A stretch of DNA of 64,000 bases, taken from positions 48,128 to 112,127 of the forward strand of contig NZ_JXDB01000006.1 in NCBI RefSeq assembly GCF_001281265.1. The letters are read 5' to 3'. The position numbers and the translations under genes were made by a program. Positions 1 through 64,000 of the stretch are shown here, piece after piece. The notes below the pieces were generated by a model, which was not told the DNA's origin, ran no database searches, and saw nothing but the letters and a program-made list of their open reading frames with translations. Each line of letters begins with the position of its first letter. The stretch's first letter is position 1. Source of the DNA: Apilactobacillus kunkeei DSM 12361 = ATCC 700308 (GTDB lineage: Bacteria > Bacillota > Bacilli > Lactobacillales > Lactobacillaceae).

Positions 1-806
1 GCACTTTAATCAAGAAGCGACGTAAAAGTTTAAAGATAACTCAATGCCAATTAGCGAAACAAGTTGCTTGTACTCAACCTGTGATTTGTCAGATTGAAAA
101 CGGTAGCTATGACCACCAAATTAGTTTATATGTGATTAAAAACATTTGTAAGATATTGTTACTAGATATTGATAAGGTAATTGAAAACGAGAAAAAAGTA
201 GCCAGTTACGAAATTAATAGTATTCCTTTTTGTGCAGCACTATGCATTCCAGATGAGATACAAGCAAAGCTAGATAAGTACGAAGATGACCTAGAAGATA
301 AAGAAGACATCAAGTACTTCCAAATCATTCATGCAGCAGTTCAGCTTAGTAAGCAAGATTACAGTGCATCGGTTGATGAACTCCAAAGACTGAACTACGA
401 CTTCTACGATAAAAACGAGATTAGCATGCAAAAGATGGTGATTATGGGGATGCTTGCGATTGACTACTTTGCGATGAACAAATTCACCATTGCTTATCAA
501 TATGTGGTCGAGACAATTGAATTGACCAAACAAATGAGTAGATCACACATTGAGGATATGCAATTCTTGATTTTATACCGTGAACTTGATGCAATTTGTA
601 CAACACTGGACTTAAAGAGTGATTCTAGTTATTTAAAGGAGATATCATGTCGTGCATTTTACCGAAGCATTGTCGGTATTGAAAGCAAGGGGATTGATAT
701 CAAATTTGATAAGCTAGAACAACCCAACGGTGTGTTTGAATACTGGAAACAGTTTTTAAGTGAAAATAATCCATTGTCGGTCAATGACGATTGGACAGTC
801 GAATAA
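1..806 (+). CDS. XRE-family (Rgg/MutR-like) transcriptional regulator, 5' end cut by window edge
   Basis: The frame is open from base 3 to the stop at 804-806, giving about 267 visible residues and no start, so the gene begins outside the window. The GTG at 81 is internal. The first ~60 residues look like a helix-turn-helix of the XRE type (QLAKQVACTQPVICQIENG: helix, turn, recognition helix). The rest is an all-helical, acidic region of the kind seen in Rgg-like regulators, where a TPR-like C-terminal domain binds a peptide. I infer a peptide- or metabolite-responsive DNA-binding protein; the target is unknown. It ends directly at a strong bidirectional terminator shared with uspA on the other strand. 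Confidence 0.7.
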   Translation, partial: TLIKKRRKSLKITQCQLAKQVACTQPVICQIENGSYDHQISLYVIKNICKILLLDIDKVIENEKKVASYEINSIPFCAALCIPDEIQAKLDKYEDDLEDKEDIKYFQIIHAAVQLSKQDYSASVDELQRLNYDFYDKNEISMQKMVIMGMLAIDYFAMNKFTIAYQYVVETIELTKQMSRSHIEDMQFLILYRELDAICTTLDLKSDSSYLKEISCRAFYRSIVGIESKGIDIKFDKLEQPNGVFEYWKQFLSENNPLSVNDDWTVE

Positions 807-837
807 AAAAGACCTGGATATTAATCCAGGTCTTTTT
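807..837. terminator. Bidirectional rho-independent terminator
   Basis: GACCTGGAT (811-819) pairs with ATCCAGGTC (824-832) around a four-base loop, with A-runs on the left and T-runs on the right. It can end both the XRE gene (+) and uspA (-), which converge here. Confidence 0.9.
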
Positions 838-839
838 GT

Positions 840-1301
840 TTATTTTTCTACTTTGTTGTCTAAGTCTGATTTTACAATTAAGACATCACATTCTGCTACA
901 CGAGTTACGTATGAAGCAACTGAACCGATTAATAAACGTTCAGCAGCACTTTGTCCGTTGGCACCGATAATGATTAAATCAGTATCGAAACGATCAACTA
1001 AATCTCTTGAAATAATTGATTTAGGAGCACCGTATTCGATTGTGTAATCAACATTCTTAATTCCAGCATCTTGAGCCTTCTTTAAGTATTTTTCTAGTGA
1101 ATCTTTAACACGGCTAGTAACGTCATCTAACATTGATGAGTCGAAATTAGCTAGGTTAGTGAATGATCGCGTATCGATTACGTGCACGATGTGTAGGTCA
1201 GCATCATTATGTTTGGCAACTTCAATTGACTTGTTGAATGCTAACTTTGAGTTTTTTGAACCATCGATTGGAATCATAATTTGACTGTAATCTTGTAACA
1301 T
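840..1301 (-). CDS. Universal stress protein, UspA family
   Basis: A 153-residue single Usp domain. The N-terminal IMIPIDGS strand-loop and the C-terminal nucleotide-binding signature G-x2-G-x9-G-S (GANGQSAAERLLIGS, near residue 125) are both present, so it probably binds ATP. The cytoplasmic role is stress-associated and not further defined. The start is ATG preceded by AGGTGAAAG. It is the last gene of the minus-strand run yueI-rarA-membrane protein-uspA, 15 bases after its neighbour, and ends at the shared terminator at 807-837. Confidence 0.9.
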   Translation of the reverse strand: MLQDYSQIMIPIDGSKNSKLAFNKSIEVAKHNDADLHIVHVIDTRSFTNLANFDSSMLDDVTSRVKDSLEKYLKKAQDAGIKNVDYTIEYGAPKSIISRDLVDRFDTDLIIIGANGQSAAERLLIGSVASYVTRVAECDVLIVKSDLDNKVEK

Positions 1302-1321
1302 ATTCTTTCACCTCAAACTAT

Positions 1322-1606
1322 TTACTTGGTAAGGAAGGTAAGTAACATTAACTCCATCACCAATAACATTATACAACTTATTACCATGATAGTTGTAACG
1401 AAAAAGATATTTGGAATCAAAATTGCGATTGCTGAAAAGACAGCTAAGATGCAAAATACGATTCCAAAGAACTTAACGATTTTACCCAATGTTTGATTAT
1501 TTTCAGGATGTAGCATCATGAAAGGTTTATCTGTATGGGTTAAAAGGAAGCGACCAATTGTGAATAATACAACTGTCGCTAATAATACTAGAATTCTAAT
1601 TAACAT
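1322..1606 (-). CDS. Small membrane protein of unknown function
   Basis: 94 residues with three hydrophobic stretches (about 3-20, 43-66 and 68-91) separated by a short charged loop (HTDKPFMMLHPENNQ), so a three-helix membrane protein is likely. I do not recognise a functional family with confidence. AGGAGTC precedes the ATG, and the gene begins 9 bases after the rarA stop, so the two are probably co-transcribed. Confidence 0.75.
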   Translation of the reverse strand: MLIRILVLLATVVLFTIGRFLLTHTDKPFMMLHPENNQTLGKIVKFFGIVFCILAVFSAIAILIPNIFFVTTIMVISCIMLLVMELMLLTFLTK

Positions 1607-1615
1607 TGCAGACTC

Positions 1616-2890
1616 CTATTTATCACGTTGTGCGTGAAGTAGTTTTTCGTATTGTTGTTTAAATGTACTTTCAATCTTACCATTGGTTTTTGGTTCATAG
1701 TAAGTATCGTTTTTAATTTTAGTAGGTAGGTATTGTTGTTTAACCCAATCGTTTGGATAATCATGGGCGTATTTGTAATTAACACCATGGCCTAACTTTT
1801 TAGAACCTGAGTAGTGACTATCTTTTAGGTGATCAGGTATGTCACCATAGTTACCAGTACGAATCTTAGCAATTGCCGCATCAATCGCACGCATTGCGGT
1901 ATTTGATTTCGGTGATAGGCATAATTCAATAATGGCATTGGCTAAAGGAATTCTGGCTTCAGGAAAACCAACCTTGTTGGCAGCCTCGATGGCAGAAACG
2001 GTTCTAGCACAAGCAGCTGGATTAGCTAGTCCAACATCTTCATATGCGATAACCATTAAACGGCGACTAATGGAATTTAAGTCACCGGATTCAATCAAAC
2101 GGCCAGCATAGTGAAGGGCAGCATTAACGTCCGATCCACGAATTGATTTTTGAAAAGCGGAGACAACGTCATAGTGAGCATCACCATTTTTATCCTGTGT
2201 TAAAGCTTTTCTTTGAAGACAAGATTCCACATCTTTTAACGAGATATGAATGATACCGTCGTCGTCTTCAGTAGTGGACTTAGCTGCTAGTTCTAAAGCA
2301 TTTAAAGCACTTCTCAAGTCACCGTTGGTACTGGTTGATAGGAAGTGTAATGCATTTTCAGCTAAGTCGATGTTCATATTACCCAGACCGTTGTCTTTAT
2401 TGGATAAAGCACGTTTGACAGCTGATTTAATATCATCTTCATTAAGAGGGTGTACCTCAAAGATTTGTGTTCTACTTCTAATGGCGGGATTGATATTAAT
2501 GTATGGGTTTTCGGTAGTTGCACCGATTAGAATGATATTACCACTTTCCAGTAATGGTAATAGGAAGTCCTGTTTGGTTTTATCTAAACGATGAATTTCA
2601 TCTAGTAGTAAGACGACCGTTCCAGACATCTTGGCTTCTTCAGCGACAATCTGTAGGTCTTTCTTTGTATCTGTTGCTGCATTTAATTGACGAAATGCAT
2701 ACTTAGTTGAACCAGCAATCGCACTGGCGATACTGGTCTTACCTGTTCCAGGAGGTCCGTATAGAATCATTGATGATAAAATCTTGGCTTTTACCATTCG
2801 ATCGATGATTTTACCAGGACCGACTAAGTCTTGTTGACCGACAACGTCTTCGATTTTCTTTGGACGCATACGGTATGCTAATGGATGCAA
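1616..2890 (-). CDS. rarA: Replication-associated recombination protein RarA (MgsA) AAA+ ATPase
   Basis: 424 residues, usual length for the family. Walker A GPPGTGKT lies at residues 45-52 and Walker B LLLDEIHR around 94-101, followed by the sensor and arginine-finger region (TTENP, RSRTQIFEV) and a C-terminal tetramerisation half with YEDVGLANP and HYSGSKKLGHG. RarA is a clamp-loader-like ATPase acting at stalled replication forks. The start is TTG at 2890, supported by AAAGGTGAT seven bases upstream. It follows yueI by 13 bases and precedes the small membrane protein gene. Confidence 0.95.
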   Translation of the reverse strand: MHPLAYRMRPKKIEDVVGQQDLVGPGKIIDRMVKAKILSSMILYGPPGTGKTSIASAIAGSTKYAFRQLNAATDTKKDLQIVAEEAKMSGTVVLLLDEIHRLDKTKQDFLLPLLESGNIILIGATTENPYININPAIRSRTQIFEVHPLNEDDIKSAVKRALSNKDNGLGNMNIDLAENALHFLSTSTNGDLRSALNALELAAKSTTEDDDGIIHISLKDVESCLQRKALTQDKNGDAHYDVVSAFQKSIRGSDVNAALHYAGRLIESGDLNSISRRLMVIAYEDVGLANPAACARTVSAIEAANKVGFPEARIPLANAIIELCLSPKSNTAMRAIDAAIAKIRTGNYGDIPDHLKDSHYSGSKKLGHGVNYKYAHDYPNDWVKQQYLPTKIKNDTYYEPKTNGKIESTFKQQYEKLLHAQRDK

Positions 2891-2903
2891 TTTATCATCA
2901 CCT

Positions 2904-3383
2904 TTATTTGAATATATTTTTTAACTTACCAAAAAATGATTGATTGGTTTGCTTGTCATCTGAATTATCTGATGAATCTTTGGTTGTATCTTGTTGATTG
3001 TACTTTTCTTCGAAATCAACGGGATTAACGTTAATTGATTGACTGTTAGCGTAGACCACACCGTAGTTATCGGGTGCAGTACGGTAGAATGAGTCAGTTT
3101 TAATAACGAACTTGATGTTATTTTGTGATGCCAGCCTGATAAAAGGGGAGACAACATCGTGATCCAAGTTACCATTAATGATTAATTGGTAGCTGTTATT
3201 ATTATCAAATTCTTTTTGAAGGGCATTGACCGCGTTTGGATTTGACAAATCCTTGATTTGGATTGCAAGAGAAACACGTTCTCTAAAAGTACCTAGGTAT
3301 CTACGTTGTTCATCCGGGTTAACCTTTGGAGTTCCACCCATAGATGATTGTTCTAAACGACTACTTACATCATCTTCACTCAT
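2904..3383 (-). CDS. yueI: YueI family protein (DUF1694)
   Basis: 159 residues. The N-terminal half resembles the YueI family: TPKVNPDEQRRYLGTFRERV, then an alternating strand/helix domain with YRTAPDNYGVVYAN. The last ~35 residues are low-complexity and polar and end in a lysine/phenylalanine-rich tail. Function is unknown. The start is ATG with AGGAG. It is the first gene of the minus-strand operon leading to rarA. Confidence 0.85.
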   Translation of the reverse strand: MSEDDVSSRLEQSSMGGTPKVNPDEQRRYLGTFRERVSLAIQIKDLSNPNAVNALQKEFDNNNSYQLIINGNLDHDVVSPFIRLASQNNIKFVIKTDSFYRTAPDNYGVVYANSQSINVNPVDFEEKYNQQDTTKDSSDNSDDKQTNQSFFGKLKNIFK

Positions 3384-3445
3384 ATTAATTGCTCCTTTTC
3401 ATTTATGTCTTAGTACTATTTTATCATTAATTAAAAGAGGGTAGA

Positions 3446-3480
3446 AAAAAAGCGTTTTGCAAATGCAAAGCGCTTTTTTG
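3446..3480. terminator. Rho-independent terminator after rpsD
   Basis: Reading the minus strand, an A-run and GCGCTTTGCA pair with TGCAAAACGC and a T-run with a single mismatch. It lies about 23 bases past the rpsD stop, between rpsD and yueI, and could work in either direction. Confidence 0.85.
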
Positions 3481-3502
3481 GAGCAACAAGTATAACCAGA
3501 AA

Positions 3503-4111
3503 TTATAGCTTGTTGTAGTATTCAACGATTAGTGATGCATCAATATCAGCATTCATTTCGTCACGTTGAGGTAATCTAGTTAGAGAACCTTCTAGTTTGT
3601 CAGCATCGAATGAAACGTATTGTGGACGACCAACAACAGCTTCAACGGCTTCCTTGATGATTTGTAGGTCTTTTGATTTTTCACGAACTGAAATAACTTG
3701 ACCAATTTTTACTTCGTATGAAGGAATGTCAACACGTTTGCCATCAACAGTGATGTGACCGTGGTTAACTAATTGACGAGCTTGACGACGAGTAGTTGCT
3801 AAACCTAAACGGTAAACAACGTTGTCTAGTCTACGTTCTAGTAATACCATGAAGTTATCACCGTGACGACCTTCTCTAATCTTACCCGCACGAACGAATA
3901 GTTTTGAGAATTGACGTTCAGTTAAACCGTACATGAAACGTAGCTTTTGCTTTTCCTTCAATTGAGTACCGTATTCTGATAGCTTACCGCGACGACCTTG
4001 ACCGTGGTCACCTGGTGCGTATGGGCGACGAGCTAATTCTTTACCAGTACCTGAAAGTGAAATACCAAGACGACGAGAAATTCTCCAACTTGGACCTGTA
4101 TATCTAGACAT
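3503..4111 (-). CDS. rpsD: 30S ribosomal protein S4
   Basis: The 202-residue product begins [20 protein letters not shown]. It has the S4 N-terminal domain, then the S4 RNA-binding domain ([35 protein letters not shown]). S4 nucleates 16S rRNA folding and in Bacillus represses its own mRNA. The start is ATG at 4111 with GGAGG eight bases upstream. An in-frame TTG at 4126 lies upstream of that site and is rejected. It is monocistronic, with its own promoter, a structured leader of about 170 bases and a terminator. Confidence 0.97.
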
Positions 4112-4284
4112 AAAAATATCCTCCAATAAAAATTATTATTTGGAGTAAAATAATCACTGTACACTTAGTATTCGTGCATATTGCTCTGCAATGTTCACCC
4201 CAGCAGCCGTGGGGGTACTAATTGAACCATTAAGGCATCAATATGTTGACGAGCTTACCGTGTACTGCTGCATTATTTTACACA
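4112..4284 (-). promoter_or_regulatory. rpsD structured 5' leader, candidate S4 autoregulatory RNA
   Basis: The untranslated leader is closed by long-range pairing. TAAAATAAT and GTACAC at its 5' end (plus-strand complement 4260-4280) match GTGTAC and ATTATTTTA near its 3' end (4146-4164). Inside are a CCCC...GGGG hairpin and an ATTGC-AGA-GCAAT hairpin. Leader-mediated S4 feedback is known for rpsD in Bacillus; that this leader works the same way is inference from position and structure. Confidence 0.65.
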
Positions 4285-4290
4285 AAAGTT

Positions 4291-4319
4291 ATTGTATGAT
4301 TATTACCACTAATTGTCAA
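4291..4319 (-). promoter_or_regulatory. rpsD promoter
   Basis: TTGACA (4314-4319), a 17-base spacer and TACAAT (4291-4296) on the minus strand. The -35 box overlaps the last codons of the upstream sulfoxide reductase gene. Confidence 0.85.
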
Positions 4320-4773
4320 TGGTTATGTGGTTTTCAAAGACTTTTACAAATTCTTCTAGCATTTCTTGATCTTCTTTTGAGAAACGATCAAAGATAGGGG
4401 CATCAATATCTAAGACACCAAATCTGATTCCATCCTTTTCAATTGGAATGACAATTTCTGATTTACTGTTTGAATCACAGGCAATGTGACCAGGAAAATC
4501 ATTTACGTTTTCTACGCGGATAGTTTCGTTCTTATCAAATGCAGTACCACAAACACCGCTACCGTTTTTAATGTGGACACAAGCGACTTTACCTTGAAAG
4601 GGACCTAAGATTAATTCGTTTTTATCATCTACATATGTGTAAAAACCGGTCCAGCTAACATCTGTAAGTTCTTGCATTAGTAGTGCAGAGGCATTTGCCA
4701 TGTTGGCAACGTTGTTATGTTCATCGGTTAACAACGCGTCTAACTGTTGTGCTAACATTGAATTGATTTTCAT
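4309..4773 (-). CDS. msrC: Free methionine-(R)-sulfoxide reductase, GAF domain
   Basis: 154 residues forming a single GAF domain. The three cysteines typical of the enzyme are present at Cys65 (VACVH), Cys75 (SGVCGTA) and Cys99 (HIACDS), with the C-terminal FGVLDIDAP segment. The enzyme reduces free Met-R-sulfoxide with thioredoxin as likely donor; a trxA gene lies at 45.5 kb. The start is ATG with AAGGGAG. It lies upstream of rpsD on the same strand, matching the ytsP-rpsD neighbourhood of other Firmicutes. Confidence 0.88.
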   Translation of the reverse strand: MKINSMLAQQLDALLTDEHNNVANMANASALLMQELTDVSWTGFYTYVDDKNELILGPFQGKVACVHIKNGSGVCGTAFDKNETIRVENVNDFPGHIACDSNSKSEIVIPIEKDGIRFGVLDIDAPIFDRFSKEDQEMLEEFVKVFENHITIDN

Positions 4774-4941
4774 AATTAAAAACTCCCTTGTATATATTGA
4801 TAATTAGGTATTTTAATAATTATCTCGTATGATATAATTGAATATAGTTAATTAGTTTATTATTAAAATATTAAAAATACAAATGTTTAAAGCTAAAAAA
4901 ATTAGATTAAAATAAAAAGTTGTAAGGGGACAGATGTCAAA

Positions 4942-6651
4942 ATGATTGATTTGGTTATTTTCATAATAGTAGTGCTTGTAATACTACTGTTAGCGACATT
5001 CTTTTATCGAAAGAATCTATTTAAACGACTTGACGGTCTGGAAAAGCAAAAGGCTAGTCTAAAGGACGTAATGGTCGGAGATGAGCTGGAAGCAACTGGT
5101 AAAATTAAATTAAATGGTGAATCTTTCGACAAATTTAATGAATACAAAGAACAATATGAAAAAATTGCCAATTCAGACTTAACAAGTATCAGAAGTGATA
5201 TGAGTGATGCAGAAGATTTCCTTAATAGTTACAAGCTATTATCAGCCAGCGTTACTATTGGTGACCTGGGTGATGCAATCGAAGTTATTGATGGCAAGTT
5301 AAATGACATTCATGATGGTCTAAGTGAACTACAAGAAGTTGACAGTTTACACCGTAAGGCTGTCGAAGATGTTGATAACACCATCAGAGAAATTAACCAA
5401 CAATTGCTATCACAAAACTACTCATTTGGTCCAAGCAGCGACAAGCTTGAAGATAAGCTAAGCACTATCAAAGGTGTTTACGAAGAATTCGTTGCTGAAA
5501 CTGAAAATGGTGATCAAAACAAAGCTGAAGAATTACTTGGTAAGATTAACAACTTGATCAATGAAATGAATGAATTAATGAAGATTATTCCTGATACATA
5601 TGTTTCATTATCAAAGGAATTTCCAAGACAATTGGATGAAATTGAACGTGGTCACCGTACTATGATTCAAACTGATTACAACTTTGTTGAAGACGATATT
5701 GATGACACCATCAATGCTTTAAAGGAATCATGCCAAGAAGGATTGAAGTCACTAGCTGAACTAGATATCCCAGAAACCAAGAAGACATGCACATATATTG
5801 AAGAAACAATCGATTCAATGTATGCCATCATGGAAAAAGAAATAGTTGCTAAGCGTAAGGTTAAGAAAAACATTAGCTTGGTATATGACTTTATCTTCCA
5901 TGCTAAGAACCAAAATCGCATTTTAAGTGATGAACTAGAAGGTTTAAGCAAGAATTACAATCTAGAACATGATGAAATTGAAAATACTGCTGAATTATCT
6001 GACAAGATTAGTAAGATTGAAACAATCTACAACAATGATTACGATGCAATCAACGGTAACAAGGCAGTATATTCTGTCATTCAAAAACATCAACAAGATG
6101 CAAAGCAAGAACTAAGTTCAATTGAAAAACAACAAAAAGACATCAACGATTCTGTTGCTGAATTAAGCAAGGAAGAAAGGGTTGCCAGGGATAGTCTTCA
6201 AAAGTTTGATTTACAACTATTAAACATCAGAAGACGAATTGATAACCTAAACCTTCCTGGTTTAACTGAAGACTTCTTAGAACGTTATGATTACGTATAC
6301 AACGAAGTTTCAAACTTATCAGCATCAATCAACCAAGTGAAGATTAGTATGGATGAGATCAACCAAAAATTGGCTAACATCTCAGACACAATGGATCACT
6401 TGTTATCAGATACTGAAAACATTGTCGATAGTGCAATGCTATCAGAACGTTTGATGCAATTCGCCAACCGTTATAAGAATGCTAACGAAGATTTAAATGC
6501 TGCCTGTGCACAAGCTAAAGACTACTTTGATAATCGTTACCAATACGAAAAGAGTCTAGCTACTATGGCTGCTGCAATCGAAAAGGTTAATCCAGGTGCT
6601 TACAAGCAAATGGAAACTGAATACTATAACGAAAAGAAAACAACCAAATAA
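4942..6651 (+). CDS. ezrA: Septation ring formation regulator EzrA
   Basis: 569 residues, standard length. One N-terminal transmembrane helix (about residues 2-20) is followed by a long coiled coil of heptad-rich helices, the typical EzrA plan. It limits Z-ring formation to mid-cell and links FtsZ to the membrane. The start is ATG at 4942. An upstream ATG at 4934 opens only a three-codon frame (MSK) whose TGA overlaps the ezrA start. It ends at a terminator and sits upstream of the desulfurase-thiI pair as in Bacillus. Confidence 0.93.
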   Translation: MIDLVIFIIVVLVILLLATFFYRKNLFKRLDGLEKQKASLKDVMVGDELEATGKIKLNGESFDKFNEYKEQYEKIANSDLTSIRSDMSDAEDFLNSYKLLSASVTIGDLGDAIEVIDGKLNDIHDGLSELQEVDSLHRKAVEDVDNTIREINQQLLSQNYSFGPSSDKLEDKLSTIKGVYEEFVAETENGDQNKAEELLGKINNLINEMNELMKIIPDTYVSLSKEFPRQLDEIERGHRTMIQTDYNFVEDDIDDTINALKESCQEGLKSLAELDIPETKKTCTYIEETIDSMYAIMEKEIVAKRKVKKNISLVYDFIFHAKNQNRILSDELEGLSKNYNLEHDEIENTAELSDKISKIETIYNNDYDAINGNKAVYSVIQKHQQDAKQELSSIEKQQKDINDSVAELSKEERVARDSLQKFDLQLLNIRRRIDNLNLPGLTEDFLERYDYVYNEVSNLSASINQVKISMDEINQKLANISDTMDHLLSDTENIVDSAMLSERLMQFANRYKNANEDLNAACAQAKDYFDNRYQYEKSLATMAAAIEKVNPGAYKQMETEYYNEKKTTK

Positions 6652-6654
6652 AAT

Positions 6655-6697
6655 AAAGAAGTAACTTTGATGTCATTCAAACGTTACTTCTTTTTTT
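6655..6697 (+). terminator. Rho-independent terminator after ezrA
   Basis: AAAGAAGTAAC (6655-6665) pairs with GTTACTTCTTT (6683-6693) and is followed by more T residues. Confidence 0.85.
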
Positions 6698-6755
6698 CTG
6701 TTATAATGTCAAATATAGTTGAGTCGGACAAATCCAAAAATGAAGAAGGGTAATA

Positions 6756-7904
6756 ATGATATACTTTGACAATAGTGCCACAACAAAACCGGATGATTCT
6801 GTTGTAGCAACTTACGATAAAGTAAGCAAAGAATTTTGGGGAAACCCATCTAGTTTACATCAATTCGGTGAACAATCATTCAATTTGTTGGAACAATCTA
6901 GAGCACAAATTGCTAAATTACTAGGTGTTTTACCAAGTGAAATATTGTTTACCAGTGGTGGAACAGAAGGTGACAACTGGGCAATTAAGGGAACTGCCTT
7001 TGAAAAGCGTGCCTACGGAAATCACATTATCGTAAGTTCTGTTGAACATCCTGCAGTAAAGAACTCCGTTGAACAATTAACACAATTAGGCTTTGAAGTT
7101 ACTTACTTGCCAGTAAATGATGAAGGACGTATCTCTGTTGATGATTTAAAGAAGGCCATTAGACCAAGCACAATTTTAGTTTCTATCATGGCTGTAAATA
7201 ATGAAATCGGTGCAGTTCAACCAATTAAAGAAGTCGGGGATCTTTTAAAGGATTATCCTAACATCAGTTACCACATTGATTCAGTTCAAGGAATTGGTAA
7301 GGGTATCCAAGACTTGATTTTCAATGATCGTGTTGACTTTGCCACTTTCTCAGGTCATAAATTCCACGCACCAAGAGGTGTCGGTTTTATGTACAAACGA
7401 AGCGGTAAGAAGATTGCTCCATTAATTACTGGTGGGGGCCAAGAACGTAACCTAAGAAGTAGTACAGAAAACTTACCTGCTATTACCGCGATGGCACGTG
7501 CTTTACGTCTATTATTAGATGATGAAGATAAAAAGGTTGCAAAACAACGTAAAATCAAGCAAAATATTTTAGGACATATTTCTAAATTTGATAAAGTAAA
7601 GGTCTTCTCAAAGGATAACGAACATTTTGCACCACATATCTTATGTTTTGCAATCCTAGGTGTTCGTGGTGAAACTATCGTCCATGCTTTTGAAAGTCAT
7701 GGAATCTTTATTTCAACTACAAGTGCATGTTCTTCTAAGCGTCACGTTGCCTCAGGTACTTTATCAGCCATGAAGGTTGATGAAGACGAAGCAACCAGTG
7801 CCGTGCGTGTTTCATTAGATGAACATAACACAGTGGAAGAAGCTGATCGTTTTAACGAAGTCTTTGACGAACTTTATGAAAGATTTAAAAAGATTAACTC
7901 ATAG
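6756..7904 (+). CDS. iscS: Cysteine desulfurase (NifS/IscS type) paired with ThiI
   Basis: 382 residues, a fold-type I PLP enzyme. The Schiff-base lysine is Lys202 in SGHKFHAPRG, and the persulfide cysteine is Cys325 in the loop TTSACSSKRH. It takes sulfur from cysteine. Its position 15 bases before thiI matches Bacillus nifZ-thiI, so sulfur delivery to ThiI for tRNA 4-thiouridine is the likely job, rather than general Fe-S assembly. The start is ATG with GAAGAAGGG. Confidence 0.92.
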   Translation: MIYFDNSATTKPDDSVVATYDKVSKEFWGNPSSLHQFGEQSFNLLEQSRAQIAKLLGVLPSEILFTSGGTEGDNWAIKGTAFEKRAYGNHIIVSSVEHPAVKNSVEQLTQLGFEVTYLPVNDEGRISVDDLKKAIRPSTILVSIMAVNNEIGAVQPIKEVGDLLKDYPNISYHIDSVQGIGKGIQDLIFNDRVDFATFSGHKFHAPRGVGFMYKRSGKKIAPLITGGGQERNLRSSTENLPAITAMARALRLLLDDEDKKVAKQRKIKQNILGHISKFDKVKVFSKDNEHFAPHILCFAILGVRGETIVHAFESHGIFISTTSACSSKRHVASGTLSAMKVDEDEATSAVRVSLDEHNTVEEADRFNEVFDELYERFKKINS

Positions 7905-7919
7905 AAAGGAAATCCGTGA

Positions 7920-9137
7920 ATGCAATATACTGAAATAATGGTCAGATACGGTGAACTATCCACAAAAGGTAAGAACCGTAAAGACTTCATTAAGCAACTA
8001 GGCAAGAACGTTGACAGAGTGTTGCATGATTTCGAAAACTTAAAGGTAAGTGCTAAGCGAGATCGTTTGCACGTTACTTTGAACGGTGATGACTCGGATA
8101 AAGTTATCGAACGTTTAAAGGATGTTTTTGGAATTGAAAACTTTTCTCCTTCAATCAAGGTAGAAAAGGATATCGATAAGGTTAAAGAAACCGCCGTTGA
8201 AATGATTAAAGCCCAATTCAAAGATGGTATGACCTTTAAGATTGACACTCGTCGACAAGACAAGCATTTCCCAATGGATACTCACGACATTAACGATGCT
8301 TTAGGTGGATACATCTTGAGCAACGTTGATGGTATCAAGGTTCAAATGAAGAACCCTGACATCAAGTTAAGAGTTGAAGTTCGTATGAACGGTATCTTCT
8401 TATCAAGTGAAACCATTGACGGTGCCGGTGGATTACCTGTCGGTACTGGTGGTCGTGCTACTATGATGCTTTCTGGTGGAATTGATTCACCAGTTGCAGC
8501 ATACATGGGAATGAAACGTGGAGTGAAGCTAGATATGGTTCACTTCTACAGTCCTCCATACACAAGTGAACAAGCATTAGCTAAGGCAAAAGAATTAGCT
8601 GCTAAGTTGACTCGTTTTGGTGGTAACATTCAATTCATTCAAGTTCCATTTACCGAAATTCAAGAAGAGATTAAGGAAAAGGTTCCTGAAGGATACTTAA
8701 TGACTATCCAACGTCGTATGATGTTAAGATTGGCTGCTAAATTGACACTAGACAGACACTGTAAGGGTGTCTTTACTGGTGAATCACTAGGTCAAGTGGC
8801 ATCACAAACCCTTGAAAGCATGATGGCAATCAATGACGTAACTACTGTTCCGGTATTGAAACCATTACTTTCAATGGATAAGACAGAAATCATTAAGATT
8901 GCTGAAAGAATTGATACTTACGACTTATCAATTATGCCATTTGAAGACTGTTGTACAGTCTTTACTCCTCCTGCACCAAAGACTAAGCCTGATCTAGAAA
9001 AGACTAGAGCATGTGAAAAGTTAATTGATGTTGAAGGATTAATGCAACGTTCATTAGACAAAGTTAAGATTATCGACATTAAACCAGGGGAAGAATTCTT
9101 GAATGCTCAAGAAGATGTTTTCGCTGAATTACTATAA
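7920..9137 (+). CDS. thiI: tRNA 4-thiouridine synthase ThiI
   Basis: 405 residues. A THUMP RNA-binding region lies at about 60-165, and the adenylating PP-loop is SGGIDSPVA (185-193). The C-terminal rhodanese domain of the enterobacterial protein is absent, as usual in Firmicutes, so sulfur transfer relies on the upstream desulfurase; FEDCCTVF provides a cysteine pair near residue 345. It modifies U8 of tRNA. The gene follows the desulfurase in an operon and ends at a terminator. Confidence 0.94.
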
Positions 9138-9143
9138 TCTATC

Positions 9144-9180
9144 AAAAGAGATCATCTTTATTGATGGTCTCTTTTCTTTT
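9144..9180 (+). terminator. Rho-independent terminator after thiI
   Basis: AAAAGAGATCATC (9144-9156) pairs with GATGGTCTCTTTT (9163-9175) around a six-base loop, with a T-rich tail. Confidence 0.9.
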
Positions 9181-9183
9181 TGC

Positions 9184-9212
9184 TTGCAAATTAATCGTGT
9201 AAGCTGTATTTT
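9184..9212 (+). promoter_or_regulatory. Probable tpx promoter
   Basis: TTGCAA, a 17-base spacer and TATTTT, about 38 bases ahead of the tpx start. Confidence 0.55.
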
Positions 9213-9249
9213 AAATAACTAGCAACTACCAATTAAGGAGATTTATAAC

Positions 9250-9747
9250 ATGCAATTAAAATTTTTAGACAAACCAGTAGAAACAATTAAAGAACCAATG
9301 GATAAGGGACAAAAACTACCAGGTTTCAAAGTCCTAGATTCTAACAACAACGAATTCACTAACAAAGACTTAATCGGCAAACCAGCATTGATTTTAACTG
9401 TCCCAGACGTTAATTCCAGGGCATGTAGCCTTGAAGCTAAGAAATTTAACAGAAAGTCTGATAAGTACGAAAATGTTGAATTCTACACTATTTCAAAGAA
9501 TACTGTAGAAGAACAAAGTAACTGGTGTGCTGCGAAGGGTGTTGAAAGCATGCACTTACTATCTGACTCTGATAACAATTTCGGTATGGCTTCAGGTACT
9601 TACGTTAAGGAAATTGATGCATTAGCACGTATGGTTTTTGCCATTGATGCCAATGGTGAAATTATTTACCGTCAAGTCGTTGAAGAAATTGGTTCACAAC
9701 CAGATTTCAAGGAAGCTCTAGCAGTTGTTGAAAAATTAAATAAATAG
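9250..9747 (+). CDS. tpx: Thiol peroxidase (Tpx, atypical 2-Cys peroxiredoxin)
   Basis: 165 residues, thioredoxin-like fold. The peroxidatic Cys59 is in VNSRACSLEAKKFN and the resolving Cys93 in SNWCAAKG, the spacing of Tpx enzymes. It reduces peroxides in the cytoplasm with thioredoxin. The first 13 residues (MQLKFLDKPVETI) vary in the family. The start is ATG with AAGGAGA. It is monocistronic: the valS promoter begins within three bases of its stop. Confidence 0.9.
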   Translation: MQLKFLDKPVETIKEPMDKGQKLPGFKVLDSNNNEFTNKDLIGKPALILTVPDVNSRACSLEAKKFNRKSDKYENVEFYTISKNTVEEQSNWCAAKGVESMHLLSDSDNNFGMASGTYVKEIDALARMVFAIDANGEIIYRQVVEEIGSQPDFKEALAVVEKLNK

Positions 9748-9749
9748 AG

Positions 9750-9778
9750 TTGACGATTCCCCAAAAATTGTCTAATAT
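9750..9778 (+). promoter_or_regulatory. valS promoter
   Basis: TTGACG (9750-9755), a 17-base spacer and TAATAT (9773-9778), immediately upstream of the T-box leader. Confidence 0.8.
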
Positions 9779-9784
9779 AATCAA

Positions 9785-10026
9785 TATAGATTACAAATGC
9801 GAAGATCAAGAGAGTAGTTTTGATGATGAGTATCAGAGAAAAGATGATTAGGTGAGACATCTTTCCATTATCAAAATGAAGGTAGCTTGTGAGCATTCAT
9901 ATTGATATTGATAATTTAGATATGAACGGGCCATCGTTAATTGGATTAAGAGAAAGTATTTTTTAATGCTTTAAATTAGGTGGTACCGCGAGCACTTCGT
10001 CCTATTGGATGGAGTGCTCTTTTTAT
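9785..10026 (+). promoter_or_regulatory. T-box leader of valS (valine tRNA sensing)
   Basis: The T-box core AGGTGGTACCGCG is at 9978-9990. A terminator follows: GAGCACT (9990-9996) pairs with AGTGCTC (10013-10019) before a T-run. An AGTA motif sits in stem I (near 9813) and a candidate specifier GTA (Val) at 9882-9884, one base before the closing CTTG helix and TGAGC. Uncharged tRNA-Val would stabilise the antiterminator and allow valS-folC transcription. The specifier choice is inference from stem I layout; the leader type is clear. Confidence 0.92.
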
Positions 10027-10044
10027 TTACTGGAGGGATGGACT

Positions 10045-12705
10045 ATGGCAAAAGAAACTGAAATGTCTACAAAGTATGACCATGACGCCGTTGAATCAGG
10101 TCGTTATGAAAAATGGCTAGAACAAGACGTTTTCAAACCAAGTGGTGACAAGAAGGCAAAACCTTACTCAATCGTCTTACCACCACCAAACGTTACTGGT
10201 AAGCTTCACTTGGGACATGCATGGGATACAACCCTACAAGACATGTTAATCAGACAAAAGAGAATGTTAGGATACGATACTCTATGGGTTCCTGGTATGG
10301 ACCATGCTGGTATCGCTACTCAAGCTAAGGTTGAAGCTAAGTTAAGAGACCAAGGAGTTTCTCGTTACGACCTAGGTCGTGAAAAGTTTGTCGACAAAGT
10401 TTGGGAATGGAAAGATGAATACGCAGCAACTATCAAGAAACAATGGGCTAAGATGGGGCTTTCACTTGATTACTCACGTGAACGTTTCACTTTAGACGAT
10501 GGTTTATCAGAAGCTGTTCGCAAGGTCTTCGTTGATTTATACAACCAAGGTTTAATTTACCGTGGTGAATACATTATCAACTGGGATCCACAAGCACAAA
10601 CTGCTTTATCAGATATCGAAGTCATTCATAAAGATGATAAAGGTGCTTTCTACCATGTTAAGTACCCATTTGTAGACGGTACTACTTTTGATGGTAAAGA
10701 CTATATTGAAATTGCCACTACACGTCCTGAAACTATGTTTGGGGATGTTTCCGTAGCTGTTAACCCAAGTGATGAAAGATACAAAGACATCGTTGGTAAG
10801 AAGATTATGGTTCCTCTAGTGCAAAGAGAAATCCCAATCATTGCTGACCAATATGTAGACCCTGAATTTGGTACTGGTATGGTTAAGATTACACCAGCCC
10901 ATGACCCTAATGACTTCAAGGTTGGTAACAGACATGACTTAAAACGTATTAACACTATGAATGGTGACGCAACTATGAACGAAAATGCCGGCAAGTACGT
11001 TGGTATGGACCGTTTTGATGCTAGAAAAGCTATGGTTGCTGACTTAGAAGACCAAGGTTACATGCTAAAGATTGACCCAATTGTTCACTCAGTTGGTCAC
11101 TCAGAAAGAACCGGTGTTCAAGTTGAATCAAGACTTTCAACTCAATGGTTCGTTAAGATGCAACCACTAGCTGACCGCGCAGTTAAGAACCAATCAACTG
11201 ATGATAAGGTTAACTTCGTGCCAGAACGTTTTGAAAACACATTCACTCAATGGATGGATAACATTCATGACTGGGTTATTTCAAGACAACTATGGTGGGG
11301 TCACAGAATTCCAGCATGGTACAACAAGCAAACAGGCGAAATGTACGTTGGAATGGAAGCTCCTAAAGATGCTGAAAACTGGGAACAAGATCCAGACGTT
11401 CTAGATACTTGGTTCTCATCTGCATTATGGCCATTCTCAACATTAGGTTGGCCTGATGAAAACTCAGAAGACTTCAAGCGTTACTTCCCAACTAATACTT
11501 TAGTTACTGGTTACGACATTATCTTCTTCTGGGTATCAAGAATGATTTTCCAAAGTCTAACATTTACAGACCGTCGTCCATTCAAGGATGTTTTACTTCA
11601 CGGACTAATGCGTGATGCACAAGGTCGTAAGATGAGTAAATCACTTGGTAATGGTATTGATCCAATGGATGTTATCGATAAGTATGGGGTTGACGCATTA
11701 CGTTGGTTCCTAGCTACTGGTAACACAGCTGGACAAGACGTTCGTTTCAGTTACGAAAAGATTGAAGCTGCTTGGAACTTCATTAACAAGTTATGGAACG
11801 CTAGTCGTTACGTAATCATGAACCTAGGTGACATGGAAAAACCAGAATTACCTGATTCATCAGAATGGAACTTAGCAGATAAGTGGATTTTAAGTAAGTT
11901 AAACAGCGTGGTAAACCAAGTTACTGATCACTTTGAAAAGTACAACTTTGGTGAAGCTGGCCGTGCATTATACGACTTCATTTGGAATGACTTCTGTGAT
12001 TGGTACATTGAAATGAGTAAAGAAACTCTAACTGGTGACGACGAAAAGGCTAAGAATAACACTAGAAACATCCTAGCTTACACATTAGACAAGATTTTGA
12101 AACTAATGCACCCAATGATGCCATTTGTTACTGAAAAGATTTGGTTAACAATGCCTCATGAAGGTGAATCAATCGTTGTTGCTCCATACCCAGTTAACCA
12201 TGACGAATTCAAGGATGCTAAGGCAGAAAAAGACATGGCTGCATTAATCGAATTGATTAAGGTAGTTAGAAATATCAGATCACAAGCTAATGCTCCAATG
12301 TCATCATCAATTGACCTATTGGTTAAGACTGATAATGACGAATTGAAGAACATCTTCGAAGAAAACAAGCATTACATTGATCGTTTCTGTCATCCAAAGG
12401 AATTATCAATTGGTTCAGATGTTGTAGCTCCTAAGTTAGCTATGACTGGAATCATGACTGATGCTGAAATTAGTATTCCTTTAGCCGAACTAGTTGATTT
12501 AGATGAAGAAATTGCTAGAATCGAAAAGGAAATCGAAAACTACACATTTGAGGTACAACGTGCCGAAAAGAAACTTGCTAACAAGAAGTTCGTTGACAAT
12601 GCTCCAGAACAAGTTGTTAACGCTGAAAAAGAAAAGCAAGCTGATAACCAATCTAAGTTAGATGCTGCAAAGCAACGACTAGAAGAAATTAAGAGTCAAA
12701 AGTAA
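10045..12705 (+). CDS. valS: Valyl-tRNA synthetase
   Basis: 886 residues, class I synthetase. The HIGH motif is HLGH (55-58, in [12 protein letters not shown]) and KMSKS lies at 529-533. The CP1 editing domain occupies the middle, and a C-terminal coiled coil ends the protein. The start is ATG at 10045 with TGGAGGGA; an in-frame ATG at 10009 lies inside the T-box terminator and is rejected. Expression is controlled by the valine T-box. A terminator lies between valS and folC. Confidence 0.97.
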
Positions 12706-12720
12706 TTTAGATTAATTAAA

Positions 12721-12751
12721 GAGTCGGGCGATATTGGCCCGGCTCTTTTTT
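12721..12751 (+). terminator. Terminator between valS and folC
   Basis: GAGTCGGGC (12721-12729) pairs with GCCCGGCTC (12737-12745, one G-U) followed by six T. It ends just before the folC ribosome binding site, so folC expression may depend partly on read-through. Confidence 0.85.
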
Positions 12752-12766
12752 GAAGGGATGACAAAG

Positions 12767-14077
12767 ATGGATTATGAAACAGCACTTAGCTTTATCCATG
12801 GTAGATATAAATTTAAAAAGCATCCAAGTTTAGACATTATCAAGGACCTTTTAAACCATTTAGGTAATCCACAAAAAGACATTAATGCTATTCATGTCGC
12901 TGGAACCAACGGGAAGGGGTCTACGGTGGCCTACCTTAGAAATATCTTTCAAGCAGACCATAAAACCGTCGGAACATTCACGTCACCATTTTTAATTAAG
13001 TTCAATGAACGCATTAGTGTGGATGGTAATCCGATTTCAGACAATGAGCTAGTTGAATTAGTGGAAAAGATTAAACCAATTGCTGAAGAAATGGATGAAA
13101 CAATCCCAGGTGGTGGTCCCACTGAATTTGAAATTATCACTGCCATGATGTTCTTATACTTCGCCAAGCATCCAGTTGATGTTGTGATTATCGAAGTCGG
13201 AATTGGCGGTATTTTGGACTCTACCAACGTGTTTGAACCAACTGTATCAGTGATTACAACGATTGGGATGGATCACACGAAGCTATTAGGTGATACGATT
13301 CCAAAGATTGCTAGTCAAAAAGCGGGAATTATTAAACAAAATCGTCCGGTTGTAATCGGTAATGTCGACGACGACGCGATGGAAGTGATCAAGAATAAGG
13401 CGGTAGAATTTGATGCACCGCTATACTCTTACGGCAGTGAGTTTAATACTTCTAAACCAGTCATGAACAACAACTGGCAACAATCATTTGATTATGAAGA
13501 TGATGACAACTTGGTTCGAAACATCAAGACCAGCTTGTTGGGTTTTTACCAACCCCACAATGCAGCATGTGCGATTAAGGCATATGTTTTACATCAACAA
13601 GATAAGGGCAAAAAGGTAAATAATTTAGCAATCGTAAGTGGGATTAACAAAACAACTTGGCCAGGGCGTTTTGAAAGGGTTAACGACCAACCACTTGTTG
13701 TCTTAGATGGTGCCCACAATATCGATGCAGTTAACGAAATCAAGAAGTTATTAACTAAGGACTTCTCATCAAGCGAAATTTACATCATTATTGGTATTTT
13801 AGCCGATAAAGATTACATGGATATGTTGAATATTTTAGGTAGTATTAAGAATGTTCATTTAGTATTAACTAAGTTTGAGGCGTACGGTTCAAGACAAAGT
13901 GCGGATGTGGATGAGATAAGTGGTCAGATTAAGGCCGAAAATCCGGTGTCTGTTGTCGATGATTGGAAACAAGCAATTGCTCAAACTGCAGGTGAAATGT
14001 CGGAAGATGACATGATTTTAATCACTGGATCTCTATATTTCATCTCAGATGTGCGAAAATTATTCAAATTAGAATAA
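12767..14077 (+). CDS. folC: Bifunctional folylpolyglutamate / dihydrofolate synthase
   Basis: 436 residues, Mur-ligase-like. The P-loop is AGTNGKGS (45-52), followed by GTFTSPFLIKFNERI and the C-terminal ligase domain with VLDGAHN. It adds glutamate to folates and may also make dihydrofolate. The start is ATG at 12767: AAGGG is nine bases upstream, while the in-frame ATG at 12758 abuts the site directly. It follows valS, as in many lactobacilli, with a terminator between. Confidence 0.93.
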   Translation: MDYETALSFIHGRYKFKKHPSLDIIKDLLNHLGNPQKDINAIHVAGTNGKGSTVAYLRNIFQADHKTVGTFTSPFLIKFNERISVDGNPISDNELVELVEKIKPIAEEMDETIPGGGPTEFEIITAMMFLYFAKHPVDVVIIEVGIGGILDSTNVFEPTVSVITTIGMDHTKLLGDTIPKIASQKAGIIKQNRPVVIGNVDDDAMEVIKNKAVEFDAPLYSYGSEFNTSKPVMNNNWQQSFDYEDDDNLVRNIKTSLLGFYQPHNAACAIKAYVLHQQDKGKKVNNLAIVSGINKTTWPGRFERVNDQPLVVLDGAHNIDAVNEIKKLLTKDFSSSEIYIIIGILADKDYMDMLNILGSIKNVHLVLTKFEAYGSRQSADVDEISGQIKAENPVSVVDDWKQAIAQTAGEMSEDDMILITGSLYFISDVRKLFKLE

Positions 14078-14243
14078 AAAATTGTTAAATTTTAAATTCT
14101 TTAATGATAAATGTTGCAAAATCGTATACACTAGAGAGTGTTATTAAAAATTAAAAAATAACTATGGTATACTAAGATAGTATGCAAAAAAAGGTGAAAT
14201 TAAAAATAGCCAGCCAAATGTAATTATGAAGGGATGAAAAACT

Positions 14244-15248
14244 GTGTTTGGATTTGGAACTAAAAATATTGGAATTGATTTAGGAACTGCCAACACAATT
14301 GTTTACGTTGATGGTAAAGAAATTGTGTTAAGAGAACCTTCAGTTGTTGCTAAAAATACAAAAACTGGAGAAATCGTTGCAGTTGGACAAGAAGCAAGAG
14401 ATATGATTGGTCGTACTCCTGCTAGTATTTCTGCAATTAGACCTATGAAAGATGGGGTAATTGCTGATTACGAAACTACTGTTACAATGCTAAAATACTA
14501 CATTAACAAGACTGTAGGACATGCTTCAGGTAAGCCTTACGTTATGGTTTGCGTACCAAGTGGTATTACTGCTGTTGAAAAGAGAGCCGTAATCGATGCA
14601 ACTCGTGTGGCTGGTGCTAAGGATGCTTACGTAATTGAAGAACCTTTTGCAGCTGCCATTGGTGCTGGTCTACCAATCATGGACCCAACTGGTAGCATGG
14701 TTGTTGATATTGGTGGTGGTACTACTGATGTTGCTACTATCTCATTAGGTGGTATCGTATCAAGTAGATCACTTCGTGTAGCCGGTGACCGTCTAAACGA
14801 CGCAATTGCCGCTTACATCAGAAAAAAGTACAACCTACTAATCGGTGAAAGAACTGCTGAAAAGCTAAAATGGGATATCGGTTCAGCTTCAATTGAAGGT
14901 GCTAAAGATATCGAAAACGTTACTATTCGTGGTAGATACCTATTAACTGGTTTACCAAAGAGTGTGGAAATTACTGCTGAAGACGTAGCAAACGCTATTT
15001 CAGAACCAATTCAAGAAATCATTGGAACTGTTAAGGAAACCCTTGAAGAAACATCTCCAGAAATCTCTGCCGATGTTATCGATCATGGTATTGTCTTAAC
15101 TGGTGGTGGTGCTTTATTGAAGAACTTACCACAAGTTATTTCAGAAGCTACTAAGGTTCCAGTTTCAATCGCTAAGAACCCGCTAGATTGTGTTGCAATC
15201 GGAACTGGTGAATCATTAAAGAGCATTGATATTATGAAGAGAAAATAG
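14244..15248 (+). CDS. mreB: Rod shape-determining protein MreB
   Basis: 334 residues, bacterial actin. The nucleotide-binding phosphate 1 loop is [10 protein letters not shown], with phosphate 2 [12 protein letters not shown] and adenosine motif LTGGGALL. It directs lateral wall synthesis with MreC, MreD and RodZ. The start is GTG at 14244 with GAAGGGATG upstream. The preceding 166-base gap holds a plausible extended -10 (TGGTATACT, 14165-14173). A GC-rich hairpin separates it from mreC. Confidence 0.96.
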
Positions 15249-15251
15249 ATT

Positions 15252-15284
15252 AAATAAGCGGGGAGGTTATCTTCCCGCTTATTT
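15252..15284 (+). terminator. Hairpin between mreB and mreC (weak or partial terminator)
   Basis: AAATAAGCGGGGAG (15252-15265) pairs with CTTCCCGCTTATTT (15271-15284) around GTTAT. The T-run after the stem is short, so attenuation or mRNA processing is more likely than full termination. Confidence 0.6.
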
Positions 15285-15305
15285 ACTAGTTCGGAGGATT
15301 GAAAA

Positions 15306-16157
15306 ATGCGTAAGTTTTTCTCCAATCGAAAGTGGTTAACTGCCATTTTGATTTTTATTATTTGTTTAGGTTTTATTTCCGTTTCTGTTTCAACCAGAAA
15401 TAACAAATCAATGCCACCATTTATCCAACGTTTTGGAAATGATGTGGTAGGAATTGCTAGTTGGACTGTTGCTGTTCCTGCAAACTCAGTTAGACATGCC
15501 GGTGAAACTGTAAACAATCTAATTAACACATACAAAGAAAATCAAAAGCTAAAAGCACAAGTAGAAACAATTACAGCAACCAAGGTTAGAGACCAAGCTA
15601 TTCAAAGCGAAAATGATCAACTAAAACGTGAACTTAAAATTAAAAGTGGTTTAGCTGATTACAATCCAATTGTTGCTGAAGCTTTAGTTAGAACTCCATC
15701 AGCATGGAACGACCAATTTGTTATCAACAAAGGTTCATCTGCTGGGGTTAAGAAGAACATGTCTGTTCTTGGCGCTAAGGGATTAATTGGACGCGTCATC
15801 GAAGTTAATAACAGTAACAGTAAAGTAGAACTAATTTCTAACACTGTTGATACTGATAACAAGTTCCCAGTTGAAGCTACCAATTCAAAGGGTGAAACTG
15901 TTAACGGAATCATTAACGGTTATGACAGAAAAACTGGTCAATTAATCGTTGGTCATTTAAATACCAAGATTAAGATTAAGGTAAATGACAAAGTATCTAC
16001 TAATGGTCTTGGTGGAATTACACCAAAGGGTATTTATGTAGGTAAAGTTGCAAAGGTAACAACTGATGATTATGGAACTGCTACTAAGTTATACATTCAA
16101 ACTCCAGCAAGCATGAATGATCTAGAAGTTGTTACAGTTGTAGATAAAACATCATAG
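15306..16157 (+). CDS. mreC: Rod shape-determining protein MreC
   Basis: 283 residues. A short cytoplasmic tail and one membrane helix (about 11-28) are followed by a coiled coil (about 70-110) and the extracellular beta-rich MreC domain (QFVINKGSSAGVKKNMSV, GLIGRVIEV). It links MreB filaments to penicillin-binding proteins. The start is ATG with GGAGG. It is 11 bases before mreD. Confidence 0.94.
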   Translation: MRKFFSNRKWLTAILIFIICLGFISVSVSTRNNKSMPPFIQRFGNDVVGIASWTVAVPANSVRHAGETVNNLINTYKENQKLKAQVETITATKVRDQAIQSENDQLKRELKIKSGLADYNPIVAEALVRTPSAWNDQFVINKGSSAGVKKNMSVLGAKGLIGRVIEVNNSNSKVELISNTVDTDNKFPVEATNSKGETVNGIINGYDRKTGQLIVGHLNTKIKIKVNDKVSTNGLGGITPKGIYVGKVAKVTTDDYGTATKLYIQTPASMNDLEVVTVVDKTS

Positions 16158-16168
16158 GGGTGATTAGG

Positions 16169-16687
16169 ATGAGAGAACACCAACCAATTAGATACGTTTT
16201 CATAATTGGATTGTTCATTTCTTTGTTCTTGGATGGATCAATTTCATTAATTTTTAGTCATCTTCTATATGGAAAATATATACTAGTCCCAAGCATTACA
16301 TTTGCATGGTTATTCTTTGGTATGTACTTCATTAATCGAACAAACGAACACGTGGAAATATGGGCAGCGATTGCTGGATTATTGTTTGATTTGTTCTATA
16401 CCGGGATATTAGGGGTGTACGTAATTGTCTTCCCAATCGCAATCATCATCGGAAGAAAGCTATATCGTTTCTTACCAATGAACATTGTGACCGGATTATT
16501 TTCATTTGCGTTTAACATTGCACTAATCAATGTTTTTGCTTATGGATTAAATCGTTTAATGAATGCTACTAACATGGCAGCTGGGTACTTTTTAATTCAT
16601 GCAGTGATTCCAACTGTATTGTTTAACTCAGTGTTATTCTTAATTTTGTACGTGCCAATCGGGGTATTATTTGATCGAATTGAGTAG
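16169..16687 (+). CDS. mreD: Rod shape-determining protein MreD
   Basis: 172 residues with about five hydrophobic helices and few charged loops, the usual MreD profile; NRTNEHVEIWAAIAGLLFDL is a recognisable loop-helix segment. The start is ATG at 16169, five bases after AGGGGTGA; the in-frame GTG at 16160 overlaps that site. Third gene of mreBCD, ahead of minCD. Confidence 0.9.
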   Translation: MREHQPIRYVFIIGLFISLFLDGSISLIFSHLLYGKYILVPSITFAWLFFGMYFINRTNEHVEIWAAIAGLLFDLFYTGILGVYVIVFPIAIIIGRKLYRFLPMNIVTGLFSFAFNIALINVFAYGLNRLMNATNMAAGYFLIHAVIPTVLFNSVLFLILYVPIGVLFDRIE

Positions 16688-16720
16688 AGTAATAAAAGAG
16701 ATAAGAGGGAGTATCTATAA

Positions 16721-17392
16721 ATGCAATCTGTAGTACTTAAAGGAACCAAAGATGGATATGAGTTAATCCTAAAAGAAACAGCTAGTCTGAGAGAAATCCT
16801 AGTTGATTTAAAACAACTACTAGAAGGCCTTGGCGAAGAAAGTGAAAAAGGCAAAGATCAATTACATTTGAACGTTCAAATGGGTAACAGATTGATGTCA
16901 GAAGAAGATAAAAATGATATCATTAAGTTAGTTGATGACTACGAAAATCTAGTTATCGATAAATTTTTATCAAACGTTATTACCAAGGAAGAATCTGCTA
17001 AAATCATGGCACAAAACAATGTTGAAGTGATGAGCAGAGTGATTAGAAATGGCCAGGAAGTAAACGTTGATGGTGACGTTTTATTCTTTGGTAAAATTCA
17101 TGAAGGTGGAAAGTTAATTGCCACTGGTAATGTGTTTAATATGGGAGTTATCGAAGGAATTGTTCAAGCAGGTTTTCCTGATGACGAAAGTAAGTTAATT
17201 ATCGGTAATTTACATACAGCACAACAAGTGCGTGTAGGAGAACAATACGATATTGTAGCGGATCGTCCAATTGAGGATTCTGAAAAAACAGTAGTATATG
17301 TAAACGACCTACACGTGCTAAGTTATGGTAAAATAAAGAATCTAAAAGAGATTAATCCAAAGTTCTTTAATCGAATTGGAGGTATTGAATAA
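16721..17392 (+). CDS. minC: Septum site-determining protein MinC
   Basis: 223 residues. The N-terminal domain (1-100) is of the FtsZ-inhibiting type. The C-terminal right-handed beta-helix (GQEVNVDGDVLFFGKIHEGG, GNVFNMGVIEGIVQAG) dimerises and binds MinD. It blocks FtsZ polymerisation away from mid-cell. RBS-like GAGGGAG precedes the ATG. The stop overlaps the minD start (TAATG). Confidence 0.92.
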   Translation: MQSVVLKGTKDGYELILKETASLREILVDLKQLLEGLGEESEKGKDQLHLNVQMGNRLMSEEDKNDIIKLVDDYENLVIDKFLSNVITKEESAKIMAQNNVEVMSRVIRNGQEVNVDGDVLFFGKIHEGGKLIATGNVFNMGVIEGIVQAGFPDDESKLIIGNLHTAQQVRVGEQYDIVADRPIEDSEKTVVYVNDLHVLSYGKIKNLKEINPKFFNRIGGIE

Positions 17393-18195
17393 TGGGAAAA
17401 GCCATTGTAATTACATCAGGTAAAGGTGGAGTTGGAAAGACAACTTCAAGCGCTAATATTGGAATTGCGTTAGCAATGATGGGAAAAAGAGTTTGTTTGA
17501 TTGACTTAGATATTGGTCTAAGAAACCTAGATGTTGTTATGGGTCTAGATAATCGTGTTATGTACGATATCGTAGATGTTGCAACTGGTAGAGTAAAGCT
17601 AGTTCAAGCAATGGTGAAAGATAAGCGTTTCGATGACTTATTGTATCTATTACCTGCAGCCCAAAATACTGATAAGACAGCTCTAAACGAAGAACAAGTA
17701 AAGAGCATTGTTGATGAATTAAAACCAGACTTTGACTACGTCTTTATTGACTGTCCAGCCGGAATCGAACAAGGTTTCATTAACGCCGTTTCTGGTGCTG
17801 ATGGTGCAATCGTTGTTACCACTCCAGAAATTTCAGCCGTTCGTGATGCCGATCGAGTAATTGGTTTATTAGAACAACATCCACTTCAAGAAACACCAAA
17901 ATTAATCATTAATCGTATCAGAAAATCATTGATGCAAGATGACAACTACATGGATGTTGATGAAATTACCACCCATTTAGGAATTGATTTATTAGGTATC
18001 ATCTTAGATGATGACAAGGTTATCAGTACTTCAAATAACGGTGAATCAATTGTTATGAACCCTGACAACCCAACAGCCCAAGGTTACAGAAACGTAGCCA
18101 GAAGACTTGAAGGTGAAACAGTTCCATTGATGAAGATTGATGTCAAAAAGGAAAGCGCATGGGATAAGTTTAAGCATTTATTTAAACGTAACTAA
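17392..18195 (+). CDS. minD: Septum site-determining ATPase MinD
   Basis: 267 residues. Deviant Walker A KGGVGKT (11-17), switch I/II regions DLDIGLRNLD and FIDCPAGIEQG, and a C-terminal amphipathic, basic tail (KFKHLFKRN) for membrane attachment. It recruits MinC to the membrane. It is translationally coupled to minC by a TAATG overlap. No minE is present, as in most Gram-positives, where DivIVA-type proteins give polar placement. Confidence 0.95.
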   Translation: MGKAIVITSGKGGVGKTTSSANIGIALAMMGKRVCLIDLDIGLRNLDVVMGLDNRVMYDIVDVATGRVKLVQAMVKDKRFDDLLYLLPAAQNTDKTALNEEQVKSIVDELKPDFDYVFIDCPAGIEQGFINAVSGADGAIVVTTPEISAVRDADRVIGLLEQHPLQETPKLIINRIRKSLMQDDNYMDVDEITTHLGIDLLGIILDDDKVISTSNNGESIVMNPDNPTAQGYRNVARRLEGETVPLMKIDVKKESAWDKFKHLFKRN

Positions 18196-18204
18196 ACTTT
18201 GTTA

Positions 18205-18233
18205 TTGACTTACGATTGAAATTAAGTTATTTT
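18205..18233 (+). promoter_or_regulatory. Promoter of the T-box ABC transporter operon
   Basis: TTGACT (18205-18210), a 17-base spacer and TATTTT (18228-18233). Confidence 0.7.
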
Positions 18234-18239
18234 ATTAGT

Positions 18240-18494
18240 TATTAAAAGACTTTGAGCAGAAATGCATTTGTATGTAATTCACAGAGATCCTAGTAACAGC
18301 TGAAAGCTAGGTAATTACAGCAGGTGTTCACATCTGTGAGTTGTTATTCTGAACGTAATTAGGAATAAACCGGTGCAGCCGTTATCTGCGAGTCAGTAGA
18401 CTCACTGAGCTATTTTGCGCGAGCAGAATAGGAAATTAGGTGGCACCACGTTTTCAACGTCCTTTTAGCATATTGCTAAAAGGACGTTTTTTTT
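18240..18494 (+). promoter_or_regulatory. T-box leader of an amino acid ABC transporter operon
   Basis: The 318-base gap after minD holds this leader. T-box core AGGTGGCACCACG is at 18438-18450. The terminator is AACGTCCTTTTAGCA (18456-18470) paired with TGCTAAAAGGACGTT (18474-18488), plus a T-run. A 10-base-pair helix (18276-18285 with 18333-18342) closes stem I. By analogy with valS and alaS the specifier would be CAC (His, 18329-18331), but the core reads TGGC, which pairs with a G discriminator base and fits Asn, Asp, Gln, Glu or Trp tRNAs better. The leader type is certain; the amino acid is not. Confidence 0.88.
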
Positions 18495-18513
18495 ATCAAA
18501 GGAGGAATAATTA

Positions 18514-19152
18514 ATGCAATATATTTTAGAAATATTACCTTCACTATTTTCTGGGGTAGTAACCACATTAGAGATTTTCGCATTAACAATCGTTTTATCA
18601 ATCCCATTAGGAATCTTAGTTTCCTTAGCATTAACCGGAAAAAACATTATCAAAGCAATCTTTGAATTTTATGTCTGGATCATGCGTGGAACTCCGCTAT
18701 TATTACAATTGATTTTTATCTTTTATGGTTTACCCATTATCGGAATTGTGTTTCCAAGATTTGAAGCAGCTGTAATCGCATTTGTTTTAAACTATGCAGC
18801 TTACTTTGCTGAAATCTTTAGAGGTGGTTTTCAATCCATCCCAAAGAATCAATTTGAAAGTGCTAAAATGCTACGTTTAACTCGCTGGCAAACTCTTCGC
18901 AAAATCGTTATACCACAAGTTTTCAAAATTGTTTTACCTTCAATCGGAAACGAAGTAATTAACCTAGTTAAGGATTCATCATTGGTATACGTAATTGGTA
19001 TTGGTGACTTATTACAAGCCGGAAACATCGCCACAGCACGTGACGTTACATTGGTTCCATTAATTTTAGTTGCTGTATTCTACTTGATACTAACAGCGGT
19101 ATTAACACTAGTACTAAGAAAAATTGAACAACGTTTTGATTACTGGAGATAG
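18514..19152 (+). CDS. Amino acid ABC transporter permease (HisM/GlnP type)
   Basis: 212 residues with five predicted membrane helices and the inner-membrane EAA loop (FESAKMLRLTRWQTLRKIVIPQ) that contacts the ATPase. YVWIMRGTPLLLQLIFI is characteristic of polar amino acid permeases. AAGGAGG precedes the ATG. First gene of a permease-ATPase-binding protein operon behind a T-box leader, so uptake is induced when the cognate tRNA is uncharged. Confidence 0.9.
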   Translation: MQYILEILPSLFSGVVTTLEIFALTIVLSIPLGILVSLALTGKNIIKAIFEFYVWIMRGTPLLLQLIFIFYGLPIIGIVFPRFEAAVIAFVLNYAAYFAEIFRGGFQSIPKNQFESAKMLRLTRWQTLRKIVIPQVFKIVLPSIGNEVINLVKDSSLVYVIGIGDLLQAGNIATARDVTLVPLILVAVFYLILTAVLTLVLRKIEQRFDYWR

Positions 19153-19163
19153 GAGGGATTAAC

Positions 19164-19802
19164 ATGTTTCAAGTGAAAAGTTTAAATAAGAGTTTTCAAG
19201 GTAAAACCATCATTAAGGATATGAACCTAGATGTCGCTGACAACGAAATCTTAAGTATTGTTGGTCCTTCCGGTGCCGGTAAGACAACACTACTAAGATG
19301 TATCACTGGTTTGGAAAAGGCTGATTCAGGTAAGTTCTTCTTAGATGGTGAGGAGATTGATCCAACTGATGATTCAAAATCAGTTATCGGTGTAGTATTC
19401 CAAGACTTTGGTTTATTTCCAAACTTGACGGTAATTGAAAACATCATTTTGGCACCACAATTAGTTTTAAAGAAGTCAAAAGAAGAAGCATTAAAAGAAG
19501 CGCAAGAATTAATCGACAAGCTAGATTTGACTGGTAAGGAGACACTTTACCCATACCAATTATCTGGTGGACAAAAACAACGTGTGGCAATTGTTAGAAC
19601 TTTAGCAATGCACCCAAAGATTATTTGCTACGATGAACCAACATCTGCATTGGATCCTAAGTTAAGTGAAGAAGTTGGAAAGATTATTTTAGACTTGAAG
19701 AAACAAAATATCACACAACTTGTGGTTACCCACGATGTGGCATTTGCAAATCAAGTTGCTGACAAGGTAAAGGAAGTTAAACCGTTTAAAGAGGAGGGTT
19801 AG
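19164..19802 (+). CDS. Amino acid ABC transporter ATP-binding protein
   Basis: 212 residues, slightly short for the family (about 240). Walker A GPSGAGKT (34-41), Q-loop FQDFGLFPNLT, signature LSGGQKQR, Walker B with DEPTSALDP and the switch histidine in VTHD are all present. The C-terminus ends soon after the H-loop, trimming the usual tail. It energises uptake through the permease encoded 11 bases upstream. Confidence 0.93.
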   Translation: MFQVKSLNKSFQGKTIIKDMNLDVADNEILSIVGPSGAGKTTLLRCITGLEKADSGKFFLDGEEIDPTDDSKSVIGVVFQDFGLFPNLTVIENIILAPQLVLKKSKEEALKEAQELIDKLDLTGKETLYPYQLSGGQKQRVAIVRTLAMHPKIICYDEPTSALDPKLSEEVGKIILDLKKQNITQLVVTHDVAFANQVADKVKEVKPFKEEG

Positions 19803-19805
19803 TTT

Positions 19806-20669
19806 ATGAAGACCAAAATTTTAAAAATGGTTGGACTTATTAGTGCTTGTTTGATTGCCGTTATCATGTTATCTGGTTGTGAATCCGTTACACAAAAAGC
19901 AGATCATCAAGATACATGGAGCCGTATCAAGAAAAACAAACAAGTGACCATTGGTCTGGATGTTACCTTCGTTCCGATGGGGTTTGAAAACAAGAGCGGT
20001 AAAATCACTGGTTTCGATGTTGATTTAGCTAATGCTGTGTTTAAACAATACGGTATTAAGCCAGTCTTTCAACCAATCGATTGGTCAATGAACGTAACTG
20101 AATTGAGAAATACTACCATTGATTTAATTTGGAATGGTTTCTCAATTACCCCTGAACGTCAAGATGTTGTTAACTTCAGTAAGCCATACTTGGAAAATGA
20201 TCAAGAATTAGTTACTTTGAAATCATCTAACATTAATAAATTTAGTGATATGAAGAGCAAGTATTTAGGCGTCCAAAGTGGTTCGTCTGGTCTAAATGAC
20301 ATTAATGATCAACCAAAATTATTAAAACAATACATTAAGAATCAATCACCAATTCTATATAATTCATTTACAAATGCGTTTATTGACTTGAATCATGGTA
20401 GAATTAGTGGATTGTTAATTGATAGCACATATGCAAACTACTACATTGCACATCAACCTAATCCAAATCTATACAAGGTGGTTACAGGTAAATTCCCACA
20501 AGAAAAATTTGGTGTTGGAATTCGTAAAGGTGATAAGACAATGCAGGCAAAGATTAATGCTGCATTCAAGAAGTTAGCAAAGAATGGTGAGTTAAAGAAG
20601 ATTTGTGAAAAGTGGTTCGGTAAGAACTACAACACACCATTGATGAAATTAACAAATAATATGAAATAG
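19806..20669 (+). CDS. Amino acid ABC transporter substrate-binding lipoprotein
   Basis: 287 residues. A lipoprotein signal (MKTKILKMVGLISACLIAVI) ends in the lipobox LSGC, with Cys25 to be lipidated. The mature part is an SBP_bac_3 domain: NKQVTIGLDVTFVPMGFENK, KITGFDVDLANAVF, and DLIWNGFSITPERQDVV, where the usual arginine clamp region is recognisable. It captures an amino acid outside the membrane. It follows the ATPase gene by three bases. Confidence 0.92.
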   Translation: MKTKILKMVGLISACLIAVIMLSGCESVTQKADHQDTWSRIKKNKQVTIGLDVTFVPMGFENKSGKITGFDVDLANAVFKQYGIKPVFQPIDWSMNVTELRNTTIDLIWNGFSITPERQDVVNFSKPYLENDQELVTLKSSNINKFSDMKSKYLGVQSGSSGLNDINDQPKLLKQYIKNQSPILYNSFTNAFIDLNHGRISGLLIDSTYANYYIAHQPNPNLYKVVTGKFPQEKFGVGIRKGDKTMQAKINAAFKKLAKNGELKKICEKWFGKNYNTPLMKLTNNMK

Positions 20670-20689
20670 GAACTAGAGGTGGGGTTTTG

Positions 20690-21964
20690 TTGCATAAGAA
20701 ATTAGCTAATGGAGTAGACTTAAATGTTATTTTAGAAGATAAATTCAAAACAATTTCATTTACTTTTGATCTAGTTAGCGAGGCTATTCCAGAAAATTTT
20801 GCTAAACGAGCAGTGCTTGCAGAATTGATGGAAATTAGTAATCAAGATTATCCAACGCAATCCAAATTAGCAAGATACTTATCATCAATGTATGGAGCCA
20901 GTTTTGGAACCAACGTTTTGAGATATGGTAATTTGTCAGTTCTAAGAATTAACTTGAGTATCCCAAATCCAAAGTTTGTGGATGCGAAAGTTGATTTATT
21001 ACAACAGGCTGTTAGTTTTATTTATAGTGTAGTATTCAAGCCATTGGCTACTGATGGTCAATTTGATAAGGACACGTTTACCTTACAAAGAAACAACATG
21101 AAAAAATATGTTGAATCAGTAGCAGATGACAAACAGTACTACGCTTCAATTCAATTGAAGAAATTATTTTACAAGGACTACTTAAACCGTGGTTCTTTTA
21201 TATTTGGAACATCAAATGACTATGATTTAATTGATAGTCAAAATGAATATGAATACTATTCAAATGTTTTGAATAACGATAATATCAAGATTTCCGTGAT
21301 TGGAGATGTTGATGAAGAAAGAATTTATAACTTATTTGAGCAATTTAAATTATCAGATCGAAGTACTGAATACGAATTAGCACCGTTGACTTCATTTAAG
21401 ATGAATGACAATGCTGAAATGGTCGATAAGAAGATTCAATCATCACAAAGTTGTTTGAATTTAGGTTATCGTTTGCCAATTTTCTACAATAATAAAGAAG
21501 CAATGGCAGCGGTATTGTTCAATGCTATCTTTGGTGGAACACCACAATCTAAACTATTCAAGAACGTCAGAGAAAAGAATAGTTTGGCCTACAGTGCAAG
21601 CAGTTCATACAACTCTATCAACGGGTTTGTCATGGTAAGCACTGGTATTAATTACAGCAATAAGGATAAGGTCTTAGCTATTGTTAAGGAACAATTAAAC
21701 GATATTGTTAAGGGAAATGTCGATATCGACGTCTTAAACAGTATTAAGGCTGAAATGATTAACGCCAAAAAAGCTGTTTTGGATAGTCCTCGTCAAAACA
21801 TGGAACAACAATTCGTTAATGGATTGTTGAATCGTGCTCTATCATTTGACGAATGGAAGCAACGCGTTAATGATGTGACAATCGACCAAATTGCTGAAGT
21901 GGCTAAAAAGGTCGAATTGAATTCAATTTTCTTCTTAGATGGGAGGATTGATGATGCAAATTAA
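20690..21964 (+). CDS. M16 peptidase-like protein, non-catalytic partner (YmfF-like)
   Basis: About 424 residues with the two-lobed M16 fold (SSMYGASFGTNV, NAIFGGTPQSKLFKNVREK, SLAYSASSSYN). The zinc motif HxxEH is missing at the expected N-terminal site, as in YmfF-type proteins that pair with a catalytic YmfH. Two tandem TTG codons (20687, 20690) follow GAGGTGGGG; the second has the better spacing. It overlaps the next gene by 11 bases, consistent with a heterodimer. The substrate is unknown. Confidence 0.88.
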   Translation: MHKKLANGVDLNVILEDKFKTISFTFDLVSEAIPENFAKRAVLAELMEISNQDYPTQSKLARYLSSMYGASFGTNVLRYGNLSVLRINLSIPNPKFVDAKVDLLQQAVSFIYSVVFKPLATDGQFDKDTFTLQRNNMKKYVESVADDKQYYASIQLKKLFYKDYLNRGSFIFGTSNDYDLIDSQNEYEYYSNVLNNDNIKISVIGDVDEERIYNLFEQFKLSDRSTEYELAPLTSFKMNDNAEMVDKKIQSSQSCLNLGYRLPIFYNNKEAMAAVLFNAIFGGTPQSKLFKNVREKNSLAYSASSSYNSINGFVMVSTGINYSNKDKVLAIVKEQLNDIVKGNVDIDVLNSIKAEMINAKKAVLDSPRQNMEQQFVNGLLNRALSFDEWKQRVNDVTIDQIAEVAKKVELNSIFFLDGRIDDAN

Positions 21965-23210
21965 AGAGTATCGTAAGTTTAACGAAAAAGTATATATCGA
22001 TAAGATGGACAATGGATTGTCTGTAGTAGTCGTTCCAAAGAAGGGATACCAAAAGACTTACGCCACACTTTCCGTGCGTTATGGATCTATCGATACCAAC
22101 ATTAATGAAAAGAATTATCCAGCGGGAATTGCTCATTTTCTAGAACATAAGATGTTTGATAAAACGGATCATGATGCCATGGATATCTTCTCCAAATACG
22201 GTGCGGGCTCTAATGCATTTACTAGTTTCAATAAAACCAGTTACATATTTTCAACAACTGATAATGTTCATGAAAACCTAACTGAACTATTGGACTTTGT
22301 GCAAGAACCTTACTTTAGTGACGCAAAGGTTGAAAAAGAGAAGGGCATCATTGGTCAAGAAATTAGTATGTATGATGATGAACCCGGAGCAGTTTTGTTC
22401 TTTAAGACAGTGCAAAACATGTTTCCTGACACGACTTTGAATGTTGACATTGCAGGGACAGAGGATTCAATATATAAGATTACCAAGCAGGATTTGTATG
22501 ATTCTTATAACTACTTCTATCAACCACAAAATATGCAACTTACAGTTGTTGGAAATGTTATTCCTGAAGATATCTTCAAGTGGGTTAGTGATAACCAAAG
22601 TAAAAAGAGTTTTGACGAACCCAAAGATGTTAAAAGAACAACAATTCAATCTGCTGAAATTGTGCGGGAAACCACTCATTACATGGATGTAAACCGTCCT
22701 AAAGTAGCTTTAGGAATTAAAGGTAATTCCAAATACAATAGTGACATCAAATATGAACTATCCATTTCATTATTACTACAGCTTCTTTTATCAGAAGGTT
22801 CTGATATTTATGAAAAGATGTACAATGATGGAGTTATCGATGATTCATTCGGTTTTGATTTTGATTGTGAAGACCAGTTTAATTTCGCGGTTTTAGCAGG
22901 GGAAACAGAAAAAATCAATGAATTCATTGATAGGATTTCTGATGTATTGGTCAACTTTACCGACTATATTTCAGGTAAAGAAGATGAGTTTGAATTAATT
23001 AAAAAAGAAGAAATCGGTCAACATGTTTCAATGATGAATTCAATTGAAACAATTGCAAATAACATTTCAGACGAGGATCATGATTTTGAAAATATTTATG
23101 ATGAAGTTGAAATGATTAAACAATTAGAATTAGATGATTTAATCAATTATGGAAAATTATTCTTGAAACCTGACATGATAGTAAAAAATAAGATTTTTCC
23201 GAAAAATTAA
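21954..23210 (+). CDS. M16 zinc metallopeptidase (YmfH-like)
   Basis: 418 residues. The inverted zinc motif HFLEH is at residues 61-65, and a distal glutamate lies in EKGIIGQEISMYDDEPG, so this member should be catalytic. The C-terminal M16 lobe is also present. GGAGG lies seven bases before the ATG at 21954, inside the end of the upstream gene. Together with the YmfF-like protein it forms a conserved pair next to rodZ and pgsA in Firmicutes. Confidence 0.9.
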   Translation: MQIKEYRKFNEKVYIDKMDNGLSVVVVPKKGYQKTYATLSVRYGSIDTNINEKNYPAGIAHFLEHKMFDKTDHDAMDIFSKYGAGSNAFTSFNKTSYIFSTTDNVHENLTELLDFVQEPYFSDAKVEKEKGIIGQEISMYDDEPGAVLFFKTVQNMFPDTTLNVDIAGTEDSIYKITKQDLYDSYNYFYQPQNMQLTVVGNVIPEDIFKWVSDNQSKKSFDEPKDVKRTTIQSAEIVRETTHYMDVNRPKVALGIKGNSKYNSDIKYELSISLLLQLLLSEGSDIYEKMYNDGVIDDSFGFDFDCEDQFNFAVLAGETEKINEFIDRISDVLVNFTDYISGKEDEFELIKKEEIGQHVSMMNSIETIANNISDEDHDFENIYDEVEMIKQLELDDLINYGKLFLKPDMIVKNKIFPKN

Positions 23211-23288
23211 TTAGTTTAGATGCCTATATAATATTGCTAATTATGATATACTGTAGATGTAAAATAATAAATAAGTGGAGTAATACCT

Positions 23289-24137
23289 ATGCAAAATAAC
23301 AATGGAAAACAAGTAGAAATTGGTAAATCACTACACGATGCACGTGTCGCCAAGGGAATGTCCATTGACGATATTCAAAAGATTACCAAAATCCAAAAAC
23401 ATTACCTCGAAGCAATTGAACAGGGGAACTTCGCTGAACTTCCTGGTGATTTTTATGTTCGCGCGTTTATTAAGCAGTTCGCTGACACTGTTGGCGTTAA
23501 CGGTATTGAATTATTGAATGAACATGACGACAGTCTTCCTGATACTCAAAGTGAAGAATACGCTGATGAAGTATCTAAGGATGACGTTAATAGCCGTGTA
23601 GCTAGTCGTAGTCGTGAACAAAGAAAAGACTCATTCCGTAAGGCTATTCCAACCATCGGAATTATAGTTGCAATTTTAGTAGTTGTTTGCGGTGTTTGGG
23701 CGGTTGTTGTACATACCAATAGTTCTTCGCAAACAAGTATTAGCAGTAGTTCTGTTTCAGTTACTGGTTCTTCAGAATCATCAATTAGCAAGACTGATAA
23801 CAAGAAGAAAGAAGATAAGAAGTCCACTGAAGGAAAAACTACCATTAAGGAAGTCAATGCTACTAAGTATAATGTGACTGGTCAAAAAGAAAACACTGTT
23901 ACTTTAAAGGCTACTGGTAGAGCATGGTCATCAATCATGGCTGACAATAAGACTCTATTCCAAGGCTCACAAAACAGTGGTGATAAGAAGGATGTTAAGC
24001 TTCCAGCTGACACTAATAGTGTTAACATTTCATTAGGTAACACCCAAGGAGCTAAGATCTTGGTTAACGGTACTGAATTGAAATACGACAAGAGCACACC
24101 TTTAACCACACAAATTACATTAGAATTTAGTAAATAA
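23289..24137 (+). CDS. RodZ-like helix-turn-helix membrane protein (YmfM)
   Basis: 282 residues: cytoplasmic HTH_25 domain (about 9-75, GKSLHDARVAKGMSIDDIQK), an acidic linker, one membrane helix (about 121-141), a Ser/Lys-rich extracellular stretch and a C-terminal beta domain (DUF4115 type, LKATGRAWSSIMADNKTLF). RodZ proteins anchor MreB to the membrane in rod-shaped cells, which fits mreBCD at 14-16 kb. It ends at a strong terminator. Confidence 0.88.
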   Translation: MQNNNGKQVEIGKSLHDARVAKGMSIDDIQKITKIQKHYLEAIEQGNFAELPGDFYVRAFIKQFADTVGVNGIELLNEHDDSLPDTQSEEYADEVSKDDVNSRVASRSREQRKDSFRKAIPTIGIIVAILVVVCGVWAVVVHTNSSSQTSISSSSVSVTGSSESSISKTDNKKKEDKKSTEGKTTIKEVNATKYNVTGQKENTVTLKATGRAWSSIMADNKTLFQGSQNSGDKKDVKLPADTNSVNISLGNTQGAKILVNGTELKYDKSTPLTTQITLEFSK

Positions 24138-24168
24138 AAAAGAGGGCTTTGTTAAAGCCCTTTTTTAT
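24137..24168 (+). terminator. Rho-independent terminator after the rodZ-like gene
   Basis: GGGCTTT (24144-24150) pairs with AAAGCCC (24154-24160), flanked by an A-run and a T-run. It ends just before the pgsA ribosome binding site. Confidence 0.9.
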
Positions 24169-24184
24169 TTCTATGGAGGAAATT

Positions 24185-24772
24185 ATGAATTTACCAAATA
24201 AACTTACATTAATTAGAATAATAATGATTCCATTATTCATTATCTTGCTTTCATGCGATATCAACATGGGAACAGTTATCTGGTTAGGAACAAGTATCCA
24301 AGTAACCAGAATTGTTGCAGCAATTGTGTTTGCTGCTGCATGTATTACAGATTTCTTAGACGGTCAAATTGCCAGAAGACAACATTTAGTTACTAACTTC
24401 GGTAAATTTGCGGATCCATTGGCAGATAAAATGATTGTTATGTCAGCATTCATTATCCTAGTTTCATTTGGATTGGTTCCAGCATGGGTTGCAGCTGTAA
24501 TCGTATGTCGTGAACTAGCCGTAACCGGTCTAAGATTAATCGTTGTTGAAAACGATGGCCAAGTCATTGCTGCCGCATGGCCTGGTAAGATTAAGACATT
24601 CAGTCAAATGATTGCCATCATCTTATTACTATTGAATGATTTCTTATTCATTCCATTTACAACCATTGGTTTTGGTACATTACTACTTTACATTTGCTTA
24701 TTCTTCACTGTTTATTCAGGGGTTGAATACTTCTGGAAGAGTCGTTTCATTTTCTCAGATTCTTTCAAATAA
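24185..24772 (+). CDS. pgsA: CDP-diacylglycerol-glycerol-3-phosphate 3-phosphatidyltransferase
   Basis: 195 residues, membrane enzyme of the CDP-alcohol phosphatidyltransferase family. The signature D-G-x2-A-R-x8-G-x3-D-x3-D is complete (DGQIARRQ...GKFADPLAD). Several hydrophobic helices follow. It makes phosphatidylglycerol phosphate, precursor of PG and cardiolipin. The start is ATG at 24185, five bases after GGAGG. Conserved location before cinA-recA. Confidence 0.93.
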   Translation: MNLPNKLTLIRIIMIPLFIILLSCDINMGTVIWLGTSIQVTRIVAAIVFAAACITDFLDGQIARRQHLVTNFGKFADPLADKMIVMSAFIILVSFGLVPAWVAAVIVCRELAVTGLRLIVVENDGQVIAAAWPGKIKTFSQMIAIILLLLNDFLFIPFTTIGFGTLLLYICLFFTVYSGVEYFWKSRFIFSDSFK

Positions 24773-24818
24773 AACGGTTTAATTATCGTATATATATATA
24801 AGAAAGGTCGGATTATGT

Positions 24819-25286
24819 ATGCAAATTGATACATCTATTGTTAACAAGCTAATTGATGATCAAATCACCATAACCGGAGCAGAAAGCTTAACGGCAGGGA
24901 TGTTTCAATCCACCATTGGTGGAGTTCCCGGAGTTTCTGCTATCTTCTATGGTGGATTTGTTACTTATTCAAATGAGGCAAAGGCCAAGTTATTATCAAT
25001 TCCAATGGATGTAATTGATGAATATGGTGTTGTTTCTGAACAAGTGGCAATTTGGATGGCTAAACAATCCAAGCAAATCATGAATGTTGATGTAGGAGTT
25101 TCATTTACCGGTGTTGCCGGTCCTGATAGTTTGGAAGGCCAACCTGCAGGAACTGTATTTATCGGACTAGATTTCAAAGGAAATCAATTTGCAAAAGAAT
25201 TTCATTTTAGTGGCTCACGCCAAGAAGTGCGTGAACAGTCAGTGCAAGCCGCATTGAAAATGATTGAAAATGAGTATTCTAAATAA
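24819..25286 (+). CDS. CinA C-terminal domain protein (nicotinamide-nucleotide amidase, PncC-like)
   Basis: 155 residues covering only the CinA/PncC domain (ITGAESLTAGMF, GGFVTYSNEAK, VSFTGVAGPD). It probably deamidates NMN to nicotinate mononucleotide. CinA in most Firmicutes is over 400 residues with an N-terminal MoaB-like domain; here only 46 bases separate it from pgsA, so that domain is absent, not unannotated. The start is ATG at 24819; a nearby ATG at 24815 opens a four-codon frame. It retains its usual place before recA. Confidence 0.88.
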   Translation: MQIDTSIVNKLIDDQITITGAESLTAGMFQSTIGGVPGVSAIFYGGFVTYSNEAKAKLLSIPMDVIDEYGVVSEQVAIWMAKQSKQIMNVDVGVSFTGVAGPDSLEGQPAGTVFIGLDFKGNQFAKEFHFSGSRQEVREQSVQAALKMIENEYSK

Positions 25287-25288
25287 TG

Positions 25289-25302
25289 CGAACTTTTGTT
25301 CT
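25289..25302 (+). promoter_or_regulatory. Candidate LexA (SOS) box upstream of recA
   Basis: CGAACTTTTGTTCT contains the perfect palindrome GAAC-N4-GTTC that forms the core of Gram-positive LexA/DinR sites. It lies nine bases upstream of the recA -35 box and three bases after the cinA stop. Confidence 0.6.
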
Positions 25303-25310
25303 GTTTTTAC

Positions 25311-25339
25311 TTGCTTTTTTAATGAGAGATTAGTATAGT
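25311..25339 (+). promoter_or_regulatory. recA promoter
   Basis: TTGCTT, a 17-base spacer and TATAGT. A CGAATA element (ATCGAATA, 25346-25353), similar to the ComX-type box at comGA, overlaps the predicted transcription start. Confidence 0.65.
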
Positions 25340-25376
25340 ATAAATATCGAATAGTTATCAAAGGGAGGTCAAATTA

Positions 25377-26423
25377 ATGGCTGATGAACGAAAAGCGGCT
25401 CTAGATGGTGCCTTAAAACGAATTGAAAAAGAATTCGGTAAAGGTTCAATCATGAGAATGGGAGACCGTGGAGATACAAGAATTTCCACTGTACCAACAG
25501 GGTCCTTAGCACTTGATAATGCATTAGGTGTTGGAGGATTCCCACGAGGAAGAATTGTTGAAATTTATGGACCTGAAAGTTCAGGTAAGACTACCATTGC
25601 GCTACAAGCTGTTGCGGAAGTACAAAAACAAGGTGGAACAGCAGCATACATTGATGCTGAAAATGCTTTGGATCCAGTATATGCTACCAACCTAGGGGTA
25701 AACATTGATGATTTACTTCTATCACAACCTGATACTGGTGAACAAGGTCTACAAATTTGTGACGCCCTTGTATCTAGTGGTGCCATTGATATCGTAGTTG
25801 TCGATTCAGTTGCGGCTTTAGTACCTAGAGCTGAAATTGAAGGTGAAATGGGTGACGCTCACGTTGGTTTGCAAGCTCGTTTAATGTCACAAGCACTACG
25901 TAAGTTATCTGGATCAATCAACAAGACTAAGACTATTGCTCTATTTATTAACCAGATTAGAGAAAAAGTTGGTGTTATGTTTGGTAACCCAGAAACTACA
26001 CCTGGTGGACGTGCTCTTAAATTCTACTCAACTATCAGATTAGAAATCAGAAGAGCTGAACAAATTAAAGATGGTACTGACATTATTGGTAACAGAACTA
26101 AGATCAAAGTTGCCAAGAATAAGGTAGCTCCTCCATTTAAGCGTGCCGAAGTTGATATCATGTACGGTCAAGGTATTTCACAAACTGGTGAATTAGTTGA
26201 TATGGCCGTTGAACAAGACATCATTGGTAAGTCTGGTTCATGGTACTCATACGGTGAAGAAAGAATTGGTCAAGGTCGTGAAAACGCAAAACAATTCTTA
26301 CAAGATAATCCGGACAAAATGGAAGAAATTAACCAAAAAGTTCGTGCTGCATATGGCATGGGTGAAGATGATTCTGAATCAGGTGAAGCTGAACAAACAA
26401 GTTTGGACACTGGTGAAGAATAA
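25377..26423 (+). CDS. recA: Recombinase RecA
   Basis: 348 residues, full length. Walker A GPESSGKT (65-72), Walker [12 protein letters not shown]1/L2 loops and an acidic C-terminal tail ([18 protein letters not shown]) are all present. It performs strand exchange and activates LexA cleavage. AAAGGGAGG precedes the ATG. Candidate LexA and ComX-type sites in its promoter suggest both SOS and competence control; both are inferred from sequence. A terminator follows. Confidence 0.98.
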
Positions 26424-26427
26424 CGAC

Positions 26428-26450
26428 AAAGAAGCCGAAAGGCTTTTTTA
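26428..26450 (+). terminator. Rho-independent terminator after recA
   Basis: AAAGAAGCC, GAAA loop, then GGCTTTTTT. The stem is short but the T-tract is good. Confidence 0.8.
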
Positions 26451-26474
26451 TTTTGCAAAAGAAAATAACATGTG

Positions 26475-26503
26475 TTGACACTTTCATAACTAAAATTTAA
26501 AAT
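26475..26503 (+). promoter_or_regulatory. rny promoter
   Basis: TTGACA (26475-26480), a 17-base spacer and TAAAAT (26498-26503); a TATAAT overlaps just downstream at 26503-26508. The leader to the start codon is about 105 bases and includes a short GAACTA/TAGTTC inverted repeat. Confidence 0.65.
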
Positions 26504-26616
26504 ATAATAATGTACATTGAACTATTTATTTAGTTCGCAAAATGACTAATAAATCATTCAATGCGCAATTACCAAAAACTTAATTAAATTAGATGATGTG
26601 GAGGTGCAATAAGCCT

Positions 26617-28182
26617 ATGACTTATTTTTTACCTATAATCCTCGCAATCATCGCTGCTTTTGTAGTTGGTATCTCTGTGGGAATGTTTTCTAACAAGAAA
26701 ATTGTTGATAAGAAATTAACAAAGGCCCACATGAGTGCACAAGATATTTTGGAAGATGCTAAACGACAAGCTCAAACTTCAGCTAAGGAAGCAATTCTTG
26801 AAGCTAGAGAAAAGAGTAACCGTTATCGTTCAAACATCGAAAAAGAAATTAAGCAAAGACGAATTGAAGTTCAACGACAAGAAAATCGTCTAATCCAACG
26901 TGAAGATTCACTAGATCGTAAAGATGACGCTTTCGATAAGCGTGAAGATTCATTGAATAGACGCGAAGAAAAGCTTAATTCAAACCAAAAGAAACTTGAA
27001 CAAAAGCAACAGCAAGCTGATATGCTAGTTAAACAACGTCAAGATGAGTTAGAACGTATCTCTTCACTTTCTCAAGAAGAAGCACAAGAGCTAATTATTA
27101 ACGAAACAAAGAAAGAATTATCTGACGAACGTGCCAAGATGGTTAAAGATAGTTATAACTTAGCTCGTAAGGAATCTTCTGAGAATGCCAAGAATCTAGT
27201 TATTGAAGCGATTCAACAAAGTGCTGCTGATATCGTATCTGAAACCACAGTTTCAGTTGTTAACCTACCTAATGATGATATGAAAGGTCGTATCATCGGA
27301 CGCGAAGGTAGAAACATCAGAACATTTGAAACCTTAACAGGGATTGATTTGGTTATTGATGATACCCCAGAAGCAGTTGTGCTAAGTGGATTTGATCCAA
27401 TTAGAAGAGAAGTTGCCAAGATGGCACTTGAAAGTCTAATTAAGGATGGTCGTATTCACCCAGCTCGAATCGAAGAAATGGTAGATAAGAGTCGTCGAGA
27501 ACTTGATGAAAAGATTCAAGAAATTGGTGAAGAAACAGTATTTGATTTAGGAATTCATTCATTGAGTCCTGAAATGATTATGATGATTGGTAAATTGAAG
27601 TTCAAGATTTACCATGGTCGTAATGTTTTGAGCCATTCTATTGAAGTTGCGAAGTTGTCAGGTGTCTTAGCCGCAGAATTAGGCGAAGATGTCGTATTAG
27701 CAAAACGCGCAGGATTGTTGCACGAAATTGGTCGCTCTGCAGATAATGAAACAGAAGGTTCTCACATTGACCTTGGTGTTGACTTAGCCAAGAAGTTCAA
27801 AGAAAGTCCAGTTGTTATTGACTCAATTGCAGCCGATAATGAAGACAGTGAACCTAATTACATCATTTCTGAATTAGTTAACATCGCAAACAAGATTGCG
27901 ATTGCTAGACCAGGTGCAAAGAGTAAATCTCTTGAAAGCTTTGTTCATCGTCTAGAAAGTTTGGAAACAATTAGTGATAGCTTCGAAGAAGTAAACAAGA
28001 GCTACGCAATTCAAGCCGGACGAGAAATTAGAGTGATTGTAAAGCCAGAAAAAGTTTCTGATACTCAAGCAGTTGTTTTAGCTAGAGATATTAAAAATAA
28101 GATTGAAGAGGATATGGAATATCCTGGTCATATCAAGGTTACAATTATTAGAGAAGTAAGATCAATCGAATATGCAAAATAA
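26617..28182 (+). CDS. rny: Ribonuclease Y with degenerate HD catalytic domain
   Basis: 521 residues. An N-terminal membrane helix, a long charged coiled coil (about 30-190) and the KH motif [12 protein letters not shown] are standard. The HD domain is not: the canonical LLHDIGK reads LLHEIGR (His369-Glu370), the downstream SHHGD reads ADNED (Asp407-Asn408), and the later metal aspartate position is Asn425. The first histidine (His340) and the C-terminal fold are kept, so the protein is intact but probably lacks endonuclease activity. GGAGGTG precedes the ATG at 26617. It is not frameshifted, and ymdB follows. Confidence 0.93.
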
Positions 28183-28210
28183 AAAAAGGGCTTTTGCCCT
28201 TTTTTATTTT
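28181..28210 (+). terminator. Rho-independent terminator after rny
   Basis: AAAAAAAGGGC, TTTT loop, then GCCCTTTTTT. Confidence 0.9.
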
Positions 28211-28261
28211 ATGTAAAACGATGTAAAATAGTATATATATAATAATGAATTGAGGACGAAA

Positions 28262-29062
28262 ATGAGAATACTATTTTTAGGTGACGTAGTAGGTAACTTG
28301 GGGGTAGATATGGTAAGCAAATATCTACCAATTCTAAAAAGAGACTACAAGCCACAGGTAACGATTGTAAATGGTGAAAACTCAACATCATTTGGTCGCG
28401 GAATTAATAAAAAAGTATATAAACAAATTATGAGTGCAGGGACTGACGTAATTACTTTAGGAAACCATGCATGGAATAACGAAGAAATCTTCGATTTTAT
28501 CGATGATACCAAAAAATTAGTACGTCCTCTTAATTATCCTGGTAAGGATGTTCCAGGTAGTGGATATACAATTATTAACGTTAATAATAAGAAGTTGGCG
28601 GTTGTTAATTTACAAGGAAGAATCTTTATTGATCCAATCGATGATCCTTTCCAAAAGATTGACGAACTTATCAGTGAAATTAAAAAAGAAGCAGATGCAA
28701 TTTTTGTGGATTTTCACGCAGAAACAACCAGTGAGAAGAAAGCAATGGGAATGTATCTAGATGGACAAATTTCTGCGATTGTAGGAACTCATACCCATGT
28801 GCAGACCAATGATAACCAAATTCTAAAAAACGGCACAGCGTTCATTTCTGACGTTGGAATGTGTGGACCGTTTGATAGTGTCTTAGGAATGAAGTATGAA
28901 AACATCATTCATCGTTTCATTACCCAACGTCCAACTAGATTTGAAGTTGAAGAAAAGGGACGTGGAATCGTCTCCGGATGTGTTATCGATTTAAGAGATG
29001 ATGGCACTGCCAGATCTATTGAAAAAATATTAATTGATCCAAATCACCCATACAAAGGTTAG
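28262..29062 (+). CDS. ymdB: YmdB-type metallophosphoesterase (2',3'-cyclic nucleotide phosphodiesterase)
   Basis: 266 residues. The metal ligands of the family are all visible: GDVVG near the N-terminus, NGEN, GNHAW, DFHAE and GTHTHV. In Bacillus YmdB hydrolyses cyclic nucleotides, controls sporulation/biofilm decisions and binds RNase Y. The start is ATG at 28262 with a weak GAGG site; an in-frame TTG at 28250 is less likely. It follows rny after a terminator and precedes mutS by 23 bases. Confidence 0.92.
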
Positions 29063-29085
29063 TAGCAAAGGAGGATATTGTTTTT

Positions 29086-31707
29086 ATGGCTAGTAAAACT
29101 AAACAAACACCAATGATGGAACAATATCAGAAAGTAAAAGATCAATACCCAGATTCTTTTGTTTTTTATCGTCTTGGTGACTTTTATGAAATGTTCAATG
29201 AAGATGCAGTAAAAGGAGCCCAAATTCTTGAATTAACATTAACTTCTAGAAGTAAGAATGCTGACAATCCAATCCCAATGTGTGGAGTGCCACACAAGGC
29301 GGTTGAATCATACATCGACACATTAATTGATAAGGGTTATAAAGTCGCAATTGTAGAACAAATGGAAGACCCTAAGTTGGCAAAGGGAATGGTCAAAAGA
29401 GCCGTTACCCAATTGGTTACTCCTGGTACCAGAACTACAATGGGTGCCGAAAATGCTAAGGATAATAACTACTTAACAGCAATTGAATATTCAGATGCTG
29501 GTTATGGTTTTGCGTACGCGGAACTATCTACCGGTGAATTAAAGACCACTGTTTTAAGCAATATGAACAGTGTTTTAAACGAGTTAATGACCTTACAAAC
29601 TAAGGAAGTAATCGTTAATCGTGACATTCCTGAAAAAGATGTTGTACTAATTAATAAGGTTGGCATCTTGGTTTCATATCAAGACGACATTAAAGAATTA
29701 GAGGATATGCAATATCTTTCAGAAGGTCTAAGACAAGACCTAGAAAAGAAGGTCGTAAATCGACTAACTACTTACATTGTGGATACTCAAAAACGTAGTC
29801 TTTCTCACATGAAGGCAGCAGTTGCATACAAGCCAGCTGAATTCTTGAAGATGGACCATAATTCACAATACAACCTTGAATTAACCAAGAACTTAAGAAC
29901 TAACAAAAAGTCAGGTAGTTTACTATGGCTATTAGACGAAACCAAAACAGCAATGGGTGGTAGAAAATTACGTGAATGGATTGACCATCCACTAATTGAT
30001 AAAGCTTCTATCGAAAACCGTCAAAACCAAGTTGATGACTTATTGAATCATTACTACGAACGTAGTGAAATCACTGACATGTTGGTGAAGGTTTATGATT
30101 TAGAAAGACTTGCCGGAAAGGTTTCCTTTGGTTCAGTTAACGGTCGTGACTTAGTTCAATTAAAGACATCTTTACAACAAATTCCAAAGATTAAATACAT
30201 CTTGGATGAAATGGATACCAGATCATTTAATGAAATTAACGATGATTTAGACCCAGTCGATGAAGTGTCAGAACTAATTGAAAAGGCAATTAATGAAGAA
30301 CCACCAATTTCAGTCACTGATGGTGGGGTTATTAAAGATGGCTACAACCAAATGTTGGATCAATACAGGGATGCAATGAATAATGGAAAACAATGGATTG
30401 CTGAACTAGAAAGTAAGGAACGTGAACTTACTGGTATCAATAATCTAAAGATTGGTTACAACCATGTTTTTGGTTACTACATCGAAGTATCAAAGGCCAA
30501 CCTAAGCAAGTTGCCAGAAGATAGATATGAAAGAAAGCAAACTCTTACCAATGCTGAAAGATTCTCTACTCCTGAATTAAAGGAAAAAGAAAAGTTAATC
30601 ATTGAAGCACAAGAAAAATCAAAGACACTTGAATATGAATTATTCAGTGAAGCCCGAGATGTTGTTAAGAGTGCAATTCAAAGATTACAAAAACTAGCCA
30701 ATGCGGTATCTAGTTTGGATGTAATGCAAAGCTTTGCATCTATCTCAGATGAATACAGATTGGTTCGTCCAACATTAAATGAAGAACATAAGCTAGAAAT
30801 TGTTGATGGTAGACATCCGGTGGTTGAAAAGGTTATGGGTCATCAATCATACGTTCCAAACGACGTGATTATGGATCCAGGCACTAACGTCTTATTAATA
30901 ACTGGTCCTAATATGTCTGGTAAGAGTACCTATATGCGTCAATTGGCTTTAACAGTCATCATGGCGCAAATTGGTTGTTTCGTTCCTGCTAAGTCAGCCG
31001 AAATGCCAATTTTTGACCAAATCTTTACCAGAATTGGTGCTGCCGATGATTTGATTTCTGGTCAAAGTACCTTCATGGTTGAAATGAAGGAATCAAACGA
31101 AGCAATTCAAAATGCTACCGATAACAGTTTGATTCTATTCGATGAAATCGGTAGAGGGACAGCCACATACGATGGAATGGCGTTAGCTCAATCAATTATT
31201 GAATATGTTCATAACCACATCCATGCTAAGACACTATTTTCTACTCATTACCATGAATTGACTGAATTAGCCGATTCATTGGATGAACTACAAAACGTTC
31301 ATGTTGGTGCAGTTGAAAAAAACGGTGAACTAGTTTTTCTACACAAGGTGAAGAAGGGTGCTGCCGATAAGTCATATGGTATTCACGTTGCTAAATTAGC
31401 AGGTTTACCAAATGAATTATTATCTAGAGCAGACGTCATTTTAAGTGACTTAGAAAATAACAATGAAAAGACTAATACTGACAATGTTGTCATGGCAGAA
31501 AAATCAAGTCCAGTCGTTGAAGACGAGAATGATGAACCAGAACAACAGCTATCATTGTTTGGGGATGTTAAAGAACCCCAAAAGAAAAAACGTAAGAGTG
31601 GCGAAGATAAGATTCTGAAAGCTCTTAAGGATTTAGACTTGATGTCTAAGACACCAATGGATATTATGAATGAAGTATATAAATGGAAACGAGAAATTGA
31701 TAAATAA
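29086..31707 (+). CDS. mutS: DNA mismatch repair protein MutS
   Basis: 873 residues. Domain I has the mismatch-wedge motif [11 protein letters not shown], the connector and lever/clamp domains follow, and the ATPase has Walker A GPNMSGKS (607-614), LFDEIGRGT and [10 protein letters not shown]. The C-terminus carries a [11 protein letters not shown] segment like the beta-clamp-binding motif (QLSLF). It recognises mismatches and recruits MutL, encoded 15 bases downstream. RBS AAAGGAGG. Confidence 0.97.
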
Positions 31708-31722
31708 ATGAGGTGATTAATC

Positions 31723-33663
31723 TTGCATAAAATACATGAGTTATCAACAATTCTTGCTGATCAAATTGCAGCCGGTGAAGTTGTTGAACGACCTGCTTCG
31801 GTTGTAAAAGAATTAGTTGAAAATTCCATTGATGCGCAAAGTACGCAAATTGATATCAATATTGAAGATGCAGGATTAAAGAAAGTCGAAATTATCGATG
31901 ATGGAATTGGGATTAATCACGATGATGTCGAAATCGCCTTTAAACGTCACGCAACAAGTAAGATTAATAACCAAAGAGATCTCTTCAAAGTGCAGTCTTT
32001 AGGATTCCGTGGTGAAGCCTTGCCCTCAATTGCTTCAGTGTCAGATGTTCATTTAAAAACATCGACTGGTGATGAAGGAACTCAGATTCATATTAAGGGT
32101 GGCGAAATTAAAGAAATTAAACCAGCAGAAGCTAGAAGAGGTACAAGTATCTGTGTCGAGGACTTATTCTTCAATACACCAGCCAGATTAAAATATATGA
32201 AGACTATCAAGACCGAACTAGCCAAGATTTCTGATATTGTTGATCGTTTAGCAATTGGTCATCCTGATATCGCATTTTCGTTGGTTCATAACCAAAGAGA
32301 AATCTTAAGAACATCAGGTAGAGGACAACTCCAACAGGTAATCGGTGACATTTATGGTGCCAAGAATCTAAAACGCATTATTAAGATTGAAAATGCTGAT
32401 AATGACTTTAAGATTAGTGGTTTCGTAAGTTTACCTGAATTAACAAGGGCTTCTAGAAACTACGTCACCATCACTTTGAATGGTCGATACGTTAAAAACT
32501 ATGCGTTATTTAAAGCAATCACCGATGGTTATGGTTCTAAGCTAATGGTTGGTCGTTATCCAATTGCTGTATTAAACATCGAATTAAATCCGGTTTTAAC
32601 TGATGTAAACGTTCATCCAACTAAGCAAACAGTTAGAATTAGTAAGGAAGACCAGTTATGCAATTTGGTTGCCAAAACAATCTATGATACGATTTATCAA
32701 GAAAACCTAATTCCTGAAGTAATGACTAGGGAACGCGCTGTTCAGCCAAGATACACTACTGAACAGTTGCAAATGCAAATCAACCAATATTCGAAGACAA
32801 AGGAAGAACCAAAGAGTGAATCTTTAGTTAACGATTATGTTGAGCCCGTTGTACAACCTCAGGCAGAAGAGGAAGAAACAACACCTAAGGAAGACATTAA
32901 GAATTCTGATATTGATGCTATTTACATCAGTAATAAGGCACAATTAAATGATAAAGATGTACAAAGTTTTGCTCATCGCTATGAACACTCAGTAACTCCG
33001 TTTGGGGAAAGTGAAGTTAATGATGATGAGGTATCAAATAATGATGATCAACCACGTTTTCCTAAGTTATTGTATATTGGCCAACTTCATGGAACTTATT
33101 TAATTGCTGAATCAGATGACGGTATGTACATTGTCGACCAACATGCCGCTCAAGAACGAATTAACTATGAACGATTGAGAACCGAGATTGGAGAGGTAGC
33201 TAACGACCAACAAAGCTTGTTAGTGCCACTTGTCTTGGATTATCCCAATCGTGATGCGTTAATCATTCAGGAAAAGTTGGGGATGCTACAAGAAGTTGGC
33301 CTAAATGTTGAACCGTTTGGGAAGAACAGCTTCGTAGTAAAGCAACATCCAACATGGATTGAAGAAGGCAACGAAGAAGAAACAATTAGAGAAATGATTG
33401 ATTGGGTCATTAATCATAAGAACATCTCGGTAGCTTCATTTAGAGCGCAAACAGCGATTATGATGAGCTGTAAGCAAGCAATAAAGGCTAACCATCACTT
33501 GGATAGAAAACAGGCGGTTCATTTACTTGATGAATTAGCTACTGTTAACAATCCGTTTAATTGCCCTCATGGCAGACCAGTTTTAGTATCTTTTTCTAAT
33601 ACAGATATGGAAAAGATGTTCAAACGAATTCAAGACCCACATACTAACGACAATTTTATGTAA
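31723..33663 (+). CDS. mutL: DNA mismatch repair endonuclease MutL
   Basis: 646 residues. The GHKL ATPase motifs are ELVENSIDAQ, DDGIGI and GFRGEALPSI. The C-terminal half has DQHAAQERINYE, CKQAIKANHH and CPHGRP, the metal site of nicking MutL proteins (present in species lacking MutH). The linker is acidic and variable. The start is TTG at 31723 with AGGTGA. It follows mutS and precedes ruvA by 13 bases. Confidence 0.96.
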   Translation: MHKIHELSTILADQIAAGEVVERPASVVKELVENSIDAQSTQIDINIEDAGLKKVEIIDDGIGINHDDVEIAFKRHATSKINNQRDLFKVQSLGFRGEALPSIASVSDVHLKTSTGDEGTQIHIKGGEIKEIKPAEARRGTSICVEDLFFNTPARLKYMKTIKTELAKISDIVDRLAIGHPDIAFSLVHNQREILRTSGRGQLQQVIGDIYGAKNLKRIIKIENADNDFKISGFVSLPELTRASRNYVTITLNGRYVKNYALFKAITDGYGSKLMVGRYPIAVLNIELNPVLTDVNVHPTKQTVRISKEDQLCNLVAKTIYDTIYQENLIPEVMTRERAVQPRYTTEQLQMQINQYSKTKEEPKSESLVNDYVEPVVQPQAEEEETTPKEDIKNSDIDAIYISNKAQLNDKDVQSFAHRYEHSVTPFGESEVNDDEVSNNDDQPRFPKLLYIGQLHGTYLIAESDDGMYIVDQHAAQERINYERLRTEIGEVANDQQSLLVPLVLDYPNRDALIIQEKLGMLQEVGLNVEPFGKNSFVVKQHPTWIEEGNEEETIREMIDWVINHKNISVASFRAQTAIMMSCKQAIKANHHLDRKQAVHLLDELATVNNPFNCPHGRPVLVSFSNTDMEKMFKRIQDPHTNDNFM

Positions 33664-33676
33664 TCGAGGATAGACT

Positions 33677-34294
33677 ATGTTTGAATATTTAAAAGGAACC
33701 ATCGAAGATGTCCAACCAGGATACATCGTAGTTGATGTAAACGGGGTTGGATACCTGGTATACACATCCAATCCATATGTATACCAAGTAGATAGTAATG
33801 AAAAAGTGAAGGTATTCATTCACCAAGCCGTGACTGATTCATCACAATTACTTTACGGATTCTCAAGTCGAGAATTAAAATCAATTTTTGAGAAGCTGTT
33901 AAATGTTTCAGGAATTGGTCCTAAGAGTGCACTAGCAATTATTGCCGGAAACGATCCACAATCATTACTAAACGCTATCAATACTGAAAACGTTACTTAC
34001 TTAACTAAATTCCCAGGCGTAGGTCAAAAGACTGCTAAGCAAATCATTCTTGATTTGAAAGGCAAGCTAGACGACATTGCACCATCATTATTTGATGACT
34101 TTACTGCTGAAAATCAACCTGTGTCTGATGATAAGTCAGACAACCAAGCGCTTGAAGATGCATTAGAAGCACTAAGTGAATTGGGATATTCAGCACGTGA
34201 CATTAAGAAGGCTAGAAAGGCCCTAGAAGATATTGAAGTTACAACAACTGAAGATTACTTAAGACAAGGTTTAAGTGCTGTAACTAAATTTTAA
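33677..34294 (+). CDS. ruvA: Holliday junction branch migration protein RuvA
   Basis: 205 residues: N-terminal OB fold, two helix-hairpin-helix motifs in the middle (LLNVSGIGPKSALAI, LTKFPGVGQKTAKQI) and a C-terminal UBA-like domain (ALEDALEALSELGYSARDIK) that contacts RuvB. It binds the four-way junction as a tetramer. It is in an operon with mutL and ruvB. Confidence 0.96.
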   Translation: MFEYLKGTIEDVQPGYIVVDVNGVGYLVYTSNPYVYQVDSNEKVKVFIHQAVTDSSQLLYGFSSRELKSIFEKLLNVSGIGPKSALAIIAGNDPQSLLNAINTENVTYLTKFPGVGQKTAKQIILDLKGKLDDIAPSLFDDFTAENQPVSDDKSDNQALEDALEALSELGYSARDIKKARKALEDIEVTTTEDYLRQGLSAVTKF

Positions 34295-34307
34295 GGAGGA
34301 GTATTAA

Positions 34308-35318
34308 ATGGATGACAACCGCATTATCTCAGGCGATAGTGAAGGTAGAACTGAAGAAACATTCGAAAAATCACTCCGTCCACAATACTTATCAGAGTAC
34401 ATCGGTCAAGACGACTTAAAGAAAGAGTTGTCAGTGTACATTAAAGCTGCCAAACAACGTGAAGAAACTTTAGACCACGTTCTGTTGTATGGACCTCCTG
34501 GATTAGGTAAGACCACCTTAGCGATGGTGATTGCAAATGAAATGGAAGCAAACATCAAAACAACCAGTGGTCCAGCAATTGAAAAGACCGGTGATTTAGC
34601 AGCGCTACTAAATGAATTACAACCTGGTGATATTTTATTTATCGATGAAATTCATCGTCTTCCTAAGACTGTTGAAGAAATGCTTTATTCAGCAATGGAA
34701 GACTTCAGTGTTGACATCGTTGTTGGTCAAGGCCCAACAGCCCATCCTGTTCATTTGCCATTGCCACCATTTACTTTGATTGGTGCAACTACCAGAGCTG
34801 GATTGCTATCAGCACCATTTAGAGATCGTTTTGGAATCGTTGAACACATGAAGTACTACAATACCGAAGATTTACAAGATATTGTTTTACGTTCAGCTGA
34901 CATTTTCCATACTAAGATTTATGATCAAGGTGCACACGAAATTGCAAGACGTTCAAGAGGAACACCTAGAATTGCTAACCGTTTATTAAAACGAGTTCGT
35001 GACTTTGCTCAAGTATCAAACGATGGAAACGTTGATGTCGATATCGTTGATACTTCACTTAAGATGTTGGGTGTTGATAACGAAGGATTGGATGCAACTG
35101 ATATTAAGCTGTTAAAGACCATGATAGAGTTTTACAATGGTGGTCCAGTCGGTGTATCAACACTTGCTGCTAATATTGGAGAAGAAGTGAATACAATTGA
35201 AGAAATGTATGAACCATATCTTCTTCAAATTGGTTATATTAAAAGAACAGCCAGGGGTAGAGTGGTAACCGATAATGGTTATCATCACCTTAATTATCCG
35301 ATTAATCGTGATAATTAG
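34308..35318 (+). CDS. ruvB: Holliday junction helicase RuvB
   Basis: 336 residues. Walker A GPPGLGKT (62-69), Walker [10 protein letters not shown], sensor GATTRAG and the C-terminal winged helix ([16 protein letters not shown]) are all present. It drives branch migration with RuvA. GGAGGAG precedes the ATG. yajC follows directly: queA and tgt, which often lie here in lactobacilli, are missing. Confidence 0.97.
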
Positions 35319-35385
35319 GGACTGGACTAATAATGATAATTTTGATAAGATATATATTAAATTATGAGAGGTACGGTGAACTATA

Positions 35386-35700
35386 ATGGGTAACTACAGT
35401 GGATTTATTATTTTAATCGTATTATTTGCGATTATGTATTTCTTGGTTATTAGACCACAAAAGAAACAACAACAAAAACACGCAGAAACATTAAAACAAC
35501 TTCAAAAGGGTGACCACGTAACAACTATCGGTCGCTTACACGGTATCGTTGACGATATCAACGAAGAAGAAAAGACTGTTACTTTAGATTGTGACGGCAT
35601 TTACTTAGTATTTGACCTAAACGCAATCGCAAAGGTAACTGATCGTGTTGCTGACGCTAAGTCAGATGATTCTGCCAAAGAAGCTAAAGAAGAAAAATAA
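35386..35700 (+). CDS. yajC: Preprotein translocase subunit YajC
   Basis: 104 residues. An N-terminal hydrophobic helix (about 7-22, IILIVLFAIMYFLVI) precedes RPQKKQQQKH, then the YajC domain (LQKGDHVTTIGRLHGIVDDI) and a charged lysine/aspartate tail. It is an accessory protein of the Sec translocon. It ends at a terminator. Confidence 0.93.
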   Translation: MGNYSGFIILIVLFAIMYFLVIRPQKKQQQKHAETLKQLQKGDHVTTIGRLHGIVDDINEEEKTVTLDCDGIYLVFDLNAIAKVTDRVADAKSDDSAKEAKEEK

Positions 35701-35707
35701 TAAGTTG

Positions 35708-35748
35708 AAAGAGACAGTTTTCAGCAGTGCTGAAGGTTGTCTCTTTTG
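35708..35748 (+). terminator. Rho-independent terminator after yajC
   Basis: AAAGAGACA (35708-35716) pairs with TGTCTCTTT (35738-35746); an inner TTCAG/CTGAA stem extends it. Confidence 0.85.
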
Positions 35749-35827
35749 TCTGTTAAGGCCTAAACAACATAAATGACCATATGATATAATTATATTATGA
35801 ATTTATAGAAGGATATTAGGAGCGATT

Positions 35828-36805
35828 ATGAGTAAAATGTTTAATTTTTTCAAATTATCAACGCAAAGTAAGATTATCAAAGCCATTTGCGATTTTGATA
35901 CAATTATTATCCATAGACACCAACGACCAGATCCGGATGCATATGGTTCTCAAATGGGATTAGCTAACATCATCAAGGCATCTTTTCCAAATAAGAAGGT
36001 TTACTGTGTTGGAAAGCAATATCAAAGTTTTGATTGGTTAGGAACAACCGACGAAATTGATGACGATGTATACAAGAATGCATTGGTTATCGTTGTTGAT
36101 ACCGCTAACCAACCTCGGGTTGATGATGATAGATATACCCAAGGAAAGATGATGATTAAGATTGATCACCATCCAAATGATGACCAATTTGGAGACATTA
36201 TGTGGGTAGAACCAGAAGCATCAAGTACATCTGAATTAATCTATGATTTGTTTGAATCCTCAAAGAAGTTAAAGATTAACGCAAATGCTGGTCGCTTATT
36301 ATACGCTGGTATTGTTGGTGACACTGGTCGTTTCAAATATCCATCTACTTCATCAAACACATTTAGGGTGGCATCAGAATTGGCTAAGTTAGACTTCTCG
36401 ACTAGTGAAGTTAATACAATTGAATCATCAATTGACTTACCAATGGCTAGACTATCCGCATATGTATATGAAAATCTAAGTATTACCGATAGCGGAGCCG
36501 CTTATATCGTATTAAGCGATGAAGTTTTGGAACCATTCAATTTGGGCAATGAAAGAACTTCAGCCGTTGTGCCACTTCCTGGCAATATCAATCAAGTAAC
36601 CGCTTGGGCTATCTTTATTCAAAAAGAAGATGGCACATACAAGATTAGCTTGAGATCCAAAGGACCAGCTATTAATGAATTAGCCAAGGAATTTGGCGGT
36701 GGCGGTCATGATTTGGCAAGTGGTGCCGCTGCTAGAGACGAAGATGAAATCAAGTCGGTAATTAGTAAATTAGACGAATTAGTCGCTAGTTACAAAGGAG
36801 AATAA
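35828..36805 (+). CDS. DHH/DHHA1 phosphoesterase, NrnA-like oligoribonuclease / pAp phosphatase
   Basis: 325 residues. DHH motifs are complete: HRHQRPDPDAYGS (29-41), VVDTANQPR, DHHPND (113-118), GDTGRFKY and the DHHA1 C-terminal GGGGHDLASGAA. Cytoplasmic NrnA degrades nanoRNA and dephosphorylates pAp; a pApA (c-di-AMP product) hydrolase role is an alternative. An extended -10 (TGATATAAT) lies about 40 bases upstream. Its stop overlaps the ribosome binding site of the helicase gene. Confidence 0.88.
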   Translation: MSKMFNFFKLSTQSKIIKAICDFDTIIIHRHQRPDPDAYGSQMGLANIIKASFPNKKVYCVGKQYQSFDWLGTTDEIDDDVYKNALVIVVDTANQPRVDDDRYTQGKMMIKIDHHPNDDQFGDIMWVEPEASSTSELIYDLFESSKKLKINANAGRLLYAGIVGDTGRFKYPSTSSNTFRVASELAKLDFSTSEVNTIESSIDLPMARLSAYVYENLSITDSGAAYIVLSDEVLEPFNLGNERTSAVVPLPGNINQVTAWAIFIQKEDGTYKISLRSKGPAINELAKEFGGGGHDLASGAAARDEDEIKSVISKLDELVASYKGE

Positions 36806-36808
36806 TAA

Positions 36809-38170
36809 ATGCCAAGTACATTTAAGCAATATAATTTAAAGACATTCATCATGGATGCTTTAGATGAATTAAACTTTAGAGAACCAACCGCTATTCAGGA
36901 AAAAATTATTCCTGAAATCCGTAAGGGTAGAAGTGTTGTTGGTCAATCAGCCACTGGTAGTGGTAAGACTCATGCGTTCTTGTTACCAATTTTTGATAAA
37001 TTAGACGTTGATACCTTGGAAGTCCAAGCTGTTATTACAACTCCAAGTCGTGAATTAGCTTACCAAATTTACAATAATGCTAAGCAACTAGCTAAGCATT
37101 CAGACAAGACCATTCATATCGCTAACTACGTTGGTGGTACTGATAAGGTTAGACAAATTGAAAAGCTAAAGAATGAACAACCACAAATCGTTATTGGAAC
37201 TCCAGGACGTATTTCTGATTTAATCAAAGGCCAACATCTACAAGTTCATACAGCTACTCAACTAGTAATTGATGAAGCTGATATGACACTAGACCTTGGT
37301 TTCTTAAACGACATCGACAACATCGCTGCAAGCTTTGGTAAGGATGTTCAAATGATGGTGTTCTCAGCAACCATTCCACAAAAGTTAAGACCATTCTTGA
37401 AGAAGTATCTTGAAAATCCATACGTTGAAAACATCCCAAACAGAACTGTTATCAGTCCAACAATTGATAACTGGTTAATTTCAACTAAGGGTCAGAACAA
37501 GAACGACTTAATCTACAAGTTAATCACCATGGGTGAACCTTACCTTGTATTAATCTTTGCTAACACTAGAAAACGTGTTGAAGAAATTTATGAATTCTTA
37601 CGTAATCAAGGTTTAAAGGTCGGAATCGTTTCTGGTGATTTAACACCTCGTGAACGTAAGAGAACTATGAAACAAATTCAAAATCTTGAATTCCAATACG
37701 TTGTAGCTACTGACTTAGCTGCTCGTGGAATTGATATTGAAGGGGTTTCTGATGTTATTAATGATGATATTCCAGAAGACTTGGAATACTTCATTCACCG
37801 TGTTGGAAGAACTGGTAGAAATAACATGCCTGGAACTGCGGTTACTCTTTACTCTCCTGATGAGGAAGATGAAATTGACGCATTAGAAAAGATGGGCATT
37901 TCATTTAAGCCAAAGGTTATTCGTGGTGGCCGTGTTGAAGACACTTACGATCGTAATCGTAGAAAGTCGCACCGTCGTGGTCATGACAAGCTAGAACCAA
38001 CCATGATTGGTATGATTAAAAAGAAGAAGAGAAACGTTAAGCCTGGTTACAAGAACAAGATTAAACAAGAGCTTAAGCGAAACGATGAAATGAATCGTCG
38101 TATCCAACAAAGAGAAGAAGGACGTCGTAAGAGAAAGTCCAAGAAGAACAGTTCACAACGTTATAGATAA
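36809..38170 (+). CDS. cshB: DEAD-box RNA helicase, CshB-like
   Basis: 453 residues. Q-motif region REPTAIQEK, motif I ATGSGKT (48-54), motif II DEAD (155-158), motif III SAT and motif VI HRVGRTGR are present. The C-terminal ~80 residues are strongly basic (KKKKRNVKPGYKNK, RRKRKSKKNS), a likely RNA-binding tail. Its place between the DHH gene and alaS matches CshB/YqfR. It probably helps ribosome or mRNA metabolism in the cold. Confidence 0.88.
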   Translation: MPSTFKQYNLKTFIMDALDELNFREPTAIQEKIIPEIRKGRSVVGQSATGSGKTHAFLLPIFDKLDVDTLEVQAVITTPSRELAYQIYNNAKQLAKHSDKTIHIANYVGGTDKVRQIEKLKNEQPQIVIGTPGRISDLIKGQHLQVHTATQLVIDEADMTLDLGFLNDIDNIAASFGKDVQMMVFSATIPQKLRPFLKKYLENPYVENIPNRTVISPTIDNWLISTKGQNKNDLIYKLITMGEPYLVLIFANTRKRVEEIYEFLRNQGLKVGIVSGDLTPRERKRTMKQIQNLEFQYVVATDLAARGIDIEGVSDVINDDIPEDLEYFIHRVGRTGRNNMPGTAVTLYSPDEEDEIDALEKMGISFKPKVIRGGRVEDTYDRNRRKSHRRGHDKLEPTMIGMIKKKKRNVKPGYKNKIKQELKRNDEMNRRIQQREEGRRKRKSKKNSSQRYR

Positions 38171-38173
38171 CGT

Positions 38174-38202
38174 TTGACACCGGTTTTAATAAACCATATA
38201 AT
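38174..38202 (+). promoter_or_regulatory. alaS promoter
   Basis: TTGACA (38174-38179), a 17-base spacer and TATAAT (38197-38202): a consensus sigma-A promoter, starting four bases after the helicase stop. Confidence 0.9.
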
Positions 38203-38208
38203 TTAGAT

Positions 38209-38413
38209 ATAAATTAGAGAACATGCTTGTATAATTTCATTTTAAGAGACATCTTGGTCGGTGAAAAAGATGATTGGGTTTATCAAGTGCTATCTCGAGT
38301 AATAATTAAATCGCTTTCTCAGCGTTATTGAGACTTAAAGAGGTATACGAAAAACATCGTTGCAAGTAAAGTGGTACCGCGCATATAGCGTCTTTACTAG
38401 CAACGGTGTTTTT
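38209..38413 (+). promoter_or_regulatory. T-box leader of alaS (alanine tRNA sensing)
   Basis: The T-box core AAAGTGGTACCGCG is at 38368-38381. Stem I has a GAGA/TCTC helix, and the candidate specifier GCT (Ala) is at 38289-38291, one base before TCTC. The terminator stem is formed by sequences on both sides of the T-box (CGTTGC ... GCAACG, extended by AGTAAA/TTTACT) and ends in TTTTT. Uncharged tRNA-Ala would favour antitermination. Confidence 0.92.
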
Positions 38414-38435
38414 GTGCTTATTGGAGGGAATTTCT

Positions 38436-41078
38436 ATGAAAAAATTAGATAGTAGTCAAATTCGTGCTATGTATTTGGAATTTTTCAAACAACATGGTCA
38501 CACAATTGAACCAAGTGCTTCATTAGTACCAAAGGACGATCCATCACTTCTATGGATTAACTCTGGTGTTGCCACAATGAAGAAATACTTTGACGGTAGT
38601 GTTGTTCCAAAGAACCACCGTTTAACTAGTTCACAAAAAAGTATTAGAACTAACGATATCGAAAATGTTGGTAAGACAGCTCGTCACCACACATTATTCG
38701 AAATGTTAGGTAACTTCTCAGTTGGTGATTACTTCAAGAAAGAAGCAATTACATGGGCTTTTGAATTACTAACTTCACCAGAATGGTTTGGTTGGGACAA
38801 AGAAAAGCTATATATGACTGTATATCCTGAAGATACTGATGCTAAGAAATACTGGCAAGAAGCAGGGGTTGCTGCTGACCACTTAATCGACATGGATGAT
38901 AACTTCTGGGATATTGGTCAAGGTCCTTCAGGTCCAGATACTGAAATCTTCTACGACCGTGGCGAAAAATACGATAATTTAGCTCCAGATGATCCAGAAA
39001 ACTACCCTGGTGGGGAAAACGAAAGATATCTTGAAGTTTGGAACATTGTGTTTTCACAATTTAACCACAAACCAGATGATACTTACGAACCACTTCCAAG
39101 AAAGAACATTGATACGGGGATGGGATTAGAACGTGTTGTTTCAATTTTTGAAGACGCACCAACTAACTTTGAAACCGACTTGTTCATGCCAATCATTGAA
39201 AAGACTCAATCACTAAGTGATGGTAAGAAGTACGGTACAAATTCTCAAGACGATATCGACTTTAAGATTATCGCTGACCACGCTCGTGCAATTACTTTCG
39301 CTATTGGCGACGGTGCTCTTCCATCAAACGTTGGTAGAGGATATGTTATCAGACGTTTAATCAGACGTGCCATTGTATCGGGTCACCGTTTAGGCATCAA
39401 GGATGACTTCTTATACCAATTAGTTCCAGTTGTTGGCGAAATCATGAAGTCATACTACCCAGAAGTATTGGAACAAAAGGATTACCTAGAAAAGGTTATT
39501 CATTCTGAAGAAAAACGTTTCAATGAAACACTATCTGATGGTTTACAACTTCTTGGTGAATTGATGGACAACTTGAAGAAGACTAACCAAAAGACCGTTG
39601 AAGGAAAAGATGCATTTAAACTATATGATACTTACGGTTTCCCATTAGAAATGACTAAGGAATACCTAGAAGATGCTGGATTCTCAGTTGATGAAACTGG
39701 TTTTAAGGCAGAAATGCAAAAGCAAAAAGAACGTGCTAGAAATGCCCGTGGAAACGACAAGTCAATGGGTGTTCAACGTGATCTATTAATCGACATTAAG
39801 ACACCAAGTGAATACGTTGGATACTCACAACTAGAAGTTGATGATGCCAAATTACTTGATATTATTGTTGATGAAAAACTAGTTGACCAAGCAGGCGCTG
39901 GGGAAGCTGAAGTTATCTTTGATAAGACTCCTTTCTACGCTGAAATGGGTGGTCAAGTTGCTGACCAAGGTACAATTGTTGATGAAGATGGTAACCTATG
40001 TGCAAAGGTTACTGACGTTCAACATGCACCAAATGGTCAAAACTTACACACTGTTGAAGTAATTACTAGTCTGTCAAAAGACCACCAATACAAACTAAGT
40101 GTTGATCGTAAGTTCCACGCATTGGTTGAACACAACCATACTGCAACCCACTTATTGGACCAATCATTGAGAAATGTTTTAGGTGACCATACTCAACAAG
40201 CCGGTTCATTAGTTGAGCCAAACTACTTAAGATTTGACTTCACTCACTTCGGTTCAGTTACTAAGGAAGACCTACAAAAGGTTGAAGACTTAGTTAACGA
40301 AGAAATTTTTAAGGCAGAACCTGTTACTACTGTTGAAACAGATCAAGAAACTGGTAAGAAGATGGGTGCCATCGCCTTATTCGACAGCAAATACGGTGAT
40401 AAGGTTAGAGTTGTTAGTGCCGGTGATTACTCAGTTGAATTCTGTGGTGGTAATCACGTAAGCAACACTAGTCAAATTGGACTATTCAAGATTGTTTCAG
40501 AATCAGGTGTTGGTGCTGGTGTTAGAAGAATTGAAGCCGTAACTTCAAAGGCTGCTTTTGATTACCTAAACAATGAAGAAGCACTTCTAAAACAAGTTGC
40601 TGATCAAGTTAAGACTATCCAAGTTAAGGAAGTTCCTAACAAGGTTGCTCAATTACAAGAACAAATCAAGGACTTACAACAAAAACAAGATAAGTTAGAA
40701 TCAAAGATTGCTAGCCAACAAGCTAACTCATTTTTCGATGACGTTAAACAAGTTAACGGAAACAAGATTATCACTGGTGTCTTAAATGTTTCTGGAATGG
40801 ATCAATTAAGACAACTAGCTGATACTTGGAGAAGTAAGAAACTATCAGACGTATTAGTACTTGGAACTCAAAGTGGTGAAAAGGCTAACCTAATCGTTGC
40901 TGTTAGTGATGAAAAGGTTAAGGATGGCATGAAGGCCGGTGACATCATTAAGTCAATTTCTAAGGAAATTAATGGTGGCGGTGGTGGCCGTCCAAACATG
41001 GCTCAAGCCGGTGGTTCAAAGCCTGAAGGATTACCTAAGGCAATGGAAGCAGCAGTTGCTTGGTTAGAAAACTTTTAA
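38436..41078 (+). CDS. alaS: Alanyl-tRNA synthetase
   Basis: 880 residues, class II. The catalytic core has FLEFFK-type N-terminal helices and TSSQKSIRTNDIENVG. The editing domain has HNHTATHLL and the distal zinc ligand in EFCGGNHV. A C-terminal coiled coil and the DHHA1-like C-Ala domain (GGGGGRPNMAQAGG) complete it. The start is ATG at 38436 with TTGGAGGGA; the in-frame ATG at 38406 lies in the T-box terminator and is rejected. Confidence 0.97.
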   Translation: MKKLDSSQIRAMYLEFFKQHGHTIEPSASLVPKDDPSLLWINSGVATMKKYFDGSVVPKNHRLTSSQKSIRTNDIENVGKTARHHTLFEMLGNFSVGDYFKKEAITWAFELLTSPEWFGWDKEKLYMTVYPEDTDAKKYWQEAGVAADHLIDMDDNFWDIGQGPSGPDTEIFYDRGEKYDNLAPDDPENYPGGENERYLEVWNIVFSQFNHKPDDTYEPLPRKNIDTGMGLERVVSIFEDAPTNFETDLFMPIIEKTQSLSDGKKYGTNSQDDIDFKIIADHARAITFAIGDGALPSNVGRGYVIRRLIRRAIVSGHRLGIKDDFLYQLVPVVGEIMKSYYPEVLEQKDYLEKVIHSEEKRFNETLSDGLQLLGELMDNLKKTNQKTVEGKDAFKLYDTYGFPLEMTKEYLEDAGFSVDETGFKAEMQKQKERARNARGNDKSMGVQRDLLIDIKTPSEYVGYSQLEVDDAKLLDIIVDEKLVDQAGAGEAEVIFDKTPFYAEMGGQVADQGTIVDEDGNLCAKVTDVQHAPNGQNLHTVEVITSLSKDHQYKLSVDRKFHALVEHNHTATHLLDQSLRNVLGDHTQQAGSLVEPNYLRFDFTHFGSVTKEDLQKVEDLVNEEIFKAEPVTTVETDQETGKKMGAIALFDSKYGDKVRVVSAGDYSVEFCGGNHVSNTSQIGLFKIVSESGVGAGVRRIEAVTSKAAFDYLNNEEALLKQVADQVKTIQVKEVPNKVAQLQEQIKDLQQKQDKLESKIASQQANSFFDDVKQVNGNKIITGVLNVSGMDQLRQLADTWRSKKLSDVLVLGTQSGEKANLIVAVSDEKVKDGMKAGDIIKSISKEINGGGGGRPNMAQAGGSKPEGLPKAMEAAVAWLENF

Positions 41079-41157
41079 AAATAATTAATATTTAAGTTTT
41101 ATTTTGTTCCAAGTAGAATTATAATAAACCTACATCATAGATTTAGAGGTGTTATAA

Positions 41158-41430
41158 ATGAGTGCTTCAGATAAGACAATGTATTTTGATTTAAGCAACA
41201 ACACTCCAAAGAATGTTCACGATACTCTTTTAATTGTATTTAAGGCGTTGGAGGAAAAAGGATACGATCCATACAATCAAATTGTCGGATATTTAATTTC
41301 AGGAGATCCTGCATATATTCCTCGATTTAATGATGCTCGTAATTTAATTCGTCGATACGAAAGAGACGAAATTATTGAAGAGTTGGTTCGTTTTTACTTG
41401 GACAAGAATAATGATCGTGAGGAAAACTAA
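41158..41430 (+). CDS. ireB: IreB family regulatory phosphoprotein (UPF0297, YrzL)
   Basis: 90 residues, highly conserved small family: [29 protein letters not shown] and ITRY-like [10 protein letters not shown]. In enterococci IreB is phosphorylated by the kinase IreK at N-terminal threonines and limits cephalosporin resistance; a threonine (Thr7) is present. It begins the conserved ireB-ruvX-yrzB cluster after alaS. Confidence 0.93.
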
Positions 41431-41433
41431 TAT

Positions 41434-41865
41434 ATGAGATTAATGGGGATGGATGTCGGATCTAAGACAGTTGGGATTTCCGTTAGTGATTTGTTGGGAT
41501 GGACAGCACAAGGTGTTGAAATCATTCCAATTAACGAAGACGAAGAACAATTTGGATTAGATCGGGTAGCCGAATTAGTCGAAAAATATGAAATTACGGG
41601 GTTTGTTCTAGGATTACCTAAGAACATGAATAATACCTCAGGACCTAGGGTTGAAGCTTCAAAACGATATGGTGAAATGTTAAAAGAAAAGTTTAACTTG
41701 CCAGTCGACTTTGTTGACGAACGATTAACAACTGTTGAAGCCGAAAGAATGCTTATTGAAAAAGCGGACACTTCTAGAGAAAAACGTAAAAAAGTTATCG
41801 ATAAAATTGCCTCCGAATTGATTTTACAAACCTATTTGGATGGTAAAGGTAAACTAACAAGATAA
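41434..41865 (+). CDS. ruvX: Holliday junction resolvase-like protein / pre-16S rRNA nuclease YqgF
   Basis: 143 residues with an RNase H-like fold. The acidic active-site positions are in [15 protein letters not shown], and the DERLTT segment with the distal [13 protein letters not shown] loop is present. YqgF trims the 16S rRNA 5' end in E. coli. It starts three bases after ireB. Confidence 0.92.
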
Positions 41866-41883
41866 AGAGAGGAGAGCTTAGCA

Positions 41884-42198
41884 ATGGACAACAACAACGA
41901 AGAAGAACAACAACAAATTTCATTAGTTGACGAAAAGGGAAACGAAGAATTATACGACGTTTTATTTACTTTCGAATCTGATGATTTTGGTAAATCATAC
42001 ATCTTACTTTACCCAGCCGGTAAAGCAGATGATGAAGAAGTTAACATTGAAGCATATGCCTTACCAGAAGGCGATGATCCAATGGACCCACAAGGTGGAG
42101 ATTTACAATTAATTGAAACTGATGAAGAATGGGAAATGGTTGAATCAGTGCTAAACACTTTATTAGATACCGATGACGGTGACGATGAAGAAGAATAA
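41884..42198 (+). CDS. yrzB: DUF1292 family protein YrzB
   Basis: 104 residues, very acidic (DDGDDEEE end). The DUF1292 core is visible: EELYDVLFTFESDDFGKSYILLYP and the later EEWEMVESVLNTL. Function unknown. Third gene of the ireB-ruvX-yrzB operon, ending at a terminator. Confidence 0.9.
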   Translation: MDNNNEEEQQQISLVDEKGNEELYDVLFTFESDDFGKSYILLYPAGKADDEEVNIEAYALPEGDDPMDPQGGDLQLIETDEEWEMVESVLNTLLDTDDGDDEEE

Positions 42199-42207
42199 AC
42201 AATAACT

Positions 42208-42236
42208 AAAAAGATGCCGCAACGGCGTCTTTTTTT
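42208..42236 (+). terminator. Rho-independent terminator after yrzB
   Basis: GATGCCG (42213-42219) pairs with CGGCGTC (42223-42229), with an A-run and seven T. Confidence 0.9.
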
Positions 42237-42307
42237 GTGTTCTTTACTGGTTATAGTCTGCCTTTTCATGCTAAAATAGTGATGAAGTTAATGGAGGTTT
42301 ATCGAAA

Positions 42308-42571
42308 ATGAACGACACGAATCAACGCTTTAAAGCTAGTATTGGAAAAAAGAATTACACATTTGTAGGTAAGAGTTCCGCAGATCACATGAATACAGTG
42401 ACTGAATTAATGAATCGTCAATTGGTTCAATTAAAAGAAATGTCACCAGATATTAATGACGAAGATGCAGCTATTTTATTGGCTTTTAACGCATTTTCAG
42501 AGCAAATTAAGTTACAAGAAAAATTAAATGAATTAACCGAAAATAACGAAGAAGAAGGAAACATGAACTAA
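42308..42571 (+). CDS. zapA: Cell division protein ZapA
   Basis: 87 residues: a beta-hairpin start (RFKASIGKKNYTFVGKSS) and a C-terminal helix forming the coiled coil (DEDAAILLAFNAFSEQIKLQ). ZapA bundles FtsZ filaments. The stop overlaps the cvpA start (TAATG), so the two are coupled. Confidence 0.88.
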   Translation: MNDTNQRFKASIGKKNYTFVGKSSADHMNTVTELMNRQLVQLKEMSPDINDEDAAILLAFNAFSEQIKLQEKLNELTENNEEEGNMN

Positions 42572-43056
42572 TGCTTTTTAATATTATTATCTTTCTACTA
42601 CTTATCTATGGCGCATACGATGGATATCACCGTGGATTAGCACAAGAAATATTACGTGTTGTTGGTTTTTTGTTTAGCTTATTTGTTTCTCTATACTTTG
42701 CTAGAGATTTGAGCCAAGCTATCTTTGCAAATAGTAGTTTGATTAATGATCAAATCCTATGTAACAGTATCAGTTTCTTCATTATTTTCTTAATTTCTGG
42801 AATTTTTGTTCGTATTATTATCTCAATCGTAGATAAGATTACACACATTCCAGTAATTCATCAACTTAATGCATTAGGTGGGACCATTATTGGATTGATT
42901 ATCGCTTACGTATCAATTCTATTTATTTTAAACGTGATTTCTGTTCTACCAAGTAATCAAATAACTAAACAATATCATCAGTCATCAGTTGCTGAGTTTA
43001 TTGTTCATAAGACACCAATTATTTCACACGATTTATATGAAAAATGGCTAAGATAA
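42571..43056 (+). CDS. CvpA family membrane protein
   Basis: 161 residues with four hydrophobic helices. The family opening is visible (LLIYGAYDGYHRGLAQEILRVVGF), as is the third helix (LNALGGTIIGLIIAYVSILF). Members are linked to colicin V secretion and envelope stress, with unclear function in Firmicutes. It lies between zapA and mutS2, its usual neighbours. Confidence 0.88.
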   Translation: MLFNIIIFLLLIYGAYDGYHRGLAQEILRVVGFLFSLFVSLYFARDLSQAIFANSSLINDQILCNSISFFIIFLISGIFVRIIISIVDKITHIPVIHQLNALGGTIIGLIIAYVSILFILNVISVLPSNQITKQYHQSSVAEFIVHKTPIISHDLYEKWLR

Positions 43057-43069
43057 GGTGATTAAATAA

Positions 43070-45427
43070 ATGAATGAAAAAGTTCTATCCACTTTAGAAT
43101 ATGAAAAAGTTAAGAGTTCAATCGAGCAATACTTAACTACCAGAAACGGGAAAAAGGAACTAGCTGCACTATCACCGGTAGATAATCCTAACACTATTAA
43201 TATGTGGCTTGATGAAACTGATGATGGGGCGCATATTTTACGTTTAGATAAAGAAATTTCTATTCCCAAGCTTGATGATGTTACTCCATACATGAAGCGT
43301 TTAAAAATCGACGCCTCATTGAATGGTAGTGAATTATCAAAGATAAATAAGATTTTAAAGACATCTAACTATCTAGTTAGATTTTTTAATAACCTAAGAG
43401 ACGATGAAGTATCATTGAATCGTTTATATAAACTAATCAATGAAATTCAGGCAGTCCCAAACATTTCACAACGACTATCCGATTCAATTGACGACGATGG
43501 CAGATTATTAAATACTGCCTCAAAGGAATTGAATGCAATCAGACGTCGAATGGATGTTATTAAGGGTGAAGTGCGTTCAATTATGAATCAATTCACTCAA
43601 AAGCACAGTAAAGATTTAACTGAACCAATCGTAACAATTAGAGAAGACCGAATGGTGTTACCAGTTAAAGCTGAAAATAAAAATAAGTTTGGTGGAATTG
43701 TGCATGATCGCAGTTCTTCTGGCCAAACATTGTACATTGAACCAGCGTCAACTGTTGGTTTGAATACAGAACTTCGTCAAAAACAAATTGAAGAACGTCA
43801 TGAAGAAAGACGTATCTTAATCGAATTATCTGATTTGATTCGTCCTTACCAAAGTGAAATCATCAATAACTCTAAGATATTAGGACACTTAGATTTGATT
43901 AATGCCAAGGCCAAATATGCGAGAGATTTAAAGGCAACCAGACCAATTGTATCAAACGAAAATCATGTTAACTTAAAGCAAGCTAGACATCCTTTAATTG
44001 ATATGAATAAGGTTGTTGCAAATGATTTATACATTGGCAAAGATAACAAGGCAATTATTATTACCGGTCCTAATACCGGTGGTAAGACCATCACTATCAA
44101 GACATTAGGATTACTTCAATTGATGGCACAATCTGGTTTATTTGTGACAGCCAACGAAGGTTCATCCGTTGCAGTATTTGACAATGTCTTCGCTGATATT
44201 GGTGACGAACAATCAATCGAACAAAACCTAAGTACATTCTCATCACATATGGATAATATCGTTGATATTCTAAATGGAATTACCAAGAAGAGTTTGGTAA
44301 TTCTTGATGAATTGGGTGCCGGAACTGATCCTAAGGAAGGTTCTGCTTTAGCCATCGCCATTCTAGACAAGATTGCCGAAAAAGACTGTGATGTTGTTGC
44401 TACAACTCACTATCCTGAATTGAAGGTATATGCATACAACCGTCCACAAACGATTAACGCATCTATGGAATTCGATAGTGAAACCCTTCAACCTACTTAT
44501 CATTTAATGATGGGGGTTCCTGGTCAAAGTAATGGTTTGAATATTGCATCTAGACTTGGTTTGGATGAATCAATCATTACAGAAGCTAGATCATTGGTTG
44601 ACCAAGACAGCCAAGATTTAAACACAATGATTGTTGAATTAACTGAACAAACTAAACGTGCTCGAGTTGAAGCCGATGAACTAAAGGTTCAATTGGATGA
44701 TGCTACCAAGTTACATGAAGACTTGAGTGAAGAATACGCTAAGTACAAGAATCAAAAGGATCGATTGGTGCTTGCTGCTAAGCAACAAGCAAATGAAATT
44801 GCTGAATCTGCTAAGAAAAAGGCGGATGCAATTATCAAGGATCTTCATGAAAAGCAACGTAAAGTTGGCCAAGTTACCATCAAGGAAAATGAATTAATTG
44901 ATGCTCAAGGTCAATTGAACTCACTACGCCATGACGTTAACCTGGTTAATAACCGTGTATTAAAGAAGGCGAAAGCTAAACACGATTTCCATAAGGGTGA
45001 CGACGTTATGGTTAAGTCATATGGACAACGTGGTGTGTTGGTTAAGAAATTAGATGATAATGAATGGGAAGTTCAATTAGGAATTCTTAAGATGAGAATT
45101 GCCGAAGGTGACCTTGAAAAAATCAAAGTTGATAATGATGAACAAAGATTTAATACCAAGGTTAAAAGAACTGCTTCCAAACGCGTGTCAGCTAAGCTGG
45201 ATTTACGTGGTCATCGCTATGAAGAAGCAATGCATGAAGTTGATCAATACTTGGATTCTGCCGTACTTGCAGGGTATCCTTCCGTCACAATTATTCACGG
45301 AAAAGGTACCGGAGCACTTAGACAAGGTGTCACAGATATGCTTTCTAGCGATAGACGAGTTGACTCCTTTAATTATTCACCAGCAAATGCTGGAGGAGAC
45401 GGTTCCACAGTGGTAAAATTGAAATAG
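43070..45427 (+). CDS. mutS2: MutS2 endonuclease / ribosome collision factor
   Basis: 785 residues. The lever/clamp region precedes Walker A GPNTGGKT (about 333-340), LDELGAGTDPKEG and TTHYPELK. A KOW-like linker follows, and the C-terminal Smr nuclease domain has LDLRGHRYEEA and IIHGKGTGALRQGV. It lacks the MutS mismatch-recognition domain. It suppresses recombination and, in Bacillus, splits collided ribosomes. AGGTGA precedes the ATG. Confidence 0.96.
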   Translation: MNEKVLSTLEYEKVKSSIEQYLTTRNGKKELAALSPVDNPNTINMWLDETDDGAHILRLDKEISIPKLDDVTPYMKRLKIDASLNGSELSKINKILKTSNYLVRFFNNLRDDEVSLNRLYKLINEIQAVPNISQRLSDSIDDDGRLLNTASKELNAIRRRMDVIKGEVRSIMNQFTQKHSKDLTEPIVTIREDRMVLPVKAENKNKFGGIVHDRSSSGQTLYIEPASTVGLNTELRQKQIEERHEERRILIELSDLIRPYQSEIINNSKILGHLDLINAKAKYARDLKATRPIVSNENHVNLKQARHPLIDMNKVVANDLYIGKDNKAIIITGPNTGGKTITIKTLGLLQLMAQSGLFVTANEGSSVAVFDNVFADIGDEQSIEQNLSTFSSHMDNIVDILNGITKKSLVILDELGAGTDPKEGSALAIAILDKIAEKDCDVVATTHYPELKVYAYNRPQTINASMEFDSETLQPTYHLMMGVPGQSNGLNIASRLGLDESIITEARSLVDQDSQDLNTMIVELTEQTKRARVEADELKVQLDDATKLHEDLSEEYAKYKNQKDRLVLAAKQQANEIAESAKKKADAIIKDLHEKQRKVGQVTIKENELIDAQGQLNSLRHDVNLVNNRVLKKAKAKHDFHKGDDVMVKSYGQRGVLVKKLDDNEWEVQLGILKMRIAEGDLEKIKVDNDEQRFNTKVKRTASKRVSAKLDLRGHRYEEAMHEVDQYLDSAVLAGYPSVTIIHGKGTGALRQGVTDMLSSDRRVDSFNYSPANAGGDGSTVVKLK

Positions 45428-45517
45428 AAAATTAAATCGCATAAGACTTATTCTTTGCATTTAATTACTAAACAGTCTAAACTTACTTTCAGTAAGAAAA
45501 ATAAGGAGGCTATTAAT

Positions 45518-45829
45518 ATGGTTTCAGAAACAACAGATAAGACATTTGAAAAAGATACTGCCGAAGGTGTTACTTTAACTGATTTTTGGGCAACTTGGTG
45601 TGGTCCTTGCCGTATGCAATCACCAGTTGTAGACCAATTATCTGAAGAAATGGGTGACAAGGTAACATTCAATAAGATGGATGTTGACCAAAACCCAGAA
45701 ACACCACAAAAATTTGGTATTATGAGTATTCCTACTTTATTAGTAAAGAAAGATGGCGAAGTTGTAGATAGCATCGTGGGTTACCACAGCAAAGAACAAC
45801 TAGCTAAGATCTTAAATCAATACCTATAA
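45518..45829 (+). CDS. trxA: Thioredoxin
   Basis: 103 residues. The active site WCGPC is at 27-31 and the cis-proline segment is GIMSIPTLLV. It is the general disulfide reductant and likely donor for Tpx and the Met-sulfoxide reductase in this window. The start is ATG at 45518 with AAGGAGG; an in-frame ATG 63 bases upstream has no site. uvrC, often next in Bacillus, is not here. Confidence 0.96.
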   Translation: MVSETTDKTFEKDTAEGVTLTDFWATWCGPCRMQSPVVDQLSEEMGDKVTFNKMDVDQNPETPQKFGIMSIPTLLVKKDGEVVDSIVGYHSKEQLAKILNQYL

Positions 45830-45832
45830 GAC

Positions 45833-45872
45833 AAAAAAAGAACGTTTAGCATATCGCTAAGCGTTCTTTTTT
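45833..45872. terminator. Bidirectional terminator between trxA and yslB
   Basis: AAAGAACGTTTAGC and GCTAAGCGTTCTTT pair around ATATC, with A and T runs on the two sides. It serves trxA (+) and yslB (-), which converge. Confidence 0.9.
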
Positions 45873-45873
45873 A

Positions 45874-46365
45874 TTATTGTTTTAAATCAAATTCTTTAAC
45901 GGAATCCTCAATTACTGGAGCTGGATGCTTTGGATCCATATGTACTCTAATAAGGACGGTTCCATTTTTTTCTTCTTTAGGATTCATTTCAGCTTCAGAA
46001 ATTACTCCGAATTGTTGTTGAGCAATTTGAGCTAAGAAACCGGATTCAAACATGAAGTCGGCATCTGGATTGGCTTCGATTCTTTTAGCAACGATATCTC
46101 CGCTCAATGTCCATTTGATTTCATGCTTGTTTTCAGAAGAAACAGATAAGTCACCTAAACCTGATTGTTTGAAAAATAGGACAGTATCCAAAGCGTCTTT
46201 TAATGGGAACTTTCTGGCAATCTTTTTACCAGCCCAATACATGATGCTGTGGGTATCATTTCCCAATAAATCGTTTAATAATACGTCTCTTAATAATTCT
46301 TGGCCCCATAGAGGACGAGTAGAATCGTTATCAATTATTTTATTGTAAAGATTATTATTATCCAT
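45874..46365 (-). CDS. yslB: YslB family protein (DUF2507)
   Basis: 163 residues. The DUF2507 pattern is visible: LWGQELLRDVLLNDLLGNDTHSIMYWAGKKIARKFPL, given here only in outline, then FESGFLAQIAQQQFG. Function unknown. The start is ATG at 46365 with GAGGT eight bases upstream; an in-frame start at 46380 overlaps that site. It is divergent from murI, its neighbour in Bacillus too. The 164-base gap between the two genes holds only AT-rich promoter-like sequence. Confidence 0.85.
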   Translation of the reverse strand: MDNNNLYNKIIDNDSTRPLWGQELLRDVLLNDLLGNDTHSIMYWAGKKIARKFPLKDALDTVLFFKQSGLGDLSVSSENKHEIKWTLSGDIVAKRIEANPDADFMFESGFLAQIAQQQFGVISEAEMNPKEEKNGTVLIRVHMDPKHPAPVIEDSVKEFDLKQ

Positions 46366-46529
46366 ACTTGTTAACCTCAATTCCTTATATACAAGTACAT
46401 TATATTATAAATTTATCATAATTTATATATCCCAGTTAAAATTAAAGTAAATGTTTATCTTTAATAAATGTCAGATAGGGCTAAAAATGGTAATATAAAA
46501 GTAATGGAACTGAAAAGAGGGTTACTATT

Positions 46530-47345
46530 TTGAGCAAAAAAGCGATTGGTTTTATGGATTCTGGAGTTGGTGGCTTAACTGTTGCTAAGCTAGCAATGGA
46601 AGAATTACAAAACGAAAATATTGCATATTTGGGCGATGAAGCCCGTTTACCATATGGTGAAAAATCTAAAGAAGAAATTCAACAATATTCATTACAAATA
46701 GCAAACTTCTTAATTGAAAAAGAAGATATTAAAATGCTGGTAATTGCATGTAATACTGCAACTTCATACGCATTAGATTATTTAAGAAATCATCTTCTTA
46801 TTCCCGTAATTGGTGTTGTTAACCCAGGAAGCATTGCTGCGGTCGATAATACAAAGACCAATCGTGTTGGATTAATTGCCACTAACGGAACTGTTAAGAG
46901 TGGTGCTTACGAACAAGAAATTAATAAGATTAATAATAATATCGAGGTATTTAGCCAAGGCTGTCCTAGATTTGTCACAATGGTTGAAAATCAAGAATAC
47001 AAAGATGCCAAAAAACAAGAAGTGGTCGATGACGATTTATCAACTATCAATATGGATAACGTTGATACTTTAATTCTTGGTTGTACGCATTTTCCAATTA
47101 TGCGTGAAATGATTCAAAAATCAGTTGGTGATTCCGTTAAACTAATTGATCCTGGATACGAGACAGTTAAGCAAATTAAGACGATTTTACAACAACATCA
47201 TATCGAAAATGATGAAGAGGAAGATACTACTTATTCCTTCTACACTACAGGTGATGCGGATAACTTCAATCAAGTTGCAAACGAATGGCTTAACTATGAA
47301 GTACACGCAAAACACCTACCAATTAAAGAATTAGAGGAGCTATGA
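46530..47345 (+). CDS. murI: Glutamate racemase
   Basis: 271 residues. Both catalytic cysteine motifs are present: ACNTATS near residue 73 and GCTHFP near residue 187, plus MDSGVGGLTV. It makes D-glutamate for peptidoglycan. The start is TTG at 46530 with AAGAGGG. The stop is three bases before the rdgB start. Confidence 0.96.
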   Translation: MSKKAIGFMDSGVGGLTVAKLAMEELQNENIAYLGDEARLPYGEKSKEEIQQYSLQIANFLIEKEDIKMLVIACNTATSYALDYLRNHLLIPVIGVVNPGSIAAVDNTKTNRVGLIATNGTVKSGAYEQEINKINNNIEVFSQGCPRFVTMVENQEYKDAKKQEVVDDDLSTINMDNVDTLILGCTHFPIMREMIQKSVGDSVKLIDPGYETVKQIKTILQQHHIENDEEEDTTYSFYTTGDADNFNQVANEWLNYEVHAKHLPIKELEEL

Positions 47346-47347
47346 TT

Positions 47348-47938
47348 ATGGACACAATTCTAATTGCGACTAACAATCAAAATAAGTCCCGCGAATTTCG
47401 CGAAATGTTTGCCGATAAAAATATCGAATTTAAAACGCTTGCAGATTTTCCAGAATTAGGTAAAATTATTGAAAATGGTGAATCATTTGAAGAAAATGCC
47501 ACCATTAAAGCACAAGCCATTTTCGAGCGAACTAACTTAGCCGTTTTAGCTGATGATTCTGGTTTGGAAGTGCCTGCATTAAATAATGAGCCTGGAATTC
47601 ATTCAGCTAGATATGCTGGAGACCATGATGACGACGCGAACAATAAAAAGTTATTAGCAAAATTAGGTGACAGTGATAAGCGTGACGCTAAATTTGTGAC
47701 TTGCTTAGTATTATTGAATCAACATGGTGAAAAATTCGTTGTTTATGGAACCGTAGAAGGAACCATTCTAAAAGCACCAAGAGGTGATAATGGTTTTGGA
47801 TACGACCCATTATTTTATGTACCAAGTAAGAAGAAGACCATGGCAGAAATGTCTGATCATGAAAAAAATGAGATAAGCCATCGTGGAAATGCAATTAAAC
47901 AACTATATAGTAAGTTTGACGAATGGTGGAGGGCTTAA
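47348..47938 (+). CDS. rdgB: XTP/dITP diphosphatase (RdgB/Ham1)
   Basis: 196 residues. Motifs: IATNNQNKSREF, the catalytic LADDSGLEVPAL, GIHSARYAG and GFGYDPLFY. It hydrolyses non-canonical purine nucleotides. The start is ATG at 47348, eight bases after GAGGAG; the ATG at 47342 is too close to the site. It is coupled to murI, as in Bacillus and most lactobacilli. Confidence 0.94.
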   Translation: MDTILIATNNQNKSREFREMFADKNIEFKTLADFPELGKIIENGESFEENATIKAQAIFERTNLAVLADDSGLEVPALNNEPGIHSARYAGDHDDDANNKKLLAKLGDSDKRDAKFVTCLVLLNQHGEKFVVYGTVEGTILKAPRGDNGFGYDPLFYVPSKKKTMAEMSDHEKNEISHRGNAIKQLYSKFDEWWRA

Positions 47939-48007
47939 GATTAAACTAATTGTAAGATTAAATAGTAAATGCTATTATAATCATATAAACGTATGAGGAG
48001 GGGTTGC

Positions 48008-48385
48008 ATGACAATTGGAGGATTAGCTGGTTTGATTGCTGCAGTTGCATTTTTCATTATTGCAATTTGTGCTGCGGTTCTACTAATCAAGTTATCTAAG
48101 ACTGTTGACGAGGTAAATAAGAATATTAATTCTATCTCTCAAGATATCACTGTAATATCAAAACAAGCCGAAGATATTTTAGCTAGCTCAAATTCATTAG
48201 TTAAGGATGTTAATGAAAAAATCAACATCTTGGATCCAGTTTATCAAGCTGCTGCAGATGTTGGACAAAGCGTTAGCGATTTAAATAACGCAACTCAAAA
48301 CTTAGCCAAAAAGTTCCAAAACAGAAACAAGAAATCATTTATGGAAAAAGCCGCAGGTGCTGGCTTTAGAATGTTTAAAAAATAA
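48008..48385 (+). CDS. DUF948 family membrane-anchored protein
   Basis: 125 residues. An N-terminal hydrophobic helix (about 7-29) is followed by an amphipathic, coiled-coil-like region (VDEVNKNINSISQDITVI, SVSDLNNATQNLAKKF), the DUF948 (YtxG) plan. The start is ATG at 48008 with GAGGAGGGG. It pairs with the YtxH-like gene 15 bases downstream; in Bacillus this pair lies near ccpA and is general-stress associated. Confidence 0.85.
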   Translation: MTIGGLAGLIAAVAFFIIAICAAVLLIKLSKTVDEVNKNINSISQDITVISKQAEDILASSNSLVKDVNEKINILDPVYQAAADVGQSVSDLNNATQNLAKKFQNRNKKSFMEKAAGAGFRMFKK

Positions 48386-48400
48386 AAGGGAGTGTTTTTT

Positions 48401-48823
48401 ATGAAAAAGACAGGACTATTTTTATTAGGATTAACTACCGGTGCAGCCGCTGCTGCATATCTAGCATACCGTAAGATGGATGATGAAAAGACAAAGGAAT
48501 TCGTTAACAGTACTGTAAAGACTGCAAACGACCTAAAAGATCGTGCATTAGACTATGCTTTTTACGCCTTAGATTCTGTTGATGACGTAAAAGAACAACT
48601 ACAATACAAGACTTCAGATGCAAAGTCAAAGATTAAAGACGCTGCTGGTAAGGTTAACGATAATGTAGTTAACAAAGCACAATACTACTACGATGAAGGT
48701 AGTACCCAATTCCACAAAGCAGCTGACAACTTGAGAAACCAAGTTAGAAAAAACGGTGATGATAGCCAAGATATCGTCATCGATCCAGATGCTTTAAAAC
48801 AAGAAGACAATTTAAGTAAATAA
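48401..48823 (+). CDS. YtxH domain-containing protein
   Basis: 140 residues. A short glycine/alanine-rich membrane segment (about 5-20, LFLLGLTTGAAAAAYLAY) is followed by a charged helix with lysine/aspartate repeats, typical of YtxH. Function unknown; envelope stress is suggested by the family. AAAAGGGAG precedes the ATG at 48401. A terminator separates it from ccpA. Confidence 0.85.
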   Translation: MKKTGLFLLGLTTGAAAAAYLAYRKMDDEKTKEFVNSTVKTANDLKDRALDYAFYALDSVDDVKEQLQYKTSDAKSKIKDAAGKVNDNVVNKAQYYYDEGSTQFHKAADNLRNQVRKNGDDSQDIVIDPDALKQEDNLSK

Positions 48824-48835
48824 TTTTTAAATTGT

Positions 48836-48868
48836 AAAAGAGACCTGACTTTGTTAGGTCTCTTTTGT
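48836..48868 (+). terminator. Rho-independent terminator after the YtxH gene
   Basis: AAAAGAGACCT (48836-48846) pairs with AGGTCTCTTTT (48856-48866). Confidence 0.9.
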
Positions 48869-48888
48869 GTTTTCAAGAGGTGGTAGTC

Positions 48889-48917
48889 TTGTTAAATCAT
48901 CGTTTATCTGATATATT
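48889..48917 (+). promoter_or_regulatory. ccpA promoter
   Basis: TTGTTA, a 17-base spacer and TATATT, with transcription expected to start near 48924. Confidence 0.6.
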
Positions 48918-48928
48918 TGTAAACATAT

Positions 48929-48942
48929 TGAAAGCGCTATGA
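48929..48942 (+). promoter_or_regulatory. cre-like site in the ccpA leader
   Basis: TGAAAGCGCTATGA matches the catabolite-responsive element consensus (TGWAARCGYTWNCW) at all but one position. It lies just downstream of the predicted transcription start, where CcpA binding would block elongation, so autoregulation is likely. Confidence 0.65.
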
Positions 48943-48979
48943 AAACAAACCAGGCGGACTTAAAGAGGAGTTTGAGAGA

Positions 48980-49981
48980 ATGGAAAAGCAAAATGTAACT
49001 ATTTACGATGTTGCTAGAGAATCTGGTGTTTCCATGGCTACTGTTTCCAGAGTTTTAAATGGTAACAGTAACGTACGACAAGCAACCAAAGAAAAAGTGT
49101 TGAAAGTCATAGACGATCTGGACTATCGCCCTAATGCTGTGGCAAGGGGACTAGCAAGTAAGAAGACAACAACGGTTGGGGTAATCATTCCCGATGTAAC
49201 CGATGGATACTTTTCTTCACTAGCTCGTGGAATTGATGATATTGCTACCATGTACAAGTACAATATTATCCTAGCCAATTCGGATGATAATCCTGATAAG
49301 GAAGCATCAGTACTAAATACATTGTTAAGCAAGCAAGTTGATGGAATTATCTTCATGGGTAATGAAATTAATGATGATTTAAGAGCTGATTTTAAGCGTT
49401 CTGACTGCCCAATCGTTCTTGCAGGTTCAGTTGATATTAACAACTCTGTACCTAGTGTAAACATCGATTATGCAGATGCTGTAAAGAATGAAACAGAACG
49501 TTTAATCAAAAATGGTAATTCTAGAATTGCATTTGCATCTGGTTCAATGAAACAAGATGTTAATAAGAAATACCGACTAAAAGGATATGTTTCTGCTCTA
49601 GAAAATAACGGCATCAAGTTTAATGAGAAGTTAGTTTTCGAAACCAAGGGGACATATGAAGACGGTTATGATTTGGCTGAACAAATAATCAATGATAAGG
49701 TTACTGCGGCTGTAGCAACTAATGATGAATTGGCTGCCGGAATCTTAAATGGAATGACCGATAGGGGTGTTTCAGTGCCACAAGATTTTGAATTATTCAC
49801 AAGTAATAATACAAAATTAGCTAAGATGATGAGACCACAATTGTCTTCAATCACTCAACCTTTGTATGATATTGGTGCGGTAGCAATGAGATTATTGACC
49901 AAGATCATGAATAAAGAAGAGATTGATAATCGCTATGTGGTTTTAGGCTATGAAATAGTTGAACGCGACTCAACTAAATAG
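48980..49981 (+). CDS. ccpA: Catabolite control protein A
   Basis: 333 residues, LacI family. N-terminal HTH with hinge helix (TIYDVARESGVSMATVSRVL, YRPNAVARGLASKKT), then the periplasmic-binding-like core (TTVGVIIPDVTDGYFSSLARG) and C-terminal ERDST. CcpA with HPr-Ser-P represses or activates carbon genes. The length and the hinge sequence fit CcpA rather than a sugar-specific LacI regulator. Its own promoter carries a cre-like site. Confidence 0.93.
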   Translation: MEKQNVTIYDVARESGVSMATVSRVLNGNSNVRQATKEKVLKVIDDLDYRPNAVARGLASKKTTTVGVIIPDVTDGYFSSLARGIDDIATMYKYNIILANSDDNPDKEASVLNTLLSKQVDGIIFMGNEINDDLRADFKRSDCPIVLAGSVDINNSVPSVNIDYADAVKNETERLIKNGNSRIAFASGSMKQDVNKKYRLKGYVSALENNGIKFNEKLVFETKGTYEDGYDLAEQIINDKVTAAVATNDELAAGILNGMTDRGVSVPQDFELFTSNNTKLAKMMRPQLSSITQPLYDIGAVAMRLLTKIMNKEEIDNRYVVLGYEIVERDSTK

Positions 49982-49994
49982 CTGATATAGTAAC

Positions 49995-50023
49995 TTGATT
50001 AATTATATACTGATTGATATAAT
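49995..50023 (+). promoter_or_regulatory. yebC-family gene promoter
   Basis: TTGATT (49995-50000), a 17-base spacer and TATAAT (50018-50023). Confidence 0.75.
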
Positions 50024-50076
50024 TGATATGTTTGTAAACTAATGAAACAATAGAATTCGAGAGGAGTGCTGTGATT

Positions 50077-50811
50077 ATGTCAGGACATTCAAAATGGCAT
50101 AACATTCAAGGACGTAAAGGTGCCCAAGATAAAAAACGTGGTAAGATTTTCCAAAAATTGTCTCGTGATTTATACCAAGCTGCTAAAGCTGGTGGTCCAG
50201 AACCAGATGGTAACCCACAATTACGTCTTGTGATTGATAAAGCTCATGCTGCCAACATGCCTAAGGATAACATTCAACGTGCTATCGATAAGGCTTCTGG
50301 TCAAGGTGGAGCAAACTACGAAGAAATTACTTACGAAGGATATGGACCTGCTGGTACAGCTATCATGGTTTCTTGCTTAACTGATAACAAGAACCGTACT
50401 GCTGCTGCCGTACGTTCAGCATTCAGTCACCATGGTGGTTCACTAGGATCAAATGGTTCTGTTTCATACATGTTTGACCGTAAAGGATACATCGTTATCC
50501 TACGTGACGGTTTAGACGTTGATGAAGACAGCATGTTAATGGATGTTTTAGATGCTGGTGGAGAAGACATGAAGTCAGATGACGACCAATTTGAAATCTT
50601 CACTGCACCTTCAGATCTAACTGCTGTTAGAGATGCTTTACAAGAAAAATATGATTTAGATACTGCTGAAGTTACAATGTTCCCTCAAAACAAGACTGCT
50701 GTACCAAGTGACAAAGTTTCACAATACACTGGTCTAATTGACGAACTTGATGAAAACGATGACGTCCAAGACGTTTACGAAGCAGCTGAATTACCCGAAG
50801 CAGCTGAATAA
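50077..50811 (+). CDS. yebC: YebC/PmpR family protein
   Basis: 244 residues with the classic start [18 protein letters not shown], then [12 protein letters not shown] and [14 protein letters not shown]. Family members have been described as transcription factors and as translation factors that relieve ribosome stalling at polyproline. The start is ATG at 50077, ten bases after GAGGAG. It often lies just upstream of comG in lactobacilli. A terminator follows. Confidence 0.95.
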
Positions 50812-50817
50812 TTAAAG

Positions 50818-50845
50818 GAGATGCACATTTGTGCATCTTTTTTTG
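50818..50845 (+). terminator. Rho-independent terminator after yebC
   Basis: GATGCAC (50820-50826) pairs with GTGCATC (50831-50837), then seven T. Confidence 0.9.
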
Positions 50846-50860
50846 TATAAAAATAAATGA

Positions 50861-50901
50861 AACCTCTACTTTTTTCGAATATAAAAAGTGGAGGTTTTTT
50901 T
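50861..50901 (+). promoter_or_regulatory. comG control region: terminator hairpin carrying a ComX-type box
   Basis: A 14-base-pair stem (50861-50874 with 50883-50896, one G-U) is followed by a T-run, so it has the form of an intrinsic terminator. TTCGAATA at 50874-50881 spans the loop and matches the ComX/SigX box of late competence genes (T-N-CGAATA), preceded by a T-tract. The 3' arm contains GTGGAGG, the comGA ribosome binding site. Transcripts that start at the box would lack the 5' arm. Confidence 0.65.
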
Positions 50902-51810
50902 ATGAGTATTTCAAATTATTTTGATAATTTAATTAATCAAGCAATTGAAGACAAAATCAAAGACATTTATCTTCTGCCGATTAATGAAAATTACATTGTT
51001 AGGGAACATACAGGATTAAGTATTGAGAATTATGATTATATCAATTATGAAAAAGCAAATAAGTTAATCAATTACTGTAAATATATTGGTGGGATGTCAA
51101 TTAGTGAGCGCAGAAGACCACAAATTGGTTCATTTGAGTTTATCAATAACCAAAAAAAGTTTTTCTTGCGTTTTTCCTCAGTTGGAAATTATAAAAATCA
51201 TGAATCAATGGTAATTAGAATTATTTATTCATTGGATGACGAAACTATCAATTACAACAATTTGGATCAATTCTATCGACTAAAGGAATTATCTAAACAA
51301 AACGGGATGATTATTTTCGCTGGTAAGACCGGTTCTGGGAAGACCACTTCAATTTATCATTTAGCTAATTCAATGAGTCCAAATAAGTTGATTATGAGTA
51401 TTGAAGATCCAGTAGAAATTATTAATACTAATTTTCTTCAGTTGCAGGTTAATGAATCTGCTGACATGGGCTATGACGAATTGATTAAGGTTGGACTAAG
51501 AAGTCGTCCGGACGTCTTTATTATTGGTGAAATTAGGGATGCTAGTACTGCTAAATCCGCTGTTCGTGCAGCACTTTCCGGCCATTTGGTATTAACTACA
51601 ATTCATGCCAGAGACATTGACGGTGTCATTAATAGATTAGGCCAATTGGGTTGTGACTTTGATGATTTATTTAATTGTTTAAACTCAGTCGTCTTTCAAA
51701 TGTTGTCAGTAAAAAATCAAAGAGATATTTCAGTGACTATGGATATTAAAAGTGATTTCGCAGATTTAAAAGAAAGGATAGTTGGTAATGGAAAAACTAT
51801 CGCTGAATAA
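50902..51810 (+). CDS. comGA: Competence pilus ATPase ComGA
   Basis: 302 residues, type II secretion/type IV pilus ATPase. Walker A GKTGSGKTT (141-149), Asp box IEDPVE, Walker B with RSRPDVFIIGEIRD and the His box LTTIHA are present. It is a short form without the N-terminal N1 domain, as usual in Gram-positive competence systems. The start is ATG at 50902, next to the hairpin control region; an in-frame ATG at 50857 lies upstream of the hairpin. It overlaps comGB by 23 bases. Confidence 0.95.
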   Translation: MSISNYFDNLINQAIEDKIKDIYLLPINENYIVREHTGLSIENYDYINYEKANKLINYCKYIGGMSISERRRPQIGSFEFINNQKKFFLRFSSVGNYKNHESMVIRIIYSLDDETINYNNLDQFYRLKELSKQNGMIIFAGKTGSGKTTSIYHLANSMSPNKLIMSIEDPVEIINTNFLQLQVNESADMGYDELIKVGLRSRPDVFIIGEIRDASTAKSAVRAALSGHLVLTTIHARDIDGVINRLGQLGCDFDDLFNCLNSVVFQMLSVKNQRDISVTMDIKSDFADLKERIVGNGKTIAE

Positions 51811-52759
51811 ACAGTATTATCTGTTTAAGAATTTAAGTGATTTATTTAGCGCTGGATTCACAATTAAAGAATCACTACAGTTCCTATCTGAAGTAGGTGG
51901 TAGGCAATCAACAATTAAAAAGATTGCTAATAAGTTGAGTGAAGGCAATAGCTTTAGCGACAGCATTGTTGGTTTAGTACACAACGATTTTTATAATCAA
52001 ATCATGATTAGCGAAAAATATGGTGATCTGTCATCCTGTTTAGCTGAACTAAGCCACTTTATTGAAGTTAAGTTAGAAAACAAATCAAAGATAAAAGATT
52101 TACTGTTTTATCCAATTATATTAGTAATTATTTTGATTGGAATCGTTTATGCAATCAACTCCTTTGTATTACCGCAATTAAGTTCGATTAATTACATGCA
52201 ACATTATGATTTAGGTTGGCTATATATAATTTTATTCTGCATGTTTATGGGAACTTTAATCGTCTCGGTGATGTACAAACGATTACCATTACTAAGAAAA
52301 AGAGACGTTATATCGAGAATTCCGTTTATCGGAAAAATTTATACTGCATATATGGGCTATATACTGTCCCTTGAACTAAAGATGTTGATTCAAAACGGAA
52401 TTGATTTAAAGAATATTCTAAGCATTTTAAAGGACTTTAAGCCAAATACTATTATGTATCTATTAGGAGAAAAAGCTCGCCGTTTAGCTGATCATGGAGA
52501 AGATGTCGGACAGCTAACTAAAATGTATTCGTTTATTCCAGTCGAGTTTAATGGCTTTTTCCATCATGGCTCAAAGGTGTCTGAAATATTAATCAAACTA
52601 GATGCTTTTTCACAGATTAAGTTCGAGGAAATGAATCGTCGCTCTAATCAACTAATTAATCTAATTCAACCACTATTATTTTTATTTATTGGAATTTGTA
52701 TTGTGTTGGCATATTTAGTTGTTCTTATGCCAATTTATTCATCATTGAAGGGAATTTAA
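51788..52759 (+). CDS. comGB: Competence pilus membrane protein ComGB
   Basis: 323 residues, GspF family with three main membrane helices (about 112-132, 150-170 and 295-318). SLFSAGFTIKESLQF-type and ISEKYGDLSSCL motifs are recognisable. It is the membrane platform for the pseudopilus. The start is ATG at 51788 with AAAGGA; it overlaps the end of comGA. Confidence 0.92.
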   Translation: MEKLSLNKQYYLFKNLSDLFSAGFTIKESLQFLSEVGGRQSTIKKIANKLSEGNSFSDSIVGLVHNDFYNQIMISEKYGDLSSCLAELSHFIEVKLENKSKIKDLLFYPIILVIILIGIVYAINSFVLPQLSSINYMQHYDLGWLYIILFCMFMGTLIVSVMYKRLPLLRKRDVISRIPFIGKIYTAYMGYILSLELKMLIQNGIDLKNILSILKDFKPNTIMYLLGEKARRLADHGEDVGQLTKMYSFIPVEFNGFFHHGSKVSEILIKLDAFSQIKFEEMNRRSNQLINLIQPLLFLFIGICIVLAYLVVLMPIYSSLKGI

Positions 52760-52762
52760 AAA

Positions 52763-53068
52763 ATGAACAAGAAAAAAGCAGGCTTCACACTAATTGAAAT
52801 GACAATCGTATTATTTATTATTTCACTACTAATTTTGATTGTTGTACCCAACGTTTCTGGACAAAGAAAGCACGCAACCGATGTACACGTCCATGCAATG
52901 CAAACTTTGGTCCAAGGTCAAATTGATTCGTTTGCATCAGATGGAAATAAAGGAGACGTAAGTATGGATGCGCTTGTTAAAAATGGTTACCTAACTAAAA
53001 AACAAGCCGATCAAGCCCAAGAAGAAGGTATTCAAATTGTGGACAACAAGGTCGTGGCAAAAGAATAA
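52763..53068 (+). CDS. comGC: Major competence pseudopilin ComGC
   Basis: 101 residues. The class III leader MNKKKAG is followed by FTLIEMTIVLFIISLLI, so prepilin peptidase would cut after Gly7 and Glu12 is the conserved +5 residue. The C-terminal domain is small and has no cysteine. It is the main subunit of the transformation pilus. comGD begins inside its end. Confidence 0.93.
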   Translation: MNKKKAGFTLIEMTIVLFIISLLILIVVPNVSGQRKHATDVHVHAMQTLVQGQIDSFASDGNKGDVSMDALVKNGYLTKKQADQAQEEGIQIVDNKVVAKE

Positions 53069-53489
53069 AACAGCATTCACTACAATTGAGATGTTGATTG
53101 TATTAATCATTAGCGCGATTTTTATGTCATTATGTATATTTTTATATCAAGGTGTTCATATTAATGATCAGGAGTTAGAAAATGATTTTTGGGCCAATTT
53201 TAATGTTTATTGGAAACAAGGAATTGCGAATAGTGAATATAGCAGATTAAGAACATATATTTACCAGAAAAACCATGACATTATCTTCTTTAACGATGGT
53301 CATTATAATAAGCTGAAAATGCCTGATGGTATGCGTTCAGAGGATAATTTATCAATAACTATTAATAATGACGGATATGTTGCACCACAAACCTATGAAT
53401 GGTATTCCAAGGCAACACATACCCGTTATCTTTTAAAAGTACAGCTTGGTGGAGGTACTTATAAAATATATGAAGAATATTATGAATAA
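53037..53489 (+). CDS. comGD: Minor pseudopilin ComGD
   Basis: 150 residues. TAFTTIEMLIVLIISAIF is a prepilin N-terminus; the cleavage position is Ala-Phe rather than Gly-Phe. The start is taken as TTG at 53037 (AAGAAGG nine bases upstream), which overlaps comGC by 32 bases; no in-frame ATG precedes the motif. The remainder is a polar, aromatic-rich domain. Confidence 0.82.
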   Translation: MWTTRSWQKNKTAFTTIEMLIVLIISAIFMSLCIFLYQGVHINDQELENDFWANFNVYWKQGIANSEYSRLRTYIYQKNHDIIFFNDGHYNKLKMPDGMRSEDNLSITINNDGYVAPQTYEWYSKATHTRYLLKVQLGGGTYKIYEEYYE

Positions 53490-53658
53490 AGGCTTTATTA
53501 TGATTGATTCTATTACGGCGTTGACTCTAATTTCGGTGGGGATGATTTTCTTTTGTGAATCAAACCAACATATGTATGACAATCTTGATAAAGCTAGAAG
53601 AGCTTTGATAAAAAAGAGAATAGACTATGAAAAGAGAAAAGGGCTTTACGATTATTGA
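53470..53658 (+). CDS. comGE: Minor pseudopilin ComGE
   Basis: About 62 residues. NKGFIMIDSITALTLISVGM resembles a prepilin segment, with Asp in place of the usual +5 Glu. The body is short and basic (KARRALIKKRIDYEKRKG). Start uncertain: ATG 53470 or ATG 53482, the latter giving a four-residue leader. It overlaps comGD and comGF, so translation is probably coupled. Confidence 0.72.
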   Translation: MKNIMNKGFIMIDSITALTLISVGMIFFCESNQHMYDNLDKARRALIKKRIDYEKRKGLYDY

Positions 53659-54049
53659 AACGATTATTGCACTAACAGTACTGGGTTTGATTGCGTTTTC
53701 GATTACAATGATTGATTCGTTGAAAAAATCATATAATCAAAAAAACATTCATGCAGTGGATTTTCAACTGTTTCTAAAGAATATCGAATCAACTAAGAAA
53801 CACTACTTTTTGTACAAGATTGTGGGCGGAAAGTTGTTATATATTGGGAGCAAAAAGTATGACAAAGAGTATGAAATGTTTAAAAATGGCAGAATGATAA
53901 TTTTAACTGGTATGAATGGCGGATTTTATCCGCTAATAGATGATGTTGACAGTGTTAGTTTTAAAGAAGTAAAAAAGCATTTATCAGTGAATATGAAATT
54001 TACAAACGGTGAAAGTTATGAGGATGTGAGTTCAATATCTTATGAGTAA
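53627..54049 (+). CDS. comGF: Minor pseudopilin ComGF
   Basis: 140 residues. The leader MKREKG is followed by FTIIETIIALTVLGLIAF, with the conserved +5 Glu. The C-terminal part (NGGFYPLIDDVDSVSF) resembles ComGF. It overlaps comGE by 32 bases and comGG by 8. Confidence 0.85.
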   Translation: MKREKGFTIIETIIALTVLGLIAFSITMIDSLKKSYNQKNIHAVDFQLFLKNIESTKKHYFLYKIVGGKLLYIGSKKYDKEYEMFKNGRMIILTGMNGGFYPLIDDVDSVSFKEVKKHLSVNMKFTNGESYEDVSSISYE

Positions 54050-54179
54050 AAAATGTGGATCAGCGACATTGATTGCGATTGTCGTCCTATCGGTTTTATC
54101 AATTTTCTTATTGATAAAATACGAAAAATATAATGCTGAAATGCAGACGATAGATAAATTGATAAAAAGTTATGAATAA
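54042..54179 (+). CDS. comGG: Small ComGG-like protein, last gene of the comG operon
   Basis: A 45-codon frame from the ATG at 54042, overlapping the comGF stop. The product is a short basic N-terminus (MSKKCGS), one hydrophobic helix (about 8-25, ATLIAIVVLSVLSIFLLI) and a charged helix (KYEKYNAEMQTIDKLIKSYE). ComGG proteins also have a membrane helix without a strict prepilin motif but are usually 90-130 residues. Identity rests mainly on position; it could also be an unrelated small membrane protein. Confidence 0.6.
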   Translation: MSKKCGSATLIAIVVLSVLSIFLLIKYEKYNAEMQTIDKLIKSYE

Positions 54180-54213
54180 CGATAATTTATATGCAAGTTA
54201 TTAATGGTTTATC

Positions 54214-54243
54214 TTGAATTTTCTTGTAAAAATCTGGTAATAT
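54214..54243 (+). promoter_or_regulatory. ytxK promoter
   Basis: TTGAAT (54214-54219), an 18-base spacer and TAATAT (54238-54243), so ytxK-ackA need not depend on comG transcription. Confidence 0.65.
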
Positions 54244-54285
54244 GAAAGTTGTTATTAAGTGATAATACTTTTAAGGGAGTTGAGT

Positions 54286-55320
54286 GTGCTGACTGAGAAA
54301 GATACAGAAACTCTGTTTAAAGTTTTCAATTCTTCAGCTGAAATCTTGAAAGACAAGCTAGGGGTATCATATCTTGATGCATTCATCGAGACTGGAGATA
54401 ACCTTATCAATGACGGACAAGTTCATGTTGAAGATGGTATACCAGATAGTGACACAGTTTCTAAGTTAGAAGGATTATACCGAGACGTAGATTATCAATC
54501 TATGGATGCAGAAACTGTAAGAAAGGCAATTCAAATTTGCATGATCAAAGCAACCAAAGAGGATGCGATTCAAGCAAATCACCAAATAACACCTGATACA
54601 ATAGCTTCTATCATGGGATATTTAGTTATTAGATTAGTTAAGAATGCCAAGCATCTACAGATTCTGGATTTATCCGTTGGAATGGGTAACCTATTAACTA
54701 CGGTTATGAATCAATTGAAGGATGCAGTTAAAGATATTGATTTGCATGCTATCGGAATCGATAATGATGATTCCATGTTAGCCGTTTCAAGCATAAGTAC
54801 ACAAATGCAAAGAAACGATAAAAATACTGAACTTATTTATCAAGATTCAGTTGCCAATATTTTGGTAGATGATGCAGATTTAGTAATTTCTGATTTACCA
54901 ATTGGGTATTATCCGATTGATGAAAATACCACTAACTATAAGACAAGATCAACAGATGGTCATTCATATGCTCACCACTTGTTAATCGAACAAGGGATGA
55001 ACCATGTCAAACCAGGTGGTTATGGGGTTTTCTTAGTGCCAAGTAATATCTTTAACACGCCGGAATCAAAATCATTGTTAAAATGGATTCAAGATAATGC
55101 TTATCTTCAAGCATTGTTGAATCTACCAAAAGAAATCTTTAACAATGCAAATGCTCAAAAAGCTATTTTGATTCTACAAAAGCATGGTGAAGATGCCCAC
55201 CAAGTTGAAAAAATTATGATTGGTGAGTTCCCATCATTTAATGAAGTATCTGCTTTCCAAAAATTCTTAGCAGAACTAGTTGAGTGGGAAGAAAAGGATT
55301 TATTATCTAAAAAAAGTTAG
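54286..55320 (+). CDS. ytxK: Class I SAM-dependent methyltransferase YtxK
   Basis: 344 residues. SAM-binding region ILDLSVGMGNLLT and a motif IV-like SDLPIGYYP (in place of NPPF/Y) are seen, plus KPGGYGVFLVPSN. It resembles N6-adenine methylases but the target is unknown. The start is GTG at 54286 with GGGAG six bases upstream. The ytxK-ackA order after comG is conserved in lactic acid bacteria. Confidence 0.88.
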   Translation: MLTEKDTETLFKVFNSSAEILKDKLGVSYLDAFIETGDNLINDGQVHVEDGIPDSDTVSKLEGLYRDVDYQSMDAETVRKAIQICMIKATKEDAIQANHQITPDTIASIMGYLVIRLVKNAKHLQILDLSVGMGNLLTTVMNQLKDAVKDIDLHAIGIDNDDSMLAVSSISTQMQRNDKNTELIYQDSVANILVDDADLVISDLPIGYYPIDENTTNYKTRSTDGHSYAHHLLIEQGMNHVKPGGYGVFLVPSNIFNTPESKSLLKWIQDNAYLQALLNLPKEIFNNANAQKAILILQKHGEDAHQVEKIMIGEFPSFNEVSAFQKFLAELVEWEEKDLLSKKS

Positions 55321-55330
55321 GAGAACTATT

Positions 55331-56521
55331 ATGGGAAAGTCAATTGCAATTAACGCAGGAAGTTCCACATTAAAATTTAAATTATTCGAAATGCCTTCAG
55401 AAAAATTAATCTCAAGCGGGGCAATCGATAGAATTGGTTTAACTAAATCAGATGTTGAAATTAAATATGGCGATGGCGAAAAATTCCAAAAGACAATGGA
55501 TATTCAAAACCATGAAGAAGCCATCAAACTTGTATTAGACAAACTACTAAGCCTAAACATTATTGCTGATTACAACGAAATCACAGGTGTTGGTCACCGT
55601 GTTGTTGCCGGTGGTGAATACTTCACTGATTCAGTTGTTATTGATGATGATGTTTTAAGTAAGTTAGAAGAACTATCCGAATTAGCTCCACTTCACGAAC
55701 CAGCAAATATTCTAGGAATCAAAGCATTCAAGAAGATTTTGCCAGACGTAATTAGTGTTGCCGTATTCGATACTTCATTCCATACTTCAATGCCAGAAGA
55801 AAACTACATGTATGCTTTACCATACAAGTACTACCGTGATCACAAAGCTAGAAAGTATGGTGCACATGGTACTAGTTACCGTTACGTATCAGGCCGTGCT
55901 GCAGCTATGATGGGCAAGAAACTAGAAGACTTAAAACTAGTTATCATGCACTTAGGTGCTGGTGCTTCAATCTGTGCCGTAGACCATGGTAAGTCATTAG
56001 ATACTTCAATGGGCTTCACTCCATTAACTGGTATCATGATGGCTACTAGATCTGGTGATGTTGACCCTTCACTACTTGCTTACATTATGCAAAAAGAAGG
56101 CATTTCAGATATTAATGAAATGATTAGCATCCTAAACAAGAAGTCAGGTTTAGCTGGTGTATCTGAAGTTTCTGCTGATATGAGAGATTTAGAAGCAGTT
56201 AAGGATGAAAACCACCAAGCTGAATTAGCTCGTAACATGTACATGAACAGAATCGTTAGATACGTTGGTCAATACGTTGCTGAAATGAACGGTGTTGATG
56301 GTATTGTATTTACAGCCGGTGTTGGTGAAAACGATATTGGTATTAGACAAGAAGTTGCTGACAAGTTAAGCTACTTCGGTGTTAAGGTTGATTCTGAAAA
56401 GAACCACATTCGTGCCGTTGAAAGAGATATCAGTGCTGACGATGCTAAGATCAAGACATTACTAATCCCTACAAACGAAGAATTAATGATTGTTAGAGAT
56501 ATCGAACGTCTTAAAAAATAA
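55331..56521 (+). CDS. ackA: Acetate kinase
   Basis: 396 residues, ASKHA fold. The opening is INAGSSTLKFKLF, followed by GHRVVAGG, FDTSFH and LGAGASICAV near the active site. It makes ATP and acetate from acetyl phosphate. The start is ATG at 55331 with AGGAG, ten bases after the ytxK stop. A terminator follows. Confidence 0.97.
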   Translation: MGKSIAINAGSSTLKFKLFEMPSEKLISSGAIDRIGLTKSDVEIKYGDGEKFQKTMDIQNHEEAIKLVLDKLLSLNIIADYNEITGVGHRVVAGGEYFTDSVVIDDDVLSKLEELSELAPLHEPANILGIKAFKKILPDVISVAVFDTSFHTSMPEENYMYALPYKYYRDHKARKYGAHGTSYRYVSGRAAAMMGKKLEDLKLVIMHLGAGASICAVDHGKSLDTSMGFTPLTGIMMATRSGDVDPSLLAYIMQKEGISDINEMISILNKKSGLAGVSEVSADMRDLEAVKDENHQAELARNMYMNRIVRYVGQYVAEMNGVDGIVFTAGVGENDIGIRQEVADKLSYFGVKVDSEKNHIRAVERDISADDAKIKTLLIPTNEELMIVRDIERLKK

Positions 56522-56523
56522 TG

Positions 56524-56552
56524 AAAAAGAGACCAAATAAGGTCTCTTTTTT
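56524..56552 (+). terminator. Rho-independent terminator after ackA
   Basis: AAAAAGAGACC pairs with GGTCTCTTTTTT around AAATAA. Confidence 0.9.
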
Positions 56553-56610
56553 ATTTTCATGGATTGGTGAAAATAATTCAATTAAATATAAATAACATGA
56601 ACAAACGTTG

Positions 56611-56672
56611 AAACACCGCGGATTAAACGTCTCTAAGTGCCAGTGTATAAAGCCTCAGACGTATTGCGGTTT
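56611..56672 (+). repeat. Nested inverted repeats upstream of the amino acid permease
   Basis: CCGC (56616-56619) with GCGG (56666-56669) encloses ACGTCT (56627-56632) with AGACGT (56657-56662). The 62-base element is richer in G and C than the flanks. It does not match any riboswitch I can recall and has no T-box core. It overlaps the -35 box of the promoter below, so an operator is possible. Confidence 0.45.
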
Positions 56673-56690
56673 AAATAAAGTATGTATAAT
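56664..56690 (+). promoter_or_regulatory. Possible promoter of the amino acid permease gene
   Basis: TTGCGG, a short 15-base spacer and TATAAT, 34 bases before the start codon. The short spacer is typical of promoters that need or resist a regulator. Confidence 0.5.
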
Positions 56691-56724
56691 TAACATCATA
56701 GAATACTTAGAGGAGGGTGATGAA

Positions 56725-58095
56725 ATGCAAGAATCACCGAAAAAAGAAGGACAACATCTTTCTAGAGGTTTAAAAAATCGTCATGTTCAATTAATTGCTT
56801 TGGGTGGAACCATTGGAACTGGTTTATTCCTAGGAGCTGGGGAATCCATTCATTTTGCAGGCCCATCAATTATTTTAGCTTACTTAATTGCTGGGATTGC
56901 TGGGTTCTTTATCATGAGATCACTTGGTGAATTATTATTATCAAATGTTGATTGCCATTCATTTATTGAATTTATTGAAAAATACTTGGGCGAAAAAATG
57001 GGATTTGTAGCCGGTTGGACATATTGGGCCTGTTGGATAACAATTGCCATGGCTGAAATTACAGCTGCCAGTTTGTACATAAAATATTGGTTCCCGAGTG
57101 TGCCACAATGGATAACTGGTTTAATTATTATTATTATTTTGTTCCTATTGAACACAATAAATGTATCAGCTTTTGGTGAAACTGAATTTTGGTTTGCATT
57201 GATTAAGGTTGTTGCTATTTTAGCTTTAATCGCAACAGGAATCGTTTTGGTAATCATAAATTACAAAACTCCTGTTGGTCATGCAAGTATAGGTAACCTA
57301 TTTGGACACAGAATGTTTGCACATGGTATTTCAGGTTTCTTAATGAGTTTTCAAATGGTTATATTTAGTTTTGCTGGAATTGAAATGATTGGTATGACCG
57401 CTTCAGAAACACATAATCCTGAAAAAGTTATTCCAAAGGCTATTAACGAAGTTCCTTCAAGAATTTTAATTTTTTACATTGGTTCATTGGTAGCATTAAT
57501 GTGCATTTATCCATGGAAATACATTAATGCCGATTCAAGTCCATTCGTGCAAGTTTTCCAAAATATTGGAATTGCAGGGGCTGCATCAATTATTAATTTT
57601 GTTGTTTTAACTGCAGCTGTATCTGCATGTAATTCAGCAATCTTTACAACAGGTAGAATGGCATACTCACTATGTTATGGTACTAATAACAAAATCGGTA
57701 AGAAGATTGGTTCATTAACTAAGAATGGTTTGCCAGCGGCAGGAATCGTATTCTCAATCGTTGTTATTGCAATTTCATTATTCTTAAATGCATTTATGCC
57801 AAACGGCGTTTTCCAATTAATTTCAAGTGTAGCTACCACTTGTTTCTTATTCATTTGGGGATTAATTATAATTGCACACATTAAATATAGGAAGACTGTT
57901 AAGAAGAACAAGAAAGAAGGTAATCTAACATTTAAGATGCCTTTATTCCCACTTTCAAATTACTTTGTATTGGCATTCTTATTATTCGTAGCAATTGTAT
58001 TGCTATTTAGAGTAGATACAATGATTCCATTAATCGGATCAATCGTATGGATTGTATTCCTATACATCTTCAAGGTTGTTAAAGACCGAGTATAA
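56725..58095 (+). CDS. Amino acid permease, APC superfamily
   Basis: 456 residues with about 12 membrane helices. The family signature is at the N-terminus (QLIALGGTIGTGLFLGAG) with GEL and the FSFAGIEMIGMTASET segment, as in LysP/AroP/GABA-type permeases. The substrate cannot be assigned from sequence. The start is ATG at 56725 with GAGGAGGGTGA; upstream in-frame starts lie in the inverted-repeat region. It is a single-gene unit ended by a terminator. Confidence 0.9.
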   Translation: MQESPKKEGQHLSRGLKNRHVQLIALGGTIGTGLFLGAGESIHFAGPSIILAYLIAGIAGFFIMRSLGELLLSNVDCHSFIEFIEKYLGEKMGFVAGWTYWACWITIAMAEITAASLYIKYWFPSVPQWITGLIIIIILFLLNTINVSAFGETEFWFALIKVVAILALIATGIVLVIINYKTPVGHASIGNLFGHRMFAHGISGFLMSFQMVIFSFAGIEMIGMTASETHNPEKVIPKAINEVPSRILIFYIGSLVALMCIYPWKYINADSSPFVQVFQNIGIAGAASIINFVVLTAAVSACNSAIFTTGRMAYSLCYGTNNKIGKKIGSLTKNGLPAAGIVFSIVVIAISLFLNAFMPNGVFQLISSVATTCFLFIWGLIIIAHIKYRKTVKKNKKEGNLTFKMPLFPLSNYFVLAFLLFVAIVLLFRVDTMIPLIGSIVWIVFLYIFKVVKDRV

Positions 58096-58099
58096 ATAT

Positions 58100-58161
58100 A
58101 AAACAGTTTCAACGACCAATTACTTAATTAAGTGGTTAGTTTGCTTGAAGCTGTTTTTTTT
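58100..58161 (+). terminator. Rho-independent terminator after the permease gene
   Basis: AAAACAG-TTCAA at the left pairs with TTGAA-CTGTTTT at the right (one-base bulges), enclosing an inner ACTTAATTAAGT hairpin, then a run of eight T. Confidence 0.8.
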
Positions 58162-58217
58162 ATTTTTCATTTGCTTAATAATAGTTTATTCTATTAGTAA
58201 GGAAGTAGGTGGCAAGA

Positions 58218-58826
58218 ATGAAATACTTTATAGCGGATACGCATTTTCTTGATAAACACATGATAGGAAATAAGAATTTCGCGCCACGACCATATTTCTT
58301 TGTGGATGAGATGGATAACGATATCATTAAAAACTGGAATGAAGAAGTTTCTGACAGTGATATTGTTTATCATTTAGGTGATATCGCAGTCTGTCATGAA
58401 AAGCCCCAAAGAAAAGCACATGAAAAAATTTATGATATTTTAAAACAATTGAATGGACAGATTGTCTTTATTAAAGGAAATCATGACAGTAGAGCTTTGT
58501 TCAAGTTCATTGAGAAAAATAATTATGAATTAAATGGGAAACCAAAGTTTTCTTTCCACGATGTCGGAGCTTTGATTAAGATGAATCACACCCAATACTA
58601 TATGACTCATTATCCATTGATGATGGGCCAGGTTGGACCGATTATTGATCTTCATGGTCATATTCATCACTATTCAGTACCGGTAAAAGAAAATATCAAT
58701 GTTGGAGTAGATAGTCCAGAAAAAGATTATTTAGGCTATGAGAAACCATTTGGTGCTCCGTTTAGCGAACAGGATATTTTTACAATGGTGGAACAAAAGA
58801 AAATTGATTTTGCCAAAAGACGATAA
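58218..58826 (+). CDS. Calcineurin-like metallophosphoesterase
   Basis: 202 residues. All metal-binding motifs are present: ADTHFLD, HLGDIAVC, IKGNHDS, MTHYPLM and HGHIHH. Substrate unknown; the family includes small nucleotide phosphodiesterases. The start is ATG at 58218 after GTAGGTGG. Its stop overlaps the ribosome binding site of the next gene. Confidence 0.85.
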   Translation: MKYFIADTHFLDKHMIGNKNFAPRPYFFVDEMDNDIIKNWNEEVSDSDIVYHLGDIAVCHEKPQRKAHEKIYDILKQLNGQIVFIKGNHDSRALFKFIEKNNYELNGKPKFSFHDVGALIKMNHTQYYMTHYPLMMGQVGPIIDLHGHIHHYSVPVKENINVGVDSPEKDYLGYEKPFGAPFSEQDIFTMVEQKKIDFAKRR

Positions 58827-58839
58827 GGAGGAAGTAAGT

Positions 58840-60213
58840 TTGGAAAAAATTGCTATTTTACATACCAATGATTTACATTCACACTTTGAAAATTGGCCAA
58901 GAATAAAAAGATATTTAATTAGCGAAAAACAAAAGCTGGAAAAAGAAGGTTACTTTGTCATTACTGTTGATTTAGGTGATGCGTTAGATAGAGCTGATCC
59001 ATTAACTGATGCTACCAATGGTAAAGCAAACGTTGAATTATTAAACGAAATAGGCTATGATGCCGCCACAATTGGTAATAATGAGGGTTTAACTAATAGT
59101 AAAGACCAGTTAAACCATTTGTATGATGATGCCAACTTTGACGTCGTTTTAGCTAATATTGTCGATTCTGATACGAAGAAGAGACCTACTTGGGCTAATG
59201 AAACCAAGATGATTAACACACCTGCTGGTAATCACATCAAGATTTATGGTTTAACAGCCCCTTACCAATCAACATACACTCTTGAGGGATGGACACCAAT
59301 CGATGACCAAGAAAAGATTCCTGAATTGTTGGACAATGATAAGGATGACGAAGTACTAGTATTGTTATCTCACTTAGGGGTTACTCAAGATAGATTAATT
59401 GCTAAGAAATTTCCACGTTTTGACGTTATCATTGGAAGTCATACTCACCATTTGTTTGAACATGGTGAAAGAGATAATCAATCGTTATTGGCTGCTGCTG
59501 GTAAGTATGGATACTACGTTGGAAAAGTAACACTAGAAGTTGAAGATAATCACGTCATCAATAGTGAAGCTAGTGTTGTTAAAACTAGTGACCTATCTGT
59601 TGAACCAGAAGATAGTAAGTGGCTTGATGCTTTAGAACAACGTGGTCAAGACATTCTTGCTCAATCTAAAGTTGCTAAGTTAGATGAAAAAATGGATAAT
59701 GGTCTTCGTGGTAAACCGAGAATGGTTAGCGAATTTCTATCTGCGATGAAAGAAAAAGCAGGCACTAAAGCAGCAATCGTTAATAATGGATTGTTCTTAC
59801 ACCCTCTTCCAAAAGGGATTGTAGATAAGAATCAATTACATCAAATCTTGCCACATTCCATGCATGTAACTAAGACAACGTTATCAGGTAGCGACTTATG
59901 GCGCATGGTAATGGAAATGCAAAAGAATTGGAAGTTCCTAATTGCATATGAACAAAAGGGTATGGGCTTTAGAGGAAAGTACTTTGGCCAATTAAACTAT
60001 GATGGAATCGATGTTGATGACCAAAACAATGTTTACTTCGATGGTAAGTTGATTGATTTTAATCAAAACTACGAAATTGCATTACTAGATCATTACATCT
60101 TCATTCCGTTCTTCCCAACAGTTGCAATTAAGGGTGATAATAATATCTTGTATGATCAAACACTTAGAGAAGTGTTCGCATCATACCTATCAAAGAAATA
60201 TCCGCTAGAATAG
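58840..60213 (+). CDS. 5'-nucleotidase / bifunctional metallophosphatase (YunD-like)
   Basis: 457 residues. The N-terminal phosphoesterase has LHTNDLHSHF, DLGDALDR, GNNEG, LLSHLG and GSHTHHLFEHG; the C-terminal substrate domain contains NNGLFLHPLPKG. No signal peptide is seen, so it is cytoplasmic, unlike secreted UshA enzymes. The start is TTG at 58840 with AAGGAGGAAG. It is the first of the conserved yunD-yutD-yutF set. Confidence 0.88.
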   Translation: MEKIAILHTNDLHSHFENWPRIKRYLISEKQKLEKEGYFVITVDLGDALDRADPLTDATNGKANVELLNEIGYDAATIGNNEGLTNSKDQLNHLYDDANFDVVLANIVDSDTKKRPTWANETKMINTPAGNHIKIYGLTAPYQSTYTLEGWTPIDDQEKIPELLDNDKDDEVLVLLSHLGVTQDRLIAKKFPRFDVIIGSHTHHLFEHGERDNQSLLAAAGKYGYYVGKVTLEVEDNHVINSEASVVKTSDLSVEPEDSKWLDALEQRGQDILAQSKVAKLDEKMDNGLRGKPRMVSEFLSAMKEKAGTKAAIVNNGLFLHPLPKGIVDKNQLHQILPHSMHVTKTTLSGSDLWRMVMEMQKNWKFLIAYEQKGMGFRGKYFGQLNYDGIDVDDQNNVYFDGKLIDFNQNYEIALLDHYIFIPFFPTVAIKGDNNILYDQTLREVFASYLSKKYPLE

Positions 60214-60225
60214 GAGAGGATAATT

Positions 60226-60774
60226 TTGGATCGTAAGAGTATTGAAGAGCTAGTCGAAGAAAAGAATAGTAACTATAAACCACTAGCTAACATAAAACTT
60301 GAAGACGAAAAGACCATTTTAATTAATGGCCACAAATATGAAATCATCAGTAATCGTAATAACTGTTTTAATATTGATGACTTCACTGCTAGTTACAATC
60401 CCATTTTTAGTAGATACAGCTTTATCGTTGGTGATTACGGCTATGGCGTATTAAGACTAAAGGGATTCTCAGATGATGGTAGTAATACACCACTACAGAC
60501 TCAATTCATGGCAATTCAAGACTATTTATATGAATATGCCAACATGGGTGCAGACTACTTTGTCTTGCATAACTTAGAAGTAAAGACTAAACCAAATGGT
60601 TCCTTTAATAAGCGAAGAGGACGTCGTTCATCTAATAAGAACAACCGTCACGCATTTATTAAAGAAAAGGTCACTAACGAAAAGCCTCGTGTTGATAAAA
60701 GAGAACACGTAACAGTGACCCAATCAAAGGGACATGGTAAGAGACATTTTACAATTAAACAAAGAACGGACTAG
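60226..60774 (+). CDS. yutD: YutD family protein (DUF1027)
   Basis: 182 residues. The YutD core covers about 30-125 (RYSFIVGDYGYGVLRLKGF, QFMAIQDYLYEYANMGADYF). The last ~55 residues are basic and low-complexity. Function unknown. The start is TTG at 60226 with GGAGAGGA. It lies between the YunD-like and YutF genes. Confidence 0.88.
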   Translation: MDRKSIEELVEEKNSNYKPLANIKLEDEKTILINGHKYEIISNRNNCFNIDDFTASYNPIFSRYSFIVGDYGYGVLRLKGFSDDGSNTPLQTQFMAIQDYLYEYANMGADYFVLHNLEVKTKPNGSFNKRRGRRSSNKNNRHAFIKEKVTNEKPRVDKREHVTVTQSKGHGKRHFTIKQRTD

Positions 60775-60786
60775 GAGAGAGTGTTA

Positions 60787-61566
60787 ATGAAAAAGTATAA
60801 GGGTTATTTTATTGACCTTGATGGCACAATTTATGCTGGAAGTAAGAGAATTCCAGCTGCCAAGAGATTTATCGAAAGACTACAATCAAATGGGATTGAT
60901 TTTCTTTTCGTAACCAATAACACAACCAAAATGCCAGAAGATGTAGTTAAAAACCTAGGTGATAATCATGACATTCATGTGAGTGTCAATAATGTTTACA
61001 CTGCCGGACTAGCTACTGCTGACTATGTAAAAAAAGATGCTGAAAGTAACCAATTCGACAAGACAGCTTATGTTGTTGGTGAAAAGGGATTAATAACTGC
61101 TCTTCAAAATAACGGTTTTGAAATTACTGATAATAATCCTAGCTATGTAATCGTTGGTTTAGATAGTTCAGTTAATTACGATCAATTAAGCAAGGCAGTT
61201 CTATTAGTAAGGGATGGTGCTAAGTTTATTGGTACTAATCCGGATAGTAATATTCCAACTGAAAAAGGGATGCAACCAGGAGCAGGTTCATTAGTAAAAC
61301 TGGTTGAATACGCAACCCAACAAAAGCCTGTTTTAATTGGTAAACCAGAATCAATTATCATGCAAAACGCATTGGATAAGATTGGCTTGAATAAGTCCGA
61401 TGTAGTCATGGTTGGAGACAACTACATGACTGATATTTCAGCGGGTATTAACTTTGGCATGGATACCTTAATTGTTTACACTGGTTTATCTACCAAGGAA
61501 CAAGTGGCACAAAAAGAAGTGCAACCAACTCATCAAATTGATTCATTGGATGACTGGGAAGTTTAA
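60787..61566 (+). CDS. yutF: HAD-superfamily phosphatase, NagD/YutF type (TIGR01457)
   Basis: 259 residues. HAD motif I FIDLDGTIY, motif II FVTNNTT, the Lys motif near GKPES, and motif III MVGDNYMTDI are complete. Family members dephosphorylate 5'- or 3'-nucleotides or sugar phosphates. The start is ATG at 60787 with AGGAGAG. It is followed after one base by the membrane protein gene. Confidence 0.9.
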   Translation: MKKYKGYFIDLDGTIYAGSKRIPAAKRFIERLQSNGIDFLFVTNNTTKMPEDVVKNLGDNHDIHVSVNNVYTAGLATADYVKKDAESNQFDKTAYVVGEKGLITALQNNGFEITDNNPSYVIVGLDSSVNYDQLSKAVLLVRDGAKFIGTNPDSNIPTEKGMQPGAGSLVKLVEYATQQKPVLIGKPESIIMQNALDKIGLNKSDVVMVGDNYMTDISAGINFGMDTLIVYTGLSTKEQVAQKEVQPTHQIDSLDDWEV

Positions 61567-61567
61567 T

Positions 61568-62194
61568 TTGAATATTGAATTTATGAAGTATCGAGCATTG
61601 TCATTAGTAATCATCTTGTGGTTTGTAACTTGCTCGATATTTTTATTTATGAACATGCCATTTATATATACGTCAGTTGTCCACGTATTAAACGTACAAC
61701 ATGATATTAAAATGAGTTCAAGACAAATTAGTGATAATTACTTATTGATTATTAGATATTTACAATCATTTTTTATTAGTGATATGCAAACGACGTTGCC
61801 AATTAATAACGTGGTAAGGATACACTTTAGGGATGTAAGAGGGTTAATTCTTTTAAATAATCTCTTCATGGTAGTTATAACGCCAATAGTCATCAAAATA
61901 TTGATTGTATTAAGGAAAAATCACTATTTATGGCTTTTGAAATCAGCGCTTAGGCAAATTTACGGATGTTCCGTATTTCTTTTTGTGTTTGCTTTAATTG
62001 ATTTCAATGATGCTTTTATCTTTTTCCATAAAATCCTATTTAGAAACAACGACTGGATTTTTAATGCAAAAAAAGAACCAATCATCATACTGTTTCCAGA
62101 TCAGTACTTTATGATTGGCTTTGTTTTTGTATTTATATTTGTAACGGTATTTTATTTAATCTTATTTCGATTTATTAATAGATCAACACAATAA
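61568..62194 (+). CDS. TIGR01906 family integral membrane protein
   Basis: 208 residues with four to five hydrophobic helices (about 9-31, 96-113, 126-150 and 183-204). The loop NYLLIIRYLQSF and an HFRDVRGLI-type segment fit TIGR01906. The start is TTG at 61568, directly after the yutF stop; ATG 61583 is an alternative with no clear ribosome site. It closes the operon. Confidence 0.8.
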   Translation: MNIEFMKYRALSLVIILWFVTCSIFLFMNMPFIYTSVVHVLNVQHDIKMSSRQISDNYLLIIRYLQSFFISDMQTTLPINNVVRIHFRDVRGLILLNNLFMVVITPIVIKILIVLRKNHYLWLLKSALRQIYGCSVFLFVFALIDFNDAFIFFHKILFRNNDWIFNAKKEPIIILFPDQYFMIGFVFVFIFVTVFYLILFRFINRSTQ

Positions 62195-62221
62195 AAAGGA
62201 CCCAGTATAGGAGTCCTTTTT
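62193..62221. terminator. Bidirectional terminator between the TIGR01906 and DedA genes
   Basis: AAAAAGGAC (62193-62201) pairs with GTCCTTTTT (62213-62221); it ends both convergent genes. Confidence 0.85.
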
Positions 62222-62222
62222 A

Positions 62223-62861
62223 TTATGCTTTCTTTTCTTTTTTGAACAATGCTACTAAAGCAGGAATACAAGTTACTAGGATGATACCAAGTACAACCAC
62301 TGAGAAGTGTTCTTGTACGAATGGGATGTTTCCGAAGAAGTATCCTCCACCACAACATAGTAGTACCCAGACGATACAAGCAGCTACGTTATATTTAACG
62401 AACTTGCTGTACTTGTAACCACTTGAGGCTGCAATGAATGGTGCGAACGTTCTGATGATTGGCATGAACCTAGCAATAAATATAGCTAAGATACCATATT
62501 TATCAAAGAAAGTTTTCGCTTTGTCTAGTTGTTCTTGTTTAATGAACTTACCAATATGTTTTTGCTTAGTAAGTTTATTACCAACTTTTTCACCAAGGAA
62601 GAAGTTTAATGAGTCACCGACGATTGAAGCAATTAAGAATAGGATGATAAATATGAATATACTTAGGTGATATTTTGGATTTGCAGAGATAGCTGCTGCT
62701 GCAAACAGTAATGAATCCCCAGGTAGGAATGGCATAATTACAATTCCAGTTTCAATGAAGATTACTAGAAATAGTAGTAGGTAGGTCCAATCACCAAAAT
62801 AATTAACCAAGTTAATGATGTGTTGGTCAATGTGTAATATAAAATCTATTAAAAGTTGCAT
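62223..62861 (-). CDS. DedA family membrane protein (SNARE-associated)
   Basis: 212 residues. Helices surround the DedA signatures (IMPFLPGDSLLFAAAAI, ARFMPIIRTFAPFIAASSGY). DedA proteins transport or flip undecaprenyl phosphate or other lipids. It lies alone on the minus strand with AAGGAGAG before its ATG. The 147 bases between it and the cyclophilin gene are AT-rich promoter-type sequence with no further element seen. Confidence 0.9.
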   Translation of the reverse strand: MQLLIDFILHIDQHIINLVNYFGDWTYLLLFLVIFIETGIVIMPFLPGDSLLFAAAAISANPKYHLSIFIFIILFLIASIVGDSLNFFLGEKVGNKLTKQKHIGKFIKQEQLDKAKTFFDKYGILAIFIARFMPIIRTFAPFIAASSGYKYSKFVKYNVAACIVWVLLCCGGGYFFGNIPFVQEHFSVVVLGIILVTCIPALVALFKKEKKA

Positions 62862-63008
62862 TTCTCTCTCCTTTTGTTGTTTAACTATATTCTAACAAAT
62901 TTACATGATTTACATTAAAGTTTTTTTAAAATAATTTAGTAAAAACACTTAATCATTTTTACTTCGTTAGCTATAATAGATATAACAATTAAACATTTGG
63001 AGGACAAA

Positions 63009-63599
63009 ATGACTCAATATCCACAATTAAGTATAGATGATAAATATAAGCCGATGGCAATTCTAAAGACAAATTATGGTGACATTCAAATAGCTTTGTT
63101 TGAAAAACAAGCACCTCAAGCAGTAGAAAACTTCATGAAGTTAGCAGAAGTTGGTTACTATGATGGAACAACTTTCCACAGAGTTATTAAAGACTTTATG
63201 ATCCAAGGTGGTGATCCAACAGCAACTGGTGCAGGAGGGGAAAGTATTTGGAATCGTCCATTTGATGATGAATTTTCTAAAGACTTATACAACGTACGTG
63301 GAGCTGTGTCTATGGCTAATTCTGGTCCAAACACCAATGGTAGTCAGTTTTTTATTGTACAAAATAAGACACTTCCTGAAACACTAATGGATCAAATGAA
63401 TGAAGCTGGATTCCCTGAAGAAATCATTGACTATTACGTTAAGAATGGTGGAACACCATGGCTAGATTTCAGACATACTGTATTCGGACAAGTAGTTAAG
63501 GGTATGGATATCGTTGATAAGATTGCAGATGCTAAAGTAGATGCAAGTGATAAACCCGTTGAAGATGTTCTAGTAAACAAAGTAGAAATTTTTAAATAA
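63009..63599 (+). CDS. Cyclophilin-type peptidyl-prolyl cis-trans isomerase
   Basis: 196 residues. Cyclophilin motifs: FHRVIKDFMIQGGDP, MANSGPNTNGSQFFI and FGQVVKGMDIV, with the catalytic arginine in FHR. An insertion follows QNKTL (about 125-150). No signal peptide, so it is cytoplasmic. The start is ATG at 63009 with GGAGG; the in-frame TTG at 62997 overlaps that site. It precedes the rRNA operon. Confidence 0.93.
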   Translation: MTQYPQLSIDDKYKPMAILKTNYGDIQIALFEKQAPQAVENFMKLAEVGYYDGTTFHRVIKDFMIQGGDPTATGAGGESIWNRPFDDEFSKDLYNVRGAVSMANSGPNTNGSQFFIVQNKTLPETLMDQMNEAGFPEEIIDYYVKNGGTPWLDFRHTVFGQVVKGMDIVDKIADAKVDASDKPVEDVLVNKVEIFK

Positions 63600-63603
63600 G
63601 TAC

Positions 63604-63632
63604 TTGACCGTAAAAAGACTTCCTGGTAGTAT
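63604..63632 (+). promoter_or_regulatory. Possible distal rrn promoter
   Basis: TTGACC, a 17-base spacer and TAGTAT. Weaker match than the two below. Confidence 0.45.
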
Positions 63633-63690
63633 AAATATTGCTGTTGAGATAGATTACTTAATCTTCTCAAATGGCCTTGAAAAATTGATG

Positions 63691-63719
63691 TTGACAGTGA
63701 TTGATGATTTTGATATTAT
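63691..63719 (+). promoter_or_regulatory. rrn promoter P1
   Basis: TTGACA, a 17-base spacer and TATTAT, about 263 bases before the mature 16S start. Confidence 0.8.
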
Positions 63720-63773
63720 AATCTAGTCGCGTTAAATCAGTTGATTTCAAGCGTTGGCAAATAAAAAAAGTTA

Positions 63774-63802
63774 TTGACACTGTGTTGATAATTTGCTATG
63801 AT
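63774..63802 (+). promoter_or_regulatory. rrn promoter P2
   Basis: TTGACA, a 17-base spacer and TATGAT, preceded by an AT-rich stretch (63759-63773) of UP-element type. Tandem promoters are usual for rRNA operons. Confidence 0.88.
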
Positions 63803-63842
63803 TAATGAGTTGTCAATTGAGGCAACAAGTTAATAAAAGGTA

Positions 63843-63856
63843 GATCTTTGAAAACT
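63843..63856 (+). promoter_or_regulatory. boxA-like antitermination element of the rRNA leader
   Basis: GATCTTTGAAAACT resembles the boxA of Firmicute rrn leaders (CTTTGAAAAC core), where Nus factors assemble. The rest of the 63600-63981 gap is leader RNA with no gene. Confidence 0.65.
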
Positions 63857-63981
63857 GAACAAGATTGATAATCGATGATGTGTAAGGAACTTACAACTTG
63901 GTTGTGAGAATTAAACATTGCGAAGTCAATTCGCTTATAAAATAACAATTTATTCAGAAGAGCTAAGTTAAGCTTTTCATC

Positions 63982-64000
63982 TATAAGATGAGAGTTTGAT
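63982..64000 (+). rRNA. 16S ribosomal RNA, first bases only
   Basis: The window ends in AGAGTTTGAT, the universally conserved 5' segment of 16S rRNA, placed just after a leader with promoters and boxA. The mature 5' end is estimated at about 63982; most of the gene lies outside. Confidence 0.92.

What the first reader, a model, noticed from the sequence alone, without database searches (positions are those of the whole stretch)
26617..28182. RNase Y with a mutated HD active site: probable catalytically dead scaffold
Seen directly: the gene is full length and in frame, with membrane helix, coiled coil and intact KH motif, but several HD-domain metal ligands differ from the canonical enzyme. 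LLHDIGK is LLHEIGR (Glu370), SHHGD is ADNED (Asp407-Asn408), and the later ligand aspartate is Asn425. Known: substituting the HD pair abolishes Bacillus RNase Y cleavage. Inference: the protein keeps only structural or RNA-binding roles, so mRNA decay would have to rely on other enzymes such as RNase J or III. The surrounding residues and C-terminus are well conserved, which argues for retained function rather than decay. I know of no description of such a variant, but cannot search.
Basis: partly seen in the sequence, partly recalled or inferred. Interest (0 to 1): 0.8.

Follow-up and report, generated by a model that had tools for sequence, protein, structure and literature searches.

The report
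RNase Y split between two paralogues
In nine genera of lactic acid bacteria the sampled genomes encode the RNA-cutting enzyme RNase Y twice, and in most of them one copy keeps the RNA-gripping domain but has lost residues of its cutting site while the other keeps the cutting site but has a worn RNA-gripping domain, so the two likely work together as one divided enzyme that would start RNA decay.

Summary
In detail: the window gene is a full-length RNase Y ("copy A") whose HD-domain metal ligands are replaced (E370, D407-N408, N425); the same three ligand sites are lost in copy A of all 16 sampled Apilactobacillus genomes. The conclusion needs changing, because the genome encodes a second full-length RNase Y ("copy B") with all HD ligands intact but a degenerate KH domain. 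Of 397 Lactobacillaceae genomes, 105 have two copies: all sampled members of nine genera (Apilactobacillus, Pediococcus, Lentilactobacillus, Levilactobacillus, Secundilactobacillus, Fructilactobacillus, Nicoliella, Acetilactobacillus, Philodulcilactobacillus). Five HD ligands are intact in 40 of 40 single-copy proteins read and in 105 of 105 copies B, but in only 7 of 105 copies A. Conversely A keeps 43 of 48 conserved KH positions, B 12. Both keep most of the C-terminal domain. Copy A is under purifying selection, its HD domain included. Best reading: duplication and complementary loss turned RNase Y into a predicted heteromer of an RNA-binding pseudoenzyme (A) and a catalytic subunit (B), resembling RNase J1/J2. 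Heteromer formation is inferred, not tested. My literature searches listed no description.

The parts
26617..28182 (+). rny copy A: RNase Y paralogue with KH intact and HD metal site lost
26475..26503 (+). promoter-like site upstream of copy A (TTGACA-17-TAAAAT); consensus match only
   Evidence: 8 sites found in region vs 6.4 expected, so weak
26600..26604 (+). GGAGG, likely ribosome-binding site of copy A
26626..26682 (+). N-terminal hydrophobic (membrane) segment
   Evidence: hydropathy
26629..27249 (+). long N-terminal helices (predicted coiled coil, RNase_Y_N)
   Evidence: model; Pfam PF12072
27238..27462 (+). KH domain, intact; copies A keep 43 of 48 positions conserved in single-copy RNase Y
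27298..27309 (+). GREG (GxxG loop of KH), residues 228-231
27625..27912 (+). HD domain, still matched by Pfam HD, active-site residues replaced; copies A keep 19 of 43 conserved positions
27634..27636 (+). H340, first metal ligand, kept
27721..27726 (+). H369-E370 in place of the HD pair
27763..27765 (+). H383, conserved HD-domain histidine, kept in all 16 copies A of this genus
27835..27840 (+). D407-N408 in place of HH
27889..27891 (+). N425 in place of the last ligand aspartate
27913..28179 (+). C-terminal domain (predicted dimerisation part), largely conserved in both copies
   Evidence: dimer role from models in PMC9775385, passages
28182..28205 (+). terminator-like stem-loop after copy A (listed on both strands)

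Best explanation
The window gene is a full-length RNase Y that keeps its KH domain but has lost HD metal ligands, the same genome encodes a second RNase Y with the reverse pattern, and the two are predicted to assemble into one membrane-bound heteromeric RNase Y in which this copy (A) would bind RNA and the other (B) would cut it. Shown: two copies in all sampled genomes of nine genera; HD ligands intact in every B and every single-copy protein read, incomplete in 98 of 105 A; KH conserved in A and degenerate in B; most conserved C-terminal positions kept in both; purifying selection on both. Inferred from established knowledge: loss of HD residues abolishes cleavage, as HD substitutions nearly do in B. 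subtilis RNase Y. Inferred: after one duplication B's KH domain degenerated first (R240 of the KH motif, 529-aa numbering, is gone in all 105 B), so B came to depend on A's KH in a mixed dimer; A's HD site then became redundant and was lost repeatedly. [quoted passage not shown]
For: Two copies: G000, 16 of 16 in the genus and eight further genera. Ligand states over 251 proteins of 145 genomes: A not intact 98 of 105, B intact 105 of 105, single-copy intact 40 of 40; no genome has both copies defective. Of positions at least 95% conserved in 40 single-copy proteins, those kept in at least 90% of rows are: A 43/48 KH and 19/43 HD, B 12/48 KH and 30/43 HD, C-terminal part A 27 and B 26 of 34 (102 rows each); Fisher p = 5.8e-8 for the crossed loss. 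The 16 HD positions lost in A and kept in B include H348, D378, K381, H391, H415, H416 and D433 (529-aa numbering). R240: 40 of 40 single, all A whose KH is readable (105), 0 of 105 B. Divergence among 15 chosen two-copy genomes: KH/HD ratio 0.32 in A, 1.57 in B, 0.69 among 17 single-copy genomes of the family. dN/dS of A 0.026-0.077 by genus. Tree: A and B rows each one side of a branch, support 99.6 and 100. Ligand replacements differ among genera, and some Pediococcus and Secundilactobacillus still hold intact A copies, which fits repeated loss. B. subtilis RNase Y is a dimer, with coiled coil and C-terminal domain as modelled interfaces (PMC9775385 passages); single HD mutations almost abolish its activity (PMC10303841 passage).
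Against: In Levilactobacillus (24 of 24), Pediococcus (12 of 12) and Secundilactobacillus (14 of 15) B still has GxxG, and B's KH fold is still predicted, so B may bind RNA alone. Only one of the five ligands of A is changed in all 24 Levilactobacillus (both letters of HH change there), 7 of 24 Lentilactobacillus and 6 of the 7 altered Pediococcus copies, so residual activity there is not excluded. B's N-terminal part is far more diverged than A's (5 against 13 of 18 conserved positions kept), which may weaken a shared coiled coil. B's C-terminal part also diverges faster than A's in most genera. An earlier two-hybrid study saw no self-interaction of the C-terminal region of B. subtilis RNase Y (as told in PMC9775385). 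Three assemblies have damaged A frames (G394, G410, G332). The two genes are on different contigs, far apart from each other in the operon sense.
Confidence: 0.6

Rival explanations
1. A and B form separate homodimers with separate jobs: B alone is the working RNase Y, and A is an RNA-binding scaffold or a competitor that shields transcripts from B.
For: Both copies keep a membrane segment, an RNase_Y_N match and most conserved C-terminal positions, so each could dimerise on its own. B has all HD ligands in 105 of 105 and keeps GxxG in 52 of 105.
Against: B's KH is altered in all nine genera (R240 in 0 of 105), which is odd for a stand-alone RNase Y, while A keeps its KH and loses its HD site. 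The crossed pattern is better explained by shared use.
Confidence: 0.25
2. A keeps or has changed catalysis: the altered HD site uses another metal set or substrate.
For: D to E at residue 370 is conservative; H340, H369 and H383 are kept in Apilactobacillus; the HD domain is under purifying selection (dN/dS 0.078). Some genera change only one ligand.
Against: In this genus three of five ligands change, Fructilactobacillus copies lose 3-5 of 5, and replacements vary between relatives (DN, DD, EN, ED, DI) instead of settling on a new fixed site. In B. subtilis single HD mutations almost abolish activity (PMC10303841 passage).
Confidence: 0.1
3. A is a decaying gene on its way to loss, B having taken over.
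For: HD site lost; three assemblies show damaged A frames.
Against: A has an uninterrupted full-length frame in 102 of 105 two-copy genomes; dN/dS 0.026-0.077 over the gene and 0.004-0.022 in KH; the three damaged frames are in assemblies with contamination estimates of 3, 7 and 8%.
Confidence: 0.03

Closest known systems
Canonical RNase Y (B. subtilis Rny/YmdA; TIGR03319)
   Same: Domain order, membrane segment, KH then HD then C-terminal domain, place of copy A between recA and a TIGR00282 phosphoesterase gene, scores above the curated cut-off for both copies
   Different: Canonical RNase Y has KH and HD functional in one chain, usually one gene per genome (0 of 148 other phylum genomes had two full-length copies); here the two parts are intact in different paralogues
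RNase J1/J2 of Firmicutes
   Same: Two paralogous RNases of the decay machinery that interact, one with much lower activity and a changed signature motif (PMC7864078 passages)
   Different: Unrelated fold (metallo-beta-lactamase); no crossed loss of RNA-binding and catalytic domains is described in the passages I saw
Trypanosome enzyme-prozyme pairs and RNase III pairs of RNA-editing complexes
   Same: Active enzyme plus catalytically dead paralogue in a heteromer (PMC5201418, PMC3663545, PMC9508840: only the abstract starts in a search listing)
   Different: Eukaryotic, other families; the complexes there are shown by experiment

Membership tests
RNase Y (copy A, window gene) | Score above TIGR03319 curated cut-off | tested here: met
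   701 bits vs 454.35
RNase Y (copy A, window gene) | N-terminal membrane segment and RNase_Y_N helical region | tested here: met
RNase Y (copy A, window gene) | KH domain with GxxG | tested here: met
   GREG at 27298-27309; Pfam KH_1 30.6 bits
RNase Y (copy A, window gene) | HD metal ligands H, H-D, H, D | tested here: not met
   H, H-E, N, N in the window gene; 98 of 105 A copies lack the full set
RNase Y (copy A, window gene) | Endoribonuclease activity | not testable with these tools
   needs assay
RNase Y (copy B, G000 contig C2) | Score above TIGR03319 curated cut-off | tested here: met
   498.6 bits vs 454.35
RNase Y (copy B, G000 contig C2) | HD metal ligands H, H-D, H, D | tested here: met
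   also in 105 of 105 copies B
RNase Y (copy B, G000 contig C2) | KH domain with GxxG | tested here: not met
   Pfam KH_1 not matched at E 0.1; GKDE in place of GREG in G000; over all B, GxxG lost in 53 of 105, R240 in 105 of 105
Enzyme plus pseudoenzyme heteromer (RNase J1/J2-like) | Paralogues, one catalytically defective by sequence | tested here: met
Enzyme plus pseudoenzyme heteromer (RNase J1/J2-like) | Physical A-B complex | not testable with these tools
   no multimer prediction or binding assay available

The most novel reading that the evidence does not exclude
RNase Y, the main initiator of mRNA decay in many Firmicutes, has become an obligate two-subunit enzyme in a large part of the Lactobacillaceae: an RNA-binding pseudonuclease (A) and a KH-defective nuclease (B) that are each inadequate alone, produced by one duplication and then completed by repeated independent loss of A's active site, a live series from both-sites-intact (some Pediococcus and Secundilactobacillus) to five-of-five ligands lost (a Fructilactobacillus).
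Probability: 0.5. Interest if true: 0.85.

Novelty: new variant of a known kind. Interest (0 to 1): 0.75.

Why it matters
RNase Y is described as quasi-essential for mRNA homeostasis in B. subtilis (PMC8266666, abstract and passages), and to my knowledge how its KH and HD parts cooperate in the dimer is not settled. Here nature appears to have separated the two functions onto different chains, in genera that include well-known food and bee bacteria, with intermediates still alive. That makes the role of the KH domain, the need for two active sites per dimer, and the route from homodimer to heteromer directly testable. It also bears on annotation: named records of both copies that I saw are mostly called ribonuclease Y, although one probably cannot cut. 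Specialists in bacterial RNA decay would find it surprising; the pseudoenzyme principle itself is known.

Tried and rejected
Rejected: sequencing error (ligand sites lost in 16 of 16 genomes of the genus); pseudogene; that the genome lacks an RNase Y with an intact site; that two copies are general in Firmicutes (0 of 148 other phylum genomes with two full-length copies; G460 and G476 there hold gene pieces, most at contig ends; 5 of the 148 had no match at E 1e-60); that Pediococcus duplicated the gene on its own (A and B of Pediococcus as one clade: p-AU 0.0073; but long branches are in play, and B sits at a different locus there, so an independent origin is not fully excluded).

Led nowhere: PDB sequence searches gave partial HD, KH and coiled-coil hits only; the profile alignment to 3hc1 supports the ligand columns but is weak. 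Foldseek lists HD proteins such as 2pq7 and KH domains for both models, but with weak E-values (one match at 0.001 or better each, a glycyl-tRNA synthetase chain), and no ligand geometry, since model coordinates were not among the files of the Python box. Equal-cost parsimony gives 3 changes of HD state among A rows; forbidding regain, I count at least five losses by hand on the tree with the states. Literature searches listed no paper on paired RNase Y copies; only open-licence PMC papers are covered.

A claim weakened on re-reading: A's KH diverges less than that of single-copy proteins in absolute terms (0.118 vs 0.166), but the genome sets differ in depth; relative to the C-terminal part the values are 0.40 (A), 0.53 (single) and 1.50 (B), and for HD 1.25, 0.77 and 0.95. 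The contrast between A and B stands; that A's KH is tighter than in single-copy proteins is only a trend.

Rows dropped: domain-distance, dN/dS and column counts leave out G394, G410 and G332; dN/dS uses only pairs with overall dS 0.05-1.2 (g1: 65 of 120 pairs for A, 28 for B; 3 for B in g14 and g43, 1 in g5; the g43 B value, 0.283, is out of line). The tree uses 42 of 105 two-copy genomes, chosen by me, plus all 40 single-copy ones. Single-copy ligand states were read for 40 genomes (17 in the family, 23 in the order), not for all 285 single-copy genomes. Of the 120 proteins listed, 45 lack the full ligand set; those named to a genus fall in the nine genera, the unnamed ones were placed only where one search matched them, and P0073 (HY for HD in an otherwise canonical protein) does not look like any of them.

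Full report
OBSERVATION. The ORF at 26593-28182 is open and full length. The start at 26617 (521 aa) is more likely, since GGAGG at 26600-26604 lies inside the longer frame. The protein scores 701 bits against TIGR03319 RNase Y (cut-off 454.35) and matches Pfam RNase_Y_N, KH_1 and HD. The neighbours are recA and a TIGR00282 metallophosphoesterase (the ymdB position; name recalled) followed by mutS, to my knowledge the usual rny place.

A SECOND RNASE Y. The genome (1.52 Mb, 99.96% complete) encodes another full-length RNase Y on contig C2 (L105 5847-7439). It has LLHDIGK, SHHGD and the last aspartate intact, but its KH motif reads KLIGKDEQHVR in place of [11 protein letters not shown]. Pfam KH_1 does not match it at E 0.1, while its HD score (61.4 bits) is higher than that of the window protein (49.2 bits). 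I call the window gene copy A and this one copy B.

DISTRIBUTION. In 397 genomes of the family, 390 have a match at E 1e-60 to an alignment of copies B; by my hand count of that table 105 have two or more and 285 one, and 7 (all sampled members of one genus code, g46) have none. The 105 are all sampled members of nine genus codes: g1 16, g5 12, g14 24, g16 24, g21 15, g43 10, g49 2, g51 1, g53 1. Searches confirm both copies with the RNase Y model; in G394 copy A is split and in G332 copy B is a fragment, so 103 pairs have both copies over the cut-off. Matching to named proteins (with names) identifies them as Apilactobacillus, Pediococcus, Lentilactobacillus, Levilactobacillus, Secundilactobacillus, Fructilactobacillus, Nicoliella, Acetilactobacillus and Philodulcilactobacillus. 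Of 23 genomes from other families of the order none had two copies over the cut-off, nor had any of 148 other genomes drawn from the phylum.

COMPLEMENTARY LOSS. I read the residues in 251 proteins from 145 genomes. Counting the five ligands H, H, D, H (second of HH), D: single-copy 40 of 40 intact, 26 of 26 outgroup loci intact, copy B 105 of 105 intact, copy A 7 of 105 intact. The seven are two Secundilactobacillus and five Pediococcus. No genome has both copies defective. The number of ligands changed in A runs from 1 (all 24 Levilactobacillus, and some Lentilactobacillus, Pediococcus and one Secundilactobacillus) through 3 (all 16 Apilactobacillus) to 5 (one Fructilactobacillus). The KH loop GxxG is kept in all 105 readable A copies and lost in 53 of 105 B copies; the next arginine (R240, 529-aa numbering) is kept in all readable A and all 40 single-copy proteins and in no B. 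Of positions conserved in at least 95% of single-copy proteins, those kept in at least 90% of rows are 43 of 48 (A) and 12 of 48 (B) in KH, 19 of 43 (A) and 30 of 43 (B) in HD, and 27 (A) and 26 (B) of 34 in the C-terminal domain (102 A and 102 B rows). The crossed pattern has Fisher p = 5.8e-8, with the caveat that the rows share ancestry and neighbouring columns are not independent. The 16 HD positions lost in A and kept in B include six metal-site letters (H348, D378, H391, H415, H416, D433).

SELECTION AND HISTORY. Within Apilactobacillus dN/dS is 0.077 for A (HD 0.078, KH 0.022; 65 pairs) and 0.059 for B (HD 0.021, KH 0.051; 28 pairs). So A's altered HD domain is still under purifying selection. 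Among 15 chosen two-copy genomes mean divergence in KH is 0.118 for A and 0.545 for B, in HD 0.371 and 0.347; among 17 single-copy genomes of the family KH is 0.166 and HD 0.242. The KH/HD ratio is thus 0.32 in A, 1.57 in B and 0.69 in single-copy proteins. In the tree (124 rows, quick method, root not inferred) the A rows and the B rows each form one side of a branch (99.6 and 100) and their inner branching is broadly alike, which fits one duplication and parallel descent; long branches in B make this less than certain. In the 17 loci examined from eight genera B lies beside an XRE-type gene and usually an alpha/beta-hydrolase gene, with a cyclic-nucleotide phosphodiesterase/nucleotidase relative on the other side in 16 of 17; in the 6 Pediococcus loci it sits elsewhere, though two of these have a relative of that phosphodiesterase nearby. 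Because R240 is gone in all B while some A are still intact, KH decay in B probably came first (inference).

STRUCTURE. AlphaFold models of A (pLDDT 80.3, pTM 0.50) and B (85.1, 0.50) keep the same order of elements. In A the GxxG loop separates two helices (220-227, 231-241); in B they nearly fuse (215-222, 224-236). Foldseek lists 2pq7, 3hc1 and PgpH HD domains and KH domains for both, with weak E-values. Ligand geometry could not be measured.

MECHANISM. B. [quoted passage not shown] Single HD mutations almost abolish its activity (PMC10303841, passage). The conserved C-terminal positions in both copies, the crossed loss of KH and HD, and the absence of any genome with two defective HD sites are best explained by an A-B heteromer in which A supplies the KH domain and B the active site. 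This step is inferred. The main rival is separate homodimers with separate roles. RNase J1 and J2 are the nearest known analogy (PMC7864078, passages); two RNase J genes are present here too.

NOVELTY. My searches of open PMC texts listed no paper on paired or naturally dead RNase Y copies. The family and the pseudoenzyme principle are known; the division of RNase Y between two paralogues over nine genera appears to be new.

Noticed in passing
family survey, (genus code g46: G066, G101, G130, G155, G178, G200, G220): All 7 sampled genomes of one genus of the family have no match at E 1e-60 to the copy-B alignment, so probably no RNase Y; genus not identified.
   Followed up: no
window 28250-29062 and L105 7497-9056: Each RNase Y copy lies next to a phosphoesterase gene: TIGR00282 metallophosphoesterase beside A, a 2',3'-cyclic-nucleotide phosphodiesterase/nucleotidase-like gene beside B (below that family's cut-off). 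Whether this reflects processing of cleavage products is unknown.
   Followed up: partly
window 24819-25286: CinA-like gene of only 155 aa, matching just the C-terminal amidase part of CinA (positions 259-410 of 414).
   Followed up: no
L255 (G410), L256 (G394), L257 (G332): Copy A frame damaged or split in three Lentilactobacillus/Secundilactobacillus assemblies with contamination estimates of 7, 3 and 8%; likely assembly quality, not checked.
   Followed up: no
P0073: Database RNase Y of unnamed source with HY for HD in an otherwise canonical protein; unlike the copies A of the nine genera.
   Followed up: no
P0182, P0141, P0195: Odd database proteins: an RNase Y-like HD protein with a precomputed PF00352 domain, and two over-long RNase Y (674 and 692 aa), one with a repeated KH part.
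   Followed up: no
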